The notes under the pieces are model-generated. The model saw only the letters and a program-made list of their open reading frames with translations, had not been told where the DNA came from and made no database searches. This document shows positions 1 to 64,000 of a stretch of 64,000 nt of DNA, one piece after another (positions within the stretch are counted from its first letter, which is position 1; each line of letters begins with the position of its first letter). Position numbers and translations under genes: made by a program. Source of the stretch: Aminobacter aganoensis (GTDB lineage: Bacteria > Pseudomonadota > Alphaproteobacteria > Rhizobiales > Rhizobiaceae); the NCBI RefSeq assembly GCF_014206975.1, contig NZ_JACHOU010000003.1, positions 62,001 through 126,000 of the forward strand, written 5' to 3'.

Positions 1-267
1 CGCATCGCCGGCGCCGAACAGATTGCCCATGATGTGGAACTTGCCGTCCTTCTCGACCTGCTTGTCGGCGGCGTCGGTGCGGCCGGCTTCGGTCTGCGAC
101 GAGGTCGACAGTGCCGTCCACCAGCCCGAGACGATGAGCTGGTCCTTGTCGCGCAGCGAGCTGACCAGGATGCCGAGCGTCGGGATGGTCCAGATGGCGA
201 CGAAGACGAGCACCGCGATGTGGACGCCGAAACGGCCGAGGAAGGACTTTCCGCTTGAACTGGCCAT
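1..267 (-). CDS. aglG: Carbohydrate ABC transporter permease, AglG-like (partial; C-terminus beyond window)
   Basis: This is the second inner-membrane permease of a binding-protein-dependent sugar importer (MalG/AglG type). Only about the first 89 residues are present because the gene runs off the left edge. The ATG lies one base after the stop of the upstream permease, so the two are translationally linked. The N-terminus has a basic lead-in and a first membrane segment (about residues 14-34), followed by a periplasmic stretch containing SLRDKDQ and GWW, as in MalG-type permeases. The EAA loop is not in view. The assignment to AglG rests mainly on its place after AglE and AglF; another disaccharide permease is possible. 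Confidence 0.8.
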   Translation of the reverse strand, partial: MASSSGKSFLGRFGVHIAVLVFVAIWTIPTLGILVSSLRDKDQLIVSGWWTALSTSSQTEAGRTDAADKQVEKDGKFHIMGNLFGAGDA

Positions 268-268
268 C

Positions 269-1285
269 TCAGTGTCCTCCCCCGCCTTCGCGATTGGCCT
301 GGCGGATGTTCCAGATCATGATCGGCACGACGGCGAGCATGATGATGACGGCGATGGCAGCACCACGGCCGAAGTCGCCGCCGCCGCGGAACATCCAGTC
401 GAACATCAGGTTGGCCAGAACCTGGCTGTTCCACTGGCCGTTGGTCATCGTCAGCACGATGTCGAAGACCTTGAGCACCAGGATGGTGATGGTCGTCCAG
501 ACGACGGCGATGGTGCCCCAGATCTGCGGCACCATGATCTTCCAGAAGATCTGGAACGGGTTGGCACCGTCGATGACTGCGGCTTCGATTGTCTCCTCGG
601 GAATGCCGCGCAGGGCGGATGACAGGATGACCATGGCAAAGCCGGTCTGGATCCAGATCAGGATGACCATCAGGAAAAAGTTGTTCCAGAACGGCGTCGA
701 AATCCACACCTGCGGATTGCCGCCGAGATACTGCACGGCGGCGTTGAGGATGCCGATCTGGGTCTGGCCCTCGGCGCGGTACTCGTAGACGAATTTCCAG
801 ATCACGCTGGCGCCGACGAACGAGATGGCGAGCGGCAGGAAGACTAGGCTCTTGGCGATGTTGCCCCACCAGATCTTGTCGGTGAGCACGGCGATGATCA
901 GGCCGAAGAAGGTGCAGGCGGCCGGAACGACGGCGAGCCAGAGCAGGTTGTTGAAGATCGAGTTGCGGAACTCGCGGTCGCCGAAGGCCCAGCTGTAGTT
1001 GGCGAGCCCGACGAAGTTCTCGCCGCTGCGGTCCATGAAGGACAGCCTCAGCGTCTCGATCACGGGATAGACGAGATAGACGGTGACGATCAGCATCGCC
1101 GGGCCGACGAACAGCCATGGCCGGATGAGGCCCTGGCGGCGGAGGTTGTCGACGGCGGCAGCGCCCGAGACGCCGCGCGACGGGAAGACCGCGTCGAGGA
1201 TCTTGTTGGCGCCCCAGTAATAGACGACGCAGCCGCCGACGCCGATGATGATGGTGAAAATGGCTGAAACTATCTGTGCCGTCAT
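269..1285 (-). CDS. aglF: Carbohydrate ABC transporter permease, AglF/MalF-like
   Basis: First permease of the alpha-glucoside-type importer, 338 residues. Several membrane segments are evident (near residues 5-25, 55-75, 115-135, 145-165, 200-220, 255-275 and 310-328). The cytoplasmic EAA loop that docks on the ATPase reads ALRGIPEETIEAAVIDGA at about residues 225-242, the MalF-type consensus. It follows the binding-protein gene by 192 bp and precedes the second permease by one base. No ATPase is in the window; in the known rhizobial agl layout it would lie further left. The substrate (trehalose, maltose or sucrose type) is inferred from family resemblance. Confidence 0.88.
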   Translation of the reverse strand: MTAQIVSAIFTIIIGVGGCVVYYWGANKILDAVFPSRGVSGAAAVDNLRRQGLIRPWLFVGPAMLIVTVYLVYPVIETLRLSFMDRSGENFVGLANYSWAFGDREFRNSIFNNLLWLAVVPAACTFFGLIIAVLTDKIWWGNIAKSLVFLPLAISFVGASVIWKFVYEYRAEGQTQIGILNAAVQYLGGNPQVWISTPFWNNFFLMVILIWIQTGFAMVILSSALRGIPEETIEAAVIDGANPFQIFWKIMVPQIWGTIAVVWTTITILVLKVFDIVLTMTNGQWNSQVLANLMFDWMFRGGGDFGRGAAIAVIIMLAVVPIMIWNIRQANREGGGGH

Positions 1286-1340
1286 GGGATCAGTCCCTTT
1301 TCAACGGGCTGGTTCGAACAGACTGCAGGGATGGAAAGAC

Positions 1341-1463
1341 GCCCCCTCATCCGCTCTCCGCGACGCCCGGGGCACCTCTTCCCAGCGGGAGAGGGACCGG
1401 GACGGCGCCGCCGGTGCCTTCCCCAGGGGAGAAGGCGGCCGCGAAGCGGCAGGACGAGGGGGC
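1341..1463. repeat. Intergenic inverted-repeat element, rhizobial RIME/REP-like
   Basis: The gap between aglE and aglF holds an imperfect palindrome. The left end begins GCCCCCTCATCCG and the right end closes with the near-complement AGGACGAGGGGGC (11 of 13 bases pair), with internal CCTCTTCCCAGCGG and CCCCAGGGGAGAAGG arms. Such CCCTCATCCG...GGGGAGAAGG elements are dispersed through rhizobial genomes. Within this operon it could form a stable RNA hairpin that lowers permease expression relative to the binding protein; that role is inference. Confidence 0.6.
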
Positions 1464-1477
1464 GAACTAAGACGCTC

Positions 1478-2833
1478 TTACTTGATCGCGTCCCAGCTCT
1501 TCTGGATGTCGGCGGCGACATCGGCTGCGGGCTTGCCGCCGACGAGGTCGATCATGCCGGTCCAGAATGCGCCTGCGCCGATCTTGCCCGGCATCAGGTC
1601 GGAGCCGTCGAAGCGGAAGGTCGAGGCGTTGACCAGGATGTCGCCCTGCTTCTTCAGCGCCTCGTTGCCATAGGCCTCCTTGTTCGCTGTCTTGAGCGGG
1701 GTCAGGAAGCCCGACTGGGCCATCCAGATCTCATGGGCCAGCGGCATCTTCAGGAAGTCGATGAAGGCGCGCGCGGACTTGGAGTCCTTGGCGATCGTGA
1801 ACAGCGTGCCGCCGCCGAGCACCGGGTTGCCGAGCTCGGGCTTGGAAGCCATCGGCGGCAGGTAGAAGAAGTCGGCATCCTCGCCGAGCTTGGTGCCTTC
1901 GGGGAAGAAGGACGAGATGAACGACGCCTGGCGATGCAGGTAGCACTTGGGCGGCACCGCAAACAGGCCCTTCGGGCTGTCGCGGAAGTCGGTCGCCGCG
2001 ACGGCCGCCTTGCCGCCGTCGACATATTTGTCGTTGGTGGCGATCTTGGCGAAGATGTCGAGCGCGCCGACCACGGCCGGATCGTTGAACGGGATCTCGT
2101 TCCGGGTCCACTTGTCATAGACGTCGGGCGCCTGGGTGCGCAGCATGATGTCTTCGACCCAGTCCGTCGCCGGCCAGCCGGTGGCGCCGCCCGAGCCGAG
2201 GCCGATGCACCACGGCACGCCGCCATCGGCGACGATCTTGTCGGTCAGGGCCTGCATCTCTTCCCATGTCTTGGGAACTTCATAGCCGGCTTCCTCGAAA
2301 TTCTCCGGCACATACCAGACCAGCGACTTCAGGTCGGCCTTGAACGGGAAGCCGTAGAAGCCGGGCTTGCCTTCCTTGTCCTTGTAGGTGCCGAGGTCGA
2401 CCCAGGACTGGCCGGCGCCGTAGTTTTCCTTGACGAAGTTGGCTGTGCCCTCGTCGAGCGGGGTGAGCAGGCCCTTGGATGCCAAATCCTGGATGAGGCC
2501 GGGCTGCGGCAGGATGGCGATGTTGGGCGGGCTGCCGGCCTGGGTGTCGATGACGATCTGCTGTTCGTAGTTCTCGGACGACGAGTAGTTGATCGTGGCC
2601 CCGGTGGCCTCGCTGAAATATTCGAGCACGGAGCGGGCCAGTGCCTCGTCTTCGCCGCGCCACGGTCCGAAGATCGAGAGCGTTTCGCCCTTCAGGTCGA
2701 CCTTCTTGAGTTCTTCGAAATTGGCCCAGGTGAAACGGGCGTCCTCGCCCGGCTTGAACTTCAGCTCCGCCGAGGCGGGCGCGCTCAGGGCGACGGCGGC
2801 CAATGCCACGCCCAGTAACAGGGATTTCCTCAT
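1478..2833 (-). CDS. aglE: Alpha-glucoside-type ABC transporter substrate-binding protein, AglE-like
   Basis: Periplasmic solute-binding protein of family 1 (MalE-like), 451 residues. The start at 2833 is preceded by a good GGAGGAAG ribosome site and begins a clear Sec signal peptide (MRKSLLLGVALAAVALSAPASA, cut after ASA); longer in-frame starts upstream read through promoter sequence. The mature protein has the two-lobe features of sugar-binding proteins, for example WRGEDEALARSVLEYF near the N-terminus and the GGGTLFTIAKDSKSARAFIDF hinge segment. It is first in the aglE-aglF-aglG order and diverges from the LacI-type regulator. Expected substrates are alpha-glucosides, by family only. Confidence 0.88.
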   Translation of the reverse strand: MRKSLLLGVALAAVALSAPASAELKFKPGEDARFTWANFEELKKVDLKGETLSIFGPWRGEDEALARSVLEYFSEATGATINYSSSENYEQQIVIDTQAGSPPNIAILPQPGLIQDLASKGLLTPLDEGTANFVKENYGAGQSWVDLGTYKDKEGKPGFYGFPFKADLKSLVWYVPENFEEAGYEVPKTWEEMQALTDKIVADGGVPWCIGLGSGGATGWPATDWVEDIMLRTQAPDVYDKWTRNEIPFNDPAVVGALDIFAKIATNDKYVDGGKAAVAATDFRDSPKGLFAVPPKCYLHRQASFISSFFPEGTKLGEDADFFYLPPMASKPELGNPVLGGGTLFTIAKDSKSARAFIDFLKMPLAHEIWMAQSGFLTPLKTANKEAYGNEALKKQGDILVNASTFRFDGSDLMPGKIGAGAFWTGMIDLVGGKPAADVAADIQKSWDAIK

Positions 2834-2948
2834 GTCTTCCTCCCAGTGGATCGAAAACTCCGGACGGAACCTCCATTCCGCCCGCCTGCACCGCCCCGAC
2901 TGTGCCCCAGACTTGCGCGAGCTGCAACTACACCGCACAACGGCATTT

Positions 2949-2960
2949 CAAAGCGCTTTG
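2949..2960. promoter_or_regulatory. LacI-family operator, aglE-side
   Basis: Perfect 12-bp palindrome CAAAGCGCTTTG with the central CG typical of LacI-family operators, 116 bp upstream of the aglE start. The same core recurs beside aglR at 3162-3171. The centres are 212 bp apart, about 20 helical turns, which would allow one regulator to bridge both. Binding by the adjacent regulator is inferred from position and repetition. Confidence 0.7.
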
Positions 2961-3161
2961 GCTATCGGCATCACGCCATTGGAATCGAAAAGAGTCAAGA
3001 GGTCGGGAGAATTAATCGATTTAAATGCTATGGGGATGTGCGGCGCAGCATGCTTTTTGGGCGGTGCAGCAGTTAATTTCGCTTCAAACCAAGCAGCCAA
3101 CGGCCTAGTCTTGCGGAAGTGACACGGCTACTTGGTTCGGCGACCGGACAGAGCCATATCT

Positions 3162-3171
3162 AAAGCGCTTT
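3162..3171. promoter_or_regulatory. LacI-family operator, aglR-side
   Basis: Second copy of the core AAAGCGCTTT, ending 16 bp before the aglR GTG start. Occupation here would block aglR transcription or initiation, giving autoregulation. Its position also argues against a TTG start at 3170, since the operator would then overlap the start codon. Confidence 0.7.
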
Positions 3172-3187
3172 GGGAATTGGAGCCGAG

Positions 3188-4207
3188 GTGAACCTCAAGC
3201 AACTGTCGACCATGCTCCAGCTTTCGCAGACGACGGTCAGCCGTGCGCTCAACGGCTATCCCGAGGTCAATGAGGAAACGCGCCGGCGCGTCGTGGAGGC
3301 GGCCAAGCGCCATGGCTATCGTCCGAACCCCAGCGCCCGCAGGCTGGCGACGGGCAAGGCCGGCATGATCGGCTACGTCATGCCGACGGGCGCCGCCGTC
3401 GACATCGACCCTCACTTCGTCGAGTTCCTGTCGGGCCTCGGCGACTATGCCCGCGGCCATGAACTCGACCTGGTGCTGAGCCCGGCCGATGCCCAGGACG
3501 AGGAGACGACCTACCGCCGCATCGTCGCCAACAAGCAGGTCGACGCGCTCTACATGTCCGCGCCGCGCGCCGCCGACAGCCGCATCGCCCTTGCCCACCA
3601 GCTCGGCATCCCCTTCATCGTGCACGGCCGCAGCGAGGGCCTCGATTTCGACTATCCCTTCATCGACATCGACAACGAGGGCGCCTTCCACGACGCGACG
3701 CGGCTGCTGATCCAGCTCGGCCACAAGCGCATTGCCGTGATCAACGGCGACGACACCCAGACCTTCGCCATCTTCCGCGAGCGCGGCGTCAGGCGGGCCC
3801 TGTCCGAAAGCGGGCTGGCACTCGATTTCAGGCACATTCGCTCCGAGGTCATGACCGAGGAGAACGGCTATCGCGCCGCCCGCTGCCTGCTCGAGGCGTC
3901 CGACGCGCCGACGGCAATCGTCTGCTCGAGCCTGATCATGGCGCTGGGGGTGGTCAGGGCGGCGCGCGACCTCAATTTGTCGCTGCCCGGCGACCTGTCG
4001 CTGGTCAGCCATGACGACGTCTTTCCCTGGCTGAAGCCGGAACACTTCTCCGTGCCGCTGACGACGACGCGCTCGTCGATCCGCGCTGCCGGCGCACGCG
4101 TCGCCGAGCGGCTCGCCGCCCGCATCTCGGGACTGGAGGACGGTGCCCGCGGCGAGGTCTGGCCTGTCGATCTCGTGGTGCGCGGCTCGATTGCGGGCGC
4201 ACGATAG
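3188..4207 (+). CDS. aglR: LacI-family transcriptional regulator, AglR-like
   Basis: Repressor-type regulator of 339 residues, presumably of the divergent sugar importer. The N-terminal LacI helix-turn-helix reads LSTMLQLSQTTVSRALNGYPEVNEETRRRV, followed by the hinge GYRPNPSARRLATGKAG and a periplasmic-binding-protein-like effector domain. The GTG at 3188 is chosen because the family begins with VNLKQLS-type sequence and GGAATTGGAG lies just upstream; an in-frame TTG at 3170 would overlap the operator. Ligand is probably the imported alpha-glucoside; this is inferred from neighbours. Confidence 0.88.
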   Translation: MNLKQLSTMLQLSQTTVSRALNGYPEVNEETRRRVVEAAKRHGYRPNPSARRLATGKAGMIGYVMPTGAAVDIDPHFVEFLSGLGDYARGHELDLVLSPADAQDEETTYRRIVANKQVDALYMSAPRAADSRIALAHQLGIPFIVHGRSEGLDFDYPFIDIDNEGAFHDATRLLIQLGHKRIAVINGDDTQTFAIFRERGVRRALSESGLALDFRHIRSEVMTEENGYRAARCLLEASDAPTAIVCSSLIMALGVVRAARDLNLSLPGDLSLVSHDDVFPWLKPEHFSVPLTTTRSSIRAAGARVAERLAARISGLEDGARGEVWPVDLVVRGSIAGAR

Positions 4208-4275
4208 CGGGATGCGGTTCCGCGCGGAGCCGTCTTCGCGGCTGATCATCTGGGGATGAACACGTACATAATCTT

Positions 4276-4304
4276 TTGCAACTGGGTGTCATCTGGCACA
4301 TAGT
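4276..4304 (+). promoter_or_regulatory. Candidate sigma-70 promoter of the Fur-family gene
   Basis: TTGCAA at 4276-4281 and CATAGT at 4299-4304 are separated by 17 bp. The expected transcription start, six to nine bases after the -10, falls at the ATG at 4311. No Shine-Dalgarno sequence fits between them, so the message may be leaderless. Confidence 0.45.
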
Positions 4305-4310
4305 CGCGCC

Positions 4311-4751
4311 ATGATGAAAACCGCCGCCAAGCCCGTTTCGAAAAAGACTGACTATGAGAAGGCGTTGCGCAAGGCGGGCATCCGCATCACCCGGCCGCGC
4401 AAGATCATCCTCGGCATATTGGGGGAAACGGAAGACCATCCCGACGCGCTGGAGATCTTTCGCCGCGCCGAGACCATCGACAAGAGCATCTCCCTGTCCA
4501 CGGTCTACCGCACGATGAAGCTGCTGGAGGAGATGGGCGCCATCCACCGCCACGCCTTCGAGGGCGGGCCGTCGCGATTTGAGCAGGCCGGCGGCGATCA
4601 CCACGACCACCTGATCGACATCGACACCGGCAATGTCATCGAGTTCCGCTCCGACAGGATCGAGCAGCTGCAGCAGGAAATCGCCCGCCAGCTCGGTTAC
4701 GACATCGTCCATCACCGGCTCGAGCTCTACGGCCGCCGCCGCAAGGACTGA
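4311..4751 (+). CDS. Fur-family metal-responsive regulator (Fur/Mur-like)
   Basis: A 146-residue Ferric-uptake-regulator family protein. The winged helix spans about residues 18-85 ([13 protein letters not shown], then the recognition helix [16 protein letters not shown]). The metal-binding part has [16 protein letters not shown] and a C-terminal HHRLELYG, matching the Fur/Mur lineage that controls manganese or iron uptake in rhizobia. It lacks the CxxC zinc knuckles of the Zur protein encoded at 11251. No metal transporter is adjacent, so the regulon cannot be read here; Mur and Fur cannot be separated without comparison. A possible leaderless start is discussed in the findings. Confidence 0.85.
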
Positions 4752-4902
4752 TGCCGGCAGGGATCGGTGACGCAAGGTCAGGGCACGACGAGTTGATCGG
4801 CCGTTGCAGGCGCCTGAAGGTGCCGCGAGTTGACCTCGGCACGGGCGCGGTCAATCATGCCGCCACCCGAGGCCAGCGCAATCAGCAGACAGGACAGCAA
4901 CC

Positions 4903-6321
4903 ATGGAAAAAGCCGAAATCGGACTGATCGGGCTTGGAACGATGGGCTCGAACCTGGCGCTCAACATCGCCGAGAAGGGCCATCGCATTGCCGTCTTCAA
5001 CCGCACGCCGGCGCGGACCCAGGCCTTCCTCGAACAGGCTGGCGGCTTGCGCGACATGGTCGTGCCCTGTGCTTCGATCGAGGAACTTACCGCCGCCATC
5101 CGCCCGCCGCGGCCGGTCATCATCATGGTTCTGGCGGGTGCGCCCGTCGACGAGCAGATCGCGGCGCTCCGCGGCACGATGTCGGCCAACGACATCGTCA
5201 TCGACGCCGGCAACGCCAATTTCCGCGACACCATGCGCCGCTTCAAGGAGCTCGAGGGCTCGGGCCTGACCTTCATCGGCATGGGCGTGTCCGGCGGCGA
5301 GGAGGGGGCCCGCCACGGCCCCTCGATCATGGTCGGCGGCACGCCCGAATCCTGGACGCGCGTCGAAGGCGTGCTGACCGCGATCTCGGCCAAGTTCAAG
5401 GGCGAGCCCTGCGCTGCCTGGCTGGGCACCGACGGTGCCGGGCATTTCGTCAAGACCATCCACAATGGCATCGAATATGCCGACATGCAGATGATCGCCG
5501 AGATCTACGGCATCCTGCGCGACGGGCTCGGCATGAAGCCGAAGGAGATCGCACCCGTCTTCGCCGGTTGGAACAAGGGCAGGCTGGAATCCTACCTGAT
5601 CGAGATCACGGCGTCCGTGCTCGAAGCCGACGATCCCGCGACCGGGCGTCCGGTGGTGGACGTCATCCTCGACCGCGCCGGCCAAAAGGGCACCGGCAAG
5701 TGGTCGGTCATCGAGGCGCAGCAGCTCGGCATCCCGGCGACCGCGATCGAGGCGGCGGTGGCGGCGCGCGTGCTGTCGTCGATGAAGGACGAACGGCTGG
5801 CGGCGGAAAAGGCCTATGGCGCCAACACCCTGAAGTTCGCCGGCGGCAGGGACGAGGTGCTCGGCGACCTGGAGCTCGCATTGTTTGCCGGCAAGATCGC
5901 CGCCTATGCGCAAGGCTTTGCCGTCATGGCCGGCGCCTCGAAGGAGTTCGGCTGGAACCTGCCGATGCCGACCATCGCCAAGATCTGGCGCGCCGGCTGC
6001 ATCATCCGCTCGCAGTTCCTCGACACCATCGCCGAGGCCTTCGGCAAGGCCGATCCGTCGACCAATCTGCTGATGGTGCCGGCCTTCGTCGAGATGATGG
6101 GCAAGGCGCATCCGTCGCTCCGCCGCATCGTCGCCCGCGCCGCCGAGGCCGGATTGCCGGTGCCGGCGCTGTCGTCGGCGCTCGCCTATTTCGACAGCTA
6201 TCGCCAAGGCCGCGGTTCGACCGACCTGACGCAGGCGCAGCGCGACTTCTTCGGCGCCCACGGCTTCGAGCGCATCGATGTGCCGGGCGCCCATCATGGC
6301 CCGTGGGGGAGCGGCAGCTAG
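4903..6321 (+). CDS. gnd: 6-phosphogluconate dehydrogenase, decarboxylating
   Basis: Cytosolic enzyme of the oxidative pentose phosphate pathway, converting 6-phosphogluconate to ribulose 5-phosphate and CO2 with NAD(P)+ reduction. The 472-residue length is standard. The Rossmann motif GLGTMGSNLA is at residues 9-18, the substrate signature GVSGGEEGARHGPSIM at about residues 127-142, and the catalytic segment HFVKTIHNGIEYADMQ near residue 185 carries the conserved Lys, His and Asn. A usable AGGACAG site precedes the ATG. Its stop shares a CTAG with the stop of the convergent LacI gene (4-bp overlap). Confidence 0.95.
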   Translation: MEKAEIGLIGLGTMGSNLALNIAEKGHRIAVFNRTPARTQAFLEQAGGLRDMVVPCASIEELTAAIRPPRPVIIMVLAGAPVDEQIAALRGTMSANDIVIDAGNANFRDTMRRFKELEGSGLTFIGMGVSGGEEGARHGPSIMVGGTPESWTRVEGVLTAISAKFKGEPCAAWLGTDGAGHFVKTIHNGIEYADMQMIAEIYGILRDGLGMKPKEIAPVFAGWNKGRLESYLIEITASVLEADDPATGRPVVDVILDRAGQKGTGKWSVIEAQQLGIPATAIEAAVAARVLSSMKDERLAAEKAYGANTLKFAGGRDEVLGDLELALFAGKIAAYAQGFAVMAGASKEFGWNLPMPTIAKIWRAGCIIRSQFLDTIAEAFGKADPSTNLLMVPAFVEMMGKAHPSLRRIVARAAEAGLPVPALSSALAYFDSYRQGRGSTDLTQAQRDFFGAHGFERIDVPGAHHGPWGSGS

Positions 6322-7373
6322 CCCTCGTAGGCTTCCACCGCGCTCGGCTGGCTCAGGCTCTGCAGTGATGCGAGGTCGCGTCCTGCGATGCGGCCAAGCA
6401 CGGCGCGGGCGAGTTCCGCTCCGGCCAGCCGGACGTCCTCGTTGACGACGTAAAGCTGCGGCCTCAGCAGGTGCAGCAGTTTAGATGTCTGCTTCGAGAC
6501 GATGTCGACGTCCTGGCCGAGCTTGAAGCCGGCGTCCTCGACGCCCGCCACCAGCGCGAAGGTGCCGGCACCGGCGCCGCTGACGAAACCGTCCGGGCGG
6601 TTGGGCCGAAGCAGCAACTCGGCGGCGAGCTTGCGGATGTCTTCGATCGAATGGTCGACCGTGGCCGTCGGGAACGGCACCTCGCTCAAGCCATGCTCCA
6701 TCAAGGCATCGGCAAAGCCGTCGCGCATGTGGGTGTAGTAGCTGAGGTTCGAGGGTGGGGCGAGCAGTGCCAGCCGCTTGCGCCCGAGCGCGGCAAGCTT
6801 CTGCACCGCCTCGCGCGCATAGGCGCGGTTGTCGAAGTCGTGGAACGGATGCTCGATGCCCATGTGGGTGCGGCCGTGCGTGGCGAAGGGCATGCCGTGC
6901 TCGGTCATGTAGCGCACGCGTGGGTCGTCGGGTTCGATATGCGAGATGATGACGCCGTCAGCGGATGCGGTTTCGATGACATAGCGAACCGGTTCGAGCG
7001 GGTCGTTGGTGCGCGAGTAGGGCGTCACCACGAGGTGGTATGGCGTCGGTGCCAGGGCTTCCGAGATGCCGTAGATCAGGTCGGAGACGAAGCCGCCGAT
7101 CTGTTCCTCGGTGTTGAGCACCAGGCTGATGACATTGGTCTTGCCGGTGCGCAGGCGCACCCCGGCGCGGTTGGGGCGATAGCCGATCTGCCTGGCGACA
7201 AGCTGCACGCGCTGCCGCGTCGCCGCGCCGATTTCGGGGGCGTCCTTAAGGGCGCGCGAAACCGTGGTGACGCCAAGCCCGGTCATGAAGGCGATGGTCT
7301 TCAGCGTCGGCGGGCTGGTCTCGCCCCCGGTCACCTGCGCGGCACTTTCATCCGGCGCTGTCTTGTCGTTCAT
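6318..7373 (-). CDS. LacI-family transcriptional regulator of divergent sugar-catabolic genes
   Basis: LacI/GalR-type regulator of 351 residues. The helix-turn-helix IAFMTGLGVTTVSRALKDAPEIG begins about 25 residues in, preceded by a polar extension, and is followed by the hinge GYRPNRAGVRLRTGKTN and a sugar-binding-fold core. The ATG at 7373 is used; an in-frame ATG at 7430 would add 19 residues and cannot be excluded, as neither has a strong ribosome site. It diverges from the isomerase/dehydrogenase genes, and two copies of a CTGTAACGTT-type operator lie between. The inducer is unknown. Confidence 0.85.
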   Translation of the reverse strand: MNDKTAPDESAAQVTGGETSPPTLKTIAFMTGLGVTTVSRALKDAPEIGAATRQRVQLVARQIGYRPNRAGVRLRTGKTNVISLVLNTEEQIGGFVSDLIYGISEALAPTPYHLVVTPYSRTNDPLEPVRYVIETASADGVIISHIEPDDPRVRYMTEHGMPFATHGRTHMGIEHPFHDFDNRAYAREAVQKLAALGRKRLALLAPPSNLSYYTHMRDGFADALMEHGLSEVPFPTATVDHSIEDIRKLAAELLLRPNRPDGFVSGAGAGTFALVAGVEDAGFKLGQDVDIVSKQTSKLLHLLRPQLYVVNEDVRLAGAELARAVLGRIAGRDLASLQSLSQPSAVEAYEG

Positions 7374-7450
7374 CGCCGCTGCCCGCCGTGTTTTCCGTTC
7401 GGCGCATATCGCATTTGCATCATGGACCATGCAAGCTTTTCAGGCAAGAA

Positions 7451-7464
7451 CTGTAACGTTGCAG
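7451..7464. promoter_or_regulatory. LacI-family operator, regulator-proximal
   Basis: The sequence CTGTAACGTTGCAG is a one-mismatch copy of the perfect palindrome at 7712-7729, with a central CG as in LacI-family sites. It is 21 bp upstream of the longer possible start of the regulator, consistent with autoregulation. Confidence 0.65.
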
Positions 7465-7711
7465 CTCGATCCCCTCGGAGGCCGTGCCGAACGTTAAGCG
7501 CGCTCAGGTTCGGGTGGCAGATGTGCCTGGCGATGCCGACACCCCGCGCCGGATGCTTCGGCGATTTGACAATGAAAATCGCCTGTTATGCCCAAGTCGG
7601 GCCGCGTTCTTGTCGTCGGAAACGACGATGCTTTAGTTCGGGACCCGAAGAAAGTCGCCTCGCTGGCCGCGCTGGCCATTGCGTCGGCGCGCGAGTTGAA
7701 TTACACTTCAG

Positions 7712-7729
7712 ACCTGTAACGTTACAGGT
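7712..7729. promoter_or_regulatory. LacI-family operator, catabolic-gene side
   Basis: Perfect 18-bp palindrome ACCTGTAACGTTACAGGT. Its centre is 263 bp from that of the other copy, almost exactly 25 helical turns, compatible with repression looping. It lies 138 bp upstream of the isomerase start. Confidence 0.75.
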
Positions 7730-7867
7730 TGCAAGTCTCCAGCGACTGGAACGGCAACTTTTTGCCTGCCGCCTGTCGCGGCCGAGCTGATTCGGCACTT
7801 TTTGCCCGCCGGTTTCGAGTCGCGCCGGCCAGGACGAACCGCATGCGCAACCAACCGGACGAATGAG

Positions 7868-8614
7868 ATGGACTGGTCGTTTCAACTCTACAGCGCCCGC
7901 AATTTCCAGCCCTGGAGCAAGGTGCTGAAGACCCTTGCTGCACTCGGCTATCGCCAGGTCGAGGGCTATGGCGCGGTCTACGGAGATGCCGTGGCCTTCC
8001 GCGCCCTGCTCGACGAGAGCGGCCTCGCCATGCCGAGCGGCCATTTCGACATGAACCTGCTGGAGCAGGATTTTGCCAGGGCCGCCGGCATCGCCGGGAC
8101 GCTCGGCATGGAGCTGATCGCCTGTCCGTGGCTCGAGCCCACCGACCGCCCGGCCGATGCCGAAGGCTGGCGCGCCTTCGGCAGGCGTCTCGCCGCCATC
8201 GGCGCGAAAACCAGGGACGCAGGCTTCGACTTTGCCTGGCACAACCACGACTTCGAGCTTCAGCCACTCGACGACGGATCGGTGCCGCAGCGTCTCCTGC
8301 TGGAGGCGGCGCCCGACCTCGGCTGGGAAATGGACGTCGCCTGGGTGATTCGAGGCGGCTCTGACCCGCTGCACTGGATCGAGGAATTCGGCCCGCGCAT
8401 CGTCGCCGCCCACGTCAAGGACATCGCGCAGCAGGGCGAGGCGGCCGGCGAGGACGGCTGGTCGGACGTCGGTCACGGCATCGTCGACTGGGCCGGATTG
8501 GTGATCGCGCTGCGCAACCGTACGCCGGCCCGCCTTTTCGTCATGGAGCACGACAATCCAGCCGATTTCGACCGCTTCGCAAAGCGGTCGATCGAAGCTG
8601 CCAGGACCTTCTAG
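7868..8614 (+). CDS. Sugar phosphate isomerase/epimerase family protein (TIM barrel)
   Basis: A 248-residue member of the AP-endonuclease-2-like TIM-barrel family, which includes sugar and inositol isomerases, epimerases and dehydratases. Metal-ligand segments typical of the fold are visible: WHNHDFEL, WEMDVAWV, AAHVKDI and the terminal FVMEHDNP. The start at 7868 gives MDWSFQLYSARN, the usual N-terminal strand; an upstream in-frame extension reads as non-coding. The dehydrogenase gene starts 12 bp downstream. Together with the Gfo/Idh and aldo/keto reductase genes it probably works on an unusual sugar or polyol; the substrate is not identifiable. Confidence 0.8.
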   Translation: MDWSFQLYSARNFQPWSKVLKTLAALGYRQVEGYGAVYGDAVAFRALLDESGLAMPSGHFDMNLLEQDFARAAGIAGTLGMELIACPWLEPTDRPADAEGWRAFGRRLAAIGAKTRDAGFDFAWHNHDFELQPLDDGSVPQRLLLEAAPDLGWEMDVAWVIRGGSDPLHWIEEFGPRIVAAHVKDIAQQGEAAGEDGWSDVGHGIVDWAGLVIALRNRTPARLFVMEHDNPADFDRFAKRSIEAARTF

Positions 8615-8626
8615 GGGGAGCATCGC

Positions 8627-9769
8627 ATGGCACGGAAACTTGGCGTCGGGGTGATCGGCTGCGGCAATATCTCGAAGACCTATTTTCAGCACGCACCTCA
8701 GTTCCGCGGCATCGAGATGCGCGCCTGCGCCGACATCAACATGGATGCCGCACGCAGCCGGGCGAAGGAGTTCAAGCTGCGCGCCGAGACGGTCGAGGGG
8801 CTGCTGGCGTCAGCCGACATCGACATCATCGTCAACCTGACCATTCCGGCCGTGCATTACGAGGTCTCGAAGCTGGCCATCGAGGCCGGTAAGCACGTCT
8901 ATTCCGAAAAGCCCTTCGTGCTGGCGATCAAGGACGGTCTCGACCTCAAGAGGCGCGCCGACAGGAAGGGCGTCCGCATCGGCTCGGCGCCCGACACCTT
9001 CCTCGGCGGGTCGCACCAGTTGGCGCGGCATCTGATCGACAGCGGCAAGCTCGGCAAGATCACGTCAGGCACCTGCCATGTGATGAGCCACGGCATGGAG
9101 CAGTGGCACCCCAACCCGGATTTCTTCTTCCAGCCGGGCGGCGGCCCGATCCTCGACCTCGGGCCCTACTACATCGCCAATCTGGTGCAGCTCATCGGTC
9201 CGGTGAAGCGTGTCGCCGCACTGGCCTCGATCCCGGCCAAGGAGCGGACGATCTCGTCGAAGCCGCGCGCCGGCGAAAGGATACCGGTGACGACGCCGAC
9301 GACGATCCTGGCCCTGATGGAATTCGACGCCGGCGCTGTCTTCACCTTCAATGCCAGCTGGGACGTCTGGCACAGCGGCCATGCCCCGATGGAGCTCTAT
9401 GGCGAGGCCGGCACCATCCACATGCCCGACCCCAATTTCTTCGGCGGCGACTTGCGTTACACCAGGGGTGAAAAGCCGGTGAAGACGCTGCCGAGGTGGG
9501 ACCACCCGTTCTCGATAGCCAACGAGAAGCATCCGGAAGGCATGATGGCCAATTACCGTACAGCAGGCCTCGCCGACATGGCGCTGGCGATCCTGCAGGG
9601 CAGGCCGCACCGCTGCTCGCTGGAGCTCGCCAACCACGTCATCGACGTCATGACCGGAATCCTGAAATCGGGCGAGACGAGGAAATTCGTCGACATGCAG
9701 ACCACCTGCGAACGGCCCGAGCGGCTCGGCCCCGCCGCAGCAAGGGGGCTGCTGGCATCGGCAAAATAG
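8627..9769 (+). CDS. Gfo/Idh/MocA-family oxidoreductase
   Basis: NAD(P)-dependent sugar or inositol dehydrogenase of 380 residues. The N-terminal Rossmann motif is GVIGCGNISKTYFQ (residues 7-20), and the family signature YSEKPFVLAIKDG (about residues 92-104) carries the conserved Lys-Pro. The C-terminal alpha/beta domain includes GGPILDLGPYYIANLVQLIG, which supplies the usual active-site Asp. A GGGGAG ribosome site precedes the ATG by a few bases. It is the middle gene of a three-gene run controlled by the paired operators upstream. Substrate unknown. Confidence 0.85.
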   Translation: MARKLGVGVIGCGNISKTYFQHAPQFRGIEMRACADINMDAARSRAKEFKLRAETVEGLLASADIDIIVNLTIPAVHYEVSKLAIEAGKHVYSEKPFVLAIKDGLDLKRRADRKGVRIGSAPDTFLGGSHQLARHLIDSGKLGKITSGTCHVMSHGMEQWHPNPDFFFQPGGGPILDLGPYYIANLVQLIGPVKRVAALASIPAKERTISSKPRAGERIPVTTPTTILALMEFDAGAVFTFNASWDVWHSGHAPMELYGEAGTIHMPDPNFFGGDLRYTRGEKPVKTLPRWDHPFSIANEKHPEGMMANYRTAGLADMALAILQGRPHRCSLELANHVIDVMTGILKSGETRKFVDMQTTCERPERLGPAAARGLLASAK

Positions 9770-9824
9770 GCTAAGAGAAGGGGACGGCGTCATCCGCCGA
9801 TTCCCCTTCTTCGAGGACAGCATC

Positions 9825-10877
9825 ATGACCTGGCAGCCGGCCGCAAACCGCTACGAAAACATGGTCTACAACCGCGTCGGCAGGTCGGGCCTCAAATTGC
9901 CCGCGATCTCCCTTGGCCTGTGGCACAATTTCGGCGAGGACACGCCGCACCAGACCAAGCGCGCCATCTGCCAGAAGGCGTTCGATCTCGGCATCACCCA
10001 TTTCGATCTCGCCAACAACTACGGCCCGCCGCACGGTTCGGCCGAGACCGCCTTCGGCGAGATCCTGCGCACCGATTTCGCCGGCCTGCGCGACGAGATG
10101 ATCATCACCACCAAGGCCGGCTACGACATGTGGCCCGGGCCGTATGGCGAGTGGGGCAGCCGCAAATATGTGCTGGCGAGCCTCGATCAGAGCCTCAAGC
10201 GCATGGGCCTCGACTACGTCGACATCTTCTACTCGCACCGCTTCGACCCTGACACGCCTCTCGAAGAGACGATGGGCGCGCTCGACCATGCCGTGCGCTC
10301 TGGCAAGGCGCTCTATGCCGGCATCTCGTCCTACAACGCCCAGCGCACCCGCGAGGCTGCCGACATCCTGAAGCGGCTCGGCACGCCGTGCCTGATCCAC
10401 CAGCCCAGCTATTCGCTGATCAACCGCTGGGTCGAGGACGACGGCCTGCTCGATGCGCTGGACGGGCTCGGCATCGGCTCGATCGTGTTCTCGCCGCTGG
10501 CCCAGGGCATGCTGACCGGCAAGTACCTCCAGGGCGTGCCGGAAGGCAGCCGTGCGTCGCAGGGCAAGTCGCTGCGGCAGGCTTTCCTCAGCGACAAGAC
10601 GCTTGCCAACATCCGTGCGCTCAATGCCATCGCCGAGCGCCGCGGCCAGACGCTGGCGCAGATGGCGCTGGCCTGGGTGCTGCGCGGCGGCCGCGTGACC
10701 TCTGCGCTGATCGGGGCCAGCCGTCCCGAGCAGGTCGAGGATTGCGTCGGTGCGGTCAGGAACCTGGCCTTCAGCGATGCCGAGCTGGCCGAGATCGACC
10801 AGTATGCGCGCGACGCCGACATCAACCTCTGGGCACGCTCGGCCGAGCGCGAAGGCCCGGCGCGGCAGAAGAAGTAG
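9825..10877 (+). CDS. gpr: Aldo/keto reductase, Gpr/YghZ-like (L-glyceraldehyde 3-phosphate reductase type)
   Basis: NADPH-dependent (beta/alpha)8 aldo/keto reductase of 350 residues. The catalytic tetrad segments are FDLANNYGPPHGSAE (Asp, Tyr), TTKAGYDMWPGPYGEWGSRKY (Lys) and YSHRFDPDTPLEE (His). The GYDMWPGPYGEWGSRKY loop and near-350 length are characteristic of the YghZ/Gpr subgroup, which reduces L-glyceraldehyde 3-phosphate and methylglyoxal. It follows the dehydrogenase by 55 bp and is probably co-transcribed. Whether it acts on the pathway's sugar or on toxic aldehydes formed from it is open. Confidence 0.85.
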   Translation: MTWQPAANRYENMVYNRVGRSGLKLPAISLGLWHNFGEDTPHQTKRAICQKAFDLGITHFDLANNYGPPHGSAETAFGEILRTDFAGLRDEMIITTKAGYDMWPGPYGEWGSRKYVLASLDQSLKRMGLDYVDIFYSHRFDPDTPLEETMGALDHAVRSGKALYAGISSYNAQRTREAADILKRLGTPCLIHQPSYSLINRWVEDDGLLDALDGLGIGSIVFSPLAQGMLTGKYLQGVPEGSRASQGKSLRQAFLSDKTLANIRALNAIAERRGQTLAQMALAWVLRGGRVTSALIGASRPEQVEDCVGAVRNLAFSDAELAEIDQYARDADINLWARSAEREGPARQKK

Positions 10878-10920
10878 GGGGGCTGGGGCGTGTCCTTCGG
10901 CGCGGCTGCGTTTGTCAGGA

Positions 10921-11075
10921 TACCCCCACCCCTTACCCCTCCCCACAAGGGGGAGGGGAAACGGCACCGTTGCGCCACTCAAAGCCTTTGAAGGCTGTCG
11001 TCTTTCGAGATTCGCGTATGGCGCCGCCGGCCAATCCCCCTCCCCCTTGTGGGGAGGGGTTAGGGGTGGGGGTAC
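10921..11075. repeat. Large inverted repeat with perfect 38-bp arms
   Basis: Bases 10921-10958 and 11038-11075 are exact reverse complements over 38 bp, starting TACCCCCACCCCTTACCCCT on the left. The arms flank a 79-bp spacer that contains no gene. Each arm has its own small CCCTCCCC...GGGGAGGG dyad. The element fills most of the gap between the aldo/keto reductase and zur, and resembles the C-rich dispersed intergenic repeats of rhizobia. It would form a very stable hairpin in either transcript. Confidence 0.85.
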
Positions 11076-11250
11076 GGGGCGCTCAAGTCTGGTCAGGGTG
11101 TTCGCCACAGGTGCGACATCTGCCCGAAGTGCTCCAACATTGTCTTTGCCGGCGGGACGCGCTAGCAAAACCTGTGTCCAATCGCCATCTTGGGGCGATG
11201 GATTGTTCCGTCCGGGCATCGGCCCGGCCGAGGAAGGTGAAAGCGGAAAG

Positions 11251-11664
11251 ATGGCGGCGCGGGCTACGCTGACGAAGAACCAGCGAATGGTTCTGGACAA
11301 ACTGGAAGCGGCACGCGGCCCGCTCAGCGCCTACACGCTGCTCGACCAGTTGCGCGAGCATGGTTTTCGCGCGCCGCTGCAGGTCTACCGTGCGCTCGAG
11401 GTGCTGGTGAAGGACGGCTTCGTCCACCGCCTCGAAAGCCTCAACGCCTTCGTCGCCTGTTCCGAGCCGCACGACCACAGCCATCACAACCACCGCATGA
11501 CTGCTTTCGCCATCTGCGACACCTGTGGCCAGGTCATCGAGATGTCCGACGAACTGGTCGGCAAGCAGCTCGACGATTGGGTCGGCTCGACCGGCTTCGT
11601 CGCCAAGAAGGCGGTCATCGAGTTTCGCGGCACTTGCGCCAAATGCGCCGCGATTGCCGCCTGA
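11251..11664 (+). CDS. zur: Zinc uptake regulator Zur (Fur family)
   Basis: A 137-residue Fur-family protein with Zur hallmarks. The winged helix (KNQRMVLDKLEAARGPLSAYTLLDQL, recognition helix APLQVYRALEVLVKDGFVHRL) is followed by SLNAFVAC, a His-rich HDHSHHNH stretch and two CxxC pairs (ICDTCG and GTCAKCA) that hold structural zinc. It would repress zinc import genes when zinc is plentiful. In many rhizobia zur sits by znuABC; here it is alone, between a repeat element and a convergent LysE gene. The start at 11251 follows GGAAGGTGAAAGCGGAAAG. Confidence 0.88.
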   Translation: MAARATLTKNQRMVLDKLEAARGPLSAYTLLDQLREHGFRAPLQVYRALEVLVKDGFVHRLESLNAFVACSEPHDHSHHNHRMTAFAICDTCGQVIEMSDELVGKQLDDWVGSTGFVAKKAVIEFRGTCAKCAAIAA

Positions 11665-11667
11665 CGG

Positions 11668-12297
11668 TCAGCGCGCCGTCGAGAACGCGAACCAGATCGC
11701 CACGGCCGCCAAAAGCGCCGACAGCGCCTGTCGTGCGACCTTTTCGACCTTCGGGTTGTTGAGCAGGGGCTCCAGCTGGCTCGCCAGCACCACGATCAGG
11801 CAATGGATGACGGTGGCGACCGCCACATAGATGGCGGTCAGCGTCAGCGTTTGCGCCAGCACCGGCCGTTCGGCGACGATGAATGTCGGCAGCACCGCGA
11901 CATAGAACACCGCAGCCTTTGGATTGAGCAGGTTGGTCACCAGCCCGCGCGTGAAGTAGCGCCGGCCCGGGTCGCCGCTTTCGGCGGCCGCGTCGCCAGG
12001 GCCTCGCCAGCCTTCATAGGCGAGGTAGAGCAGGAACAGCACGCCGCTCCAGCGCAGGCCTTCGTAGAGCAGGTTGGAGGTGTGGATCAGCTCGGTGACG
12101 CCGAGCCCGGCCACCACGCCGACGACGGCGAGGCCGAGCGCGATGCCGGCCACGGTGGCGAAACCGGCGCGCCGGCCTTCGCCGGCCGACACCAGCGCCA
12201 GGTAGGTCATGTTCGGCCCCGGCGTCAGCTCGATGATCAGCGATGTCAGGGCGAAGGAGGCGAGCGTCGACGCATCCGGCGACGTCGCGAACTCCAT
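11668..12297 (-). CDS. LysE-family amino-acid exporter
   Basis: Inner-membrane LysE/RhtB-type translocator, 209 residues with about six membrane segments. The family signature TSLIIELTPGPNMTYLALVSAGEGRRAG is at residues 17-44 and GLVTNLLNPKAAVFYVAVLPTF at about residues 118-139. The ATG at 12297 is one base past the polA stop, so it is probably translated from the polA message. The exported metabolite is unknown. Its stop nearly abuts that of zur. Confidence 0.85.
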   Translation of the reverse strand: MEFATSPDASTLASFALTSLIIELTPGPNMTYLALVSAGEGRRAGFATVAGIALGLAVVGVVAGLGVTELIHTSNLLYEGLRWSGVLFLLYLAYEGWRGPGDAAAESGDPGRRYFTRGLVTNLLNPKAAVFYVAVLPTFIVAERPVLAQTLTLTAIYVAVATVIHCLIVVLASQLEPLLNNPKVEKVARQALSALLAAVAIWFAFSTAR

Positions 12298-12298
12298 C

Positions 12299-15265
12299 TC
12301 AGTGGGCCTCGTCCCAGCTATGGGCGCCATGGGCGTCGACGCGCAGCGGCACCGACATCGACACCGCCGGCATGGCGGCGTTTTCCATGACATGGCGGAC
12401 GACGGGGATCGTCGCCTCGACTTCGGTCTCGACCGTCTCGAAGATCAGTTCGTCGTGCACCTGCAGCAGCATCCGCGCCGACAGCTTGGCGGTGGCAAGC
12501 GCGTCCTCCATGCGGATCATGGCGCGGCGGATGATGTCGGCGGCCGTTCCCTGCAGGCGGGCGTTGATCGAGGCGCGTTCGTTGAAGGCACGCACCGACG
12601 GGTTGGACGAGCGGATTTCCGGATAGTGGATGCGCCGGCCGAAGATGGTCTCGACATAGCCGTTGTCGCGGCAGAACGCCTTGGTTTCGTCCATGTAGGC
12701 GCGGATGCCGGGGAAGCGCTCGAAATACTTCCGGATGTAGTCGGAGGCTTCCTCGCGCGGGATCGACAGCTGGTTGGCGAGGCCGAAGGCTGAGATGCCG
12801 TAGATGATGCCGAAATTGATCGCCTTGGCCCTGCGGCGGATCTCCGAGGGCATGCCCTCCACCGGCACCGAGAACATCTCGGACGCCGTCATGGCGTGGA
12901 TGTCGACGCCGTCGGCGAAGGCCTGCTTGAGCTGGGCGATGTCGGCGACATGGGCGAGCACGCGCAGCTCGATCTGGCTGTAGTCGGCCGAGATCAGCTT
13001 GTTGCCCTTGTCGGCGATGAAGGCGGTGCGGATCTTGCGGCCTTCGGCGGTGCGGATCGGGATGTTCTGCAGGTTCGGGTCCGACGACGACAGCCGGCCG
13101 GTGGTGGTGGCGGCCAGCGCGTAGGAGGTGTGGACGCGCTTGGTGTCGGGATTGATGAAGCCGGGCAGGGCGTCGGTGTAGGTCGATTTCAGCTTGGTCA
13201 GCTGGCGCCAGTCGACGATCTTGCGCGGCAGTTCATGGCCTTCGGCGGCAAGGTCTTCCAGCACCTGGGCCGAGGTCGACCACTGGCCGGTCTTGGTCTT
13301 GGTGCCGCCGGGCAGGCCCATGCGGCCGAACAGCAGGTCGCCGAGCTGCTTGGGCGAGCCGATGTTGAAGCGCTCGCCGGCGATGGCGTTGATCTCGTCC
13401 TCGAGACGGGCCGCGCCCTGGGCCAGTTCGCCCGACAGTCGCGACAGAATCTGGCGGTCGACCGAGATGCCGCGCTGCTCCATGCGGGCCAGCACCGGCA
13501 CCAGCGGCCGTTCCAGCCGCTCGTAGACGGAGACCACGCCCTTGGCGGCGAGGCGCGGCTTGAGCACGCGCCACAGCCGCAGCGCCACGTCGGCATCCTC
13601 GCCGGCATAGGCGGTGGCCCTGTCGATATCGACCTCGTCCAGGCCGACGACATTCCTGCCCGAACCGGCAATCTCCTTGAACGGGATCGGCGTGTGGCCG
13701 AGCCATTTTTCCGACAGGGAATCCGCACCGTGGCCGCCACTGGTGCCGCCGTCGAGCACGTAGGACAACAGCATGGTGTCGTCGAACGACCTGAGGTCGA
13801 TGCCGTGCCGGTCCAGGACCACGAGGTCGTATTTCAGGTTCTGCGCGACCTTGAGCACCGAGGCGTCTTCGAGCAGCGGCTTGAGGGCGGCGATCGCGTC
13901 GCGCACCGGAATCTGGTTTTCGACCAGCCCGCCGCCGAGAAGATCGCCGCGGCCGCTCTTGTGGGTCAGCGGCACATAGGCGGCGCGGCCGGGCGCGACT
14001 GCCAGCGAAAAGCCGACCAGCTCGGCCTGCATGGGGTCGAGCGAAGTGGTCTTGGTGTCGAAGGCAACGACGCCGGCCTCCCTTGCCTCGGCGATCCACT
14101 GCGTCAGGGTCGCCAGGTCGCGGATGGTGGCATAGGCGGCATGGTCGAACTTCTGCGACGCCGCCGTTTCGGCCAGCCGGTTTGCGAGGGCGGTCGGGGT
14201 GTCGGCCACGTTGCCGTTTTCGGCAGCGGCGGACGAGGCTGCGGCAGCGGCGTTGCCGCCGTTCGCACGCGCAGCAGGAGCCGCCGCTGGTGCCGCACCC
14301 GCGCCGACATCGGGCCCATGCGCATCGGCGCCCCATTGCACGGCGACGGGCACAGCCTCGATCTCGCCGGCCTCGGTGCCGGTGGCCTCGGCGACGCGGC
14401 GCGTCAGCGAGGTGAATTCCATGGTCTTGAGGAAGCCGATCAGCTTCGGCCCGTTGGGTGGCTGAAGCACGAAGTCTTCCAGTCCATCGGCTACCGGCAC
14501 GTCGACCTTGAGCCGCACCAGCTCGCGCGAAATGCGTGCCTTTTCGGTGTTGTCGATGATCGACTGGCGGCGCTTGTCCTGCTTGATCTCGGAGGCGCGG
14601 GCGAGCAGCGTGTCGAGGTCGCCGAACTGCTCCAGCAGCTGTGCTGCCGTCTTCGGGCCGATGCCGGGCACGCCGGGCACGTTGTCGACCGAGTCGCCGG
14701 TCAGCGCCTGCAGGTCGATCATCTTTTCCGGCGGCACGCCCCACTTCTCGATGACCTCGGGGATGTTGATCTGGCGATCCTTCATCGGGTCGTACATTGT
14801 GACGCTTGGACCGACGAGTTGCATCAGGTCCTTGTCGGAGGAGACGATGGTGGTGTCACCGCCCGCCTCGCAGGCAAGCCTGGCATAGGTGGCGATCAGG
14901 TCGTCGGCCTCGAAACCCTCCATCTCGATGCAGGGCAGCTCGAAAGCCTTGGTCGCCTGCCGGATCAGGCCGAATTGCGGGATCAGGTCTTCCGGCGGCG
15001 CCGAGCGGTTGGCCTTGTATTCGGGATAGAGCTCGTTGCGGAAGGTCTTCGAGGAATAGTCGAAGATGACGGCGAAATGGGTCGGCACGACCCCAGCTTC
15101 GGTGTTGCGCGCGTCCAGCATCAGCTTCCACAACATGTTGCAGAAACCTGAGACGGCACCGACCGGAAGGCCGTCGGACTTGCGGGTCAGCGGCGGCAGC
15201 GCGTGATAGGCGCGGAAGATGTAGCCGGAGCCGTCGACAAGAAAGAGATGATCGCCTTTTTTCAT
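12299..15265 (-). CDS. polA: DNA polymerase I, with altered 3'-5' exonuclease motif
   Basis: Repair and Okazaki-fragment polymerase of 988 residues. The N-terminal 5' nuclease begins HLFLVDGSGYIFRAYHALPP; a low-complexity Ala-rich linker (about residues 315-355) follows; then come a 3'-5' exonuclease domain (about 375-570) and the family A polymerase with SADYSQIELRVLAH, RRAKAINFGIIYG and LQVHDELIFE. Exonuclease motif I reads FDTKTTSLD: the second carboxylate of the usual DxE is Lys 405 (AAG codon, complement of 14051-14053). Motifs II (NLKYDLVVL) and III (YAGEDADVAL) are intact. Proofreading may therefore be lost. It is followed directly by the LysE gene. Confidence 0.95.
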   Translation of the reverse strand: MKKGDHLFLVDGSGYIFRAYHALPPLTRKSDGLPVGAVSGFCNMLWKLMLDARNTEAGVVPTHFAVIFDYSSKTFRNELYPEYKANRSAPPEDLIPQFGLIRQATKAFELPCIEMEGFEADDLIATYARLACEAGGDTTIVSSDKDLMQLVGPSVTMYDPMKDRQINIPEVIEKWGVPPEKMIDLQALTGDSVDNVPGVPGIGPKTAAQLLEQFGDLDTLLARASEIKQDKRRQSIIDNTEKARISRELVRLKVDVPVADGLEDFVLQPPNGPKLIGFLKTMEFTSLTRRVAEATGTEAGEIEAVPVAVQWGADAHGPDVGAGAAPAAAPAARANGGNAAAAASSAAAENGNVADTPTALANRLAETAASQKFDHAAYATIRDLATLTQWIAEAREAGVVAFDTKTTSLDPMQAELVGFSLAVAPGRAAYVPLTHKSGRGDLLGGGLVENQIPVRDAIAALKPLLEDASVLKVAQNLKYDLVVLDRHGIDLRSFDDTMLLSYVLDGGTSGGHGADSLSEKWLGHTPIPFKEIAGSGRNVVGLDEVDIDRATAYAGEDADVALRLWRVLKPRLAAKGVVSVYERLERPLVPVLARMEQRGISVDRQILSRLSGELAQGAARLEDEINAIAGERFNIGSPKQLGDLLFGRMGLPGGTKTKTGQWSTSAQVLEDLAAEGHELPRKIVDWRQLTKLKSTYTDALPGFINPDTKRVHTSYALAATTTGRLSSSDPNLQNIPIRTAEGRKIRTAFIADKGNKLISADYSQIELRVLAHVADIAQLKQAFADGVDIHAMTASEMFSVPVEGMPSEIRRRAKAINFGIIYGISAFGLANQLSIPREEASDYIRKYFERFPGIRAYMDETKAFCRDNGYVETIFGRRIHYPEIRSSNPSVRAFNERASINARLQGTAADIIRRAMIRMEDALATAKLSARMLLQVHDELIFETVETEVEATIPVVRHVMENAAMPAVSMSVPLRVDAHGAHSWDEAH

Positions 15266-15488
15266 GGCGATACGGGTAGCTTGGCATAGCGCGGCTGTCC
15301 ATGGTCAAGCTGGTCCTGCCGCCGTCTACTGACAAGTCCTTTGCCCGCGCCGCATACTCGTCGTTGCCGAACGGGCGGCCTGCCTTGCCGCTCGCGGGTG
15401 CCGGTTGGCGGCGGCAGGTCATGGCGAAGCTTTTCCATTCTTCGCTGCGGTTGCAACGGCAATCAAGGCCCCAGGGCGATGATATCCT

Positions 15489-15719
15489 TCAAGTCGGGAC
15501 CAGGATTGCCAGTGGGTACTTTACGTTGGGGAAGAATTCAACCCAGTCATGGGTATCGCCGGTGTCGCGGCCTGCCTTTTCGACATTGATCTGGAGAGCT
15601 TTTCCTTCGCTATCCATGACATCGATTTCAGTGCCCACAGCAGCGGCGGCTTGCCGGTCGATGAATACCTCGGTGGCGTCGGAGGGGCCGATGGCGCGCG
15701 CAGGGCCGATCACGCGCAT
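15489..15719 (-). CDS. Small hypothetical protein
   Basis: A 76-residue frame beginning MRVIGPARAIGPSDATEVFID. It is soluble and mixed in composition (for example GTEIDVMDSEGKALQINVEKAG, then DWVEFFPNVKYPLA), reading like a real small domain rather than a high-GC shadow. No good ribosome site precedes the ATG at 15719; an in-frame ATG at 15782 would add 21 residues rich in Cys and Arg. It diverges from the 34-codon frame and terminator to its right. I do not recognise a family. Confidence 0.45.
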   Translation of the reverse strand: MRVIGPARAIGPSDATEVFIDRQAAAAVGTEIDVMDSEGKALQINVEKAGRDTGDTHDWVEFFPNVKYPLAILVPT

Positions 15720-15774
15720 GTTACAAAAGTGTAATCTTCGTGCCCTTGAATCGCCATGTTCAAAGGAACAAATA

Positions 15775-15879
15775 ATGGGCATCGGCAGTTTTTGCCGAAG
15801 TCCGGTCTCAGGCCCGTCCCCCGCCTATCCGGACCCTGCGGCAGCCTCATCCCCCTCTCCGGGCTGCCGCACCGTTTGA
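15775..15879 (+). CDS. Possible 34-residue leader peptide
   Basis: A short frame (MGIGSFCRSPVSGPSPAYPD..., Pro/Ser rich) is preceded by AAAGGA at a normal distance and ends six bases before a strong intrinsic terminator. A short translated frame followed at once by a terminator, with an enzyme gene behind, is the shape of a transcription attenuator. It may equally be chance or part of a small RNA. No regulatory codon run is obvious beyond the prolines and serines. Confidence 0.3.
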   Translation: MGIGSFCRSPVSGPSPAYPDPAAASSPSPGCRTV

Positions 15880-15884
15880 AGAAT

Positions 15885-15926
15885 GTGCCGCCGTGGCTCC
15901 CCCCTCCACCACGGCGGCACTTTTTT
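15885..15926 (+). terminator. Strong intrinsic terminator upstream of the M20 peptidase gene
   Basis: A perfect 12-bp stem (GTGCCGCCGTGG at 15885-15896 pairs with 15909-15920), a 12-base loop and a run of six T. It faces rightward and lies 115 bp before the peptidase start, so it ends a short transcript arising to its left, or acts as an attenuator. Confidence 0.8.
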
Positions 15927-16041
15927 ATCCCGACATTGCCGCGATCGTCATGCAGCCTTGGCCGTTGGCCCAATCCTGCCGGCTTTTCGTTTTCCCTTTG
16001 GCCAACTAGGTTGCGCCGCAGAAGAATCGAAAGGCACTCAA

Positions 16042-17430
16042 ATGTCCGCTCTCTCGCCGGTCCTCGACCGTCTCGACAAGAATCTCGACCAGTCCCTGGA
16101 GCGCCTGTTCGGCCTGCTCCGCATCAAGTCGATCTCCACCGACCCGGCCTTTTCGTCGGATTGCCGCAAGGCCGCGGAATGGCTGGTCGCCGACCTCAAG
16201 TCGATCGGCTTCGACGCCAGCGTCCGCGACACGCCGGGCCACCCGATGGTGGTCGCTCATCACGACGGCCCTGCCGGTTCGCCGCACGTGCTGTTTTACG
16301 GCCACTACGACGTCCAGCCGGTCGATCCGCTGAACCTCTGGGAAGACGATCCCTTCGATCCCAAGATCAAGGAAATCGCAGGCGGCATCAAGGTCATCAC
16401 CGGCCGCGGTTCGTCCGACGACAAGGGCCAGCTGATGCTCTTCGTCGAGGCCTGCCGCGCCTGGAAGGAGGTCCATGGCGGCCTGCCGTGCAAGATCACC
16501 CTCCTGTTCGAGGGCGAGGAAGAGTCGGGTTCGCCGTCGCTCAAGCCGTTCCTCGATGCCAATGCGGAAGAACTCAAGGCCGATTTCGCCATGGTCTGCG
16601 ACACCGGCATGTGGGATCGCGAGACGCCCGCCATCTCGATCGCGCTGCGCGGTCTCGTCGGCGAGGAGATAACCGTTCACGCCGCCGACCGCGACCTGCA
16701 TTCGGGCGAGTATGGCGGTGCCGCCGCCAACCCGGTGCGCATCCTGGCCAAGGTGCTGGCCGACATTCACGACGAAACCGGCCGCGTCACCATTCCCGGC
16801 TTCTATGACGGCGTCGAGGAGACGCCTTCGCAGATCCTGAAGTCGTGGGAGACGCTCGGCGAGACCGCCGAGAAGTTCCTCGGCGAGGTTGGCCTGTCCA
16901 TTCCCTCGGGCGAAAAGGGCCGTTCGGTGCTCGAACTGGTCTGGGCCCGTCCGACCGCCGAGTTCAACGGCATCATCGGCGGCTACACCGGCAAGGGCTT
17001 CAAGACCGTGATCGCATCCCAGGCTTCGGCCAAGGTGTCGTTCCGCCTCGTCCACAAGCAGGACCCAGAAAAGCTCCGCGCTGCCTTCCGCGAGTTCGTC
17101 AGCGCGCGCATTCCCGCCGATTGCAGCGTCGAGTTCGAGAAGCATGGCGGCTCGCCGGCGATCCAGCTGTCCTACGACTCGCCGTTCCTCGCCAAGGCCA
17201 AGGACGCGCTCTCGGATGAGTGGTCGAAGCAGACGGTGATGATCGCCATGGGCGGCTCCATCCCGATCGTCGGCGACTTCCAGACCTATCTCGGCATGGA
17301 GTCGCTGCTGGTCGGTTTCGCGCTCGCCGACGACCGCATCCATTCGCCGAACGAGAAGTACGACCTGAACTCGTTCCACAAGGGCCAGCGCTCCTGGGCC
17401 CGCATTCTCGAGGCGCTGACCCGTTCGTGA
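16042..17430 (+). CDS. M20-family dipeptidase
   Basis: Zinc-dependent M20/M25/M40 peptidase of 462 residues, probably a cytosolic dipeptidase. Metal ligands are visible in order: GHYDVQP (His), GSSDDKGQ (Asp), EGEEESGSP (catalytic and bridging Glu), CDTGMW (Asp) and the final DDRIHSPNEKYDL (His). The dimerisation domain lies between about residues 210 and 370. The ATG at 16042 is preceded by GAAAGGCA; the upstream in-frame extension runs through the terminator and is not coding. Substrate range is not deducible. Confidence 0.88.
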   Translation: MSALSPVLDRLDKNLDQSLERLFGLLRIKSISTDPAFSSDCRKAAEWLVADLKSIGFDASVRDTPGHPMVVAHHDGPAGSPHVLFYGHYDVQPVDPLNLWEDDPFDPKIKEIAGGIKVITGRGSSDDKGQLMLFVEACRAWKEVHGGLPCKITLLFEGEEESGSPSLKPFLDANAEELKADFAMVCDTGMWDRETPAISIALRGLVGEEITVHAADRDLHSGEYGGAAANPVRILAKVLADIHDETGRVTIPGFYDGVEETPSQILKSWETLGETAEKFLGEVGLSIPSGEKGRSVLELVWARPTAEFNGIIGGYTGKGFKTVIASQASAKVSFRLVHKQDPEKLRAAFREFVSARIPADCSVEFEKHGGSPAIQLSYDSPFLAKAKDALSDEWSKQTVMIAMGGSIPIVGDFQTYLGMESLLVGFALADDRIHSPNEKYDLNSFHKGQRSWARILEALTRS

Positions 17431-17437
17431 CCGCCTA

Positions 17438-17462
17438 AGATCAACTTTCTGTTGATTTTTCT
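17438..17462 (+). terminator. Weak intrinsic terminator after the M20 peptidase
   Basis: ATCAAC at 17440-17445 pairs with GTTGAT at 17451-17456 and is followed by TTTTTC. The stem is short and AT-rich, so efficiency is uncertain. Confidence 0.4.
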
Positions 17463-17504
17463 TCCGATCGCGGCAAGGGAGAAGCCAAGCCGCGATCGGA
17501 GACA

Positions 17505-18125
17505 ATGATGACCATCCGCTTCCACAAGCACGACCTGCCCGACCTCACGCACTACGACGTCGATGCGGTCGCCATCGACACCGAGACGCTGGGGCTGAAC
17601 CCGCATCGCGACCGGCTCTGCGTGGTGCAGATCTCGCCCGGCGACGGCACCGCCGACGTCATCCAGATCGCGCCCGGGCAGAAGAAGGCGCCGAACCTGA
17701 CGAGCCTGCTCAGGAACCGCAAGGTGACGAAGCTGTTCCATTTCGGCCGCTTCGACATCGCCGTGCTCTACAACGCCTTCGGTGTCGTGACCGAGCCGGT
17801 GTTCTGCACCAAGATCGCCTCACGCCTGACCCGCACCTACACCGATCGCCACGGCCTCAAGGACATCTGCAACGAACTGCTGGGCGTCAGCCTGTCGAAG
17901 CAGCAGCAGTCGTCCGACTGGGCCGCCGAGACGCTGTCGCCCGAGCAGCTCGAATACGCCGCTTCCGACGTGCTCTACCTGCACCGGCTGCGCGACGTGC
18001 TGGCCGGCAGGCTGGAGCGTGACGGCCGCACCAGGGAGGCCGAGGCCTGCTTCCGCTTCCTGCCCACCCGCGCCAAGCTCGACCTGATGGGCTGGGACGA
18101 GGAAGACATTTTCGCCCATAGCTGA
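17505..18125 (+). CDS. nrnC: NanoRNase C, DEDD-family 3'-5' exoribonuclease
   Basis: A 206-residue RNase D-like exonuclease without the HRDC domains of true RNase D, the form that alphaproteobacteria use instead of Orn to degrade diribonucleotides. DEDDy residues are in AIDTETLGL (motif I, Asp/Glu, about residue 24), LFHFGRFDIAVL (motif II, Asp) and LEYAASDVLYLHRL (motif III, Tyr and Asp). By removing pGpG it would also finish c-di-GMP breakdown. It stands as a single gene, with a tandem ATG ATG start. Confidence 0.88.
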   Translation: MMTIRFHKHDLPDLTHYDVDAVAIDTETLGLNPHRDRLCVVQISPGDGTADVIQIAPGQKKAPNLTSLLRNRKVTKLFHFGRFDIAVLYNAFGVVTEPVFCTKIASRLTRTYTDRHGLKDICNELLGVSLSKQQQSSDWAAETLSPEQLEYAASDVLYLHRLRDVLAGRLERDGRTREAEACFRFLPTRAKLDLMGWDEEDIFAHS

Positions 18126-18195
18126 CGCTGCGGCAGCCTGCTTTGAGGGAACGAACGGACAGGTTTGGCCGTTTGGGATGCGTTACCTTGCAGCG

Positions 18196-18292
18196 CAGCG
18201 CGTCATTTGGGACGCGCAAAGGACGCTGCAAGACTTTTAAATCGTGCATGATCCTTTCCGAAAAATCGGGATCGATTTTCGGGGTCGTGCAC
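18196..18292. repeat. Dispersed rhizobial palindromic repeat
   Basis: The stretch CAGCGCGTCATTTGGGACGC, then GCAAAGGACGCTG, then a dyad with arms near 18244-18264 and 18276-18292 (GTGCATGATCC...GTCGTGCAC around CCGAAAA...TTTTCGG). This composite closely resembles a repeat found many times between genes in Mesorhizobium and relatives. It lies directly before a small membrane-protein gene and could shape its 5' leader. Confidence 0.65.
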
Positions 18293-18311
18293 AGTGAAAG
18301 GATGCATCCGA

Positions 18312-18611
18312 ATGGCCACGACCCGTGAAGAAATCCAGTCCGACCTCGAAGCGCAGGTTGCCCAGCTGACCAAGCAGGTCTCGTCGCTGACGAAGGCGAT
18401 GTCCAAACGCAGCGCAAGCGCATTGGCGGAAGGCCGCGAGAGTGCGTCCGAGTTCTATGACGGCTTCTACGACCGCTTCACCGACGCCCTGCCGGCCATG
18501 CGCAAGCAGGCCCGCGCGGCGCAGAAGACAGCCCAGGACAATCCGATGACGACGGCGCTTGTTGGCGTGGCGGTCTTCGGTCTGCTTGCGGCGCTGCTGA
18601 CCCGCCGCTGA
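18312..18611 (+). CDS. Small DUF883/ElaB-like membrane-anchored protein
   Basis: A 99-residue protein with an N-terminal coiled coil (EEIQSDLEAQVAQLTKQVSSLTKAMSKR), a middle amphipathic part (YDGFYDRFTDALPAMRKQARAAQKTAQDNP) and a single C-terminal membrane span (TTALVGVAVFGLLAALLTRR). That is the layout of ElaB/YqjD/DUF883 proteins, which in enterobacteria tie ribosomes or stress factors to the inner membrane. AAAGGA precedes the ATG at 18312. Assignment is by architecture, not close identity. Confidence 0.7.
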   Translation: MATTREEIQSDLEAQVAQLTKQVSSLTKAMSKRSASALAEGRESASEFYDGFYDRFTDALPAMRKQARAAQKTAQDNPMTTALVGVAVFGLLAALLTRR

Positions 18612-18682
18612 CTTTTGCTGCCGCGTGGCTTTACCGGGCCGCGCGGTCGGCTATCGTTGGTTAGCAAATCTGAGGGATCCCG

Positions 18683-18931
18683 ATGAGCGCCAAGACACCG
18701 ATCTCCACCGCCCCGACGGACGGTTCCAAGGTCACGGTCTACTGGACCGACCGTGACGGCCAGGAAAACGAGTCCGTCGCCCAGTACCGGTCGCTCGACC
18801 GCCTGAAGGCGGCCGGCGGGCAGTGGGACGAAAGCGACGAAGGCTGGTGGGCCTATGTCGACAGCGACACCCAGAAACGCATTGTCCCGCATTCGTGGGC
18901 GGCACCCGGTGGCGACGACGACGACGAATGA
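18683..18931 (+). CDS. Small hypothetical acidic protein
   Basis: An 82-residue soluble protein with sequence such as STAPTDGSKVTVYWTDRDGQENESVAQY and DEGWWAYVDSDTQKRIVPHSWA, ending in GGDDDDE. The DG.KV.V.W.DRDG..... pattern suggests a small beta-rich domain. GAGGGATCCCG precedes the ATG. It lies 36 bp before another small gene and may be co-transcribed. Family not recognised with certainty. Confidence 0.65.
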   Translation: MSAKTPISTAPTDGSKVTVYWTDRDGQENESVAQYRSLDRLKAAGGQWDESDEGWWAYVDSDTQKRIVPHSWAAPGGDDDDE

Positions 18932-18966
18932 GCGTATGCTCGGCATAGCCAGCCGGGAGAAGAACC

Positions 18967-19167
18967 ATGGCCGAAAAACCCGATCGGAAAGAACACGAGT
19001 TCATGGTCGCAGGCGTCGAGCCCGCACCTGAGTCCAGCCTCGACGGCGTTGCCGTGACGCTGGTCGACGCGCGCGGCGGCCGCGTGCGTCTCCACATGAA
19101 CCCCGACATGGCCGAGTTGCTGCGCGAGCGGGTCTCGGCCGCTCTCAACAAGACGACCGGTCCCTGA
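18967..19167 (+). CDS. Small hypothetical protein
   Basis: A 66-residue protein with an acidic N-terminal half and a C-terminal helix (MNPDMAELLRERVSAALNKTTG). A GGGAGAAG ribosome site sits a few bases before the ATG, supporting real expression. It follows the acidic protein gene closely. No function is apparent. Confidence 0.65.
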   Translation: MAEKPDRKEHEFMVAGVEPAPESSLDGVAVTLVDARGGRVRLHMNPDMAELLRERVSAALNKTTGP

Positions 19168-19398
19168 ACGCGCTCCGTTAGCCCGCGCTTGCCAGGTGTC
19201 TGACCGGGCCTTGCCCGAAGCCGGACGCTTTGCCCCCTTTTCGTCGTCCGCAACCTGTGGCGACCCGCGATCCTGCCCCCGTCCAAGGCTGATGGCCTCA
19301 GGCGCGCGAAAAATTTCTCCACCGCCCTTTGAACCTTTTCTCCCCTCGAGCCGACCAAGCTTCGTGAGGTGGACAAATCTGTTTCAAAGGAGAGAACC

Positions 19399-19632
19399 AT
19401 GAGTGCACTGCGCAACATCATACTGGCCATGGTCGCGGCTTCCGCCGTGACTGCCTGTCAGTCGACCGAAATCCGCCGCTGCGAATGGAAGCCGAAGGAT
19501 CCTCGTTATCTCGAGAGCAGCAACTGCTGCAACAAGAACGACCCGTCGAGCCCTTGCTACAAGAGCAGCGACCGGCCGGACCGTCCCGACAAGCCGAACG
19601 ACCCGCGTCCCAACGATCCGATCCCGGGTTGA
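19399..19632 (+). CDS. Small Pro/Asp-rich lipoprotein
   Basis: A 77-residue secreted lipoprotein. The signal sequence is MSALRNIILAMVAASAVTA, with lipobox VTAC giving Cys 20 as the lipid-bearing residue. The mature part contains NCCNKNDPSSPCYK and a proline-aspartate tail (RPDRPDKPNDPRPNDP). AAAGGAGAG precedes the ATG at 19399. A stem-loop follows at 19653. The role is unknown; such small lipoproteins sit in the inner or outer membrane. Confidence 0.75.
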   Translation: MSALRNIILAMVAASAVTACQSTEIRRCEWKPKDPRYLESSNCCNKNDPSSPCYKSSDRPDRPDKPNDPRPNDPIPG

Positions 19633-19652
19633 TCGCGCCTGCGTCCGTGGCC

Positions 19653-19680
19653 GCCGCCGTTCGAACGAACGGCGGCTTTG
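19653..19680 (+). terminator. Stem-loop after the lipoprotein gene, possible terminator
   Basis: GCCGCCGTTCG at 19653-19663 pairs exactly with 19666-19676, followed by only three T. It is a strong hairpin but a poor U-tract, so termination may be partial. Confidence 0.4.
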
Positions 19681-19748
19681 CCGCGTCGAGCGCTGCCTGC
19701 GCGTGGCGCCTGGCCACGCTTTGCCCACAGGCCGCGAGCCGGCTTGAC

Positions 19749-19763
19749 TTAACGCCCCCTTAA
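19749..19763. promoter_or_regulatory. Consensus CtrA binding site upstream of the PBP1A gene
   Basis: The sequence is TTAA, seven bases (CGCCCCC), TTAA: an exact match to the full CtrA consensus TTAA-N7-TTAA of alphaproteobacteria. It ends 58 bp before the chosen PBP1A start, at promoter distance. CtrA is the cell-cycle master regulator of this class; control here is inferred from the motif. Confidence 0.6.
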
Positions 19764-19821
19764 ATCGCCGCATTTACTGTCCAACCGGAACGCCATTGGC
19801 ATGGGGGCCGGACAAACAGGT

Positions 19822-22017
19822 ATGGCGAACCGAAACGACAGACGCATCGAACCCCGCTTCGATGGACCGCGCGATGAGCCGGAGGACGACGTCTTTTCGG
19901 TGCGCGAGGAGGACCGTGTCGTGCCCAGCCGCCGCAAGACCCCGGCCAAGCGCAAATCGTCCAAGGCACGGTCGACGCCGCGCGGCCGCTCGAAAAAACC
20001 CAGGCGCGGCATGTTCGGCATCTTCGGCCGGCTGGTCTACTGGGGCTTCGTGCTGTCCATCTGGGGCGGCATCGCCGCTGCCGGCATCGTCATCTACTAC
20101 GGCGCCAAGATGCCGAGTTCGACGACCTGGGCGATCCCCGACCGTTCGCCCAACATCAAGATCATCGGCGTCGACGGCAGGCTTGTCGCCAATCGCGGCA
20201 TGACCGGCGGCGAGGCCGTCGGCCTGCACGAGATGTCGCCCTACATTCCGCAGGCGGTCATGGCGATCGAGGATCGCCGCTTTTATTCGCATTTCGGCTT
20301 CGATCCGATCGGCCTGGCGCGCGCGCTGTCGACCAGGGTCCTGCACGGCCGCTTCACCCAGGGCGGCTCGACGCTGACCCAGCAGCTCGCCAAGAACCTG
20401 TTCCTCAAGCCCGACCGCACGCTCGAGCGCAAGGTCCAGGAGGTGCTGCTGGCGCTGTGGCTGGAGCAGAAGCACACCAAGGACCAGATCCTCGAAATGT
20501 ATCTCAACCGGGTCTATTTCGGCTCGGGATCCTACGGTGTCGAAGCGGCCTCGCGGCGCTATTTCGGCAAGTCCGCGCGCGATGTCACCTTGTCCGAGGC
20601 AGCCCTCCTGGCCGGCCTGCTCAAGGCGCCCTCGCGCCTGTCGCCGGCGCGCGATCCCAAGGCCGCGGAGGCCCGCGCCCAGCTCGTTCTGGGGGCAATG
20701 CGCGGCGAAGGCATGATCGGCGAGAAGGAGCTGAAGACGGCGATGAGCGCGCCGGCCACGCGCGCCGCCTCGTTCTGGACCGGTTCGGAAAACTACGTCG
20801 CCGACCGCGTCATGGAGGAACTGCCCGGCCTGATCGGCGAGGTGCGCTTCGACATCATCGTCGACACCACCGTCGACATGACCTTGCAGGATCTTGCAGA
20901 GAAATCGATCCGCCGGCTGATCGACGAGAGCGGACAGAAGCTCAATGTCAGCCAGGGCGCATTGGTGTCGATCGACAATTCGGGCGCCGTCCGCGCCATG
21001 GTCGGCGGCTACGACTATTCGACCAGCCAGTTCGACCGCGCCTCCGAGGCGCGCCGCCAGCCGGGATCGGCCTTCAAGCCGTTCGTCTACATGGCGGCCC
21101 TGGAACAGGGGCGCACGCCCGACAGCATGCGCAACGACGCGCCGATCAAGATCGGCAAGTGGACGCCGGAAAACTACAACGGCAAGTATTATGGCCGGGT
21201 GACGCTGAAGACCGCGCTGGCGAAGTCGCTGAATTCGGTGGCGGCGCAGCTTGCGATGGAGGTCGGCCCCAACGCGGTCGTCGAGGCGGCGCATCGCATG
21301 GGCATCGAATCCGACCTCCAGCCCAATGTCTCGATCTCGCTCGGCACCTCCGAGGTCACGCCGCTGGAGCTGACGGCGGCCTATGTGCCGTTCGCCAACG
21401 GCGGCTACCGCCCTGAGGTGCACATGATCCGCCGTGTCACCACGACCGACGGCAACGTGCTCTACGAGAACACGGCTGGCGGCGGCCCGCGCGTCATCAG
21501 CCCCGAAGTGGTCGGCATGATGAACGCGATGATGACGGGCGCGGTCGAGGAGGGCACGGCAAAGAAGGCAGCCTTCGCATGGCCGGCGGCGGGCAAGACC
21601 GGCACCAGCCAGAATTCGCGCGACGCCTGGTTCGTCGGCTATACCGCCAATCTGACCACCGGCGTGTGGTTCGGCAACGACGACGGCAAGCCGATGAAGA
21701 AGGTCACCGGCGGCGCGCTGCCGGCGCTGGCCTGGCATGAGTTCATGGTCGCCGCGCACGAAGGCGTTCCGGTGGCCGCCTTGCCGGGCTCCTGGACGCC
21801 GCAGCCCGCGGCCCCCGCTGTCGCCGTCGAGGACCAGCCATTCGACGAGAACACCTTCCCGGCAGCACCCCAACCGGTCCGTCAGCAGGTCGGCGACGCC
21901 GGCGGCATGGCGCAGGAGCCGACGGCGTCGATCCGCCGCCCGGTGCCGCCCGCCGACGTCGGCGGTCCCGTCCAGCGCCGCGAGACCTCTATTCTCGACG
22001 TCATCATGGGCAACTAG
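19822..22017 (+). CDS. Penicillin-binding protein 1A-type peptidoglycan synthase
   Basis: Bifunctional class A penicillin-binding protein, 731 residues from the ATG at 19822; an ATG at 19801 would add seven. A basic cytoplasmic tail (residues 1-67) and one membrane anchor (about 70-93) lead to the GT51 glycosyltransferase, with catalytic Glu 150 in AIEDRRFYSHFGFDPIGLARA and GGSTLTQQLAKN. The transpeptidase has SxxK at Ser 416 (PGSAFKPF), SLN in AKSLNSVAAQ and KTG at Lys 592. A Pro-rich C-tail follows. A perfect CtrA box lies upstream, so cell-cycle-timed expression is plausible. It works in the periplasm on lipid II. Confidence 0.92.
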   Translation: MANRNDRRIEPRFDGPRDEPEDDVFSVREEDRVVPSRRKTPAKRKSSKARSTPRGRSKKPRRGMFGIFGRLVYWGFVLSIWGGIAAAGIVIYYGAKMPSSTTWAIPDRSPNIKIIGVDGRLVANRGMTGGEAVGLHEMSPYIPQAVMAIEDRRFYSHFGFDPIGLARALSTRVLHGRFTQGGSTLTQQLAKNLFLKPDRTLERKVQEVLLALWLEQKHTKDQILEMYLNRVYFGSGSYGVEAASRRYFGKSARDVTLSEAALLAGLLKAPSRLSPARDPKAAEARAQLVLGAMRGEGMIGEKELKTAMSAPATRAASFWTGSENYVADRVMEELPGLIGEVRFDIIVDTTVDMTLQDLAEKSIRRLIDESGQKLNVSQGALVSIDNSGAVRAMVGGYDYSTSQFDRASEARRQPGSAFKPFVYMAALEQGRTPDSMRNDAPIKIGKWTPENYNGKYYGRVTLKTALAKSLNSVAAQLAMEVGPNAVVEAAHRMGIESDLQPNVSISLGTSEVTPLELTAAYVPFANGGYRPEVHMIRRVTTTDGNVLYENTAGGGPRVISPEVVGMMNAMMTGAVEEGTAKKAAFAWPAAGKTGTSQNSRDAWFVGYTANLTTGVWFGNDDGKPMKKVTGGALPALAWHEFMVAAHEGVPVAALPGSWTPQPAAPAVAVEDQPFDENTFPAAPQPVRQQVGDAGGMAQEPTASIRRPVPPADVGGPVQRRETSILDVIMGN

Positions 22018-22155
22018 ACGCCGGCCATCCGTCTGCTTGTGAAAGGTCCCTGTCCCGCGGCGCGGCCGGACTCGAGGCCATAGTGTTGCCCGAATGCTTC
22101 AGGTCGGCGGAAACCCGCCAGGGTTGTGGCCTGCCATGCGCTCATCTTATTACGA

Positions 22156-22172
22156 ATCTCTAATTTAGAGAT
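22156..22172. promoter_or_regulatory. AT-rich palindrome upstream of the porin-like gene
   Basis: ATCTCTA and TAGAGAT arms of 7 bp around ATT, in an otherwise GC-rich gap, 38 bp before the GTG start of the next gene. It looks like an operator for a small dimeric regulator (ArsR or MarR size). No candidate regulator is adjacent. Confidence 0.45.
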
Positions 22173-22210
22173 GTATGTTGCCTCATCGAATCTCAGGCGA
22201 GGGGCCATCC

Positions 22211-23065
22211 GTGAAGACCTTTTTATCGAGCGTCTGCCTTGCAGCGCTGACCACATCCGCTTTTGCCGCAGATGCCTTGGCGCCGGTCGACGAGACCGTC
22301 ATCCGCCAGGTCTCCGGCTATGGTGAAATCTACGGCGGCGGCGTGTGGTTCGACGAATTCGACGAGGGTGACATCTGGGCCTATGGCGGCGCCGCGCGCG
22401 TCAACGTGCCCTTCGCCGAACGCTGGAACGCACAGGGCGATCTCACCGTCGATGCCATCGATATCGAAGGCAACAGGCTGCACAGCATCGGCGGTGCCCT
22501 GCATCTCAACTGGCGCGATCCGGCATCCTATGCCGTTGGCGGCTTCGCCGAGGTCAAGACATATGGCTTGCCCGGCGGTGGCCCCGACCAGGACATCTGG
22601 GACTGGAAGGTCGGTCCGGAGGCCCAGGCCTATTTCGGCAACGTCACCATTTACGGTCAGGCCTACTACGGTGGGCTTGAAGTTGACGGGATCCCCGTCG
22701 ACGTCGATCTGATGGGTATTCGCGGCGTGGCGCGCTACTTTGCGCAGGACAATTTGCGCTTCGACGCCGAGCTTGGCTTCCACAGGGTCAATCTCACTCA
22801 GGGCGGCACGGATGCGGATCTCGACGTCGTCGCATTGGCGCTGCAGGCGACCTACCGTTTCACCGACACCCCATGGTCGGTCTTCGGTCGCTACCAGTAT
22901 GAAAACGTCTCCATATCGGAGGCATCGGACAGCCTGGACCTGCACAAGTTCTCGGTCGGCCTGCGCGCCAGCTTCGGCAGCGGCACGCTGCTCGACGAGG
23001 ACCGCAACGGCGCCACGATGGACACCTACCGGCCGAATTTCGTCCTGCCCTTCGTCGGCGGCTGA
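22211..23065 (+). CDS. Putative outer-membrane beta-barrel protein
   Basis: A 284-residue exported protein. With the GTG at 22211, preceded by GCGAGGGGCC, it begins MKTFLSSVCLAALTTSAFA, a clean Sec signal peptide. The mature sequence alternates short hydrophobic and aromatic strands (VSGYGEIYGGGVWF, WAYGGAARVNVPF, AYFGNVTIYGQAYYGG, VSVGLR-type repeats near the end), fitting a small barrel of about 10-12 strands. It lacks the terminal aromatic residue usual in porins, ending FVLPFVGG. A terminator follows at 23092. No named family is recognised. Confidence 0.7.
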   Translation: MKTFLSSVCLAALTTSAFAADALAPVDETVIRQVSGYGEIYGGGVWFDEFDEGDIWAYGGAARVNVPFAERWNAQGDLTVDAIDIEGNRLHSIGGALHLNWRDPASYAVGGFAEVKTYGLPGGGPDQDIWDWKVGPEAQAYFGNVTIYGQAYYGGLEVDGIPVDVDLMGIRGVARYFAQDNLRFDAELGFHRVNLTQGGTDADLDVVALALQATYRFTDTPWSVFGRYQYENVSISEASDSLDLHKFSVGLRASFGSGTLLDEDRNGATMDTYRPNFVLPFVGG

Positions 23066-23091
23066 CCGTACAGCCTGATACAAAGAAAAGA

Positions 23092-23119
23092 AGCCGCGCA
23101 GGCGACTGCGCGGCTTTTT
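23092..23119 (+). terminator. Intrinsic terminator after the beta-barrel gene
   Basis: AGCCGCGCA pairs with TGCGCGGCT around GGCGAC, followed by five T. With the A-run on the other side it may also serve the convergent antiporter gene. Confidence 0.8.
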
Positions 23120-23143
23120 CGATTGGCTTGACTGTGCGCCCGG

Positions 23144-24952
23144 TCAGGCCGCGGCAGGCGGTGTCTCGGGCGTGGGCGTGTTCGCCGGCGAGACGCTTGT
23201 CATCACCTGCTCCACTATGCCGCGGGCGATCTCGCGTTCGCCCATGATCACCTTGTCGGCGCCGAGGCCGGTGAGATGGTCGACCTCGGCGTCGGAATGG
23301 GCGCGCGCGATGATGACCATCTCGGGATTGGTCGTCTTGGCCTTGAGGATGATCTGCCCCGCTTCGAACGCGTTCGGGATCGCCAGGATCAGCCGCTTGG
23401 CGCCGGCGGCATTGGCGGAGGCGAACACCTCGCCTTTCACCGCGTTGCCGGCCACCGTCTCGATGCCTTCGGACTTGAGCTTGGCGATCGTCTTGTCGGC
23501 ATCCTCGATGACCAGGAACTCGATCCCGGCGGCCTTGAGCGACTGGCCGACGAGCGAGCCGACGCGGCCGTAGCCGATCAGGATCGTGTGGCCGGTCATC
23601 TTGGTCGGTGGCGGCGGCGCGTCCTCGTCGTCCTTGACCGGCACGGCCGTTATGGTTGCGACCTCGCCAGGTTCGGTCGCGGGGCCGATGGGAACGGCCT
23701 CGACTGTTTCCGGCACGTTGCCGGCGCGCTTTTCGAGCCATGGCTTGAGCCGAGCCGCGCCGGCGAAGGCCAGCGGGTTGAGCACGATCGACAGGATCGC
23801 GCCGGCGAGGATCAGGTCGCGCCCCTGCTCGGGCAAGAGGTCGAGGCTGACGCCGAGACCGGCCAGCATGAAGGAAAACTCGCCGATCTGGGCCAGGCTC
23901 GCCGAAATGATGAGCGCGGTTGCGATCGGATAGCCGAAGGCGATGACGATCAGGAAGGCGGCGACCGACTTGCCGATCAGGATGATGAACAGCGTGCCGA
24001 GGATCGGCCAGGTGTTGCTGAGCAGGCTGGTCGGGTCGAACAGCATGCCGACCGAAACAAAGAACAGCACCGAGAACGCGTCGCGCAAAGGCAGCGTCTC
24101 TTCGGCTGCCTGGTGGCTGAGTTCGGACTCGCTCATCACCATGCCGGCGAAGAAGGCGCCGAGTGCCAGCGACACGCCGAACAGCTTGGCGGCGCCGAAA
24201 GCGACGCCGAGCGCGATGGCCAGCACCGAGAGGCGGAACAGCTCGCGCGATCCGGTATGGGCGACGTAGTGCAGCAGCCAGGGGATGATGCGGCGGCCGA
24301 CGACCATCATCAGCACGACGAAGGCCACGACCTTGGCGAGCGTGATGCCGAGCACGCCCCACACGCCGACGTCGAAGCGCAAGGCCAGGATGTTGGGCGA
24401 TTGCGTTGCCGCCTGCTGCTCGCCGCCGAGCACGCCGGCCAGCGCCGGCAGCAGCACCAGCGCCAGCACCATGGCGAGGTCCTCGACGATCAGCCAGCCG
24501 ACGGCGATGCGGCCGCGCTCGGTCTCGATCATGCGGCGCTCCTGCAGCGCGCGCAGCAGCACCACCGTCGAGGCGACCGACAGCGCCAGGCCGAAGACGA
24601 GGCCCGCGCCCAGCGACCAGCCGAGCATCCAGGCAAGGCCGACGCCAAGCACGGTGGCAAAGGAAATCTGTACCACCGCGCCGGGCACCGCGATGGCGCG
24701 CACCGACAACAGGTCCTTGAGCGAGAAATGCAGGCCGACGCCGAACATCAGCAGGATGACGCCGATCTCGGCGAGTTCCAGCGCCAGTTCCTGGTCGGCG
24801 ACGAAACCGGGCGTGTTCGGTCCGACCAGCACGCCGGCGATCAGATATCCGACGAGCGGAGGCACCTTGAAGCGGTTGGCGAGAGCGCCGAAGATGAATG
24901 CCAGCCCCAGACCGGCGACGATAGTTGCGATGAGGGGCGTGTCATGCGGCAT
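23144..24952 (-). CDS. Monovalent cation:proton antiporter, KefB/YbaL-like (CPA2)
   Basis: Inner-membrane antiporter of 602 residues. Around a dozen membrane segments occupy residues 5-400, with the CPA2 motifs GYLIAGVLVGPNTPGF, ALELAEIGVILLMFGVGLHFSLKDLL and GAFFAGMVMSESELSH. The C-terminal RCK/TrkA-N domain begins HTILIGYGRVGSLVGQSLKAAG and binds a nucleotide; VIMGEREIARGIVEQVM ends it. The ATG at 24952 is preceded by GAAAGGTGCC; longer in-frame extensions are out of character. It probably exchanges K+ or Na+ for H+ and may protect against electrophiles or pH change. Confidence 0.88.
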   Translation of the reverse strand: MPHDTPLIATIVAGLGLAFIFGALANRFKVPPLVGYLIAGVLVGPNTPGFVADQELALELAEIGVILLMFGVGLHFSLKDLLSVRAIAVPGAVVQISFATVLGVGLAWMLGWSLGAGLVFGLALSVASTVVLLRALQERRMIETERGRIAVGWLIVEDLAMVLALVLLPALAGVLGGEQQAATQSPNILALRFDVGVWGVLGITLAKVVAFVVLMMVVGRRIIPWLLHYVAHTGSRELFRLSVLAIALGVAFGAAKLFGVSLALGAFFAGMVMSESELSHQAAEETLPLRDAFSVLFFVSVGMLFDPTSLLSNTWPILGTLFIILIGKSVAAFLIVIAFGYPIATALIISASLAQIGEFSFMLAGLGVSLDLLPEQGRDLILAGAILSIVLNPLAFAGAARLKPWLEKRAGNVPETVEAVPIGPATEPGEVATITAVPVKDDEDAPPPPTKMTGHTILIGYGRVGSLVGQSLKAAGIEFLVIEDADKTIAKLKSEGIETVAGNAVKGEVFASANAAGAKRLILAIPNAFEAGQIILKAKTTNPEMVIIARAHSDAEVDHLTGLGADKVIMGEREIARGIVEQVMTSVSPANTPTPETPPAAA

Positions 24953-25082
24953 TGTCCCGGCGGCACCTTTCGGAAAGTCAATATTGTGTGGGGTGCGGCG
25001 GTGAAATCCGCTGCATTTCCAATATGGTGGACCGAAGGGAACCTGCGCAACCCTATGCGACCAAGAAACTGCGCCCGCGCCG

Positions 25083-25110
25083 AAAAAAATGCCGGCAATC
25101 GCTGCCGGCA
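25083..25110 (-). terminator. Intrinsic terminator of the host-attachment-family gene
   Basis: Read on the minus strand, TGCCGGCA, GCGAT and TGCCGGCA form an 8-bp stem followed by seven T. It lies 36 bp past the stop of the gene at 25147 and before the antiporter gene. Confidence 0.85.
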
Positions 25111-25146
25111 CAGGTCGTCTGGTTGCTGGGCAACTACTTTCGCGGG

Positions 25147-25596
25147 TCAGGCCGCCATCAGGATCGTCTCGATGTCGGCGACGCTGTGATTGGTCAGCGT
25201 CTTCGGAATCTCGGCCGAGATGCGTTCGTCCACTTCCTTGTGCAGCTTCTTGCGCAATTCGCCCAGCACCAGCGGCGGCGCCACCAGCACGATCTCCCGG
25301 AAATCGCCGGCATGGGCAAACTTGTAGAGCCGCTGCGCGATCTCGTCGGCGAAGCGCTCCTTGGCGACCCTGTGCCAGTCGGTATCGTCCACCGCGCTGC
25401 GGTGGATCGACGGGCCGTCGCTGTAGCGGCCGGGGCGATCGCTGCCCTGTTCGCGCGTCGGCGGGTTGTCCTGCTCCATTTCGCGCACGACCTCGAGATT
25501 CGGATACTTGGTATCGCCCCGGTTCTTCAGGAACAGCGCCTTTTCGCCATCCGCCACCAGCACCCAGATCCCGTGCTTCAGATTGATGTGCGTCAT
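25147..25596 (-). CDS. Host attachment family protein
   Basis: A 149-residue soluble protein of the Host_attach family (named after an Agrobacterium attachment gene). Features include WVLVADGEKALFLKNRGDTKYPNLEVV at the N-terminus, HRVAKERFADEIAQRLYKFA in the middle and IVLVAPPLVLGELRKKLHKEV near the C-terminus, a layout like the eRF1/baeRF peptidyl-hydrolase-like fold. AAGGAG precedes the ATG at 25596 at good spacing. It is monocistronic with its own terminator. The attachment role is a family label, not shown by the sequence. Confidence 0.85.
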   Translation of the reverse strand: MTHINLKHGIWVLVADGEKALFLKNRGDTKYPNLEVVREMEQDNPPTREQGSDRPGRYSDGPSIHRSAVDDTDWHRVAKERFADEIAQRLYKFAHAGDFREIVLVAPPLVLGELRKKLHKEVDERISAEIPKTLTNHSVADIETILMAA

Positions 25597-26040
25597 CTCG
25601 TGCTCCTTCTTGTCCGCATTGCACTGACATGGGAACGCGAGGGCGACGCCACGGTTCCGGATGACGGCGGAGATGGCGGCGAAGGGTGCCGTGCGTAATT
25701 CTACTAATTTGGTAGATATTAGGAAAAACGCTTTTCGGAGCTTCATCGTCTTCGCGCCGGCAAGCATGGCCCATTGGCGGCCCATCGAGGCAGCACCAGG
25801 CTGCGGACCCCCTGAATGCGCGCGATTGTCGGCATCATCGGGGCAGCCAGGCTTCCAACGGCCGCAGCGGCGATGAAGCGGATGGAATTACCCCGGTAGC
25901 GTCGCGGTGGAATATTTTTCTCCTCAGGCTGGGGCGAGGGCAAAAGCGATTGCCTCCCATCTCGGGGCGCGCGAGTGCGTTTCTTCTGCAGCGCAGCAAT
26001 GGCGGCTAGAAATGACGGGTATTCCGGAAACCCTCGCGTC
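25597..26040. other. Gene-free gap before the sulfur assimilation operon
   Basis: The 444-bp gap holds the promoters of two divergent genes. At 25700-25716 an AT-rich dyad (TCTAC...GTAGA) lies about 100 bp upstream of the host-attachment gene. A minus-strand frame following GAGGAGAAAA (about 25920 to 25750) has no standard start codon in the right place and is not called. No CysB- or other named sulfur-control site is recognised before cysG. Confidence 0.4.
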
Positions 26041-27492
26041 ATGACCCAAGCCGCTGCCAAGTTGAACGCCTTCCCGATCTTCCTCAAGGTCGAAGGCGAA
26101 GCCGTGGTCATCGTCGGCGGCGGCGACGAGGCACTGGCCAAGGCGCGGCTGCTCGGCCAGTCGAGCGCCGAGATACGCATCATCGCCGACCATGTCGAGC
26201 CGCAGCTCCGTGACTGGATTGCCGCCAACGGCGCCACCCGCATCCACGCCGCCTACGCCGCCTCGCTGATCGGGCCCGCCGTCATGGTCTTTGCGGCCAC
26301 CGGCAACGAAGCGCTCGATCGCCGCATCTCCGCGGACGCTCGCGAACTGGGCATCGTCGTCAATGCCGTCGACCGTCCCGAGCTCTGCGATTTCTTCACC
26401 CCTGCGCTGGTCAACCGTGCGCCGGTTGCGGTCGCCATCGGCACCGAAGGGGCAGGGCCTGTCCTCGCCCAGATGATCCGCGCCCGCGTCGACCGCATGC
26501 TGTCGCCGCAGCTCGGCGCGCTGGCCACGCTGGGTGCCGGCTTCCGCGACGCCGTCGAGCGTATCCTGCCCAAGGGCAGTGCCCGCCGTGGCTTCTGGCG
26601 CGAGTTCTTCGAAGGCGCGCCAGCGCGGACGCTGGACAGCGGCACCCTTGCTCAGGCCCATGACGCGGCAACCGAACTGCTGCTGCAGAAGGGGTCGATC
26701 AAGGGCCATGTCGCGCTCGTCGGTGGCGGCCCCGGCGCCGAGGATTTGCTGACACTGCGTGCTCACCGCCTGCTGATGGAGGCCGATGTCATCGTCCACG
26801 ATGCGCTGGTGCCCGAGGCCGTGGTATCGATGGGCCGCCGCGACGCCGAACGCCTTCCGGTCGGCAAGCGCAAGGGCTGCCATTCCAAGACGCAATCCGA
26901 GATCAACGATCTGCTGGTCGAGCTGGCCCAGGCCGGCAGGCGCGTGGTGCGCCTCAAGTCCGGCGATCCACTGGTCTTCGGCCGTGCTGGCGAAGAGATG
27001 CAGGCGATGCGCGATGCCGGCGTGTCCTACGAGGTCGTGCCTGGCGTCACGTCGGCCTTTGCCGCCGCCGCCGATTTCGAGCTGCCGCTGACGCTGCGCG
27101 GCGTCACTTCCTCGATGGTCTTCACCACCGGCCATGATCTCAAGGGCGGCTCGCTGCCCGACTGGGCCAAGCTCGCCATCTCGGGCGCCACCGTCGCCGT
27201 CTACATGGGCCGCTCGGTGGCTGCCGATGTCGCCGGCCGGCTCATCGACGCCGGGCTGTCGCCCGACACTGCGGTTGCCGTCGTCGAGAACGCCAGCCTG
27301 AAGAACCGCCGCCGTTTCCACGGCACGCTCGCCGACCTGCCGTCGCTCGAAGCGCGCAGCGACCTCGACGGACCTGTCATGACCATCATCGGCGATGCCG
27401 TCGCCGGCGCCAATTTCGAACTTTCCGAGCCGTTGGCGGCACACAGGCACGAACAGGCCGCGCGCGCGGCGCTCGAAGGAAGCAGGGCATGA
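26041..27492 (+). CDS. cysG: Siroheme synthase
   Basis: Trifunctional enzyme of 483 residues that makes siroheme, the sulfite reductase cofactor, from uroporphyrinogen III. The N-terminal dehydrogenase/ferrochelatase part has the NAD motif VVIVGGGDEALAKARLLGQ and VVNAVDRPELCDFFTP; the C-terminal SUMT methyltransferase (about residue 225 on) has VALVGGGPGAEDLLTLRAHRLL, LKSGDPLVFGRAGEE and VPGVTSAFAAAA. The ATG at 26041 has only a weak GGAAACCC ribosome site. It heads a five-gene sulfur assimilation operon and overlaps the next gene by 4 bp. Confidence 0.93.
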   Translation: MTQAAAKLNAFPIFLKVEGEAVVIVGGGDEALAKARLLGQSSAEIRIIADHVEPQLRDWIAANGATRIHAAYAASLIGPAVMVFAATGNEALDRRISADARELGIVVNAVDRPELCDFFTPALVNRAPVAVAIGTEGAGPVLAQMIRARVDRMLSPQLGALATLGAGFRDAVERILPKGSARRGFWREFFEGAPARTLDSGTLAQAHDAATELLLQKGSIKGHVALVGGGPGAEDLLTLRAHRLLMEADVIVHDALVPEAVVSMGRRDAERLPVGKRKGCHSKTQSEINDLLVELAQAGRRVVRLKSGDPLVFGRAGEEMQAMRDAGVSYEVVPGVTSAFAAAADFELPLTLRGVTSSMVFTTGHDLKGGSLPDWAKLAISGATVAVYMGRSVAADVAGRLIDAGLSPDTAVAVVENASLKNRRRFHGTLADLPSLEARSDLDGPVMTIIGDAVAGANFELSEPLAAHRHEQAARAALEGSRA

Positions 27493-27794
27493 AGATTCTG
27501 ACCGCCAACCGGCTGACCGACGGCGAGGCCGTGTGGTTCGCGGCCGACGGCACCTGGGCCGAGACCATCGACGTTGCCGAGACCGTCGACGACAAGGCTG
27601 GCGAAGCCCGCCTCGAGGCGATCGGCAAGGCCGCCCACGACAACAACGAGGTGGTCGACGTCAATCTGATCGATGTGTCGCTGGTCGGCGGCACGATCCA
27701 TCCGCTGCGGCTGCGCGAGGTGATCCGCGCCGCCGGCCCGACCAACCGCCTTGACCTTGGCAAGCAGGCCCGGCCTTCGGCCGGCGCCGCCTGA
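27489..27794 (+). CDS. DUF2849 domain protein of the sulfite reduction operon
   Basis: A 101-residue soluble protein (MKILTANRLTDGEAVWFAADGTWAETIDVAE...) of the DUF2849 family, which in alphaproteobacteria occurs almost always between cysG and the sulfite reductase gene. Its ATG overlaps the cysG stop (ATGA) and AAGGAAG precedes it. Its biochemical role is unknown; gene order suggests help in sulfite or siroheme handling. Confidence 0.88.
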   Translation: MKILTANRLTDGEAVWFAADGTWAETIDVAETVDDKAGEARLEAIGKAAHDNNEVVDVNLIDVSLVGGTIHPLRLREVIRAAGPTNRLDLGKQARPSAGAA

Positions 27795-27814
27795 AGATAG
27801 ACCGGAAAACGACC

Positions 27815-29485
27815 ATGTACCGCTATGACGAGTTCGACCATGATTTCGTGAAGGCCCGCGTCGCTGATTTCAGCGACCAGGTCGAGCGCCGCCTTGCCGG
27901 CGAGATCACCGAGGACCAGTTCCGGCCGCTGCGCCTGATGAACGGCGTCTATCTCCAGCTCCACGCCTACATGCTGCGCATCGCCGTGCCCTACGGCACG
28001 CTGAGTTCGAAGCAGATGCGCATGCTCGGTCACGTCGCCCGCAAGTACGACAAGGGCTATGGCCACTTCACCACGCGTCAGAACATCCAGTTCAACTGGC
28101 CGGCCCTGTCCGACATTCCGGCGATCCTGGCCGACCTCGCCTCGGTCGAGATGCACGCCATCCAGACCTCGGGCAATTGCATCCGCAACGTCACTGCCGA
28201 CCACTTTGCCGGCGCAGCCGCCGACGAGGTCGCCGATCCGCGGCCCTATGCCGAGATCCTCAGGCAGTGGTCCTCGGTGCATCCCGAGTTCTCCTACCTG
28301 CCGCGCAAATTCAAGATCGCAGTGACCGGCGCCGAGCGCGACCGCGCCGCCATCCAGACCCACGACATCGGCCTGCATCTGAAGAAGAACGACAAGGGCG
28401 AGCTCGGCTTCGCCGTCTATATCGGCGGCGGTCAGGGCCGCACGCCGATGGTCGCCAAGAAGATCCGCGACTTCCTGCCGGAACAGCACCTTCTGTCCTA
28501 CACCACCGCGATCCTGCGCGTGTACAATCTCCATGGCCGCCGCGACAACAAGTACAAGGCGCGCATCAAGATCCTGGTCCACGAGACCGGCGTCGACGAG
28601 ATCATCCGTCAGGTCGAGCATGAGTGGCAGGCGCTGAAGGACGGCGAGCTCAAGCTGCCCGAGGCCGATGTCGCGGCGATCCAGTCCTACTTCGCGCCGC
28701 CGCCGCTGGCTGCGCGGCCCGAGGGCGACGAGGCCGTCAAGCTGGCCAGGCTCGATTCCAAGAGCTTCGGCGACTGGGTCGACCAGAACGTCTTCACCCA
28801 TCGCAATCCCGACTACGCCGCCGTCACCATCTCGCTCAAGGGCATCGGCGAAGTCCCGGGCGATGCCACCGACAGCCAGATGGAGGCCGTCGCCGACATC
28901 GCCGAGAAATACGGCTTCGACGAAATTCGCGTCAGCCACGAGCAGAACCTGATCCTGCCGCATGTCGCCCGCACCGACCTGAAGGCGGTCTACGACGCGC
29001 TGGTGGCGATCGACCTCGCCACCGCGAATTCGAACCTGATCAGCGACATCATCGCCTGCCCGGGCCTCGACTATTGCGCGCTGGCCAATGCCCGTTCGAT
29101 CCCGGTGGCGCAGGAAATCTCGAAGCGCTTCGCCTCACTGGAGCGCCAGCGCGACATCGGCGAGCTGAAGCTCAAGATTTCTGGATGCATCAACGCCTGT
29201 GGCCACCACCACGTCGGTCACATCGGCATCTTGGGGGTGGAAAAGAAGGGTGCGGAGCTCTATCAGGTGACGCTTGGCGGTTCGGCCGACGAGCACACCT
29301 CGGTCGGCGAGATCATCGGCCGCGGCTTCGGCCCGGAAGAGATCACCGACGCCATCGAGACGATCGTCGAGACCTATCTTGCCATCCGGCTCGACCGGTC
29401 GGAAAAGTTCCTCGACACCTATCGCCGCATCGGCCCCGCGCCGTTCAAGGAGGCGCTTTATGCTAGCGAAGCCAAGGCCGCCTGA
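27815..29485 (+). CDS. cysI: Nitrite/sulfite reductase hemoprotein, assimilatory sulfite reductase
   Basis: Siroheme and [4Fe-4S] enzyme of 556 residues reducing sulfite to sulfide. Two ferredoxin-like halves and two siroheme domains are seen; GHFTTRQNIQFNW and NCIRNVTADHFAG are in the first. The four cluster cysteines are in ACPGLDYCALANA (C-x5-C) and KISGCINACGHHHVGHIG (C-x3-C). Since it lies with cysG and cysH, sulfite rather than nitrite is the expected substrate. Electrons may come from ferredoxin or a flavoprotein encoded elsewhere. Its end overlaps cysH by 26 bp. Confidence 0.92.
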   Translation: MYRYDEFDHDFVKARVADFSDQVERRLAGEITEDQFRPLRLMNGVYLQLHAYMLRIAVPYGTLSSKQMRMLGHVARKYDKGYGHFTTRQNIQFNWPALSDIPAILADLASVEMHAIQTSGNCIRNVTADHFAGAAADEVADPRPYAEILRQWSSVHPEFSYLPRKFKIAVTGAERDRAAIQTHDIGLHLKKNDKGELGFAVYIGGGQGRTPMVAKKIRDFLPEQHLLSYTTAILRVYNLHGRRDNKYKARIKILVHETGVDEIIRQVEHEWQALKDGELKLPEADVAAIQSYFAPPPLAARPEGDEAVKLARLDSKSFGDWVDQNVFTHRNPDYAAVTISLKGIGEVPGDATDSQMEAVADIAEKYGFDEIRVSHEQNLILPHVARTDLKAVYDALVAIDLATANSNLISDIIACPGLDYCALANARSIPVAQEISKRFASLERQRDIGELKLKISGCINACGHHHVGHIGILGVEKKGAELYQVTLGGSADEHTSVGEIIGRGFGPEEITDAIETIVETYLAIRLDRSEKFLDTYRRIGPAPFKEALYASEAKAA

Positions 29486-30218
29486 CGGCGACATCGAAGC
29501 GCAGGTTCTGGCCGAGGCCGCATCGCTCGACGCACTCTATGGGAACCTGTCGCCCCTGGAGATCATCGAGCGCACGGCCGGCGACCGCTTTGCCGGCGAA
29601 ATTGCTGCCGTTTCCTCGTTTGGCGCGGATTCGGCGGTGCTGCTGCACCTGATCGCCGAGGTTGATCGCAACCTGCCGGTGATCTTCCTCGATACGGGCA
29701 AGCATTTCGGCGAAACGCTCGACTATCGCGATGCGCTGGCCGCCGATTTCGGCCTGACCGACATCAGGGTCATCACGCCCGACGAGGCGGCCCTGGCCCG
29801 CATCGACCCGACCGGCAATCTGCACCAGACCAGCACCGACGCCTGCTGCGACGTGCGCAAGGTCGAGCCGATGGCACGCGGCGTCGAGCCGTTCAGGGCC
29901 TGGTTTACCGGCCGCAAGCGGTTCCAGGCGTCGACCCGCGCCGCCTTGCCGGTGATCGAGCAGATCGGTCCGCGCTTCCGCATCAATCCGCTGGCGCGCT
30001 GGACGACGTCGGATCTCGCCGATTACATGCGCAAGCATGCTCTGCGCGAAAACCCGCTGGTCGCCTACGGTTACCTGTCGATCGGCTGTTTCCCGTGTAC
30101 CCAGCCGGTCAAGCCCGGCGACGATGCCCGCAGCGGACGCTGGGCCGGCCAGGGCAAGACCGAATGTGGTATACATCTCTCCGGCCTCGAACATTCGCTG
30201 ACCGACGCCTCCCTTTAG
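29460..30218 (+). CDS. cysH: Adenylylsulfate (APS) reductase, [4Fe-4S] assimilatory type
   Basis: Thioredoxin-dependent reductase of 252 residues releasing sulfite from activated sulfate. The P-loop-like motif is VSSFGADSAVLLHLI. Cluster ligands are the CC pair in TDACCDVRK and the CxxC in GCFPCTQPV; the catalytic Cys is in TECGIHLSG. Presence of the CC...CxxC set marks it as the APS-using, iron-sulfur type known from rhizobia rather than the PAPS type. The ATG at 29460 lies inside the cysI end and has an excellent AAGGAGG site, showing translational coupling. Confidence 0.92.
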   Translation: MLAKPRPPDGDIEAQVLAEAASLDALYGNLSPLEIIERTAGDRFAGEIAAVSSFGADSAVLLHLIAEVDRNLPVIFLDTGKHFGETLDYRDALAADFGLTDIRVITPDEAALARIDPTGNLHQTSTDACCDVRKVEPMARGVEPFRAWFTGRKRFQASTRAALPVIEQIGPRFRINPLARWTTSDLADYMRKHALRENPLVAYGYLSIGCFPCTQPVKPGDDARSGRWAGQGKTECGIHLSGLEHSLTDASL

Positions 30219-30229
30219 GAAACTTGCAT

Positions 30230-30769
30230 ATGACCGAAGCGACAGCCGAGAGCAGGACCCGCCTGTGGACCTCCGAGGGTTTCCGCGACGATGGCTGGGT
30301 ACATGCTGAGGATGCCGGTGCCCTGGCCGGCAACCGTCGCGTGATCCTGCCGCTGCCCGCTTTCCTCGAACTCGATCCCGAGCAGCGCGAGGCCGCCAGG
30401 GAGCGCCTCGGCGTGCTGCTGCAGCCGGGCGATCAGCTGGACTCGATCGTCGATCTGCTCGACCAGCTGTCGCTGGTGGCGCTTGCCTTTCCGGCCTTCA
30501 ACGACGGCCGCTCCTTTTCCAAGGCTCAGCTGCTGCGCAGCCGCCATGGTTTTGAAGGTGCCGTTCGCGCGACCGGACAGGTGCTGATCGACCAGCTGCC
30601 GCACATGCTGCGGGTCGGCTTCAATGAGTTCGAGGTTTCGCATCCGGTGCTGCTGAAGCGGCTGGAAGCCGGGCAGGTGGGCGGCTTGCCGCTGCACTAC
30701 CAGCCTGCGGCAAAGCCCGCGGGCCAGGGCGCCGGCTATTCATGGCGGCGGGTGCCGGCCAAGGCCTGA
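30230..30769 (+). CDS. DUF934 domain protein of the sulfate assimilation operon
   Basis: A 179-residue protein with the DUF934 pattern: WTSEGFRDDGWVHAEDAG, then RVILPLPAFLEL, IALAFPAFNDGRSFSKAQLLR and a C-terminal KRLEAGQVGGLPLHYQPA. This family accompanies cysI and cysH throughout proteobacteria and is presumed an oxidoreductase accessory to sulfite formation or reduction, without proven activity. It starts 11 bp after cysH with TTAGGAAA upstream. Its stop falls in a short triple repeat. Confidence 0.88.
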   Translation: MTEATAESRTRLWTSEGFRDDGWVHAEDAGALAGNRRVILPLPAFLELDPEQREAARERLGVLLQPGDQLDSIVDLLDQLSLVALAFPAFNDGRSFSKAQLLRSRHGFEGAVRATGQVLIDQLPHMLRVGFNEFEVSHPVLLKRLEAGQVGGLPLHYQPAAKPAGQGAGYSWRRVPAKA

Positions 30770-30817
30770 TCTGCCGCTTGGCCTGACTTACCGCTTGGCC
30801 CCTGATCTACCGCTTGG
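30765..30817. repeat. Three direct copies of a 17-bp unit at convergent gene ends
   Basis: CCTGATCTGCCGCTTGG (30765), CCTGACTTACCGCTTGG (30782) and CCTGATCTACCGCTTGG (30801) differ at one to three positions. The first contains the TGA stop of the DUF934 gene; the third holds the TAG stop of the convergent small gene. This looks like local duplication of the gene end. Confidence 0.7.
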
Positions 30818-31004
30818 GTTGAGGCTGTCGCCGCTCGGCGGTCTCCAGCTGGTCGAGCAGGCGGCGCAGCTTCTGCGGCAGGTGGTCTTCGGTCTGGAAT
30901 GCGGGCAACGCTTCCAGGACGCGCAGGTTGCTCTCCGTGGCGAGTTCGCTGCGGATGTTTGTCGCCAGCTTGGCCGCTGTCTTGGTGATGCGTCTGCTCG
31001 GCAT
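30807..31004 (-). CDS. Small hypothetical basic protein
   Basis: A 65-residue soluble protein, MPSRRITKTAAKLATNIRSELATESN followed by LRVLEALPAFQTEDHLPQKLRRLLDQLETAERR. It has clear helix-forming character, unlike the shadow frames around it. The ribosome site before the ATG is weak (AGGTCC). It converges on the DUF934 gene and diverges from grpE. No function is known. Confidence 0.6.
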   Translation of the reverse strand: MPSRRITKTAAKLATNIRSELATESNLRVLEALPAFQTEDHLPQKLRRLLDQLETAERRQPQPKR

Positions 31005-31189
31005 GGCAAAGGACCTGTACTTTCTCGGCAAAACTCCTGCCAGATGCAAATGGTTCCCAAACCGATCCCCGCCATGGCAATGGTCCGCCGGTATGGTAAA
31101 ACTTGAATTAACGTTGAAGCATCGGACCTTGTCCGGCCGCCGCGAGTGGCGGCGAAAGCCGCGGCATCGCGCCCCGGCGACCCTTGCCC

Positions 31190-31218
31190 CTTGATTTTTG
31201 GGCACCGAACCTCGATAT
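31190..31218 (+). promoter_or_regulatory. RpoH-type heat-shock promoter of grpE
   Basis: CTTGAT (31190-31195), 17 bp, CGATAT (31213-31218), each box one base off the CTTGAA-N17-CCATAT pattern seen perfectly before hsp20 at 51019-51047. It is 41 bp upstream of the grpE start. No CIRCE dyad is present. Confidence 0.5.
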
Positions 31219-31259
31219 CGGGCGCAACTTCCAACGTATCCGAACAACGGGAATTGGCG

Positions 31260-31892
31260 ATGAGCGACCAGGCAAAAGACGAACGCACGCTCGATGAGAC
31301 GGCGGCTGTCGAGGCCCAGGCCGAAAAGATCGAGGGCGGCATCGATGGCGACTACGAAGCCGTCGTGCGGCTGCTGAAAGAAAACGAGGAACTGAAGGAC
31401 CGCAACCTGCGCACGGTGGCGGAAATGGAGAACCTGCGCCGCCGCACTGCGCGCGACGTGCAGGATGCCCGCGCCTATTCGGTGGCCAATTTCGCCCGCG
31501 ACATGCTTTCGGTGTCCGACAATCTGCGCCGCGCCATCGAGGCGGTGTCCGACGAGGCCAAGGCTGCCGGCGGCGCCGGACTTGCCAGCCTCATCGAAGG
31601 CGTTGAGGTGACCGAGCGCTCCATGCTCTCGGCGCTCGAGCGCCATGGCGTGCGCAAGCTCGACCCGCAGGGCGAGAAGTTCGATCCCAACTTCCACCAG
31701 GCGATGTTCGAGGTGCCCAATCCCGACGTGCCGGCCAACACGGTCGTGCAGGTCGTGCAGTCCGGCTACACCATCGGCGACCGCGTGCTGCGCCCGGCCA
31801 TGGTCGGCGTCGCCAAGGGCGGTCCCAAGCATGTCGGCGAGACCCCTGCCGAGCCCGGCCCGGTCAACGAACAGGCCGAGAAGGACGCGTAA
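31260..31892 (+). CDS. grpE: Nucleotide exchange factor GrpE
   Basis: DnaK co-chaperone of 210 residues that releases ADP and substrate. The N-terminal coiled coil (residues 45-85) contains [32 protein letters not shown]; the C-terminal beta-wing has the GrpE signature in [42 protein letters not shown]. The ATG at 31260 is chosen since everything upstream is promoter sequence. In many bacteria hrcA precedes grpE; here it does not, and an RpoH-type promoter is present instead. Confidence 0.95.
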
Positions 31893-31902
31893 GCGGCGAA
31901 TG

Positions 31903-32004
31903 GCGAATAGGGAGTAGCGAATAGGAAATTGGCGGCTATTCTGCCGGTAAATCCGGGGGATGCCATGGCCTCTTTCTATTCGCTGATCACCACGCCCTAT
32001 TCGC
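31903..32004. repeat. Inverted GCGAATAGG repeat element
   Basis: The left side carries two copies of GCGAATAGG (GCGAATAGGGAGTAGCGAAT...), the right side two inverted copies (CTATTCGCTGATCACC, CCCTATTCGC). The whole gap between grpE and the TRIC gene can fold into one long imperfect hairpin. GAATAGGGAGTAGCGAATAG strings recur in rhizobial intergenic DNA. Confidence 0.65.
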
Positions 32005-32011
32005 TTTCCGC

Positions 32012-32644
32012 ATGAATCCGCTGCTCTATCTCGATTACGCCGGCGTGGCGGTGTTTGCCGCCACCGGCGCGCTTGCCGCCTCGCGCAAGGAGCTCGATGT
32101 CATCGGCTTCCTGTTCCTGGCGAGCTTCACCGGCATCGGCGGCGGCACCGTGCGCGACGTCATCCTCGGCCTGCCGGTGTTCTGGGTGGTCAACCCGGCC
32201 TATGTCCTGGTCTGCGCCGCGGTCGCGGTGCTCGTCTTCTTCACCGCCCATCTCGTTGAATCCCGCTACAAGCTGCTGCTCTGGCTCGATGCCCTGGGCA
32301 TGGCGGCCTATGCTGCCATCGGCGCGGCCAAGGGCCTGGAAGCCACGGGTTCGCCGACGGTGGCCGTCATAATGGGCATGCTGACCGCCACTTTCGGCGG
32401 CATCCTGCGCGACCTGCTTGCCGGCGAGCCGTCGGTCCTGCTCAAGCCCGAGATCTACGTCTCGGCCGCGATGGTCGGTGCCGGCATCTACACGCTGGCC
32501 GAACTGGCCGAACTGCCGCCTGCGGTCTCGGCCGTCGTTGCCTTCGTCGCCGCCTTCATGGTGCGCGGCGGGGCGCTGAAATTCGGCTGGACCTTTCCCG
32601 CCTACCGCAGCCGCCCCGGCCGGAGACCTGAAGACATTCCCTGA
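32012..32644 (+). CDS. Trimeric intracellular cation channel family protein (YicG/UPF0126)
   Basis: A 210-residue inner-membrane protein with seven hydrophobic segments arranged as a tandem repeat: GVAVFAATGALAASRK...FTGIGGGTVRDVILG in the first half and GMAAYAAIGAAKGLE...TATFGGILRDLLAGEP in the second. Those two GGG.RD.. loops are the TRIC/UPF0126 signature. Prokaryotic members are K+-permeable channels; the physiological role is uncertain. The start is taken at the ATG directly after the repeat element. Confidence 0.88.
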   Translation: MNPLLYLDYAGVAVFAATGALAASRKELDVIGFLFLASFTGIGGGTVRDVILGLPVFWVVNPAYVLVCAAVAVLVFFTAHLVESRYKLLLWLDALGMAAYAAIGAAKGLEATGSPTVAVIMGMLTATFGGILRDLLAGEPSVLLKPEIYVSAAMVGAGIYTLAELAELPPAVSAVVAFVAAFMVRGGALKFGWTFPAYRSRPGRRPEDIP

Positions 32645-32713
32645 GCCGCCAACCTATATACCTGTCAGGAAAGCCGGTCTTACGGGGTCTCGGCAAGGCA
32701 GAGGACAGAATCG

Positions 32714-34015
32714 ATGCAGCATCGGATAGTGGTCGTCGGCGCCGGATTCGGCGGACTGGAAGTCGTCAAGGATCTGGCCGGTGCGCCCGTCAGCATCACC
32801 TTCATCGACCGGCGCAACCATCATCTTTTCCAGCCGTTGCTCTACCAGGTGGCGACCGCTTCGCTGGCGACTTCGGAGATTGCGTGGCCGATCCGCTCGC
32901 TGGTCAGCGACAGGCCCGAGGTCACCACGGTTTTGGCGACGGTGACCGGCGTCGATGCCGGGCGGCGCAGCGTGCTGCTCCAGGACGGTCAGGCGGTGCC
33001 CTATGACACGCTGGTGCTGGCGACCGGTGCGCGCCACGCTTATTTCGGCCATGACGAGTGGGAGGCCTTCGCCCTTGGCCTGAAGACGCTCGAGGATGCC
33101 ACGACGATCAGGCGGCGCATCCTTCTGGCCTTCGAGCAGGCCGAGCGGGAGACCGATCCTCTGAGGCAGGCGGCATTGCTGACCTTCGTCATCGTCGGTG
33201 CCGGCCCCACCGGGGTGGAAATGGCCGGAACGATCACCGAGCTGGCGCGCGACACGCTGCCGCGCGAGTTCCGCAACATCGACACGGCCAGGGCCCGTGT
33301 CGTGCTGATCGAGGCCGGGGCGCGCGTGCTCGCAGGCTTCCCTGACGAGCTCTCTGACTATGCGCTGCGTTCGTTGCGCAAGCTCGGCGTCGAGGTCGAG
33401 CTTGGACGCGCGGTTTCCGACTGCACCGCCGACAGCGTCACCTATGGCGACGTCAGGCTGCCGACGAAGACGATCATCTGGGCCGCAGGGGTGCGCGCCT
33501 CGCCGGCGGCCGAGTGGCTGGGCGCGCCTGCCGACAGGGCAGGGCGGCTCGAGGTGATGCCCGACCTGACGGTCCCGGGCCATCCCGAGATATTTGCCGT
33601 CGGCGATACGGTGACCGTGGCGGGCCCGAACGGCAAGCCGGTGCCGGGCATCGCGCCGGCGGCCAAGCAGGAGGGCAAGCACGTCGCCGCCATCATCAAG
33701 GCACGGCTGGCCGGCAAGGTCGAAGCGATGCCGTTCCGCTACAGCCACCAGGGCAGCCTCGCCCAGATCGGCAAGCGGCGCGCGGTGATCGACTTCGGCC
33801 GCATCAGGCTGCGCGGCGCGCTGGCGTGGTGGCTATGGGGTGCTGCCCATATCTACTTCCTGATCGGCTCGCGCGCCCGGCTCAGCGTGGCGATCAACTG
33901 GCTCTGGATCCATGCCCGCAACCAGCGCAGCGCGCGGCTGATCACCCAAGGCGATGCGGCGGAACAGTCGCTGGGCAGGCAGGCCGAGCCGCCGGTTTCG
34001 GGCAGGATCGGGTAA
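32714..34015 (+). CDS. ndh: Type II NADH dehydrogenase (NDH-2)
   Basis: Peripheral membrane flavoprotein of 433 residues passing electrons from NADH to quinone without proton pumping. The FAD motif is IVVVGAGFGGLEVVKDLAG (residues 5-23) with HHLFQPLLYQVATASL behind it; the NADH motif is VIVGAGPTGVEMAGTITELA (near residue 160); the second FAD contact is IFAVGDTVTV. The C-terminal hydrophobic part (ALAWWLWGAAHIYFLIGSRARLSVAINWLWIHA) would anchor it to the membrane. Single gene. Confidence 0.9.
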   Translation: MQHRIVVVGAGFGGLEVVKDLAGAPVSITFIDRRNHHLFQPLLYQVATASLATSEIAWPIRSLVSDRPEVTTVLATVTGVDAGRRSVLLQDGQAVPYDTLVLATGARHAYFGHDEWEAFALGLKTLEDATTIRRRILLAFEQAERETDPLRQAALLTFVIVGAGPTGVEMAGTITELARDTLPREFRNIDTARARVVLIEAGARVLAGFPDELSDYALRSLRKLGVEVELGRAVSDCTADSVTYGDVRLPTKTIIWAAGVRASPAAEWLGAPADRAGRLEVMPDLTVPGHPEIFAVGDTVTVAGPNGKPVPGIAPAAKQEGKHVAAIIKARLAGKVEAMPFRYSHQGSLAQIGKRRAVIDFGRIRLRGALAWWLWGAAHIYFLIGSRARLSVAINWLWIHARNQRSARLITQGDAAEQSLGRQAEPPVSGRIG

Positions 34016-34041
34016 AGCTGCGCGGCCGGCGCAAGCCGGCT

Positions 34042-34518
34042 CTATGTTTCGGCGAAGGCGGCGAGGTTTTCGAGCGACGAGGCGATCCCCTCGCGATGGT
34101 CGTCCTCGCCGATTCCCAGCGGCACGTCCTCGCAGCTGACGCTGACCAGCGTGCCGCTATCGACCGGTTCAAGCGTGGTCACGATCCGCATCGTCCCGGC
34201 AAAGGCGGGATCGTCCGATTCGAACGCGACAAGTTCGACCACCCGCTTGTCAGGCACCAGTTCGGCGAAGCGGCCCTCGAACACGTCGGCGTTGTCACTG
34301 GTCTTGCCGTGCCGTCCGGCGTCCTCGTAGATGAAGGCCATGCGGAAGCTGCCGCCCTCGCGCGCATCGAAGGCCAGGACTTCCCCCCGCATGCCTTTTG
34401 GCGGGCGCCAGCTGGCCACAGCCTCCGGCTCCACCAGCGCGCGGTAGATGACCGAGGGCGCAGCCTTGATGAGGCGCGACCCGGTGTCGGTGCGTCTGGT
34501 CTGCTCCGTGCTTGCCAT
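34042..34518 (-). CDS. SRPBCC/AHSA1-family protein
   Basis: A 158-residue START-like (helix-grip) protein. Family features are RLIKAAPSVIYRALVEPEAVASWRPPKGM at the N-terminus, GGSFRMAFIYEDAGR in the middle and the long C-terminal helix HREGIASSLENLAAFAET. GGAGAAG precedes the ATG at 34518; a longer in-frame extension overlaps the next gene out of character. Such proteins bind hydrophobic ligands or act as Aha1-like factors; no ligand is apparent. Probably follows the YjbR gene in one transcript. Confidence 0.82.
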   Translation of the reverse strand: MASTEQTRRTDTGSRLIKAAPSVIYRALVEPEAVASWRPPKGMRGEVLAFDAREGGSFRMAFIYEDAGRHGKTSDNADVFEGRFAELVPDKRVVELVAFESDDPAFAGTMRIVTTLEPVDSGTLVSVSCEDVPLGIGEDDHREGIASSLENLAAFAET

Positions 34519-34547
34519 GTGCTTCTCCGCCCCGTCCCGCTGTCTGA

Positions 34548-34901
34548 TCAGCCCGCCGCTTGCCGTGCCTTGGCCAGGCTCTTCGGTGCCTGCATCAGCC
34601 AGGCGCGTTCGAGACGGGTCCGCAACTGATCGGGCGGGATGTCGTGGACGCGCACCAGCACGACCGGCCAGCCCTTGTAGTGGGCGGTTTCGAAATAGAG
34701 ATGCGGATCTGCCTCCATCAACATCTCCTTCTCCTCCAGCGCGCACATCACCGCAGCCGTGTCGGCGTCCTTGACGCGGCAGAGGAATTTCTTGCGGACG
34801 TGAAGCGACGGTGTGCCGTAGGACGTGCCCTCGACCACCTCCGCCAGCCCTTCGGCTGCTTGTCGCAGCTTATCGAAGGCGGGCTGGAGGTCTTCAGCCA
34901 C
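34548..34901 (-). CDS. MmcQ/YjbR family protein
   Basis: A 117-residue protein of the MmcQ/YjbR fold, with FDKLRQAAEGLAEVVEGTSYGTPSLHVRKKFLCRV, then MLMEADPHLYFETAHYKGWPVVLVRVHDIPPDQL and a basic C-terminus. Members are DNA-binding-like by fold, but function is unproven. It lies between olsB (3 bp upstream) and the SRPBCC gene, both on the same strand, so co-transcription from the olsB promoter is likely. Confidence 0.85.
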   Translation of the reverse strand: MAEDLQPAFDKLRQAAEGLAEVVEGTSYGTPSLHVRKKFLCRVKDADTAAVMCALEEKEMLMEADPHLYFETAHYKGWPVVLVRVHDIPPDQLRTRLERAWLMQAPKSLAKARQAAG

Positions 34902-34904
34902 CGC

Positions 34905-35786
34905 CTACGCCGCGAAACGCTGCGTTTCGCCGCCGTAATAGTTGATGTAGCGGGTGCCGATTTCCTTGACCGGCATGACGACGAAGACGTCGACGGTGCC
35001 GAAGTCGTGGTCGATCACGCAGCCATCGCCGATCTTGGCGCCGACGCGCAGGTAGCCCTTGACCAGCGGCGGCATGGCCGTGATCGCCGCCTTGGCATTG
35101 ACCGCCTCGATCGGCATCAGGTCCATCTCGCAATAACGGCCTGCCACCGCCCGCACATCCCAGTCGGCGCTGGTGCGGCAGTGGTGGGCGAGATAGGTCA
35201 GCGCTTCGGCATGTGCCGCCGGTATCGTGCCGTGGAACGAGGCACAGCCGGTCATGACGTCGATGTCGTAGCGGTTGAGATAGGCCCAGATGCCCTGCCA
35301 CAGCGCCTCGATGGTCCGCTTGGAGCGGTATTCCGGCAGCACGCAGGAGCGTCCGAGTTCCAGGAAGCGCTGGCCCGGGTGCCGGGCGATCAGCTTGTTG
35401 AGCTCGAACTCGTCGTCGGAATAGAAGCCGCCGGCTTCCGTCGCGCGTTCCTGGCGCAGCAGGCGGTAGGTGCCGACGATGCGGCGATGCTCGGGGCCGG
35501 CAATCGAGGTGTCGAAGACCAGCAGATGGTCGCAGATGTCGTCGAACCGGTCGGCGTCGCGGCGGTCGATCGAGTGCAGGGCCTGCTTCCTCGCGCCGAG
35601 CTCGTCGAAGAACACGCGGTAGCGCACTTCCTGGGCGGCGGCGATCTCTGATTCGTTGCGCGCGAGGCGAACCTCGAGCGTTCCGATCCGTCCAAGCGGC
35701 GCTTCGGGCAACAGGGGTTTGGAAGGCACGGTCACCTTGGCGCCATTGGCTTTCTGAGTGTCACTGTCCGGCAAGGCTGTATGCAC
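34905..35786 (-). CDS. olsB: L-ornithine N-alpha-acyltransferase OlsB
   Basis: First enzyme of ornithine lipid synthesis, moving a 3-hydroxyacyl chain from acyl carrier protein to ornithine; 293 residues, close to the rhizobial enzyme. It has the hemolysin-like GNAT pattern: LEVRLARNESEIAAAQEVRYRVFFDELGA, CDHLLVFD, IVGTYRLLRQ and FLELGRSCVLPEYRSKRTIEALWQGIW. The start is GTG with AAGGAGAATCACCC upstream. A candidate Pho box lies 52 bp before it, consistent with a membrane lipid swap under phosphate limitation. The partner acyltransferase OlsA is not in the window. Confidence 0.9.
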   Translation of the reverse strand: MHTALPDSDTQKANGAKVTVPSKPLLPEAPLGRIGTLEVRLARNESEIAAAQEVRYRVFFDELGARKQALHSIDRRDADRFDDICDHLLVFDTSIAGPEHRRIVGTYRLLRQERATEAGGFYSDDEFELNKLIARHPGQRFLELGRSCVLPEYRSKRTIEALWQGIWAYLNRYDIDVMTGCASFHGTIPAAHAEALTYLAHHCRTSADWDVRAVAGRYCEMDLMPIEAVNAKAAITAMPPLVKGYLRVGAKIGDGCVIDHDFGTVDVFVVMPVKEIGTRYINYYGGETQRFAA

Positions 35787-35837
35787 GGGTGATTCTCCTT
35801 CGAGCCATCCCTCCTGGCGCGGGGATACGGTGTCGGT

Positions 35838-35855
35838 GCTACAGGATTGTGACAG
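35838..35855 (-). promoter_or_regulatory. Candidate PhoB box upstream of olsB
   Basis: On the minus strand the site reads CTGTCACAATCCTGTAGC: two 7-base units 11 bp apart, the first 6/7 and the second 4/7 identical to CTGTCAT, with an AT-rich spacer. It lies at promoter distance from olsB. The second unit being degenerate is common in true Pho boxes. Confidence 0.55.
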
Positions 35856-35936
35856 TATCGTGATCGACCCGCCCGGGCAAGGCTTGGTCGGTCGGCAACA
35901 CAGTCTAGCCGGCTAGGAAAATCAGTCGGTTGCAGT

Positions 35937-38225
35937 TTAGGCCGCTGCCCGTTGCTCGACGAGATTGATCAGCACGTCGGGATCGAGCGGCTTGGTGACG
36001 AAGCCGCTGGCACCGTGGGCAAGCACGGCATGGCGGGTTTTTTCCTGGCTGTCGGCGGACAGAACCATGATCGGCACCGCAGCCAGGCCATGTTGTTCTT
36101 CGTGCCTGCGGATGGCAGAGATCGCGTCCAGCCCGTCCATTACCGGCATGTGCATGTCCATCAGCACGACGTCGTAGCGGCGCTTGCGGGCGGCCCCCGT
36201 CACGGCTTCGACGGCGGCCTTGCCGTTGTTGACGACATCGACTCGGTGCCCCGCCTTCAGCAATGCGGCGCGGGCCAGCATGGCGTTGATCTCGTTGTCT
36301 TCGGCGATCAGCACCGACAGGCCCTGCAGGTGACGGCTCGCGGCCGGCTTTGCCGCGGCGTGGCGGCTCGCCGGCTGCGGCTGCAGGCCATCCTGCTTCG
36401 CCAGCAGAACGCGCAGCAGCGTTTCGGCGCGCACCGGCCTGGCGAGGAAGGTCGAGTAACCGCTGGCGCGCAGTTCGCCCAGCAGGCCGCGGTCGGTCGG
36501 TGCGATCAGCGTCACCGCCTCGCTTGCCGCAAAGCCGTTTTCGCGCAACTGCCTGAGCACCCGGCCGTCGTTTTCTTCCATCGCCGCGTCGACCAGGATC
36601 GCGTTGCAGCCATCGGCGATGGCTGCCGCCTGCTCAGGGGTGACGACGACATTGGCCTGGCCGCCATGGGCGCGGATGGTATCGGCGATCGCTTCGGCCT
36701 CGGTGGTGTTCCGGGACAGGATCACGGCGCAGCGGCCGGCCAGGATGTCGGTTTTCGCCGGCGTGCCGTCGGTGGCGCCATAGGCCGGCAGGTCGAAGAA
36801 GAACTCCGAGCCCTCGCCGGGCATGCTCCGCGCGGCGATCGTGCCGCCCATCGAGTTCACGAGGCGCTTGGAGATCGCGAGACCGAGGCCCGCGCCGCCA
36901 TGTGACCGGGTCGAGGTGCCGTCGGCCTGCTCGAACTCTTCGAAGATGCGCTCCATGTCTTCGGCGCGCAGGCCGGCGCCGGTGTCGGTGACGGTGAAGC
37001 GGATCCTGCCGGGGTGATCGTCGCCGGTACGCTCGACCGTCAGGCGTACGCCGCCCGCGTCGGTGAACTTGATGGCGTTGCCGATCAGGTTGAGCAGCAC
37101 CTGGCGCACGCGGCCGGGATCGGCGGTGATCATCTGCGGCACGTTGGGCGCGACGTGGCAGCCGAGGCCGATGCCCTTGCCGAATGCGCGCGCGGCCAAC
37201 AACTCGATCACATTGTCGGCGATTTCGCGCGGCGACATAGGCTGGGGCTCGGGGTCGAAACGGCCGGCCTCGATCTTGGAGTAGTCGAGCAGGTCCTCGA
37301 TCAGCGCCAGCAGGGCGCTTGCCGAGGTCGAGACAGCACCCACATAGGTGCGCTGTTCCGGCGACAGCTCGGTGTCGTGCAGCAGCTTGGCCATGCCCAT
37401 GATGCCGTTCATCGGGGTGCGGATCTCATGGCTGACGGTGGCGAGGAAGCGCGACTTGGCCTGGCTCGCATATTCGGCTCGCTCGCGCGCGCTGATCAGC
37501 GCCGTTTCTGCACGCTTGCGGGCGGTGATGTCGCGGGCGATGGCGCGATGCGACACCGCGTTGCTGTTCTTGTCGCGCACCGACAGTTCAATCCACGAGA
37601 ACCAGCGCACCATGCCCGCCGAGCGGATACCGACATCGGTCGAACTCAGGCATTCGCCGTCCGAGAAGGCCGCGTCCGGCACCACGCCGACGTCGACGCC
37701 GATTTCAGACAGGGTCCGGCCGGCGAGATCGCGCTGATCCTGCCCGACGAGATCGGCGAACACCTTATTGGCATAGACGATGCGCCCGTCGCGGTCGCGG
37801 TGCACGACCAGGTCGCCCAGCGCGTCGATGAGGCCGCGGAAGCGCTCTTCGCTTTCCTGCAGTTCCCACATGCGGTCGGCGAGGTTTTCGATCTCGGCGC
37901 GGCTGCGCGAGGCGCTTTCGGTGATCGCCTCCGCGGCGCGCTCGCGCTCGCCCAGGCTGCGGGCGAGCAGCACCAGGCCGCTGAGCCCGGCTGCAAACAG
38001 GCCGAGGCTGATGAAGGTGGGCGCGCCGGTCAGGTGGGAGAGGCCTGCAAGCACCAGAACAGCCACCAGCGTGACGAAATAGAGGCCGCGCGGTGGCTCC
38101 TTTGGCAGTTCCGGCGCCAGCGCTGGCGGTGTGATGATGCGACGGTGCGACGTTGCTGGGCCGGCCCCGATATCGGCGCCACCTTGCGTCGTCTTTCCTT
38201 CCGCTGTTTCGGATTCCGTCGTCAT
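35937..38225 (-). CDS. Hybrid sensor histidine kinase with PAS domain and two receiver-like domains
   Basis: A 762-residue kinase. Two N-terminal membrane spans (about 47-63 and 69-88) with almost no periplasmic loop are followed by a coiled coil, a PAS domain (126-235), HisKA with phospho-acceptor His 266 in [17 protein letters not shown], and an ATPase domain with NLIGNAIKF and [14 protein letters not shown]. Next is a degenerate receiver (about 497-615) whose N-terminal acidic pair is replaced by SRN, and then a full receiver with [11 protein letters not shown] and the acceptor Asp in [13 protein letters not shown]. The input is likely membrane or cytoplasmic. No cognate regulator is adjacent. 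Confidence 0.9.
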
Positions 38226-38316
38226 GGCGGAATCATAGCGCGGAGAGCTTAGGGAAGATTTTGGCGGATAGTTCGAATTTTAGCGGTCGCGCGCTTTTGG
38301 GTCGGGATCGTGCGAA

Positions 38317-39048
38317 CTACTGGACGTAACTCTTGTAGACGTAGCCGCGCTTGCCGTTGAAAACGATTTCGCACCATTGCGTGCACGAAACCACCTCGAC
38401 GGCGGTCTTGGCAGGTATGACGCCCAGAACCGCGCCGCCTTTCTGGGGCTTGGCGCGCATGTTCACCGACCGCTTGACCGTGCCGCCGCGCGTGCCTTCG
38501 CTGGTCTTGATCTCGGCCTGGAGCGCCCTGACGGCGGAAGTCTCGCCCGGATCGGTCTTGGCCAGCGCGAGCGGTGCGGTTTCGCTAAGATCTTTTGCGA
38601 TCACCTTTTCGGCGCCGGGAATGGCCGGCATCGCTTCGAGCGGCTGGGTTGCGCCTGCGGCCACGACCTGCGCCCAGCGCGGATCGGCGGCCAGCGGCAT
38701 GTCGGGCGCTTCCGATGCGGAAGCTTCGGAGACCAGGATCGAACTGCGCGAGGTGGCGACCCGCTCCTTGCGGCCGGTCGGCTCGGCGGTGATGGTGGTG
38801 ATCTTTTCCCGTGCCGGTTCGGCGGCGGCCTGCTGGACCTCTTGCTGAACCGCGTCGGCGGAGTGCTGGCCCATATGCGGCAGGATGAACAGCGCCGATA
38901 CGGCGGTTATGCTCATCAGCGCGGTCATGGCAAGGACGCCGCAGACCAGGCCACGGTTGGGCGCATTCTCGCGCCACGAGGCTGGCTCGGTCTTTGTGAA
39001 CATCATAGCGGAGCGCGGCTGATTCGCTGCGCCCAACCCGAAGGGCAT
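38317..39048 (-). CDS. Membrane-anchored bacterial SH3-domain protein
   Basis: A 243-residue protein with a short cytoplasmic N-terminus, one membrane span (GLVCGVLAMTALMSITAVSALFIL), a long low-complexity periplasmic region and a C-terminal SH3_3 domain (VKRSVNMRAKPQKGGAVLGVIPAKTAVEVV, ending RGYVYKSYVQ). Such domains bind the cell wall. The ATG at 39048 is preferred because GGAGAG precedes it; ATGs at 39006 and 39003 lack a ribosome site. It may act on peptidoglycan or envelope sensing; no enzyme domain is present. Confidence 0.78.
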   Translation of the reverse strand: MPFGLGAANQPRSAMMFTKTEPASWRENAPNRGLVCGVLAMTALMSITAVSALFILPHMGQHSADAVQQEVQQAAAEPAREKITTITAEPTGRKERVATSRSSILVSEASASEAPDMPLAADPRWAQVVAAGATQPLEAMPAIPGAEKVIAKDLSETAPLALAKTDPGETSAVRALQAEIKTSEGTRGGTVKRSVNMRAKPQKGGAVLGVIPAKTAVEVVSCTQWCEIVFNGKRGYVYKSYVQ

Positions 39049-39361
39049 TTTCACAAGCAACTCTCCACTCAGGCCCCAAGCGCTCGCAATATCGAGCGTC
39101 CCCACCTGTCGTTTCGACCCGCAAATCTTCGCCACGTGGCCGCAAGACAGTTTAGGCGGTGCCTTTCGGCACGTCCGCCGAACGCACCATGATCACCGAT
39201 TGTGGCAGAGCTTGGACCCGATTGCGACCATCGTCAAAAAATTCTTAACCGCTAAATGAAGTCTCTGGGAAAATTCCGTCTAACTTCACGCTGTGATAAC
39301 AGAACGTAAGACAACTTGATTCGCCCCCGGGCCGGCCCGGCGTTGCCGGTGAAGGCCTGGA
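39049..39361. promoter_or_regulatory. Gap between lspA and the SH3-protein gene, with a near-consensus CtrA site
   Basis: This 313-bp stretch is the presumed promoter region of the SH3 gene. At 39234-39248 the sequence is TCAA, seven bases, TTAA, one mismatch from CtrA's TTAA-N7-TTAA. The surrounding DNA is AT-rich compared with the genes. No open frame with a ribosome site was found and no clear terminator for lspA. Confidence 0.4.
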
Positions 39362-39853
39362 CTATTCGTCGGACGTGGCCGTCGGACGCCGACTGCGCCG
39401 CCAGCCCAGGAACTCGTCCAAAACCACGAGTGCCGCGCCGAGCGAGATGAAAACGTCGGCAAGATTGAAGATGGCGAACGACCACACCGGCGTGTGGAAC
39501 AGGATGTAGTCGATGACGTGGCCGTAGACGGTGCGGTCGATCAGATTGCCGAGCGCGCCGCCGACGATCAGCGCGAAGCCGAAGCGCGATATGGTCTGCT
39601 CCGGAGTCGTGCGGACAGCCAGGTAGCTCACGAAGGCGATGACGATGCCGGTCAGCACGATCAGGCCGGTGTCGCCGACATTCGAGAACATCGAGAATGC
39701 GATCCCGGTGTTGTAGGTGCGGTAGAGCGCCAGGAACGGCAGCACGTCGACCTTCTCCTGCATCACCAGGTTGGCTTCGACGAGCACCTTGATCCACTGG
39801 TCGATGGCGACGGCGATGACCGTCACGAGCCCGTAGAATGCGGCTGGCTTCAC
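39362..39853 (-). CDS. lspA: Lipoprotein signal peptidase (signal peptidase II)
   Basis: Inner-membrane aspartic protease of 163 residues with four membrane helices; it removes signal peptides from diacylated prolipoproteins. Conserved segments are YNTGIAFSMF, GGALGNLIDRTVYGHVIDY and FAIFNLADVFISLGA, giving the catalytic pair Asp 115 and Asp 133. The start is GTG with AGGAG upstream. Third gene of a minus-strand run after two RNA methyltransferases, 9 bp behind the TrmH gene. Confidence 0.93.
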   Translation of the reverse strand: MKPAAFYGLVTVIAVAIDQWIKVLVEANLVMQEKVDVLPFLALYRTYNTGIAFSMFSNVGDTGLIVLTGIVIAFVSYLAVRTTPEQTISRFGFALIVGGALGNLIDRTVYGHVIDYILFHTPVWSFAIFNLADVFISLGAALVVLDEFLGWRRSRRPTATSDE

Positions 39854-39862
39854 ACGATGCTC

Positions 39863-40699
39863 CTAAAGCTTCAGGGCGTTGCGCCGGATCTCGAACAGCA
39901 TGACCCCGGTGGCGACCGCCAGGTTGAGCGAATCGGCACGGCCCGCCTGCGGGATGCGCAGCAGCCTGTCGCAGGCGTTTGCCAAATTGTCCGGCAGCCC
40001 TTGCTGTTCGTTGCCCATCATCAGCAGGACCGGGCGGCTGCCGAAATCGACGGAGCGGTAATCGACCGCGCCCTTGAGGTGGGTTCCGGCAACGGTCCCG
40101 GGGAATTCCTTGCGCCAGGCGAGGAAGGCTTCGGGGGTGGTCTTGGCGACGGGAACGGCGAAGATCGAGCCCATGGTCGCGCGCACGGTCTCAAGCGAGA
40201 ACGGGTCGGTGGTTTCGCCGACCAGGATCACGCCCTTGGCGCCGACGGCATCGACGGTGCGGATGACCGTGCCGAGATTTCCCGGATCGCGAACCCGGTC
40301 GAGCGCCACCCAGACGTCGTCGCTCTTCGGGCGGATGTCCTTGAGCGGCACGAAGCGCTGGGTGAATACGCCGACCACGGCTTGCGGATTGTCGCGGCGG
40401 GTGATCGCCGTCAGGACCTTTTCCGAGACTTCGAGCACGTCGCCACCGGAAGCCACCGTGCGCGCCGCGACCTTCTCGATGGCCGGATTGCCGAGCCCGG
40501 TCTTGGCGAAGATCAGCGTCTTGATCGTCCAGCCGAGGTCGAGCGCGTCGATGACAAGCTTCAGGCCTTCGGCCATGAAGGCGTTCTGCTGGTCGCGGAA
40601 TTTCTTCAGCGCCAGCGCCTTGATGTCCTTGACCAGCGGGTTGGCCAGGCTGGTCACTTCCTTGACGCGGCCAGGCGCCCCGGTGCGGTGTTCGCTCAT
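39863..40699 (-). CDS. TrmH/SpoU-family RNA 2'-O-methyltransferase
   Basis: A 278-residue SPOUT methyltransferase. The N-terminal substrate-binding part has NPLVKDIKALALKKFRDQQNAFMAEGLKLV. The knotted catalytic domain shows the three motifs: DRVRDPGNLGTVIRTVDAVGA, VLLMMGNEQQGLPDNLANACD and LRIPQAGRADSLNLAVATGVMLFE. It modifies a ribose in rRNA or tRNA; the exact site is not predictable. Its ATG overlaps the upstream methyltransferase stop by 4 bp (ATGA). Confidence 0.9.
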   Translation of the reverse strand: MSEHRTGAPGRVKEVTSLANPLVKDIKALALKKFRDQQNAFMAEGLKLVIDALDLGWTIKTLIFAKTGLGNPAIEKVAARTVASGGDVLEVSEKVLTAITRRDNPQAVVGVFTQRFVPLKDIRPKSDDVWVALDRVRDPGNLGTVIRTVDAVGAKGVILVGETTDPFSLETVRATMGSIFAVPVAKTTPEAFLAWRKEFPGTVAGTHLKGAVDYRSVDFGSRPVLLMMGNEQQGLPDNLANACDRLLRIPQAGRADSLNLAVATGVMLFEIRRNALKL

Positions 40700-41790
40700 T
40701 GGGCTACCCAGCGTGAGAAAAGCGATGTCGAAAGTGCGCGTCCCGCTGATTTCTCGCGGATGACGAGTTCGCCCGATTCGATGGTGCCGCCCATGCCGGT
40801 GAAGGTGTCGCGCATCAGCGCATGGATGGCGAAGAACGAGGCGCGGATCGAATAGGCGGTCAGCACCACGGCCAGCGGCTTTGGTGTCAGGATCGAGCGG
40901 CAGATGTCGGTCATTGCCGGCAGGCTCTCGAACAGTTGCCAGACCTCGCCCTTGGGGCCACGGCCATAGGCCGGGGGATCGAACAGGATGATGTCGTAGC
41001 GGCTGCCGCGGCGCTCCTCGCGCTCGACGAATTTCATCGCGTCCTCGCAGATCCAGCGGATCGGCTTGCTGGCGAGGCCGGCCATCTCCTGGTTCTCGCG
41101 CGCCCAGCCGATGGCCTTCTTGGAGGCGTCGACATGGGTGACCTCGGCGCCGGCGCGTGCGGCGACCAGCGAGGCGAGGCCTGTGTAGCCGAACAGGTTG
41201 AGCACCTTGACCGGGCGCTTGGCGGTTTCGATCAGCCGGGCCATGTGGTCCCAGTGGGTCGCCTGCTCGGGAAAGACGCCGACATGGCGGAACGAGGTGA
41301 AGCGGCCCTGGTAGTGCAAGCCGTCATGGCGCATCGGCCAGGTCTCGCCGAGCGGCGCTTTCGGGAAACGCCAGCGGCCAAGGCCTTCTTCGTCGGTGTC
41401 GCCGGTGAAGATGGCGTCGACGCGATCCCAGTCCCTGGCGGGCAGCGCGCGCTGCCAGATCGCCTGGCCCTCGGGCCGGACGATTCGGTAGGGGCCATAT
41501 TGTTCGAGCTTCTGGCCGTCGCCGCTGTCCAAAAGGGCGTAATCGTCGTTGGGCGCCACCTCGAGGATCAGCGGCAGGCGCTCGGCCGGAAGCGCGCCTT
41601 CCCGGCGCACCAGCTTGCGCGGCTCGGCCTTCGGCTCCGCCTGGTGGTCCTGGCGCGGTGCAGGTCGCTGCGGTTCCGGCTTGCGTTCCTGTGGCCGCTC
41701 GACGCGGTCGCGTGCCTGCACGGGAGCAGCGCCGCCCTTGCGGGGTGGCTGCGGGCGGCTGTCGCGGCGTTTGTCACGCGGGTGCTTCAA
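40696..41790 (-). CDS. Class I SAM-dependent rRNA methyltransferase (RlmI-like)
   Basis: A 364-residue Rossmann-fold methyltransferase. After a basic, proline-rich N-terminus (about residues 1-60) come LILEVAPNDDYALLDSGDGQKLEQYG and the SAM motif VKVLNLFGYTGLASLVAARAGAEVTHVDASKKAIGWARENQ; the catalytic-type motif is DIILFDPPAYGRGPKGEVW. No ATG fits: the frame opens at TTG 41790, with CGGAGACG seven bases upstream. The gene is first in a run with the TrmH gene and lspA. The target is probably a 23S rRNA cytosine; the position is inferred from family only. Confidence 0.85.
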   Translation of the reverse strand: MKHPRDKRRDSRPQPPRKGGAAPVQARDRVERPQERKPEPQRPAPRQDHQAEPKAEPRKLVRREGALPAERLPLILEVAPNDDYALLDSGDGQKLEQYGPYRIVRPEGQAIWQRALPARDWDRVDAIFTGDTDEEGLGRWRFPKAPLGETWPMRHDGLHYQGRFTSFRHVGVFPEQATHWDHMARLIETAKRPVKVLNLFGYTGLASLVAARAGAEVTHVDASKKAIGWARENQEMAGLASKPIRWICEDAMKFVEREERRGSRYDIILFDPPAYGRGPKGEVWQLFESLPAMTDICRSILTPKPLAVVLTAYSIRASFFAIHALMRDTFTGMGGTIESGELVIREKSAGRALSTSLFSRWVAQ

Positions 41791-41944
41791 GGAACGGCGT
41801 CTCCGGATGGTTGGCCGCTTTTGACACAGGGTACCGCCCACCGCAACCGGACGGGCTGTCGCGCGCCCGGAGGGGCTGACTTCCGGCAGGGCTCGTCGTG
41901 CCGCCGGAAGCGTGCTGTGCCATGCATGCCGGAGTTCGTGACGG

Positions 41945-42910
41945 CTATGCCTTGAGTGCCTTGTAGACGGCGATGCCGGCGGCGAGGTCCTCGAGGGCGG
42001 CGCCCACCGACTTGAACAGGGTGATCTCGTCCGCGGACTGGCGCGCCGGCTTCTGGTCGCGGGCGAGTTCATGCAGGTCGGCGACGATGTCGTCGGCCTT
42101 GAGCACGCCCGAGGCGATCGGCTGCACGATGTCGCCGGCTTCCTTGGTGGCGCCGGCGCGGGTGTCGACATAGACGCGTGCCCTGCCGATGGCGTCGTCG
42201 TCGGCCTCGCGCATGCCGGGCGTGAAGCCGCCGACGAGGTCGACGTGGCAGCCCGGCTTGAGCTTCGCGCCCTTGACCAGCGGCACCGTCGAGATCGTGC
42301 CGGCGGTGATGATGTCGGCCCAGCCGAGTTCGGCGTCGAGATCCGACACGGCTTTCGCCTCAAAACCGTCGCCACGCAGCGAGGCGGCGAGCTTCTCGGC
42401 ATTGGCAAGCGTCCGGTTCCAGACGCGGATCTCCTTGATCGGCCGCACCGCGGCGTGGCCGCGTGCGAGGAACTGGCACTGCGCGCCGGCGCCGATCACC
42501 AGCAGTTTCGAGGCGTCCTCGCGCGCCAGGTAGCTGGCAGCGAGCGCCGAGGCGCAGGCCGTGCGCCATTGCGTCAGGCGTGGTCCGTCCATCAGCGCCT
42601 GCGGCTCGCCGGTGACCCCGTCGAGCAGGAGATAGAGACCGACCACGGCGGGCTTGGCGATGTCGTTGTTGTCGGGCGAGACGGTAACGATCTTGACCCC
42701 GATATGGCCTTCGGCGGCAGCCCCCGGTGCTTTGAAGTCGGTCCAGGCGGGCATCAGCAGCAGCGTCGAATCCGTGCCCTGGGCGCGCTCGACGGTGTGA
42801 TGGTGGCGCACCGGCTGCACCGCGCCGTCGCGGAAGGCGGTCCGCAACGTCTCGACCAGTCCGGGAAAGGTCAGCGCCCGGTCGATGTCGCCGGCTGAGA
42901 AGTGCAGCAT
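41945..42910 (-). CDS. Ornithine cyclodeaminase/mu-crystallin family protein
   Basis: NAD(P)-binding protein of 321 residues. Family segments include GLVETLRTAFRDGAVQPVRHHH, the substrate loop MDGPRLTQWRTACASALAASYLA, the dinucleotide motif LLVIGAGAQCQFLARGHAAV and GCHVDLVGGFTPGMREADDDAI. Members interconvert ornithine to proline or reduce cyclic imines (delta1-pyrroline- or piperideine-2-carboxylate); the sequence does not decide between them. GGGAGAC precedes the ATG at 42910. The LapA-domain gene ends 37 bp upstream. Confidence 0.85.
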   Translation of the reverse strand: MLHFSAGDIDRALTFPGLVETLRTAFRDGAVQPVRHHHTVERAQGTDSTLLLMPAWTDFKAPGAAAEGHIGVKIVTVSPDNNDIAKPAVVGLYLLLDGVTGEPQALMDGPRLTQWRTACASALAASYLAREDASKLLVIGAGAQCQFLARGHAAVRPIKEIRVWNRTLANAEKLAASLRGDGFEAKAVSDLDAELGWADIITAGTISTVPLVKGAKLKPGCHVDLVGGFTPGMREADDDAIGRARVYVDTRAGATKEAGDIVQPIASGVLKADDIVADLHELARDQKPARQSADEITLFKSVGAALEDLAAGIAVYKALKA

Positions 42911-42947
42911 GGAAGTCTCCCTGAATGGCGCCGGGCGCCGGAGCGGA

Positions 42948-43280
42948 TCAGTTGGGGCGCGGCAGTGCTGGGCCTTGCGGCGCAACTGGCGGGCGCTGTG
43001 CTGCCGCCTGGCGCAGGCTTTCGGCTTCGAGCCCGCGCTGGCGCGCCACCTTGCGGTAGCGGCCCTGCTTGAACCAGGTCACCGCCCCACCGAGGATCAC
43101 GCCGAGCGCCAGCGCCAGAAACAGCAGCACGAACAGCGGCACCTGCACGGTCAGCGCGGGGTTGCCCGGGTTGAACGGATCGAGCGTGAAGGCGGTCGCG
43201 GCGCGGTTGGCCACGGCGAGTGCGATGAGCACGATCGCCACCGGCACGAACACGATGATGAGCATGAAGCGATTGAACAT
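42948..43280 (-). CDS. LapA-domain (DUF1049) membrane protein
   Basis: A 110-residue inner-membrane protein with two hydrophobic spans (residues 5-24 and 46-70) around a short loop, then a cytoplasmic coiled tail (KQGRYRKVARQRGLEAESLRQAAAQ). The pattern of two spans, GVILGG and WFKQGRYRK is that of the lipopolysaccharide-assembly LapA family (unrelated to the adhesin LapA). The gene follows ihfB, as in many proteobacteria, and would help set LPS level. GGGAAGAC precedes the ATG at 43280. Confidence 0.82.
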   Translation of the reverse strand: MFNRFMLIIVFVPVAIVLIALAVANRAATAFTLDPFNPGNPALTVQVPLFVLLFLALALGVILGGAVTWFKQGRYRKVARQRGLEAESLRQAAAQRPPVAPQGPALPRPN

Positions 43281-43321
43281 AAGTCTTCCCGTTTGAGCCC
43301 CCGGGTTGGCTGCTCGCCGGC

Positions 43322-43606
43322 CTATTTCGCCGAGTTCAGGCGCTCGCGCAGTTCCTTGCCGGTCTTGAAGAACGGCACCCACTTTTCCTCGACCTCGACG
43401 GATTCGCCGGTGCGCGGGTTGCGGCCGGTGCGGGCGGGGCGGTTCTTGACCGAGAAAGCGCCGAAGCCGCGCAATTCGACACGGTTGCCGTCGGCCAGCG
43501 CATCGGTGATTTCGTCGAAGATGGCGCTGACGATGTTCTCGACGTCCCGCAGGAAAAGATGCGGATTGCGAGTCGCAATGATTTGCACCAGTTCAGACTT
43601 GATCAT
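43322..43606 (-). CDS. ihfB: Integration host factor subunit beta
   Basis: DNA-bending nucleoid protein of 94 residues, partner of IhfA. It begins [26 protein letters not shown]; the DNA-contacting arms are [22 protein letters not shown], with the conserved Pro-Arg at the tip; the C-terminus is [15 protein letters not shown]. The VENIV helix and [15 protein letters not shown] sequence favour IHF-beta over HU. It lies between sppA and the LapA-domain gene on one strand. Confidence 0.93.
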
Positions 43607-43648
43607 GTGCGCGGTCCCCGTCGAGATTATGATGATTTTGTTTGTTTT

Positions 43649-44623
43649 TCAGTCGCCTGACACGGCTTTTTCAGCCTGCCAGAGCGACAGCATACCGTCA
43701 AGGAACAAGCGTTCCGCGCCGATTTCCCTGATCAGTTCCGAGGAGAAGTCGCCGACACCGAGCGTGCGGCCAAGTGCCTGGGCGAGCGCCTTCGGCAGGA
43801 ACATGCTGCCGCTGCCGGCCGGCTTCCACTCGACCACCGACAGCTTGGCGTCGACACCCTTGGTGCCGAGCCATGCGATGGCCTGGTCTTCGCCGCCGAC
43901 TTCGTCGATCAGCTTCTTGGCAAGCGCCTGACGCCCGGTGAACACCGAGCCGTCGGCGAGTGCGGTGGCTTCCGCCTTCGACATCGACCGGCGCTCGGCG
44001 ACGATGCCGACGAACCAGTCGTAGCTGTCGAGGATCATGTTGCGCATCATCGCGCGCTCTTCGTCGGTCGTCGGGTTGAAGGGCGAGGGTTCGGCCTTCA
44101 GCGGCGACGACTTCACTTCTTCCAGCTTGATGCCGAGCTTGTCCATCAGGCCGGTCAGGTCGGGAAACTGCACCAGCACGCCGATCGAGCCGACGATCGA
44201 CGACTTGCGCGCCACGATGTGGTCGGTGGCCGAGGCGATCATGTAGCCGGCCGATGCCGCCAGCGTGCCGACCTGGGCGACGACGGGCTTTTCGGCGGCC
44301 AGCTTGCGCACGGCATCGAAGATCGCCTCGCCCCCGGCGGTGGTGCCGCCGGGCGAATCGATCGACAGGATCACGCCCTTGACCGAGGCGGACTTGCGCA
44401 CCTGGTCGATCCGGTCGAGCAGGTCCTCGTCCTCGGTGATGGTGCCTTCGATCTTGATCTTGGCGATGTGAGCGCTGGCGACACCGGGAATTCGCTCGCC
44501 GGCAAGCCATGTCGACAGGCCGATGATGGCCGCTGCGGCGATGACGAAGGCCGCGATACGCCAGAAAGTGAGCTTGCGCCGCAACCGGCGTCGGTCGATC
44601 AGATCGTCGGCTTTCATGGACAT
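43649..44623 (-). CDS. sppA: Signal peptide peptidase SppA, short form
   Basis: Membrane-anchored S49 serine protease of 324 residues that degrades leftover signal peptides. A basic N-terminus and one membrane span (about 20-41) are followed by the protease fold. The nucleophile is expected at Ser 124 in VGTLAASAGYMIAS and the general-base Lys in the KSSPLK segment near residue 170; ILSIDSPGG and SIVGSIGVL are conserved. This is the single-domain form typical of the class. Start at 44623, with an alternative ATG two codons later. Confidence 0.9.
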   Translation of the reverse strand: MSMKADDLIDRRRLRRKLTFWRIAAFVIAAAAIIGLSTWLAGERIPGVASAHIAKIKIEGTITEDEDLLDRIDQVRKSASVKGVILSIDSPGGTTAGGEAIFDAVRKLAAEKPVVAQVGTLAASAGYMIASATDHIVARKSSIVGSIGVLVQFPDLTGLMDKLGIKLEEVKSSPLKAEPSPFNPTTDEERAMMRNMILDSYDWFVGIVAERRSMSKAEATALADGSVFTGRQALAKKLIDEVGGEDQAIAWLGTKGVDAKLSVVEWKPAGSGSMFLPKALAQALGRTLGVGDFSSELIREIGAERLFLDGMLSLWQAEKAVSGD

Positions 44624-44888
44624 TGCGGGCCTCGCATGCTGTGCAAGCCTGCGCTTTTATCGCAACGGTTTGGCGAGAGCCACCGCTTTCCTGACGCAGC
44701 TGCCGTTGCGGGACCTTGGATTTGTAAGGTAAATAGCCATATTCGGGTTTGCATTACGGCAGCCGGCGCGCGGCTTTTGCGCGTTCGGCCGCAACTCTTT
44801 GACCTTATGGTCATATTTTTGTGGCTTTCATCCGTTTCACCGTGCCGGCCTGAGTGCGGCCTGGATAGTTCGAAGAAGGACATTTGCG

Positions 44889-45608
44889 TTGGCGCGACCA
44901 ATCGAGACGAGCGGCGGCGGAAGCGGCGTTGCGGTGGACACCGCGATCGCGCTTGCGACGTCGCGCGCCGATGCCTTCGACCTTGCGGCGCGGCATTCGC
45001 GCCGGGTCCGTTTCCTCAAGCGCGCCTTGCCGGCCGCCGCGGTGGCGCTTACCGCCCTGTTCGGCGGCTATTCCTATCTTGCCGCACCGCCTTCCCTCCA
45101 GGTCAAGGCCGAAGGGGCTGCCTTCTCGGAAGGCAAGCTGGTTATGGCCAAGCCCCAGCTCAGCGGTTTCACCCGGGACAATCTGCCCTATTCGATGACC
45201 GCCGACCGAGCGGTGCAGGATCCGTCCAACCAGGGCGTCGTCGAATTGCATGGCATTGACGCCAATCTGCCGATCTCGGCGGAGAACGTCGCCTCGGTCG
45301 ATGCGGCACGCGGCATCTACGACCGCGAAGGCAATACGCTCAATCTGACCGAACAAGTGACGGTAAAGACCAGCGACGGAATGGTCGCCAAGCTCAAATC
45401 GGCGTATCTCGACATGGGCAGCGGTGCGATGAAGACCGAGGAACCCGTCGAAATAAGCCTTGACGGTTCGCGGATCACGTCCGATTCGATGTCGATGCTT
45501 GAGAACGGCAAGGTTGTCGTCTTTGAGAAGCGTGTGCGCATGGACATCGATCCGGCGCGAATGAAGGCGGCACAGAATGGCAGCGGAGGCGGGAGTGCGG
45601 CAAATTAG
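44889..45608 (+). CDS. lptC: LPS export protein LptC
   Basis: Bitopic inner-membrane protein of 239 residues linking the LptBFG transporter to periplasmic LptA. An N-terminal cytoplasmic part, one membrane span (LPAAAVALTALFGGYSYLA) and a periplasmic jellyroll with repeating VKTSDGMVAKLKSAYLDMGSGAMKT-type strands are seen. No ATG lies in the right place; TTG 44889, with GAAGGAC upstream at normal spacing, is chosen. It heads the lptC-lptA-lptB-rpoN-hpf-ptsN series and overlaps lptA by about 14 bp. Confidence 0.85.
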   Translation: MARPIETSGGGSGVAVDTAIALATSRADAFDLAARHSRRVRFLKRALPAAAVALTALFGGYSYLAAPPSLQVKAEGAAFSEGKLVMAKPQLSGFTRDNLPYSMTADRAVQDPSNQGVVELHGIDANLPISAENVASVDAARGIYDREGNTLNLTEQVTVKTSDGMVAKLKSAYLDMGSGAMKTEEPVEISLDGSRITSDSMSMLENGKVVVFEKRVRMDIDPARMKAAQNGSGGGSAAN

Positions 45609-46158
45609 GTCTTGGCGGTCATTGGCCGCCCTAGCATGCGCAGGGGCAGCGCTTTGCGTGACGGGTGCTTACGCCCAGGAAAGCCAGAGCAGGCTTTCGG
45701 GCCTCAAGCTGTCTGGTGACCAGCCGATCCAGATCGAGAGCGACAAGCTCGAGGTCCGCGAATCGGAGAACCTGGCGATCTTCACCGGCAATGTCAGCGT
45801 CACCCAGGGCCCGACCGTCATGAAGTCGGGCAAGATGACCGTCTATTACGCCAAGGACGGCGGCTCGGCGGCGACCGGCTCGGCCAACATCGACCGGCTC
45901 GAGGTCGACAACAAGGTCTATGTGAAATCCGACAAGCAGGTTGCCACCGGCGATCGCGGTACGTTCGACATGAAGACCGAGGTGCTGGTGATGTCCGGCA
46001 AGGAAGTCGTCCTGTCCGAGGGCGACAATGTCCTGGTCGGCTGCAAGCTGACCGTGCAGATGAAGACCGGCCTTGCCCAGGTCGATGGCTGCGACAAGGG
46101 CGCCAAGGGCAATGGCCGCGTCATGATGTCGATTACGCCGGGTTCGCAGAAAAAATAA
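45595..46158 (+). CDS. lptA: LPS periplasmic transport protein LptA
   Basis: OstA-type periplasmic bridge protein that carries LPS from LptC to LptD. The GTG at 45595, with GGAGG just upstream, gives the signal peptide MRQIRSWRSLAALACAGAALCVTGAYA; an in-frame ATG at 45577 would add six residues and is the alternative. The mature part shows the jellyroll pattern QIESDKLEVRESENLAIFTGNVSVTQGPTVMKSGKM and VLVMSGKEVVLSEGDNVLVG. The stop TAATG overlaps the lptB start by one base. Confidence 0.88.
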   Translation: MRQIRSWRSLAALACAGAALCVTGAYAQESQSRLSGLKLSGDQPIQIESDKLEVRESENLAIFTGNVSVTQGPTVMKSGKMTVYYAKDGGSAATGSANIDRLEVDNKVYVKSDKQVATGDRGTFDMKTEVLVMSGKEVVLSEGDNVLVGCKLTVQMKTGLAQVDGCDKGAKGNGRVMMSITPGSQKK

Positions 46159-46979
46159 TGACGGAAGCATCCCCGCTGTTGTCGCGTCTGAAGCCTGGCT
46201 CGGCGCAAAAGCTTGCCGCGCCCGCGACAATGGGCACTGCCAAGAACAGCAAGTTCCAGGGCACGCTGATCGCCAAGGGCCTGACCAAGAGCTACAAGGG
46301 CAGGCAGGTGGTCAGCGGCGTGACGCTCGGGGTGCGCGCCGGCGAGGCCGTCGGCCTGCTCGGCCCCAACGGCGCTGGCAAGACGACCTGCTTCTACATG
46401 GTCACCGGCCTGGTGCCTGTCGACCAGGGCACCATCGAGATCGACGGTTTCGACGTCACGGCGATGCCGATGTATCGACGCGCGCGCCTCGGCATCGGCT
46501 ACCTGCCGCAGGAAGCTTCGATCTTCCGCGGCCTGTCGGTCGAAAACAACATCCGCGCCATCCTCGAAGTGGTCGAGAAGAGCCGCAAGGAGCGCGAGAA
46601 GTCGCTCGATGCGCTGCTCGACGAGTTCCATATCAGCCATCTTAGGAAGTCGCCGGCGATTGCCCTTTCGGGTGGCGAGCGGCGGCGTCTCGAAATTGCC
46701 CGCGCCCTGGCCAGCCGGCCCAACTACATGCTGCTCGACGAACCCTTTGCCGGTATCGACCCCATCGCCGTCGCCGATATCCAGCAACTGGTCCGCCACC
46801 TGACCAAGCGCGGCATCGGCGTCCTGATCACCGACCACAACGTCCGCGAGACGCTGGGTCTGATCGACCGCGCCTACATCATCCATGCCGGCGAGGTGCT
46901 GACCCATGGCCGCGCCGATGAAGTGGTCGCCAATCCCGACGTCCGCCGCCTCTATCTCGGCGAGGGCTTCACCCTCTGA
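46158..46979 (+). CDS. lptB: LPS export ABC transporter ATPase LptB
   Basis: Cytoplasmic ATPase powering LPS extraction, 273 residues, with about 35 extra residues at the N-terminus relative to the E. coli protein. Walker A is GLLGPNGAGKTTCFYM, the signature LSGGERRRLEIARALA, Walker B YMLLDEPFAGIDP and the switch His in LLITDHNVRE. YLPQEASIFRGLSVENN marks the LptB subgroup. Translation is coupled to lptA through TAATG. The LptF/LptG permeases are not in the window. Confidence 0.95.
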   Translation: MTEASPLLSRLKPGSAQKLAAPATMGTAKNSKFQGTLIAKGLTKSYKGRQVVSGVTLGVRAGEAVGLLGPNGAGKTTCFYMVTGLVPVDQGTIEIDGFDVTAMPMYRRARLGIGYLPQEASIFRGLSVENNIRAILEVVEKSRKEREKSLDALLDEFHISHLRKSPAIALSGGERRRLEIARALASRPNYMLLDEPFAGIDPIAVADIQQLVRHLTKRGIGVLITDHNVRETLGLIDRAYIIHAGEVLTHGRADEVVANPDVRRLYLGEGFTL

Positions 46980-46986
46980 TCCGGCT

Positions 46987-47021
46987 CCGCCGCCGCCTGC
47001 GCGCGAAGTGGGCGGCGGTTT
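46987..47021 (+). terminator. Possible weak terminator after lptB
   Basis: CCGCCGCC and GGCGGCGG arms around about 12 bases are followed by TTTGT. The U-tract is short, so rpoN may still receive read-through from the lpt genes. Confidence 0.35.
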
Positions 47022-47175
47022 GTGGCCATAGCGTGTGGGTGCGGCACGTCGGCGGCGTCCTGCACGGCAAATAAGCCCCAATCGGCTTGACATGCAAAAG
47101 CTGGGCCAGTTCTATCCCACATGGTAGGCGTGCCGGTTTTCGGCCGTCCTCGCTCGGGATCGGTGACTCTGAACA

Positions 47176-48711
47176 ATGGCGCTGTCGGCAAAACTCCAGC
47201 TACGGCAGTCGCAGTCCCTGGTGATGACGCCACAGCTGATGCAGTCGATCCGGCTGCTGCAGTTCACCCACGCCGAACTGGAGCGCTTCATCGACGACGA
47301 GATCGAGCGCAATCCGCTGCTGGAGCGCGCGGAAGCGCCCGAAGACCCCTCAGGCGACCAGTTTCCGAAGATCGAGGCGCCGGGCGAGGCCAATGCTGCG
47401 CCGAGCGACGACTGGTTCGAAGGCGAGGCCGGCTGGAGCTCCGAGGCCATCTCGGAAAAGCTCGACACCTCGCTCGAGAACCTGTTTCCCGACGATCCCG
47501 GCGCTGTCGAGCGGATGGGCCCCGATCTTGCCATGCAGTGGAAGTCGGCTTCCGCCGGTTCCGGCCCCGGCGGCTCGTCCGAAGGCTTCGACATGGAGGA
47601 TATGGCCGCAGCAGCCGTCACCCTGCGCGATCATGTCGGCGAGCAGATTTCATTCGCCTTTGTCGATCCGGCGGAGCGGCTGGTTGCTTCGGAACTGACC
47701 GACTGGCTCGACGAAGCCGGCTATTTCCGTGGCGAAGCCGCCGAGATCGCCGCGCGGTTCGGCGTCGACGAGCCTTTTGTCCTCAAGGTGCTGGCCGGTT
47801 GCCAGGATTTCGATCCGGCCGGCCTGTTTGCGCGCGATCTGGCCGAATGCCTGCGCATCCAACTCGCGCGCCGCGACCGCCTCGATCCGGCGATGGCGGC
47901 ACTGGTCGACAATCTCGAACTGCTGGCCAAGCGCGATTTCCAGACCCTCAAGCGCCTCTGCGGCGTCGACGAGGAGGATTTGCTTGCCATGTTGGCCGAG
48001 ATCCGTGCCCTCGACCCCAGGCCCGGCGGGGGCTTTGCCGGCGGTTCTGCCGACACCATCGTGCCCGACGTCGAGGTACGCCAGGCTGCCGATGGCAGCT
48101 GGGCCGTCGAGCTCAACCCCGAGACGTTGCCGCGCGTGCTGGTCGACCAGGTCTATTTCGCCGAGGTCACGGGCCGCACCAAGGACCAGGGCGAGCGCAA
48201 CTTCCTCACCGAGTGCCTGCAGAACGCCAACTGGCTGACGCGCAGCCTCGACCAGCGCGCCAAGACCATCCTCAAGGTCGCAGCCGAGATCGTCCGCCAG
48301 CAGGATGCCTTCCTGGTCCATGGCGTGCGCCATCTCCGGCCTCTCAACCTGCGCACCATCGCCGATGCCATCGGCATGCATGAATCCACCGTCAGCCGCG
48401 TCACCGCCAACAAATACATGCTGACGCCGCGCGGCGTGTTCGAGCTGCGCTACTTCTTCACCGCCTCGATCGCGTCTGCCGAAGGCGGCGATGCCCATTC
48501 CTCGGAGGCCGTCAGGGACCGGATCAGGCAGATGATCGAGGAGGAGCAGGCTTCCGACGTGCTGTCCGACGATGCCATTGTGGATATCCTCAAGAAAAGC
48601 GGCGTCGACATCGCCCGCCGCACCGTCGCCAAATACCGCGAGGGCATGAACATTGCCTCGTCGGTCCAGCGCCGGCGCGAAAAGCGGGCGATCGCAGGCA
48701 CCGCCAGCTAG
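47176..48711 (+). CDS. rpoN: RNA polymerase sigma-54 factor
   Basis: Alternative sigma factor of 511 residues for nitrogen, dicarboxylate and other enhancer-dependent genes. Region I is Gln/Leu rich (AKLQLRQSQSLVMTPQLMQSIRLLQFTHAELERFIDDEIERNPLLE); an acidic region II follows (about residues 50-110). The core-binding domain and helix-turn-helix (LRTIADAIGMHESTVSRVTANKYM) are intact, and the RpoN box is ARRTVAKYREGMNI near residue 480. It follows lptB by about 200 bp and is followed by hpf and ptsN, the conserved proteobacterial order. Confidence 0.95.
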   Translation: MALSAKLQLRQSQSLVMTPQLMQSIRLLQFTHAELERFIDDEIERNPLLERAEAPEDPSGDQFPKIEAPGEANAAPSDDWFEGEAGWSSEAISEKLDTSLENLFPDDPGAVERMGPDLAMQWKSASAGSGPGGSSEGFDMEDMAAAAVTLRDHVGEQISFAFVDPAERLVASELTDWLDEAGYFRGEAAEIAARFGVDEPFVLKVLAGCQDFDPAGLFARDLAECLRIQLARRDRLDPAMAALVDNLELLAKRDFQTLKRLCGVDEEDLLAMLAEIRALDPRPGGGFAGGSADTIVPDVEVRQAADGSWAVELNPETLPRVLVDQVYFAEVTGRTKDQGERNFLTECLQNANWLTRSLDQRAKTILKVAAEIVRQQDAFLVHGVRHLRPLNLRTIADAIGMHESTVSRVTANKYMLTPRGVFELRYFFTASIASAEGGDAHSSEAVRDRIRQMIEEEQASDVLSDDAIVDILKKSGVDIARRTVAKYREGMNIASSVQRRREKRAIAGTAS

Positions 48712-48991
48712 CCGAAAAGTGATGTTTTTGGCCCGATCCGGGCCCTTGATTGACAATCCCTAATGAAGTGTCTAGAAGCCCGCCCGCATGAAGAGGGCTG
48801 AGCCCGCCAAGGAAAGATGCGGCACAGGATGGCTTGCGACACGAGCCAGCGACTGCCAGGTGGTGGCCCAAGATCAGCCGACAGGTTCGGACTTAAAATC
48901 GGTGTGGCAAGCGAGGCAAAGCTTGTTTGCATCGGCCACGGGTATAAACTCGGACCAGTTTGAAGTCTGAACAGAAAAGGTCAGTTTTCAG

Positions 48992-49576
48992 ATGAGCCTG
49001 CGTATATCAGGAAAGCACATGGATGTTGGCGATGCGTTTCGTGCGCGCATCGAAGGACGTATCGGCGAAGCGATCGGTAAATATTTTGATCGTGGATTCT
49101 CCGGACACGTCAACGTCGTGAAGGCTGGCTCGCGCTACACCGCCGATTGCGTGGTGCGGCTCGATTCGGGCATGTCGTTGCAAGCGACCGGAGACGCCCA
49201 GGAACCGACTGCCGCGTTCGACGCGGCGGCCGACAAGCTCGAAACCCGCTTGAGGCGCTACAAGCGCCGGCTCAAGTCGCACAATCTGGGTGCAGGCAAC
49301 GGCGAGTTGACCGATGTTGCCTACTCGGTGGTCGCAGCCCTCGTCGACGACGACGAGGATGTGCCCGAGGATTTCGCCCCCGCCATCGTCGCCGAATCGA
49401 CGATGGTCCTGAAGACAATGTCGGTGGCTTCCGCGGTCATCGAGCTCGACACCAAGGACAGCCCGGTTGTGGTTTTCCGCAATGCCGGCAACGAGCATCT
49501 CAACATCGTCTACCGCCGGTCTGATGGAAACATCGGCTGGATAGATCCCTCGACCGCAAAGGTCGCCCAGGGATAG
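48992..49576 (+). CDS. hpf: Ribosome hibernation promoting factor, long form
   Basis: A 194-residue HPF that dimerises 70S ribosomes to inactive 100S particles in stationary phase. The N-terminal beta-alpha domain (MSLRISGKHMDVGDAFRARIEGRIGEAIGKYF to KLETRLRRYKRRLKSHN) binds the small subunit; the C-terminal dimerisation domain is VIELDTKDSPVVVFRNAGNEHLNIVYRRSDGNIGWIDP. It lies between rpoN and ptsN. A 280-bp gap before it is the likely promoter region, without a clear sigma-54 site. Confidence 0.93.
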   Translation: MSLRISGKHMDVGDAFRARIEGRIGEAIGKYFDRGFSGHVNVVKAGSRYTADCVVRLDSGMSLQATGDAQEPTAAFDAAADKLETRLRRYKRRLKSHNLGAGNGELTDVAYSVVAALVDDDEDVPEDFAPAIVAESTMVLKTMSVASAVIELDTKDSPVVVFRNAGNEHLNIVYRRSDGNIGWIDPSTAKVAQG

Positions 49577-49641
49577 TCGCCGCCGACCGCATGTGGGGTT
49601 TTGGGGTAATGCGGCGGTGAGCACAGCAAGGGAATTTCAGC

Positions 49642-50106
49642 ATGGATCTGAGTGATCTGATCGAGGTACCGGCAATCCTGCCGGCCTTGAAGGCGAACTC
49701 GAAGAAGCAGCTTTTGCAACTTCTCGCCGAAAGGGCCGCAGCGATTTCCGGCATCCCCGAGCGGGAGGTGTTCGACACCATCCTACAGCGCGAGCGTCTT
49801 GGCTCGACGGGTGTCGGCAATGGCATCGCCATCCCGCATGGAAAGCTCGCAGGGGTAAAGCGCATCACCGGCGTCTTTGCGCGCCTGGAAACGCCTGTCG
49901 ACTTCGAGGCGTTGGACGACCAGCCGGTCGACCTCGTTTTCCTGCTCCTGGCCCCTGAAGGCGCCGGTGCCGACCATCTCAAGGCATTGTCGCGGATCGC
50001 GCGCGTGCTGCGCGATGCCGACACGGTTGCCAAGATTCGCGGCACGCGCGATGCGTCTGCCATCCACGCGCTTCTGTCGGAAACGCCTGCGTCGCACGCT
50101 GCCTGA
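49642..50106 (+). CDS. ptsN: Nitrogen PTS EIIA component PtsN
   Basis: EIIA-Ntr of 154 residues, the output protein of the regulatory phosphotransferase chain (PtsP-NPr-PtsN), which adjusts potassium transport, carbon-nitrogen balance and surface polymers. The phosphoryl acceptor is His 66 in GNGIAIPHGKLAGV; the PTS_EIIA_2 fold continues through DLVFLLLAPEGAGADHLKALSRIARVLRD. It ends the lpt-rpoN series and is followed by a strong terminator. Confidence 0.93.
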   Translation: MDLSDLIEVPAILPALKANSKKQLLQLLAERAAAISGIPEREVFDTILQRERLGSTGVGNGIAIPHGKLAGVKRITGVFARLETPVDFEALDDQPVDLVFLLLAPEGAGADHLKALSRIARVLRDADTVAKIRGTRDASAIHALLSETPASHAA

Positions 50107-50131
50107 TTTCGATTGTTGGAAAAAGCTTGGT

Positions 50132-50158
50132 AAGGGCCGCTTCGTGCGGCCCTTTTCC
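50132..50158 (+). terminator. Intrinsic terminator after ptsN
   Basis: AAGGGCCGC (50132-50140) pairs with GCGGCCCTT (50146-50154), followed by TTCC after the paired T residues. It closes the lptC-ptsN series. Confidence 0.75.
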
Positions 50159-50204
50159 GTTTCGCCCGTCACCTCGGCCTGTGCAGCCGATGCCCTTTGC
50201 AGGG

Positions 50205-50462
50205 TCAGTGGATGGCGACGGTCGTCAGATCGTTTTCCATGGCGCCGGCAAGGGCGCGGTCACGGGCATCCGACAGCAGGATCGGCTCGCCATTGGCGGC
50301 AAACAGCGCCCACAGTTCGAGGCCGGGATCGATCTGCGTCAGGCCGGGGAAGCGGCCGAGCAGGTCGTCGCTGGACACCTTCCGGAGATAGGCGACGGAG
50401 CCTTCGCCGAGATGAGCGAGTTCACCCGTGGTCATGGTGTTTCTCTGGGCAGTATTGGGCAT
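50205..50462 (-). CDS. DUF1150 family protein
   Basis: An 85-residue protein (MTTGELAHLGEGSVAYLRKVSSDDLLGRFPGLTQIDPGLELWALFAANGEPILLSDARD...) of the DUF1150 family, found next to small heat-shock genes in alphaproteobacteria. A strong AAGGAGG site precedes the start. It follows hsp20 by 61 bp on the same strand and so is probably heat induced. Function unknown; a role with the chaperone is inferred from the constant pairing. Confidence 0.88.
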   Translation of the reverse strand: MPNTAQRNTMTTGELAHLGEGSVAYLRKVSSDDLLGRFPGLTQIDPGLELWALFAANGEPILLSDARDRALAGAMENDLTTVAIH

Positions 50463-50523
50463 GGTAGCCTCCTTCTAGCCAGGATGCCGTCACGGCCATC
50501 CCGCATGAGAGCCATCGGCAGTG

Positions 50524-50949
50524 TCAGTCTGCTACCGATATGTTTATTTTCCGTACTAGGCGTTCGGCTTCCGGTCGGTCGAGATCGACCGACAGCAGGC
50601 CGTTCTTCAGATCGGCCGCGATCACCCGCATCCCGTCGGCCAGCACGAAGCAGCGTTGGAACTGCCTTGACGCAATGCCGCGATGCAGGAACTCACGCTC
50701 CTTGTCGTCACCCTGTCGGCCACGCACGATGAGCTGGTTCTCTTCGACGGTGACTTCGAGATCGTTTTCAGCGAAACCGGCCACCGCCAGCGTGATCCGC
50801 AGCCTTTCGCCCCGTTCGTCGGCATCCCTGATGCGTTCGATGTTGTAGGGCGGATAGCTGTCGCCCGACTTGGCAAGGCGCTCCAGCGTCTTTTCCATCG
50901 TGTCGAAGCCCAGGAGAAGCGGGCTCGAGAAGGGCGTCATACGGCTCAT
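50524..50949 (-). CDS. Small heat-shock protein, Hsp20/alpha-crystallin family
   Basis: ATP-independent holdase of 141 residues. The alpha-crystallin domain spans about residues 35-125: YPPYNIERIRDADERGERLRITLAVAGFAENDLEVTVEENQLIVRG, then FLHRGIASRQFQRCFVLADGMRVIAADLKNGLLSVDL. The terminal IxI-type segment reads RKINISVAD. It has a perfect RpoH-type promoter (51019-51047) and a short leader able to pair with its GGAGGA ribosome site. It leads the DUF1150 gene. Confidence 0.92.
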   Translation of the reverse strand: MSRMTPFSSPLLLGFDTMEKTLERLAKSGDSYPPYNIERIRDADERGERLRITLAVAGFAENDLEVTVEENQLIVRGRQGDDKEREFLHRGIASRQFQRCFVLADGMRVIAADLKNGLLSVDLDRPEAERLVRKINISVAD

Positions 50950-51012
50950 GTTACAGCTTGTCCTCCGAGAGCGACATAATGCGGAAAAACCCGGATGGCA
51001 TTTTCCCGACTG
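50950..51012 (-). promoter_or_regulatory. Candidate RNA thermometer in the hsp20 leader
   Basis: The predicted leader of about 63 bases contains UUUUUCC (complement of 50983-50989), whose last six bases can pair fully with GGAGGA (complement of 50961-50966), the ribosome site, like a fourU thermometer. A UCGCU (complement of 50970-50974) near the site also recalls the ROSE motif UYGCU. Which fold forms needs structure prediction. Confidence 0.45.
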
Positions 51013-51018
51013 TTGTTG

Positions 51019-51047
51019 ATATGGTCCGCCCCGTCGGCAACTTCAAG
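51019..51047 (-). promoter_or_regulatory. RpoH-type heat-shock promoter of hsp20
   Basis: On the minus strand, CTTGAA (complement of 51042-51047), 17 bp, CCATAT (complement of 51019-51024). It matches the alphaproteobacterial sigma-32 pattern at every position of both boxes and sits about 70 bp upstream of the hsp20 start. Confidence 0.7.
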
Positions 51048-51079
51048 ACTGCAAAAAACCTGCCCAACAAGGAAAGAAA

Positions 51080-52021
51080 ATGCCCGTACCGCGCAAGATC
51101 ATCATCGACACCGACCCCGGTCAAGACGATGCCGTCGCCATTCTGCTGGCGCTCGGAAGCCCCGAATTCGATATCCTCGGAATTACCGCTGTTGCCGGCA
51201 ACGTGCCGCTGAAGCTGACTGAAAAGAACGCCCGCAAGATCTGCGAACTCGCCGGCCGCCCCGACATCAAGGTCTATTCCGGCGCCATCCGCCCGCTGAT
51301 CCGCGAACTCGTCACCGCCGAGGAAGTCCACGGCAAGACCGGCCTCAACGGCCCCGAACTGCCCGAACCCACCATGAAGCTCGAGGAGCAGCACGCCGTC
51401 GACTATCTGGTCGAGACGCTGATGCGCGAGGAAGCCGGCACCGTCACGCTGTGCCCGCTGGGCCCGCTGACCAACGTGGCGCTCGCCCTCATCCGCGAAC
51501 CCAGGATCGCGCCGCGCATTAAGGAAATCGTCCTGATGGGCGGCGGCTTCTTCGAAGGCGGCAATGTCACGCCTTCGGCAGAGTTCAACATCTATGTCGA
51601 CCCTCACGCGGCCGACGTGGTGTTCCGCTCGGGCGTGCCGATCGTCATGATGCCGCTCGACGTCACCCACAAGGCGCTGACCACCACCAAGCGCATCGAC
51701 GCCTTCCGCCAGCTTGGCACCAGGGTTGGCCTCGCCACCGCCCAGATGCTGGAGTTCTTCGAGCGCTATGACGAAGGCAAATACGGCACCGACGGCGGTC
51801 CGCTGCACGATCCGTGCGTCATTGCTTACCTTATCAAGCCCGAATTGTTCCAGGGTCGCCACTGCAACGTCACCGTCGAAACCGCTTCGGAGCTCACCAT
51901 GGGTATGACTGTCGTCGACTGGTGGGGCGTCACCAAGCGGCCGAAGAATGCCATCGTCATGCGCGACATCGACCATGACGGGTTCTTCGCCCTGCTGGTC
52001 GAGCGTCTCGGCCGTCTGTAG
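51080..52021 (+). CDS. Inosine/uridine-preferring nucleoside hydrolase family protein
   Basis: Calcium-dependent N-ribohydrolase of 313 residues that splits nucleosides to base and ribose. The metal-binding signature KIIIDTDPGQDDAVAILLAL is at residues 6-25, followed by GITAVAGNVPL, the middle EIVLMGGGFFEGGNVTPSAEFNIYVDPHAA and the C-terminal GGPLHDPCVIAYLI with the conserved His-Asp. AAGGAAAG precedes the ATG. A ribokinase gene lies nearby on the other strand, consistent with ribose salvage. Confidence 0.9.
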   Translation: MPVPRKIIIDTDPGQDDAVAILLALGSPEFDILGITAVAGNVPLKLTEKNARKICELAGRPDIKVYSGAIRPLIRELVTAEEVHGKTGLNGPELPEPTMKLEEQHAVDYLVETLMREEAGTVTLCPLGPLTNVALALIREPRIAPRIKEIVLMGGGFFEGGNVTPSAEFNIYVDPHAADVVFRSGVPIVMMPLDVTHKALTTTKRIDAFRQLGTRVGLATAQMLEFFERYDEGKYGTDGGPLHDPCVIAYLIKPELFQGRHCNVTVETASELTMGMTVVDWWGVTKRPKNAIVMRDIDHDGFFALLVERLGRL

Positions 52022-52056
52022 TCACGTTTCCGCTCCGGACATGACGGGCGAAAGCA

Positions 52057-52084
52057 AAAGGGGCGGCGCGAGCCGCCCCTTTCA
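52057..52084. terminator. Bidirectional terminator between nucleoside hydrolase and LysE genes
   Basis: AAAGGGGCGGC (52057-52067) pairs exactly with GCCGCCCCTTT (52072-52082) around GCGA. T-rich ends on both strands let it serve both convergent genes. Confidence 0.75.
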
Positions 52085-52104
52085 TGTCCAACGGTGTCTT
52101 TGCC

Positions 52105-52719
52105 TTACTTGGCCCGCGAAAACGCCAGCCACACGCCGCCGCCGACCAGGAACGTGCCCGATATCCGGGTCATCAGCTTGAGGCGCCTGGCTGACAGGAA
52201 CCTGCCGGCGCGGCCAGCCGCCACTGCATAGGTTGAATCCGACAGCGCGGCGAACACCATGGCGGTGATGCCCATGATGACGATCTGCTGGGCGTAGTTG
52301 GCGGTTGGGTCGATGAACTGAGGAATGAACGCGCCGAAGAAGATCAGCGTCTTTGGATTGCTGATGGCGACCAGGAAACCCTGCAGGAAGAAGCCGCCAC
52401 GCGGGCGCTTCGGCGAACCGTCCGCTTCCAGCCTGCCGCTGGAACGGAACATCTGGATGCCGAGCCAGATCAGGTAGGCCGCGCCCAGCAGCCGCACCCA
52501 CTCGAACCAGTGTCCCATCGTTTCGATCATCTGGTTGAGCCCGATGCCGACGATGGCGATCATGACGGCCACGCCGAGCTGCGTGCCGGCGACATTGGCA
52601 AGCCCGGCGCGGGTGCCGTGCCGGATGCTCGAGGCGATGATCAACGTGACGGTCGGCCCCGGTATCAGCACGATGACGATGCAGGCGACGACATAGGCGG
52701 CGTAAAGTTCGAACGACAT
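52105..52719 (-). CDS. LysE-family translocator
   Basis: Second LysE/RhtB-type exporter in the window, 204 residues with six membrane spans. Signature: ACIVIVLIPGPTVTLIIASSIRHGTRAGLANVAGTQLG at residues 12-49 and FFLQGFLVAISNPKTLIFFGAFIPQFI at about residues 110-136. The ATG at 52719 has GGAGGAA upstream; the longer in-frame extension overlaps rbsK and is not used. Likely an amino-acid or homoserine-lactone-type exporter; substrate unknown. It lies 67 bp behind the ribokinase gene. Confidence 0.87.
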   Translation of the reverse strand: MSFELYAAYVVACIVIVLIPGPTVTLIIASSIRHGTRAGLANVAGTQLGVAVMIAIVGIGLNQMIETMGHWFEWVRLLGAAYLIWLGIQMFRSSGRLEADGSPKRPRGGFFLQGFLVAISNPKTLIFFGAFIPQFIDPTANYAQQIVIMGITAMVFAALSDSTYAVAAGRAGRFLSARRLKLMTRISGTFLVGGGVWLAFSRAK

Positions 52720-52786
52720 GTCCGTTCCTCCGGCGGTCGCCTGGCAGTAAGCACGCAGAATTTGCGCGTGTCCAGCGAAGGGAAGC

Positions 52787-53686
52787 TCAACCCTTGAGCG
52801 CGGCATCCACCTCGGCTGCGAGCGGGATCGCGGGCTGGGCGCCCGGCTTGAGGCAGGCGAGCGAACCGGCTGCCGCGGCGCGGCGAAGCGCGTCTTCGAG
52901 CCCAAGCCCAGCCGACAGGCCGGCGGCGAGATAGCCGCAGAAGGTGTCGCCGGCGCCGACCGTGTCGACCGGCGTGATCTTCAGCGCGTCGACACGGCTG
53001 AGGTCGTCGCCCTTGGCCGCCAGCACGCCGTCGCCGCCGAGCGTGACGATGACGGTCGCACCCGTTCGGCGGGTGAATTCGCCCATCCGGGCGGACCGTT
53101 CGCCGGCAGGAAGGTTCAGCGCGTCGGCATAGAGGTCGAATTCGGTTTCGTTGGCGACGACATAGTCGGCCTTGCCGACGAAGCTTGCGGCCTCCGCCCG
53201 GAAGGGGGCGGTGTTGAGCATGGTCACCGCGCCGGCCTTGCGCGCCGCATCGAGCGCTGCATCCACCGTGGACAGCGGGATTTCGTGCTGCAGCAGCACG
53301 ACGTCGCCCTTCTTGAACTGCGCCTTGGCGAGGTCGCCCTGCACTACCGAGCCGTTGGCGCCGGGCACCACGGCGATCATGTTCTCGCCGTCGCCGCCGA
53401 CCAGGATCAGGGCGATGCCGGTGGCTGCCTGGATTTCGGCGACGCCGCCGAGGTCGACGCCGCCCTCCTTGAGATAGGCTGTGGCCTCGCCGGCGAAGGC
53501 GTCCTTGCCGACCGCGCCGACCATCCGCACCTTGGCACCCGCACGCGCCGCCGCGAGCGCCTGGTTGGCACCCTTGCCGCCGGGCGCGGACTTGAACTCG
53601 TTGCCGGGAACCGTCTCGCCGGGGCCGGGGAGGCGCCCGACGGTTGCGATGAGGTCGAGGTTGATGGATCCGACAACGGTAATCAC
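52787..53686 (-). CDS. rbsK: Ribokinase
   Basis: PfkB-family sugar kinase of 299 residues, phosphorylating ribose to ribose 5-phosphate. Signature 1 is GGKGANQALAAARAGAKVRMVGAVGKDAFA (residues 36-65) and signature 2 is VDTVGAGDTFCGYLAAGLSAG with catalytic Asp. The N-terminal GSINLDLIATVGRLPGPGETV is typical of RbsK. The start is GTG with AGGAGAC upstream. The nucleoside hydrolase to the left would provide free ribose, though the two are not in one operon. Confidence 0.9.
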   Translation of the reverse strand: MITVVGSINLDLIATVGRLPGPGETVPGNEFKSAPGGKGANQALAAARAGAKVRMVGAVGKDAFAGEATAYLKEGGVDLGGVAEIQAATGIALILVGGDGENMIAVVPGANGSVVQGDLAKAQFKKGDVVLLQHEIPLSTVDAALDAARKAGAVTMLNTAPFRAEAASFVGKADYVVANETEFDLYADALNLPAGERSARMGEFTRRTGATVIVTLGGDGVLAAKGDDLSRVDALKITPVDTVGAGDTFCGYLAAGLSAGLGLEDALRRAAAAGSLACLKPGAQPAIPLAAEVDAALKG

Positions 53687-53783
53687 GACAGTCTCCTGAA
53701 AACTCGGCGGAAACTATCCTGTGTCGCCGGCACTTGCCAGATGGCCGCGTGTCATTTGCCGGGCGAAAAGGCGATGTTCCGCC

Positions 53784-54677
53784 CTATCGCGCCACCTGGC
53801 CGGCCTCCCAGCCGAGAATGGCGCGCTTGCGCGTCAGGCCCCAGTGATAGCCGGTGAGCGCGCCGGATTTGCCGAGCGCGCGGTGACAGGGCACCACGAA
53901 GGAAAGCGGGTTGGCGCCGACGGCGGCACCCACGGCGCGGCTGGCTTTCGGCGCGCCGATCTCGGAGGCAATCGACGAGTAGGTGCAGGCCCGGCCCATC
54001 GGGATCTTGAGCAGGGCTTCCCAGACGCGGACCTGGAAATCGGTGCCGATCATCACCACCCTGAGCGGCTGGTCCTGGCGCCAGCGCGCCGGGTCGAAGA
54101 TGCGGGCCGCGTAAGGTGCCGTGGCGCTCATGTCCTCGACATAGCTGGCGTTGGGCCAGCGGCCGGACATGTCGGCAAAGGCTTCCCGCTCTTCGCCGGC
54201 ATCATTGAAGGACAGGCCGGCAAGGCCACGGTCTGTGACCATGACGAGCGCCACGCCGAAGGGCGAGATGTGGTAGCCGTAGCGGATGGTGAGCCCGGCG
54301 CCGCGCGTCTTGTAGTCGCCCGGCGACATCGCCTCGTGGGTGACGAACAGGTCGTGCAGGCGCCCCGGGCCGGACATGCCGAGTTCGAACGATGTTTCGA
54401 GCAGCGGCAGGCCCTCGTCCAGCAGCTTGCGTGCATGGTCGAGCGTCACTGCCTGCAGGAAGGCCTTCGGCGACAGGCCGGCCCAGCGGCTGAACAGCTT
54501 CTGCAGGCCGGTCGGCGTCTCGCCGACTTCGTCGGCCAATGCGTCGAGCGAAGGCTGGTCGCGATAGTCGAGGCTGATCTTTTCGATCACCCGGCGAACG
54601 GTCTCGTATTCGGCGCCGACGGGCGTGATGTCCTGCTGCAGGGTGGCGATGGGGCTCATTCTCGTCTGGGCGTTCAT
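53784..54677 (-). CDS. AraC-type HTH fused to methylated-DNA-protein cysteine methyltransferase (Ada-like)
   Basis: A 297-residue repair protein. The N-terminal AraC-like part (LDALADEVGETPTGLQKLFSRWAGLSPKAFLQAVTLDHARKLL) precedes an O6-alkylguanine transferase with FQVRVWEALLKIPMGRACTYSSIASEIGAPKASRAVGAAVGANP and the acceptor Cys in VVPCHRALGKSGALTGYHWGL. The metal-binding Cys domain of full Ada (the methylphosphotriester sensor) is missing, so it repairs DNA but probably senses damage differently. AAGGAGAC precedes the ATG at 54677. Confidence 0.9.
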   Translation of the reverse strand: MNAQTRMSPIATLQQDITPVGAEYETVRRVIEKISLDYRDQPSLDALADEVGETPTGLQKLFSRWAGLSPKAFLQAVTLDHARKLLDEGLPLLETSFELGMSGPGRLHDLFVTHEAMSPGDYKTRGAGLTIRYGYHISPFGVALVMVTDRGLAGLSFNDAGEEREAFADMSGRWPNASYVEDMSATAPYAARIFDPARWRQDQPLRVVMIGTDFQVRVWEALLKIPMGRACTYSSIASEIGAPKASRAVGAAVGANPLSFVVPCHRALGKSGALTGYHWGLTRKRAILGWEAGQVAR

Positions 54678-54739
54678 GGCGATGTCTCCTTGAACGCCAA
54701 TATCGGCTGCCTCACCGGCAATTCCCACCCGATTCCTGC

Positions 54740-55234
54740 TCACCGCGTCCGTGCCGTGGCCAATGCGCGCGAAAACGCGGTGGCAAAGCTCTCGCGGTCG
54801 TCGGGATTGAGGAAACTGCCGATCGGCACGCTCTTTTCGCGCGACTCGACTGCCATGCCGGTGATGCCGATCTCGTCATGGCGGGACACGGCAAACCGTG
54901 CCCAGAACGGGTTGAAGTGGAAGCTCTCCGATTTGCCGGACGGCGCGGTCTTCAGGATGTCGAGGCTGGTGCGCGACACGCTCACCTCCTCGCGGGCACG
55001 GGCGGCGCGGTAGTTGAGCCGGAAGGCGACGTAGAGCGCGACCACGTCGAGGCCGAAGAAACCGAAGATCGGCCAGGCGCCGTGGCTGAGGAAGAAGACG
55101 CCGGTGACGATCCAGCCAAACAGCAACGCCCCCATGAGGATCATGAAGCCGGTGCGGCCGAGCGACCGGTGCGGCAAGAGCAGCGCCTTGAAGAAGGGCT
55201 CGTCAGCGGCAAAAGTGGCGTTTGTCTCGCTCAT
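54740..55234 (-). CDS. DUF2244 membrane protein
   Basis: A 164-residue inner-membrane protein with two spans (about residues 29-47 and 54-72) and a cytoplasmic C-terminal domain beginning RLNYRAARAREEVSVSRTSLDILKTAPSGK and ending FLNPDDRESFATAFSRALATAR. This is the DUF2244 family, commonly divergent from nth in alphaproteobacteria, as here. Function unknown. Confidence 0.87.
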   Translation of the reverse strand: MSETNATFAADEPFFKALLLPHRSLGRTGFMILMGALLFGWIVTGVFFLSHGAWPIFGFFGLDVVALYVAFRLNYRAARAREEVSVSRTSLDILKTAPSGKSESFHFNPFWARFAVSRHDEIGITGMAVESREKSVPIGSFLNPDDRESFATAFSRALATARTR

Positions 55235-55256
55235 GCCGGTTAATTATAGAGAGGCG

Positions 55257-56066
55257 ATGAAAAACCCCAAGCCCAAAGATAGCAGCAAGACTTCGACAGG
55301 TGGTCGCAGCACCGGCGCCGGCAAGAAGAAGCCGTCGGCCCGCCGCCCCCGTTCGCTCTATTCGGTGGATGAAGTCCGCGAGATCTTCCGCCGCTTCTCC
55401 GTCCAGCGGCCGGAGCCGAAGGGCGAACTCGAGCACGTCAACGCCTTCACCTTGCTGGTGGCGGTGGTGCTGTCGGCCCAGGCCACCGACGCCGGCGTCA
55501 ACAAGGCGACGCGGGCGCTCTTCGCCATCGCCGATACGCCGCAAAAGATGCTGGCGCTGGGCGAGGAAACGGTCGGCCAGCACATCCGCACCATCGGCCT
55601 GTGGCGCAACAAGGCCAAGAACGTGATTGCGCTTTCGCAGGCCCTGATCCGCGACCATGGCGGCGAGGTGCCCGACGACCGCGACCAGCTCGTCGAGCTG
55701 CCGGGCGTCGGCCGCAAGACCGCCAACGTCGTGCTCAACATGGCCTTCGGCCAGCACACCATGGCGGTCGACACCCATATCCTGCGCATCGGCAACCGTA
55801 TCGGGCTGGCGCCCGGCAAGACGCCCGACCAGGTCGAGGCGATGCTGGTGAAGATCATCCCCGACGAATTCATGCGCCATGCCCATCACTGGCTGATCCT
55901 GCACGGGCGCTACGTCTGCAAGGCGCGCAAGCCCGATTGCTGGCGCTGTGTCATCGCCGAGATCTGCAAGTCGCCGGAAAAGAGCACGAGCGAGCCGGCG
56001 CCGCTGGTGCCTTTGGACGACATCGACCCGATCGAAGTCGCCGAAGCGGAGGTTGCGGCTCAGTAA
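55257..56066 (+). CDS. nth: Endonuclease III
   Basis: DNA glycosylase/AP lyase of 269 residues removing oxidised pyrimidines. After a basic N-terminal extension (about residues 1-38, Lys/Ser/Arg rich) comes the helix-hairpin-helix LVELPGVGRKTANVVLNMAFGQHTMAVDTHILRIGNRIG, holding the catalytic Lys and Asp. The [4Fe-4S] set C-x6-C-x2-C-x5-C is CKARKPDCWRCVIAEIC. AGAGAGG precedes the ATG at 55257. Its stop overlaps the convergent DUF2214 gene by 7 bp. Confidence 0.95.
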   Translation: MKNPKPKDSSKTSTGGRSTGAGKKKPSARRPRSLYSVDEVREIFRRFSVQRPEPKGELEHVNAFTLLVAVVLSAQATDAGVNKATRALFAIADTPQKMLALGEETVGQHIRTIGLWRNKAKNVIALSQALIRDHGGEVPDDRDQLVELPGVGRKTANVVLNMAFGQHTMAVDTHILRIGNRIGLAPGKTPDQVEAMLVKIIPDEFMRHAHHWLILHGRYVCKARKPDCWRCVIAEICKSPEKSTSEPAPLVPLDDIDPIEVAEAEVAAQ

Positions 56067-56500
56067 CCGCGCGCCATCGTTGCGGCAAAGATCGGGATCA
56101 GCGCGAAAACGGCGACCTCCGCCGTGATGAAGCGGCGCACATGCGCGATCTCCGCGTCGGGCACGATGTATGCCTCGCCACCTCCAGCCGCGCGCCAGCG
56201 GGCAATGCGTATCGTGGGGGCGATGGACAGCAGTCCCACTGCGGTGAATGCCGCCATCTTGGCCCAGAAGGTCGGGTTGTAGATGAAGAATTCCCAACCC
56301 TTGAGGCCGAAATAGACCCGCGCCGCACCGATGAGCACCAGCAGTCCGGCCAGGGCGCCATAGGCGGCATCGACCCTGCCGAGCAGGGCGAGGCCACGCC
56401 GGCCGAGGCCGGGGCGCACCAGGACGGCTTCCACGGCAATTACGCCGGCGAGGGTGAAGGCGAGCAGGTGGTGGACGATCGTGAGCAAGAGGTCGGTCAT
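56060..56500 (-). CDS. DUF2214 family membrane protein
   Basis: A 146-residue protein with four membrane helices. The first begins MTDLLLTIVHHLLAFTLAGVIAVEAVLVRP with paired His residues in the membrane; others are GALAGLLVLIGAARVYFGLKG, FWAKMAAFTAVGLLSIAPTIRI and ITAEVAVFALIPIFAATMARGY. The conserved histidines suggest a haem- or quinone-linked role, but the family is uncharacterised. GAGGCAG precedes the ATG at 56500. Confidence 0.83.
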   Translation of the reverse strand: MTDLLLTIVHHLLAFTLAGVIAVEAVLVRPGLGRRGLALLGRVDAAYGALAGLLVLIGAARVYFGLKGWEFFIYNPTFWAKMAAFTAVGLLSIAPTIRIARWRAAGGGEAYIVPDAEIAHVRRFITAEVAVFALIPIFAATMARGY

Positions 56501-56622
56501 AGCTGCCTCGCGAAATCGTTTCCTGGGCGCCACGTTAGCAAAGCCGGGCCGATGTCGATATGACGGCGGTGATTGTCGCCGCATCGGTTGACGATCGGGC
56601 ACATTGCCCGCAGAATCCGGCG

Positions 56623-56850
56623 ATGGCCCTGACGCGCGACATCAACCCGATGCCGGACTGGATCCGCAGCGAACTCGTTTCGCGCGGGCTGCTTGCAGCC
56701 TATGAGGCGCGACCGGACTATCAGCGCAACGACTACCTCGGCTGGATCGGCCGCGCCAGTCGCGAAGAGACGCGCCGCAAGCGGCTCGACCAGATGCTTG
56801 ACGAACTCGAACGCGGCGGGGTCTATATGCGGATGGCCTGGAACGGCTAG
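56623..56850 (+). CDS. YdeI/OmpD-associated-type small protein
   Basis: A 75-residue protein whose sequence PDWIRSELVSRGLLAAYEARPDYQRNDYLGWIGRASREETRRKRLDQMLDELERGGVYMRM matches the C-terminal module of the YdeI/OmpD-associated family (RP.Y.R..YL.WI..A...ETR.KRL..ML). Here the module stands alone. The start at 56623 lacks a good ribosome site; an in-frame ATG at 56560 is an alternative. Function unknown. Confidence 0.72.
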   Translation: MALTRDINPMPDWIRSELVSRGLLAAYEARPDYQRNDYLGWIGRASREETRRKRLDQMLDELERGGVYMRMAWNG

Positions 56851-56937
56851 CTGGCGGACATTGTCGGCGCTTTCTGGCCTGCTGCCTCGGCTGTCATCCG
56901 TGCTAGACCGGCGTCCTGTTTTCACGGAGCCTCATCG

Positions 56938-57471
56938 ATGACCGTCTTTTCCCTTGCCGACATTCCCGTCATCGAGACCGAACGCACGATCCTGCGCGCG
57001 CATCGCATCGATGATTTCGAAGCCTATGCCGCAATGTGGGCGGATCCCGTGGTCACGCGCTTCATTGCCAAGCCGCGCACGCGCGAGGAAAGCTGGCAGC
57101 GCTTCCTGCGCCATGCCGGCTCATGGTCGCTGCTCGGCTATGGTTTCTGGGCGATCGAGGACAAGGCGACCGGCCGCTTCATCGGCGAAGGCGGCTTCCA
57201 CGACCTGAAGCGCGACATCGTGCCTTCGATCGAAGGCACTCCGGAAGCAGGCTGGGGTTTCGCCGCGGACATGCACGGCAAGGGCATTGCCAGCGAGGCG
57301 GTGGCGGCCTTTGTGCGCTGGGCCGACAGCCGCTTCGAGGGCCGCACGGTGTGCATCATCGATCCGCTCAATGGTGCCTCGCTGCGGGTCGCCGAAAAGC
57401 ACGGCTACCGTGAAATCGGCCGCACCACCTATCACGGCGAGCCGACGATCCTGCTCGAACGCCAAGGCTGA
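56938..57471 (+). CDS. GNAT-family N-acetyltransferase, RimJ/RimL-like
   Basis: A 177-residue acetyltransferase. It shows ETERTILRAHRIDDFEAYAAMWADPVVTRFI at the N-terminus, the acetyl-CoA-binding stretch GWGFAADMHGKGIASEAVAAFVRWAD and the C-terminal NGASLRVAEKHGYREIGRTTYHGEPTILLER. This is the Acetyltransf_3 pattern of ribosomal-protein and small-molecule acetylases. The substrate cannot be predicted. It converges on the BTLCP protease gene. Confidence 0.87.
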   Translation: MTVFSLADIPVIETERTILRAHRIDDFEAYAAMWADPVVTRFIAKPRTREESWQRFLRHAGSWSLLGYGFWAIEDKATGRFIGEGGFHDLKRDIVPSIEGTPEAGWGFAADMHGKGIASEAVAAFVRWADSRFEGRTVCIIDPLNGASLRVAEKHGYREIGRTTYHGEPTILLERQG

Positions 57472-57484
57472 CGTTCGAAGGGGA

Positions 57485-58057
57485 TCAGCCGCCGACAGCG
57501 GTCGACAGGATCGGCTTGGCAGTGCCGATGCGCTCCCAGCGGCTGCCGTTGCCTTGTGCCTGGCGGGCGAAATAGTCGTAGGGCGTGCTCGACCAGTCGC
57601 GGACAGAACTTGTCAGGTTGTCGAGGATGAGGTCGCCCTCGCTGGTGCGCACCGTCAGCACGGTATGACCCTGGCCGCGATAGCGTGCGACCGTCAGCAG
57701 CAGCGCCGACGCCGGCCAGCCGCGCTTCAGCAATTCGCGCTTCTTCAGGATCGCGAAGTCCTCGCAATCGCCATAGGCGACAGGCACGCGCCAGTCGTCG
57801 CCAACGTCGTTGCGTTCCTTGATGCGCGAGTTGACGGCGCGGTTGACCTGCTTGAGTTCCGACTTGAGGTCGGCCTGCAGCGCCACGACCTTGCTTCCGC
57901 CCGACGTGCTGCACAGGCCGGGTTCACGGCCGCAGAAGGAGGCGAAGGCGGGCGGCGCGAAGGCTTTGCCCCTGGTTTCCATGATGGTTCCCGCCTGGGC
58001 TGCCTGGATTCCGGCAAGCAAAGACGAGAATGCGATCAGCGCAATAAAGCGTTTCAC
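57485..58057 (-). CDS. Bacterial transglutaminase-like cysteine protease (BTLCP), LapG-like
   Basis: Periplasmic cysteine protease of 190 residues. The GTG at 58057, after GGGGA, opens the signal peptide MKRFIALIAFSSLLAGIQAAQA. The catalytic triad is visible as Cys 98 in AYGDCEDFAILKK, His 131 in GQGHTVLTV and Asp 146 in LILDNL. Proteins of this family that sit next to type I secretion genes cut giant adhesins near the N-terminus and release them from the surface (LapG of Pseudomonas). It follows the RHH/PAS, HlyD, ABC and TolC genes on the same strand. No LapD is present nearby. Confidence 0.88.
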   Translation of the reverse strand: MKRFIALIAFSSLLAGIQAAQAGTIMETRGKAFAPPAFASFCGREPGLCSTSGGSKVVALQADLKSELKQVNRAVNSRIKERNDVGDDWRVPVAYGDCEDFAILKKRELLKRGWPASALLLTVARYRGQGHTVLTVRTSEGDLILDNLTSSVRDWSSTPYDYFARQAQGNGSRWERIGTAKPILSTAVGG

Positions 58058-58223
58058 AGCAGATATCCCCGATGTGTGGATTTCAGAATGACGTAAGGTG
58101 ATTAATGAGGGGTTGCTAAAATAAAACGTGGGGAAAGGCGATAGCGGTTCGGCTGACAAATTGTTGCGGAGGTCGTTACAATTTGAACTATTCCGCCTCT
58201 GGATCGACGCTTTTGTCGCCAGC

Positions 58224-58856
58224 CTACCCGTTGACCACGAAGCAAAGCAGCAGTTCTGGCGTCCTTATCGGGGCACGGACGATGTTGAGCTGGCCACGGT
58301 AGCGTCGCTCGGCGGCGCTGATGACGAATCCGCTGGCGATAGGCACGCCGTCATTGGCATCGAGCTTGGCGAAGATGTCCGCGACGTTGAGATCGAGCGA
58401 CAGCCGGAGATCGCGATGCGCGTCCTCGCCGAACCCGACGGGCAATTGCCTCCTGACCAGATGCTGGAAGGCGGGATTGAACGTCAGGATCTTCTTGGTC
58501 GACGACAGCGCGAAAGCAGGCGCCGGGCACGCGCCGAGAATGGCGTTGATCGTGCGCAGCGAGGCGAGCTTGCCGAGTGCCGCACCCTGGTCGGACATCC
58601 AGCGCAGGCAGGCCACGCGGATCGCCGAGGCCAGGTTCGCGGTATCGCCATTGGCCTGTGCGATCACCTCCACCATCTCGCCGATGGTCAGGTGGTTGTG
58701 TTCTGCGAGTTGCCGCAGCGTGTTCCAGAACAGGCGCTCAAGCCGGATGCCGCGGCGGGTGCCCAGGCGGACGACGACGCGAAAATCGGTGGTCAGATCG
58801 TCGGTCGAAAAGACGTGGATACCGTGGCTGTCGGGCTCGGTGGCGCTATCGTTCAC
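58224..58856 (-). CDS. Ribbon-helix-helix protein with PAS-like C-terminal domain
   Basis: A 210-residue soluble protein. Residues 22-90 match the RHH_4 ribbon-helix-helix fold (DFRVVVRLGTRRGIRLERLFWNTLRQLAEHNHLTIGEMVEVI); residues about 100-208 look like a PAS domain (INAILGACPAPAFALSSTKKILTFNPAFQHLV, later QLNIVRAPIRTPELLLCFVV). Its start overlaps the end of the HlyD gene by 11 bp, so it belongs to the secretion transcript. It is probably a DNA-binding regulator with a sensing module; the palindrome at 60145 is a candidate target. No experimental function is known to me. Confidence 0.75.
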   Translation of the reverse strand: MNDSATEPDSHGIHVFSTDDLTTDFRVVVRLGTRRGIRLERLFWNTLRQLAEHNHLTIGEMVEVIAQANGDTANLASAIRVACLRWMSDQGAALGKLASLRTINAILGACPAPAFALSSTKKILTFNPAFQHLVRRQLPVGFGEDAHRDLRLSLDLNVADIFAKLDANDGVPIASGFVISAAERRYRGQLNIVRAPIRTPELLLCFVVNG

Positions 58857-60135
58857 GAAGCGCCTCGTCGCGTGCCTTGTTGATGGGCTTGAGCAGGTAG
58901 TTCAGGATGGTCTTTCGCCCGGTGATGATTTCCACGGTGCTGATCATGCCGGGAATGATCGAGTAGGACTTGCCGTCCCTTTCCAGTGCCGAGCGGTCGG
59001 TCGAGACGCGGACCTGATAGTAGGGTTCGCCGGTGTTCTGGTCGACCAGGCTGTCGGCGGTGATGTTCTGCACCTTGCCGTCGAGGCCGCCGAAGACCGA
59101 GAAATCATAGGCCGAAACCTTGATCAGCGCCTTCTGGTCGGGGCGGATGAAGGCGACGTCGCGCGGCGAGACCCGCGCCTCGACCAGCAAGGTCTCGGAT
59201 GTCGGCACGATGCCGGCGACCACGGCGCCGGGCTGCACGAACGCGCCGAGCGTGTTGACGTCGAGCGTGTTGACGATGCCGTCGACCGGCGAGCGGATGT
59301 CGGTGCGGGCAACGCGGTCGCTGGCGCCGCGGATGGTTTCGTCGACGACCGAAAGCTCGGCCAGCGCCTGGGTCAGCTCGTCCAGGGCTTCCTGCTGCAG
59401 CTGCAGGCCGAACTCGTCGACCTGGAGCTTGGCTTCCACGATCGCGGCCTCGGTCCGCTTGATCGTCTCGTCGGCGAGGTTGAGCTGGCCGCGCATTTCC
59501 GTCTGCTCGCGGTCGACGCGGATCTGCTCGGTCTTGGCCATCAGGTTGCGCTTGACCATGGATGTGACCAGGGCTGCCTCGCGGTCGCTGACCTGCAGGC
59601 TTTCCGTCAGCCTGGTCACGTTGACCTTGGCCTCGTTGAGTTCCTTTTCGCGCTGGTCGAGCCGCGATTTCAGCACATTGAGCTTGGTGTCGAAATTCTG
59701 CCGGCGCGCCACCAAGAGCTTCTGCTCGTTCTCGCAGATCTCGGGCGCGGTCTGCATCAGGTTTTCAGGGCAGGCCAGCGGTTCGCCGATCCGGCCTTCC
59801 TGTTCCTGCTTGAGGCGGGCGATGCGCGCGCCGAGCGTGCGCGCCTTGGCCTGCTGTTCGCCCAGGCTGGAGGTGCTGACGGTGTTGTCGAGCCGGACGA
59901 TGAGGTCGTTCTTCTTGACCACCTGGCCGACCTTGACGGCGATTTCCTGGACCACGCCGGCCTCGCTCGCCTGCACGATCTGGGTCTTCGATGCCGGGAT
60001 GACCTTGCCTTCGCCGCGTGCGATCTCGTCGACCTCGGCAAACGAGGCCCAGGCTACGAACGCCACGAACAATGCTGCGATGATCAGCACCGCGGCCGAC
60101 GCGAAAAATGGCGGTCTGTCTTCTCTGGCTATCAT
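58846..60135 (-). CDS. Type I secretion membrane fusion protein, HlyD/LapC-like
   Basis: Adaptor of 429 residues joining the ABC transporter to the outer-membrane channel. It has a short cytoplasmic N-terminus, one membrane span (residues 12-32), a lipoyl-like segment (ARGEGKVIPASKTQIVQASEAGVVQEIAVKVGQVVKKNDLIVRLD), a long periplasmic coiled coil (about 90-265) and the HlyD beta-barrel with TDIRSPVDGIVNTLDVNTLGAFVQPGAVVAGIVP and IIPGMISTVEIITGRKTILNYLLKPI. A perfect 24-bp dyad lies just upstream. It overlaps the RHH/PAS gene. Confidence 0.92.
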   Translation of the reverse strand: MIAREDRPPFFASAAVLIIAALFVAFVAWASFAEVDEIARGEGKVIPASKTQIVQASEAGVVQEIAVKVGQVVKKNDLIVRLDNTVSTSSLGEQQAKARTLGARIARLKQEQEGRIGEPLACPENLMQTAPEICENEQKLLVARRQNFDTKLNVLKSRLDQREKELNEAKVNVTRLTESLQVSDREAALVTSMVKRNLMAKTEQIRVDREQTEMRGQLNLADETIKRTEAAIVEAKLQVDEFGLQLQQEALDELTQALAELSVVDETIRGASDRVARTDIRSPVDGIVNTLDVNTLGAFVQPGAVVAGIVPTSETLLVEARVSPRDVAFIRPDQKALIKVSAYDFSVFGGLDGKVQNITADSLVDQNTGEPYYQVRVSTDRSALERDGKSYSIIPGMISTVEIITGRKTILNYLLKPINKARDEALRER

Positions 60136-60144
60136 GATGCCCCG

Positions 60145-60168
60145 TTATATTGAACGTGTTCAATATAA
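60145..60168. promoter_or_regulatory. Perfect AT-rich palindrome before the HlyD gene
   Basis: Arms of 11 bp (TTATATTGAAC and its exact complement) around GT, 24 bp in all, in a 56-bp gap inside the secretion operon. The low GC and full symmetry mark it as a protein-binding site, TetR- or RHH-like in form, or less likely an mRNA processing hairpin. It ends 9 bp from the HlyD start codon. Confidence 0.75.
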
Positions 60169-60191
60169 TCATCCTGTCAAGCGGACTGCCT

Positions 60192-62327
60192 TCAGCTATT
60201 TGGCTTCTGCAGTGCCTGAATGACTTTTTCCTTGGGACCATCCGCAACTATACGGCCCTGTTCGACGACGATGAGGCGGTCGACGATTTCGAGCATACTG
60301 TAGCGGTGGGTCGATATGATCAGCGTGGTCTTGTCGTTGAACGCCGTCTTCAGCTGCCGTATCAGCTGGCGCTCGGACGCCAGGTCCATCGAGCCGGACG
60401 GTTCGTCGAGGAACACGATCTTGGGTTTCGTCATCAGCAGCCGGGCGATCGCCACGGCCTGCCTCTGGCCGCCCGACAGGTTGGTGCCGCGCTCCCCGAC
60501 ATTCATGTCGTAGCCGCGCGGATGGCGCGAGACGAACTCGTCGACGCCGGCCAGCTTTGCCGCGTCGATGATCTCTTCGTCGGTGGCCTCTGGCCGCGCC
60601 ATCAAGAGGTTTTCCTTGATCGTGCCGGAAAACAGGTCGCCGGCCTGGGCGACGATGCCGACGGCGGCGCGTACCTCGGAAGGGTGGTACTGGCGGATGT
60701 CGATGCCGTCGAGCAGCAACTCGCCGGTCGTCGGCAGGTAGAGCCGGCCGACGAGCCGCCCGAACGTCGTCTTGCCGGAGCCGATGCGCCCGATGATGCC
60801 GACGCGCTCGCCCGGATTGATCGTCAGGTTCACCCCGGTCAGCACTTCGGTCTCGGTACCGGGATAGACGAAGCCGACATTGCGCATCGTCAGCGCGCCG
60901 ACCCGGATCGGACGGTTGACGAAGCCGACGGTGTCGGGCCGGTCTTCCGGCTGCTGCATGATGGTGTTCAGCACTTTCAGCGACAGCGTTGCCTGGCGGA
61001 AGCGCGATAGCGTCATGGCCAGCTGGCCGAGCGGTGCCACAGCGCGGCCCGACAGCATCACCGCCGCGATGATGGCGCCTGTCGAGATGGCGCCGCTGTC
61101 GAAGGCGTAGGCGCCAGCCACCACCAGTGCCACGGTCACCATCTGCTGGATGAATTGCGTCATGTTGGCCGCGGCCGCCGACAGCTCCTTGATCTTTTCG
61201 GAGGTGTTGGCGGCATTCTTGGAGTGCTCGCGCCACTTGCGCAGCAGGTAGGCTTCGGCGCGCAGCGACTTGATCGTCTCGATCGTCGAGATCGATTCGA
61301 CCAGCAGCGACTGGCGCTGCGACGCCTCGTTCAGCGATGCCGCGACCCGCTTGCCGATGCGCTGCTGCGCCACCAGCCCGATGACGACGGCCGCGATGAA
61401 GGCGATGATCGGAATGACCACCAGCCAGCTTGCCACGGCGTAGATCACCAGCAGGAAGACGAAGACGAAGGCGGTGTCGATGAAGGTGCTGACCGTGTTG
61501 GAGGTGAAGAACTCGCGCACGAACTCATACTGCGTCACCCGGTTGGCATACTCGCCGGTCGAGGCGGGGCGCGAGCTGAGCGAGGTGTTCAGCACCTTCT
61601 CGAACAGCATGTAGGAGATGCGCAGGTCGGCCTTGCGTCCGGCATGGTCGATGAGCGCGGCGCGCGCCGTCTTCAGCAGCAGGTCGAACAGGATGGCGGT
61701 TGCCACGCCGATCGCCAGCACCCACAGCGACGAGATCGACTTGTTGGGCAGGATGCGGTCGTAGACGTTCATCGTGAAGATGGGCGAGGCGATCGCCAGC
61801 AGGTTGATGAAGATCGCCGCCAGCGCCACGCGCGAATAGGACCGCCAGAACGCGCCCAGCGTGCCGTACAGCCAGTGCGGCCGCTCGATCTTCGCCGCGG
61901 TGCCGACGGTCATGTCCTCGGCGGCATTTGCATAGGTGATGGAGAAGCCGACGCCGCCGGTGATCGGCACGCCCATCAGTTCGGCGCGCGAGATCGAGGT
62001 GCGGCCATCCTCCTGCGGTCCCGTCAGGAACTCCGCGCCATCCCTCTGCTCCGCCAGGATGGCTATGGGCAGCCGGTTGGGCCGGAAGACGATGGCCGGC
62101 AGGTCGAAGCGGCCGCGCACGAAATCGCGATGCTCGAACTCTTGCGTTTCCAGGCCGATGCGCTCGGCCAGGTGGCGGATTTCCTGAACTTCGATCCTGG
62201 TCGCCGAGATAGGCACGCCGGAAAACAGCACGGTTTCGGCGCTGGGGCGGCCGAGATAGGCAGCCACCGCCGAAAAACAGGATTTGAACGCCTCGACCGG
62301 AGTCTGGATATGCGTCTGCTGGTTCAT
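60192..62327 (-). CDS. Type I secretion ABC transporter with C39-like domain, LapB-like
   Basis: Inner-membrane exporter of 711 residues. The N-terminal 130 residues form a degenerate peptidase-C39-like domain without the catalytic Cys motif, as in RTX-adhesin exporters. The six-helix membrane domain (about 150-430) follows, with SPIFTMNVYDRILPNKSISSLW and SRPASTGEYANRVTQYEFVREFFTS, the LapB-type sequence. The ATPase has Walker A GRIGSGKTTFGR near residue 520, signature LSGGQRQAVAIAR and Walker B IVFLDEPSGSMD. It works with the flanking TolC and HlyD genes; the substrate is probably a large adhesin. Confidence 0.92.
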   Translation of the reverse strand: MNQQTHIQTPVEAFKSCFSAVAAYLGRPSAETVLFSGVPISATRIEVQEIRHLAERIGLETQEFEHRDFVRGRFDLPAIVFRPNRLPIAILAEQRDGAEFLTGPQEDGRTSISRAELMGVPITGGVGFSITYANAAEDMTVGTAAKIERPHWLYGTLGAFWRSYSRVALAAIFINLLAIASPIFTMNVYDRILPNKSISSLWVLAIGVATAILFDLLLKTARAALIDHAGRKADLRISYMLFEKVLNTSLSSRPASTGEYANRVTQYEFVREFFTSNTVSTFIDTAFVFVFLLVIYAVASWLVVIPIIAFIAAVVIGLVAQQRIGKRVAASLNEASQRQSLLVESISTIETIKSLRAEAYLLRKWREHSKNAANTSEKIKELSAAAANMTQFIQQMVTVALVVAGAYAFDSGAISTGAIIAAVMLSGRAVAPLGQLAMTLSRFRQATLSLKVLNTIMQQPEDRPDTVGFVNRPIRVGALTMRNVGFVYPGTETEVLTGVNLTINPGERVGIIGRIGSGKTTFGRLVGRLYLPTTGELLLDGIDIRQYHPSEVRAAVGIVAQAGDLFSGTIKENLLMARPEATDEEIIDAAKLAGVDEFVSRHPRGYDMNVGERGTNLSGGQRQAVAIARLLMTKPKIVFLDEPSGSMDLASERQLIRQLKTAFNDKTTLIISTHRYSMLEIVDRLIVVEQGRIVADGPKEKVIQALQKPNS

Positions 62328-62359
62328 GACGGACGGGGGCTGCCGTCAGGCAGACACCC

Positions 62360-63805
62360 CTACTTCTTTCTGACCGGAGCGAGCAGGTCGAATGGCATGT
62401 CGTTGACCTGCTCCGACGGCGTCCGCGCATAGGTCTCGGTGTCGGCGGTCGCCGGCACGTTGAACTCGCTGCGGGCGTAGGCGGCAGCCTGCTTGGCCGG
62501 TGCGATGTTCATGGTCTTCAGCAACTGGCCCGTCGCGGCCAACAGCCGGTATTCGGCGAACAGCGACGCGAATGATGCGGTGTTTGCCAGCGTCTCGGTG
62601 TTGAAGCGCGTGTTCTGCGCGTCGAGCACGTCGAGAAGCGAACGCTGGCCGACCTTGAATTGCTCGCGATACGAGGTCACCAGCCTGTCATTGGCGACGG
62701 CCTGCTGGCGCAGCGTCTTGGCGAGGTCAGCCTGGCGGAAGCGGCGATCCCAGGAGATGCGCACGGCTTCTTCGATCTCGCGCTGCACCTGGTGCATGGC
62801 AAGGCGCTGCTCGCTGACGCGGCGGATCTGTTCCTGCTCGTTGGCCTTGTCGATGCCGCCGCGATAGAGGTTCCAGCGCAGCACCAGGCGGGCCTGCAGG
62901 TCGTTGGTCTCGTCGGCCGAGCCGTCGATGTCGTTGCCGACGCGGGCGCGGCCTTCAGCCACCACTTCCGGGCCGTACTTGGCGCGCGCTGCATCGACCA
63001 GCGACGCCGCGGCGTCGATGTCGCTGCTGGCCATGTGGATGCGCGGATTGTTGCGGCGGGCAAGGCCGATCGCATCGTCGAGCGAGCGCGGCAGGGCCTT
63101 GGCCACCGAACCGGGCTTGGACGGGCTGACCAGCGGTTTGCCGACGGTCTTGAAGAAGCGGATCTTGGAGGCTTCCAGCTCTTCGGACGCCTCCTGCACG
63201 CGCGCCTTGGCGGCGAACAGGCGTTCTTCGGCCTGCTGGCGGTCGGCGTCGGTCAGGGCGCCGCCCTGGATGCCTTCGCGAATGTCGCCGAGGATCGACT
63301 GGTGGAAGCCGAGATTGCGCTTGGCTTCGCCCACGATCTGGGCCTGGAGCACGTATTCGAGATAATCCTGGACGACCGAAAGGCCGATGAATTCGGAGCG
63401 TTCGAGCACGCGAAAGGACGCGCCGTCGACGCGCGAGGCCTGCCGGGTGAGCTCGGCGCGGCGGGCGCCGTTGTCGAACAGCTTCTGGGTGACGACGACG
63501 CCGGCTTCAGACGGATAGAGCGCATCGTCTTCGATCGACAGGGCGCGGCGCGAGGGATTGTCGAGCCGGCGTACGCCGGTCGAGGCTTCCAGGTCCACGC
63601 TGGGGAGGTAGAGACCCTTTGCCTGCCGCAGTTCGAACTCGATCGCTTCGCGGTTCTCGATGGCCTGGCCGATCTCGGGATTGGATTCGACGGCCACCGC
63701 CATCGCTTCCTTCAGCGACAGCGCGCTTGCTCCGTTGCCCGACAGCATGGTCGCCGCCAACAACACCGCCAGCCGCTGCGCCAGGCGCCCAAAATTCAAC
63801 TGCAT
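62360..63805 (-). CDS. Type I secretion outer-membrane channel, TolC/LapE-like
   Basis: TolC-family protein of 481 residues. The signal peptide is MQLNFGRLAQRLAVLLAATMLSGNGASA. Two OEP repeats follow: SLKEAMAVAVESNPEIGQAIENREAIEFELRQAKGLYLPSVDLEAS and SLDDAIGLARRNNPRIHMASSDIDAAASLVDAARAKYGPEVVAEG, with long coiled-coil helices and YREQFKVGQRSLLDVLDAQNTRFNTE in the second. The agglutination-type arrangement with LapB/LapC-like partners suits adhesin export. GGGGAGAG precedes the ATG at 63805. It is the first gene of the secretion operon. Confidence 0.92.
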   Translation of the reverse strand: MQLNFGRLAQRLAVLLAATMLSGNGASALSLKEAMAVAVESNPEIGQAIENREAIEFELRQAKGLYLPSVDLEASTGVRRLDNPSRRALSIEDDALYPSEAGVVVTQKLFDNGARRAELTRQASRVDGASFRVLERSEFIGLSVVQDYLEYVLQAQIVGEAKRNLGFHQSILGDIREGIQGGALTDADRQQAEERLFAAKARVQEASEELEASKIRFFKTVGKPLVSPSKPGSVAKALPRSLDDAIGLARRNNPRIHMASSDIDAAASLVDAARAKYGPEVVAEGRARVGNDIDGSADETNDLQARLVLRWNLYRGGIDKANEQEQIRRVSEQRLAMHQVQREIEEAVRISWDRRFRQADLAKTLRQQAVANDRLVTSYREQFKVGQRSLLDVLDAQNTRFNTETLANTASFASLFAEYRLLAATGQLLKTMNIAPAKQAAAYARSEFNVPATADTETYARTPSEQVNDMPFDLLAPVRKK

Positions 63806-64000
63806 CTAAACTCTCCCCACTCCATCCCGACATTCGTCGCAGCCGGGATCCCAATCCGTACCCGCCGTGAGCAATTATCCAGCGGCGCATGAAAATCGAC
63901 AGCTATTTGATAGTCCAGAACCTGAATCGGGGGGCATTGTGCTATTTGGTCAAAGCACTGATGCAAAAATACTACATTTCCGGCTGCAAAATTTGAATTT
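63806..64000. promoter_or_regulatory. Promoter region of the secretion operon (to window edge)
   Basis: The last 195 bases become AT-rich toward the edge. They contain repeats of GCTATTTG (63902 and 63941) and a small dyad GTGCT...AGCAC at 63939-63958. No coding frame is seen. A divergent gene, possibly the exported adhesin, may start beyond the window. Confidence 0.4.

Follow-up and report, generated by a model that had tools for sequence, protein, structure and literature searches.

Paired palindromes in front of the adhesin genes are new here, and we put at about even the chance that the export locus described below belongs, as the exporter half, to a Lap-like adhesin system of the Rhizobiaceae, with an unlinked adhesin, release by a second BTLCP protease (BTLCP2), transcriptional control by a ribbon-helix-helix (RHH)-PAS protein and no orthologue of LapD, the receptor that ordinarily keeps the release protease in check.

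Export genes and an unlinked giant adhesin

The locus lies in Aminobacter aganoensis (GCF_014206975.1), in a window of 64,000 nt. Profile searches recovered all five genes that had been described as encoded together from the sequence alone, each on the minus strand: a TolC-family outer-membrane channel of a type I secretion system (T1SS; 62360..63805; Pfam OEP, 125 bits, cut-off 22; TIGR01844, 221.8 bits, just below its cut-off of 225), an LssB-type T1SS ABC exporter (60192..62327; TIGR03375, 799 bits, cut-off 693), a HlyD-type T1SS adaptor (58846..60135; TIGR01843, 369.5 bits, cut-off 208.65), the RHH-PAS protein (58224..58856; RHH_4, 54.2 bits, cut-off 25) and a first BTLCP, BTLCP1 (57485..58057; Peptidase_C93, 156 bits, cut-off 27). 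The ABC exporter was thereby confirmed, and the C39-like domain ascribed to its N-terminus was detected only weakly (Peptidase_C39, E = 0.17). The catalytic triad of BTLCP1 is intact, with the proposed numbering of Cys 98/His 131/Asp 146 holding if translation begins at the GTG at window position 58057 (codon 35 of the longest frame, 57485-58159), which is also the start of a signal-peptide-like stretch; in the longest frame itself the triad is C132/H165/D180.

Searches of the host's own genome rest on a draft assembly of 52 contigs with a computed completeness of 100. The host is a soil bacterium, a relative of root-nodule bacteria. The sequence-only reading had seen no adhesin, and the genome does hold one, a giant repeat/vWA/RTX protein of 3,862 residues encoded on contig C10 (C10:25545-37133), unlinked to the exporter and ending in a T1SS C-terminal signal (TIGR03661, 49.2 bits, cut-off 17.6). 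The T1SS of the window would export this protein, and its N-terminal beta/helix module would stay in the periplasm and hold the adhesin in the TolC channel.

This module is conserved (31 of the 130 positions of the first row are invariant among 29 sequences) and its structure model shows a folded domain with a disordered linker behind it, as sections of PMC13090378 describe for retention domains. Nothing in the genome matched the LapA retention module family (NF033682) at E <= 1, and Foldseek returned no known fold for the module at E <= 0.001. Its likeness to BapA-type adhesins consists of weak matches to the BapA prefix (NCBIfam E 0.0025 to 0.02), all below the family cut-offs (NF033677, 13.9-17.6 bits, cut-off 35; PF22783, 12.4-14.6 bits, cut-off 27). 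A TAAG- or PAAG-like cleavage site, which had been anticipated in the adhesin, was not found behind its module: [TAP]AAG follows the module in 0/67 related loci, and not in the host's own adhesin; it precedes the module in 8/67.

A protease and a regulator that accompany the adhesin module

Peptidase_C93 exceeded its cut-off at eight places in the host genome. The protein that is likely to be the adhesin protease, judged from its sequence and distribution, is BTLCP2, encoded 122 bp past the end of the window (C3:126122-127057), which carries the BTLCP family profile and a C-H-D triad. It is the best match to LapG among the eight (NCBIfam model, 82.7 bits vs 23.5-54.3 for the others), at a score below the LapG equivalog cut-off of 320 bits; the residues leading up to GDCED and the P[VL]YSF strand are common to both proteins. 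The other BTLCPs are not distinguished from BTLCP2 by their overall identity to LapG, and a small unrooted tree did not place BTLCP2 with LapG. BTLCP2, and not BTLCP1, would cut behind the N-terminal module and so free the adhesin.

Across a sample of 121 genomes of the family, in counts uncorrected for descent, the module occurred in 14, all of which carry both BTLCP2 and a full-length RHH-PAS protein. BTLCP2 was found in these 14 genomes plus one (G116, without the module; Fisher P = 2e-17, uncorrected for descent), and the RHH-PAS protein, traced by its PAS part, likewise in the 14 plus one (G074, without the module). These two genomes speak against the main reading, as does the absence of the module from 3/10 congeners. 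The module lies within 7 kb of BTLCP2 in 12 of the 14 genomes and within 6 kb of RHH-PAS in 13. Among 80 named loci the module was found in 74, and the RHH gene stands beside HlyD in 77/77 that hold both, bearing out the RHH-PAS protein as a conserved partner. The count of 69 for BTLCP1 in this survey consists mostly of cross-matches to BTLCP2 and was not used.

From its listed GTG start, the RHH-PAS gene shares 11 bp with the end of hlyD. Its RHH part, as originally named, is recognised by Pfam; the PAS domain is missed by Pfam and backed by an AF2 model with a PAS fold (mean pLDDT 82) and by Foldseek, in which the top 50 matches were mostly PAS proteins (probability about 1.0; best E 1.5e-3; none <= 0.001). 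The protein is a candidate for regulating the unlinked adhesin gene.

Paired palindromes upstream of adhesin genes

Upstream of 28/36 non-redundant adhesin genes (shuffles: mean 0.04) stand two copies of the palindrome CATAT-N6-ATATG, whose spacing of about 53 bp places them on the same face of the DNA; the proximal copy is present at 32/36 (shuffles: mean 1.5). The shuffle test is not independent, because the palindrome was spotted by eye in the host's own promoter and one from Mesorhizobium, and the set used to define it was also the one on which it was counted. Seven loci in other genera of the family come closest to a hold-out; there the proximal site matched at 8/10 positions or better in 6/7 and the pair was present in 5/7. 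The host's own adhesin gene carries both sites; three named Aminobacter loci (L012-L014) are without the distal one, two of them with only 7/10 at the proximal site, and L089 and L141 have neither. Upstream of the other genes the proximal palindrome was seen at TolC in 1/26, HlyD in 0/27 and RHH in 0/27, with no pair at any. No DNA word of 8, 10 or 12 bases was common to at least 20 TolC and at least 20 BTLCP2 upstream regions.

The palindromes are operator-like. RHH-PAS would bind both, which stand ahead of a conserved TTGCA element, and would switch adhesin expression on a putative PAS signal, making adhesin supply at least in part a matter of transcription; the binder could also be another protein. 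Since the RHH-PAS sensor is conserved and a paired DNA site stands before the adhesin gene, the data suggest gene switching as one element of the control. The idea that the circuit is wired through transcription thus gains the palindrome pair; in its stronger form, with transcription in place of a receptor, it stays an inference. We hold only tentatively, and think rather unlikely as a whole, the specific version in which a PAS-sensing RHH regulator made with the exporter replaces the c-di-GMP receptor through two helically phased palindromes before the adhesin gene, and the LapG-like protease releases adhesin at a constant rate, like a clock, at a shifted site in the [AS]GG[ND]F region and not at [TAP]AAG.

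Alternative readings of release and its control

That the protease inside the window serves the adhesin, as the sequence-only reading had it, would fit the position of BTLCP1, which follows the RHH gene on the same strand at a distance of 167 bp with its triad intact, and the RHH gene adjoins BTLCP1 in 4/10 congeners. However, its constant neighbour is an acetyltransferase gene (10/10 congeners, six of them with no RHH gene in the roughly 1.5 kb covered), so that BTLCP1 is probably outside the adhesin system; in the seven congeners that have the module, it is on a different contig from BTLCP1 or 280 kb or more away, and it is BTLCP2 that accompanies the module in 14/14 genomes. We therefore rejected BTLCP1 on gene context, and consider its role as adhesin protease very improbable. 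A plain two-step secretion, in which BTLCP2 cuts constantly and the adhesin is a released matrix protein with no regulated retention, would agree with a module outside the LapA retention family and with a search that found no regulator of protease activity; the invariant positions of the module and its modelled architecture, akin to that of retention domains, speak against it, and we regard it as improbable.

A receptor of another kind is somewhat unlikely, yet deserves more weight: BTLCP2 may be held by a c-di-GMP-binding membrane protein without LapD_MoxY_N, like DvhD, fed by a nearby GGDEF protein, with RHH-PAS only tuning expression. In its favour, BTLCP2 retains the strand with which LapG docks to LapD; residues V205/Y206 of LapG cross-link to LapD (from part of PMC4359373) and fall within PVYSF by an inferred numbering offset, and the conserved strand hints at a receptor. 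Contrary to the earlier statement that no GGDEF/EAL protein is nearby, a GGDEF protein that has the GGEEF motif and an RxxD site is encoded about 2 kb past the window end (C3:128005-128952), separated from BTLCP2 by a 241-aa protein with no Pfam family. Four of the host's 15 EAL proteins have a sizeable periplasmic domain, and DvhD shows that non-homologous receptors exist (sections of PMC13090378). Those four, however, keep the EAL motif or nearly so, only one with a degenerate GGDEF; none of the 15 EAL matches was LapD-like on reading, the GWxQ loop was absent from the EAL frames read, and no EAL match lies near any of the 80 named loci. The genome gave no match to LapD_MoxY_N (PF16448) at E <= 1, which upholds the description of a Lap-like gene set for export and release that lacks a recognisable LapD, and none to HD-GYP (PF13487) at E <= 0.001, so that it has no DvhD orthologue. 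LapD_MoxY_N did match in 10 genomes of relatives, where all 8 loci examined were histidine kinases, and these were discarded as LapD.

Relation to known systems

In common with the Lap system of Pseudomonas fluorescens (LapA, LapBCE, LapG, LapD), the host system has an LssB-type T1SS with HlyD and TolC, a giant repeat/vWA/RTX adhesin with a folded N-terminal module and a T1SS C-terminus, and a LapG-like BTLCP with GDCED and P[VL]YSF. It differs in a BTLCP2 below the LapG cut-off, a module outside the LapA retention family and not followed by [TAP]AAG, an unlinked adhesin gene, a LapD domain not found in the host genome, and a constant RHH-PAS partner. The Desulfovibrio Dvh system (DvhA, DvhG, DvhD) resembles ours in pairing a T1SS and a repeat adhesin with an adjacent BTLCP whose N-terminal stretch is long, with no LapD homologue; there the HD-GYP protein DvhD, described in 2026 as a molecularly distinct substitute for LapD, holds DvhG, which cuts at [T/A/P]AAG, a motif absent after the host module (sections of PMC13090378, whose introduction calls systems outside the Gammaproteobacteria much less known). 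Caulobacter HvyA is an alphaproteobacterial BTLCP governed by synthesis and turnover, for which the available part of PMC4241560 reports no LapD dependence; it differs in restraining the capsule from within a capsule export locus, with no adhesin or T1SS described for it there. The DDxP adhesins of rhizobia are giant repeat adhesins tied to T1SS and BTLCP genes in Mesorhizobium, and DDxP motifs are visible, by reading, in the repeats of host-type adhesins; some of the Mesorhizobium T1SS clusters are reported to have LapD-like genes (parts of PMC7730722), whereas none stands beside the 80 loci here.

Our literature searches, within the papers available, returned no paper joining RHH, a PAS domain, type I secretion and an adhesin, and none on LapG plus BTLCP in Alphaproteobacteria or on LapG without LapD. 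No description of this locus was found in the parts consulted of PMC4241560, PMC13090378, PMC4359373 and PMC7730722, and the available part of PMC5588039 makes no mention of LapG or LapD.

In published Lap circuits, as far as the sources at hand describe them, c-di-GMP gates surface attachment through LapD. Here, module, protease and regulator travel together in a soil- and plant-associated family whose tested genomes gave no LapD match, and the operator-like sites offer an alternative route of control. If PAS-RHH control with a constant protease is true, the adhesin at the surface would reflect synthesis balanced against steady release. The system may have a part in the way rhizobia cling to roots and other surfaces and depart from them.

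A second protease at the locus and an adhesin on another contig

The minus-strand gene set described by the sequence-only reading is borne out by gene calls and profile matches, and its TolC, ABC exporter and HlyD proteins share 98-99% identity with their Aminobacter niigataensis counterparts (L011). In the 5.76-Mb draft genome, where the window corresponds to C3:62001-126000, the set extends beyond the window end, with a second BTLCP protease (BTLCP2) encoded at C3:126122-127057. It is followed on the opposite strand, within C3:127283-128952 (L009:8283-9952), by a 241-aa protein with an N-terminal hydrophobic stretch, for which a Pfam search returned no family, and by an adjoining GGDEF protein with a GGEEF motif and an RxxD five residues ahead of it. 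The earlier statement that no GGDEF protein is nearby thus has to be withdrawn for the sequence past the window end. Of the 30 named loci that exceed 20 kb, 16 likewise gave a GGDEF match, most of them with 26-37% identity. Several Mesorhizobium loci also carry relatives of the 241-aa/GGDEF pair close to the adhesin block. Beyond the GGDEF gene, a 445-aa Gly- and Ala-rich protein (C3:129040-130377; L009:10040-11377), with relatives in L011, L013 and L015, had no match in Pfam or NCBIfam.

A scan of named genomes for BTLCP2 found 82 loci, 80 of which were kept. In 74 of these, a nearby gene encodes a giant repeat protein that begins with a module of ~90 residues; no module was seen in L011 and L015 (within the stretch covered) or in L087, and the three others end ~310 bp or less from BTLCP2. 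Among the 72 loci with the Mesorhizobium gene order, the covered sequence stops within 10 kb on the adhesin side in 44 and on the other side in 7, a pattern that assembly breaks at long repeats would produce. The A. aganoensis genome has a single module match (C10:25749), which falls in a 3,878-codon frame, so that the locus initially read as lacking a visible adhesin has one encoded in its own genome. Counted from its ATG, this adhesin (C10:25545-37133) comprises 3,862 aa, with DUF5801/T1SS-143 repeats, a vWA domain, RTX repeats and a T1SS C-terminal signal. Downstream of it are relatives of the genes found there in Mesorhizobium, which we read as small-protein, lytic-transglycosylase-like and periplasmic-binding-type genes. 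One ancestral block thus appears to have been split in this genome.

Co-occurrence of adhesin, protease and regulator

Across a sample of 121 genomes of the family, the module was found in 14, and BTLCP2 (E <= 1e-30) in the same 14 plus G116, where the homologue lies on C2 (L168) in a genome without the module. Matches to the ribbon-helix-helix/PAS protein (RHH-PAS; window 58224..58856, minus strand) that extend through the PAS part likewise occurred in 15 genomes, the 14 with the module and G074; the RHH part alone was matched in 85 more, never past model position 119 of 206. The module lies within 7 kb of BTLCP2 in 12/14 genomes (exceptions G057 and A. aganoensis) and within 6 kb of RHH-PAS in 13/14 (exception A. 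aganoensis). G040 (C1 and C4; L169) has a single BTLCP2 but two modules, both of them with an RHH-PAS gene close by. The module was detected in 7 of 10 genomes of the genus, and no match was found in G122, G127 and G128; in G128, RHH and HlyD genes still adjoin BTLCP1, the protease of the window (57485..58057, minus strand) (L154).

Paired palindromes upstream of the adhesin

Wherever both are present (77/77 loci), the RHH-PAS gene adjoins HlyD on the same strand. Its predicted structure comprises an RHH-like part, a 35-residue helix and a PAS-like part, and the best Foldseek matches of the protein were PAS proteins (E 1.5e-3 and above). The palindrome CATAT-N6-ATATG is found twice ahead of the adhesin start, at about -91 and -144. 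We examined 36 non-redundant upstreams from 79 collected (two of the 79 repeating sequence already in the collection), requiring 8 or more of 10 positions for the proximal site and, for a pair, 7 or more at a distal site spaced by 51 to 55. The proximal palindrome was present in 32/36 and the pair in 28/36; in 200 dinucleotide shuffles of the set the means were 1.5 (maximum 6) and 0.04 (maximum 1), respectively. Control upstreams gave proximal sites in 1/26 (TolC), 0/27 (HlyD) and 0/27 (RHH) and no pair in any of them. The A. aganoensis adhesin has both palindromes, at -91 (8 of 10) and -146 (9 of 10), the distal one is missing in the three named Aminobacter adhesins (L012, L013, L014), and L089 and L141 have neither. 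The 64-kb window contains four sites at 8 and none at 9 or more. In 22/32 upstreams, TTGCA begins 34 bp past the start of the proximal site; were this the -35 box, the centre of the palindrome would lie near -62, where activators classically bind. The palindromes are a possible operator for RHH-PAS, but the protein that binds them could also be a different one.

The candidate protease and its possible cut site

A profile search found eight Peptidase_C93 genes in A. aganoensis, spread over C3, C4, C6, C7 and C9 (L001-L008). Six lie outside the locus, with no T1SS gene in the short flanking stretches; the one in L006 is the closest paralogue of BTLCP1. With the NCBIfam LapG model, BTLCP2 scored highest of the eight at 82.7 bits, against 23.5 to 54.3 for the rest; none reached the cut-off of 320 bits. 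BTLCP2 also matched Pseudomonas fluorescens LapG (4u65) at 9.9e-15 as compared with 0.0084 for BTLCP1. Percent identity to LapG in the aligned region (24.8 to 31.0% for the eight, 29.8% for BTLCP2) did not separate them; in a small unrooted tree, LapG fell between the remaining seven and the group around BTLCP2, and did not join BTLCP2. BTLCP2 and LapG share a stretch before GDCED and a P[VL]YSF strand, both missing from the other seven. Cross-linkers at V205 and Y206 of LapG are described as reporting LapD binding (PMC4359373); by an inferred numbering offset, these residues would fall in PVYSF. BTLCP1 adjoins an acetyltransferase gene in 10/10 congeners and is near an RHH gene in 4/10.

An AF2 model of the L012 module is confident for residues 11-90, predicting strands, one helix and a hairpin, and mostly disordered from 92 to 111; retention domains are described as comprising strands, a helix, the cut site and an unstructured segment (PMC13090378). 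The module did not match the LapA retention family, resembled the BapA prefix weakly, and in Foldseek found nothing similar at E <= 0.001. The TAAG- or PAAG-like cleavage site proposed earlier did not materialize: in the 67 loci examined, out of 74 with the module, [TAP]AAG occurred downstream of it in none and upstream in 8, and it is absent from the first 330 frame residues of the A. aganoensis adhesin. [AS]GG[ND]F follows the module in 64/67 loci, and we would guess that it marks the cut site.

A probable Lap-like system and its likely control

The absence of LapD suggested by the window extends to the genome, in which the periplasmic LapD_MoxY_N profile found nothing at E <= 1 and none of the 15 EAL matches, all read, was LapD-like. 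In four of the EAL proteins the periplasmic domain is sizeable, and Pfam finds neither LapD_MoxY_N nor HAMP in any of these four proteins; the GWxQ loop was not found in the EAL frames, nor any HD-GYP match in the genome. Five of the EAL proteins, searched against the 80 loci, gave GGDEF-region matches only, in 10 loci. LapD_MoxY_N occurred in 10/121 family genomes (E <= 0.001), and the eight loci inspected all encode histidine kinases. LapD may exist in other strains, since some Mesorhizobium T1SS clusters are reported to include BTLCP- and LapD-like genes (PMC7730722).

The locus shares with Lap systems a T1SS, a plug-like module and a LapG-like protease, and probably works like one; because LapD, a module of the LapA retention family, a LapG score above the cut-off and the cut motif were each looked for and not found, we do not class it as such. 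A receptor may also hold BTLCP2. There are described parallels either way: HvyA, an alphaproteobacterial BTLCP, can be governed via its own synthesis and turnover (PMC4241560), and DvhD, a distinct receptor, can replace LapD (PMC13090378). Transcriptional control is likely as one layer, since the RHH-PAS gene is conserved and the palindromes are paired. In G074, a genome without the module, the RHH-PAS gene (C3; L165:5904-6650) lies beside genes resembling those for polysaccharide synthesis; members of this family of regulators may also control other products of the cell surface.
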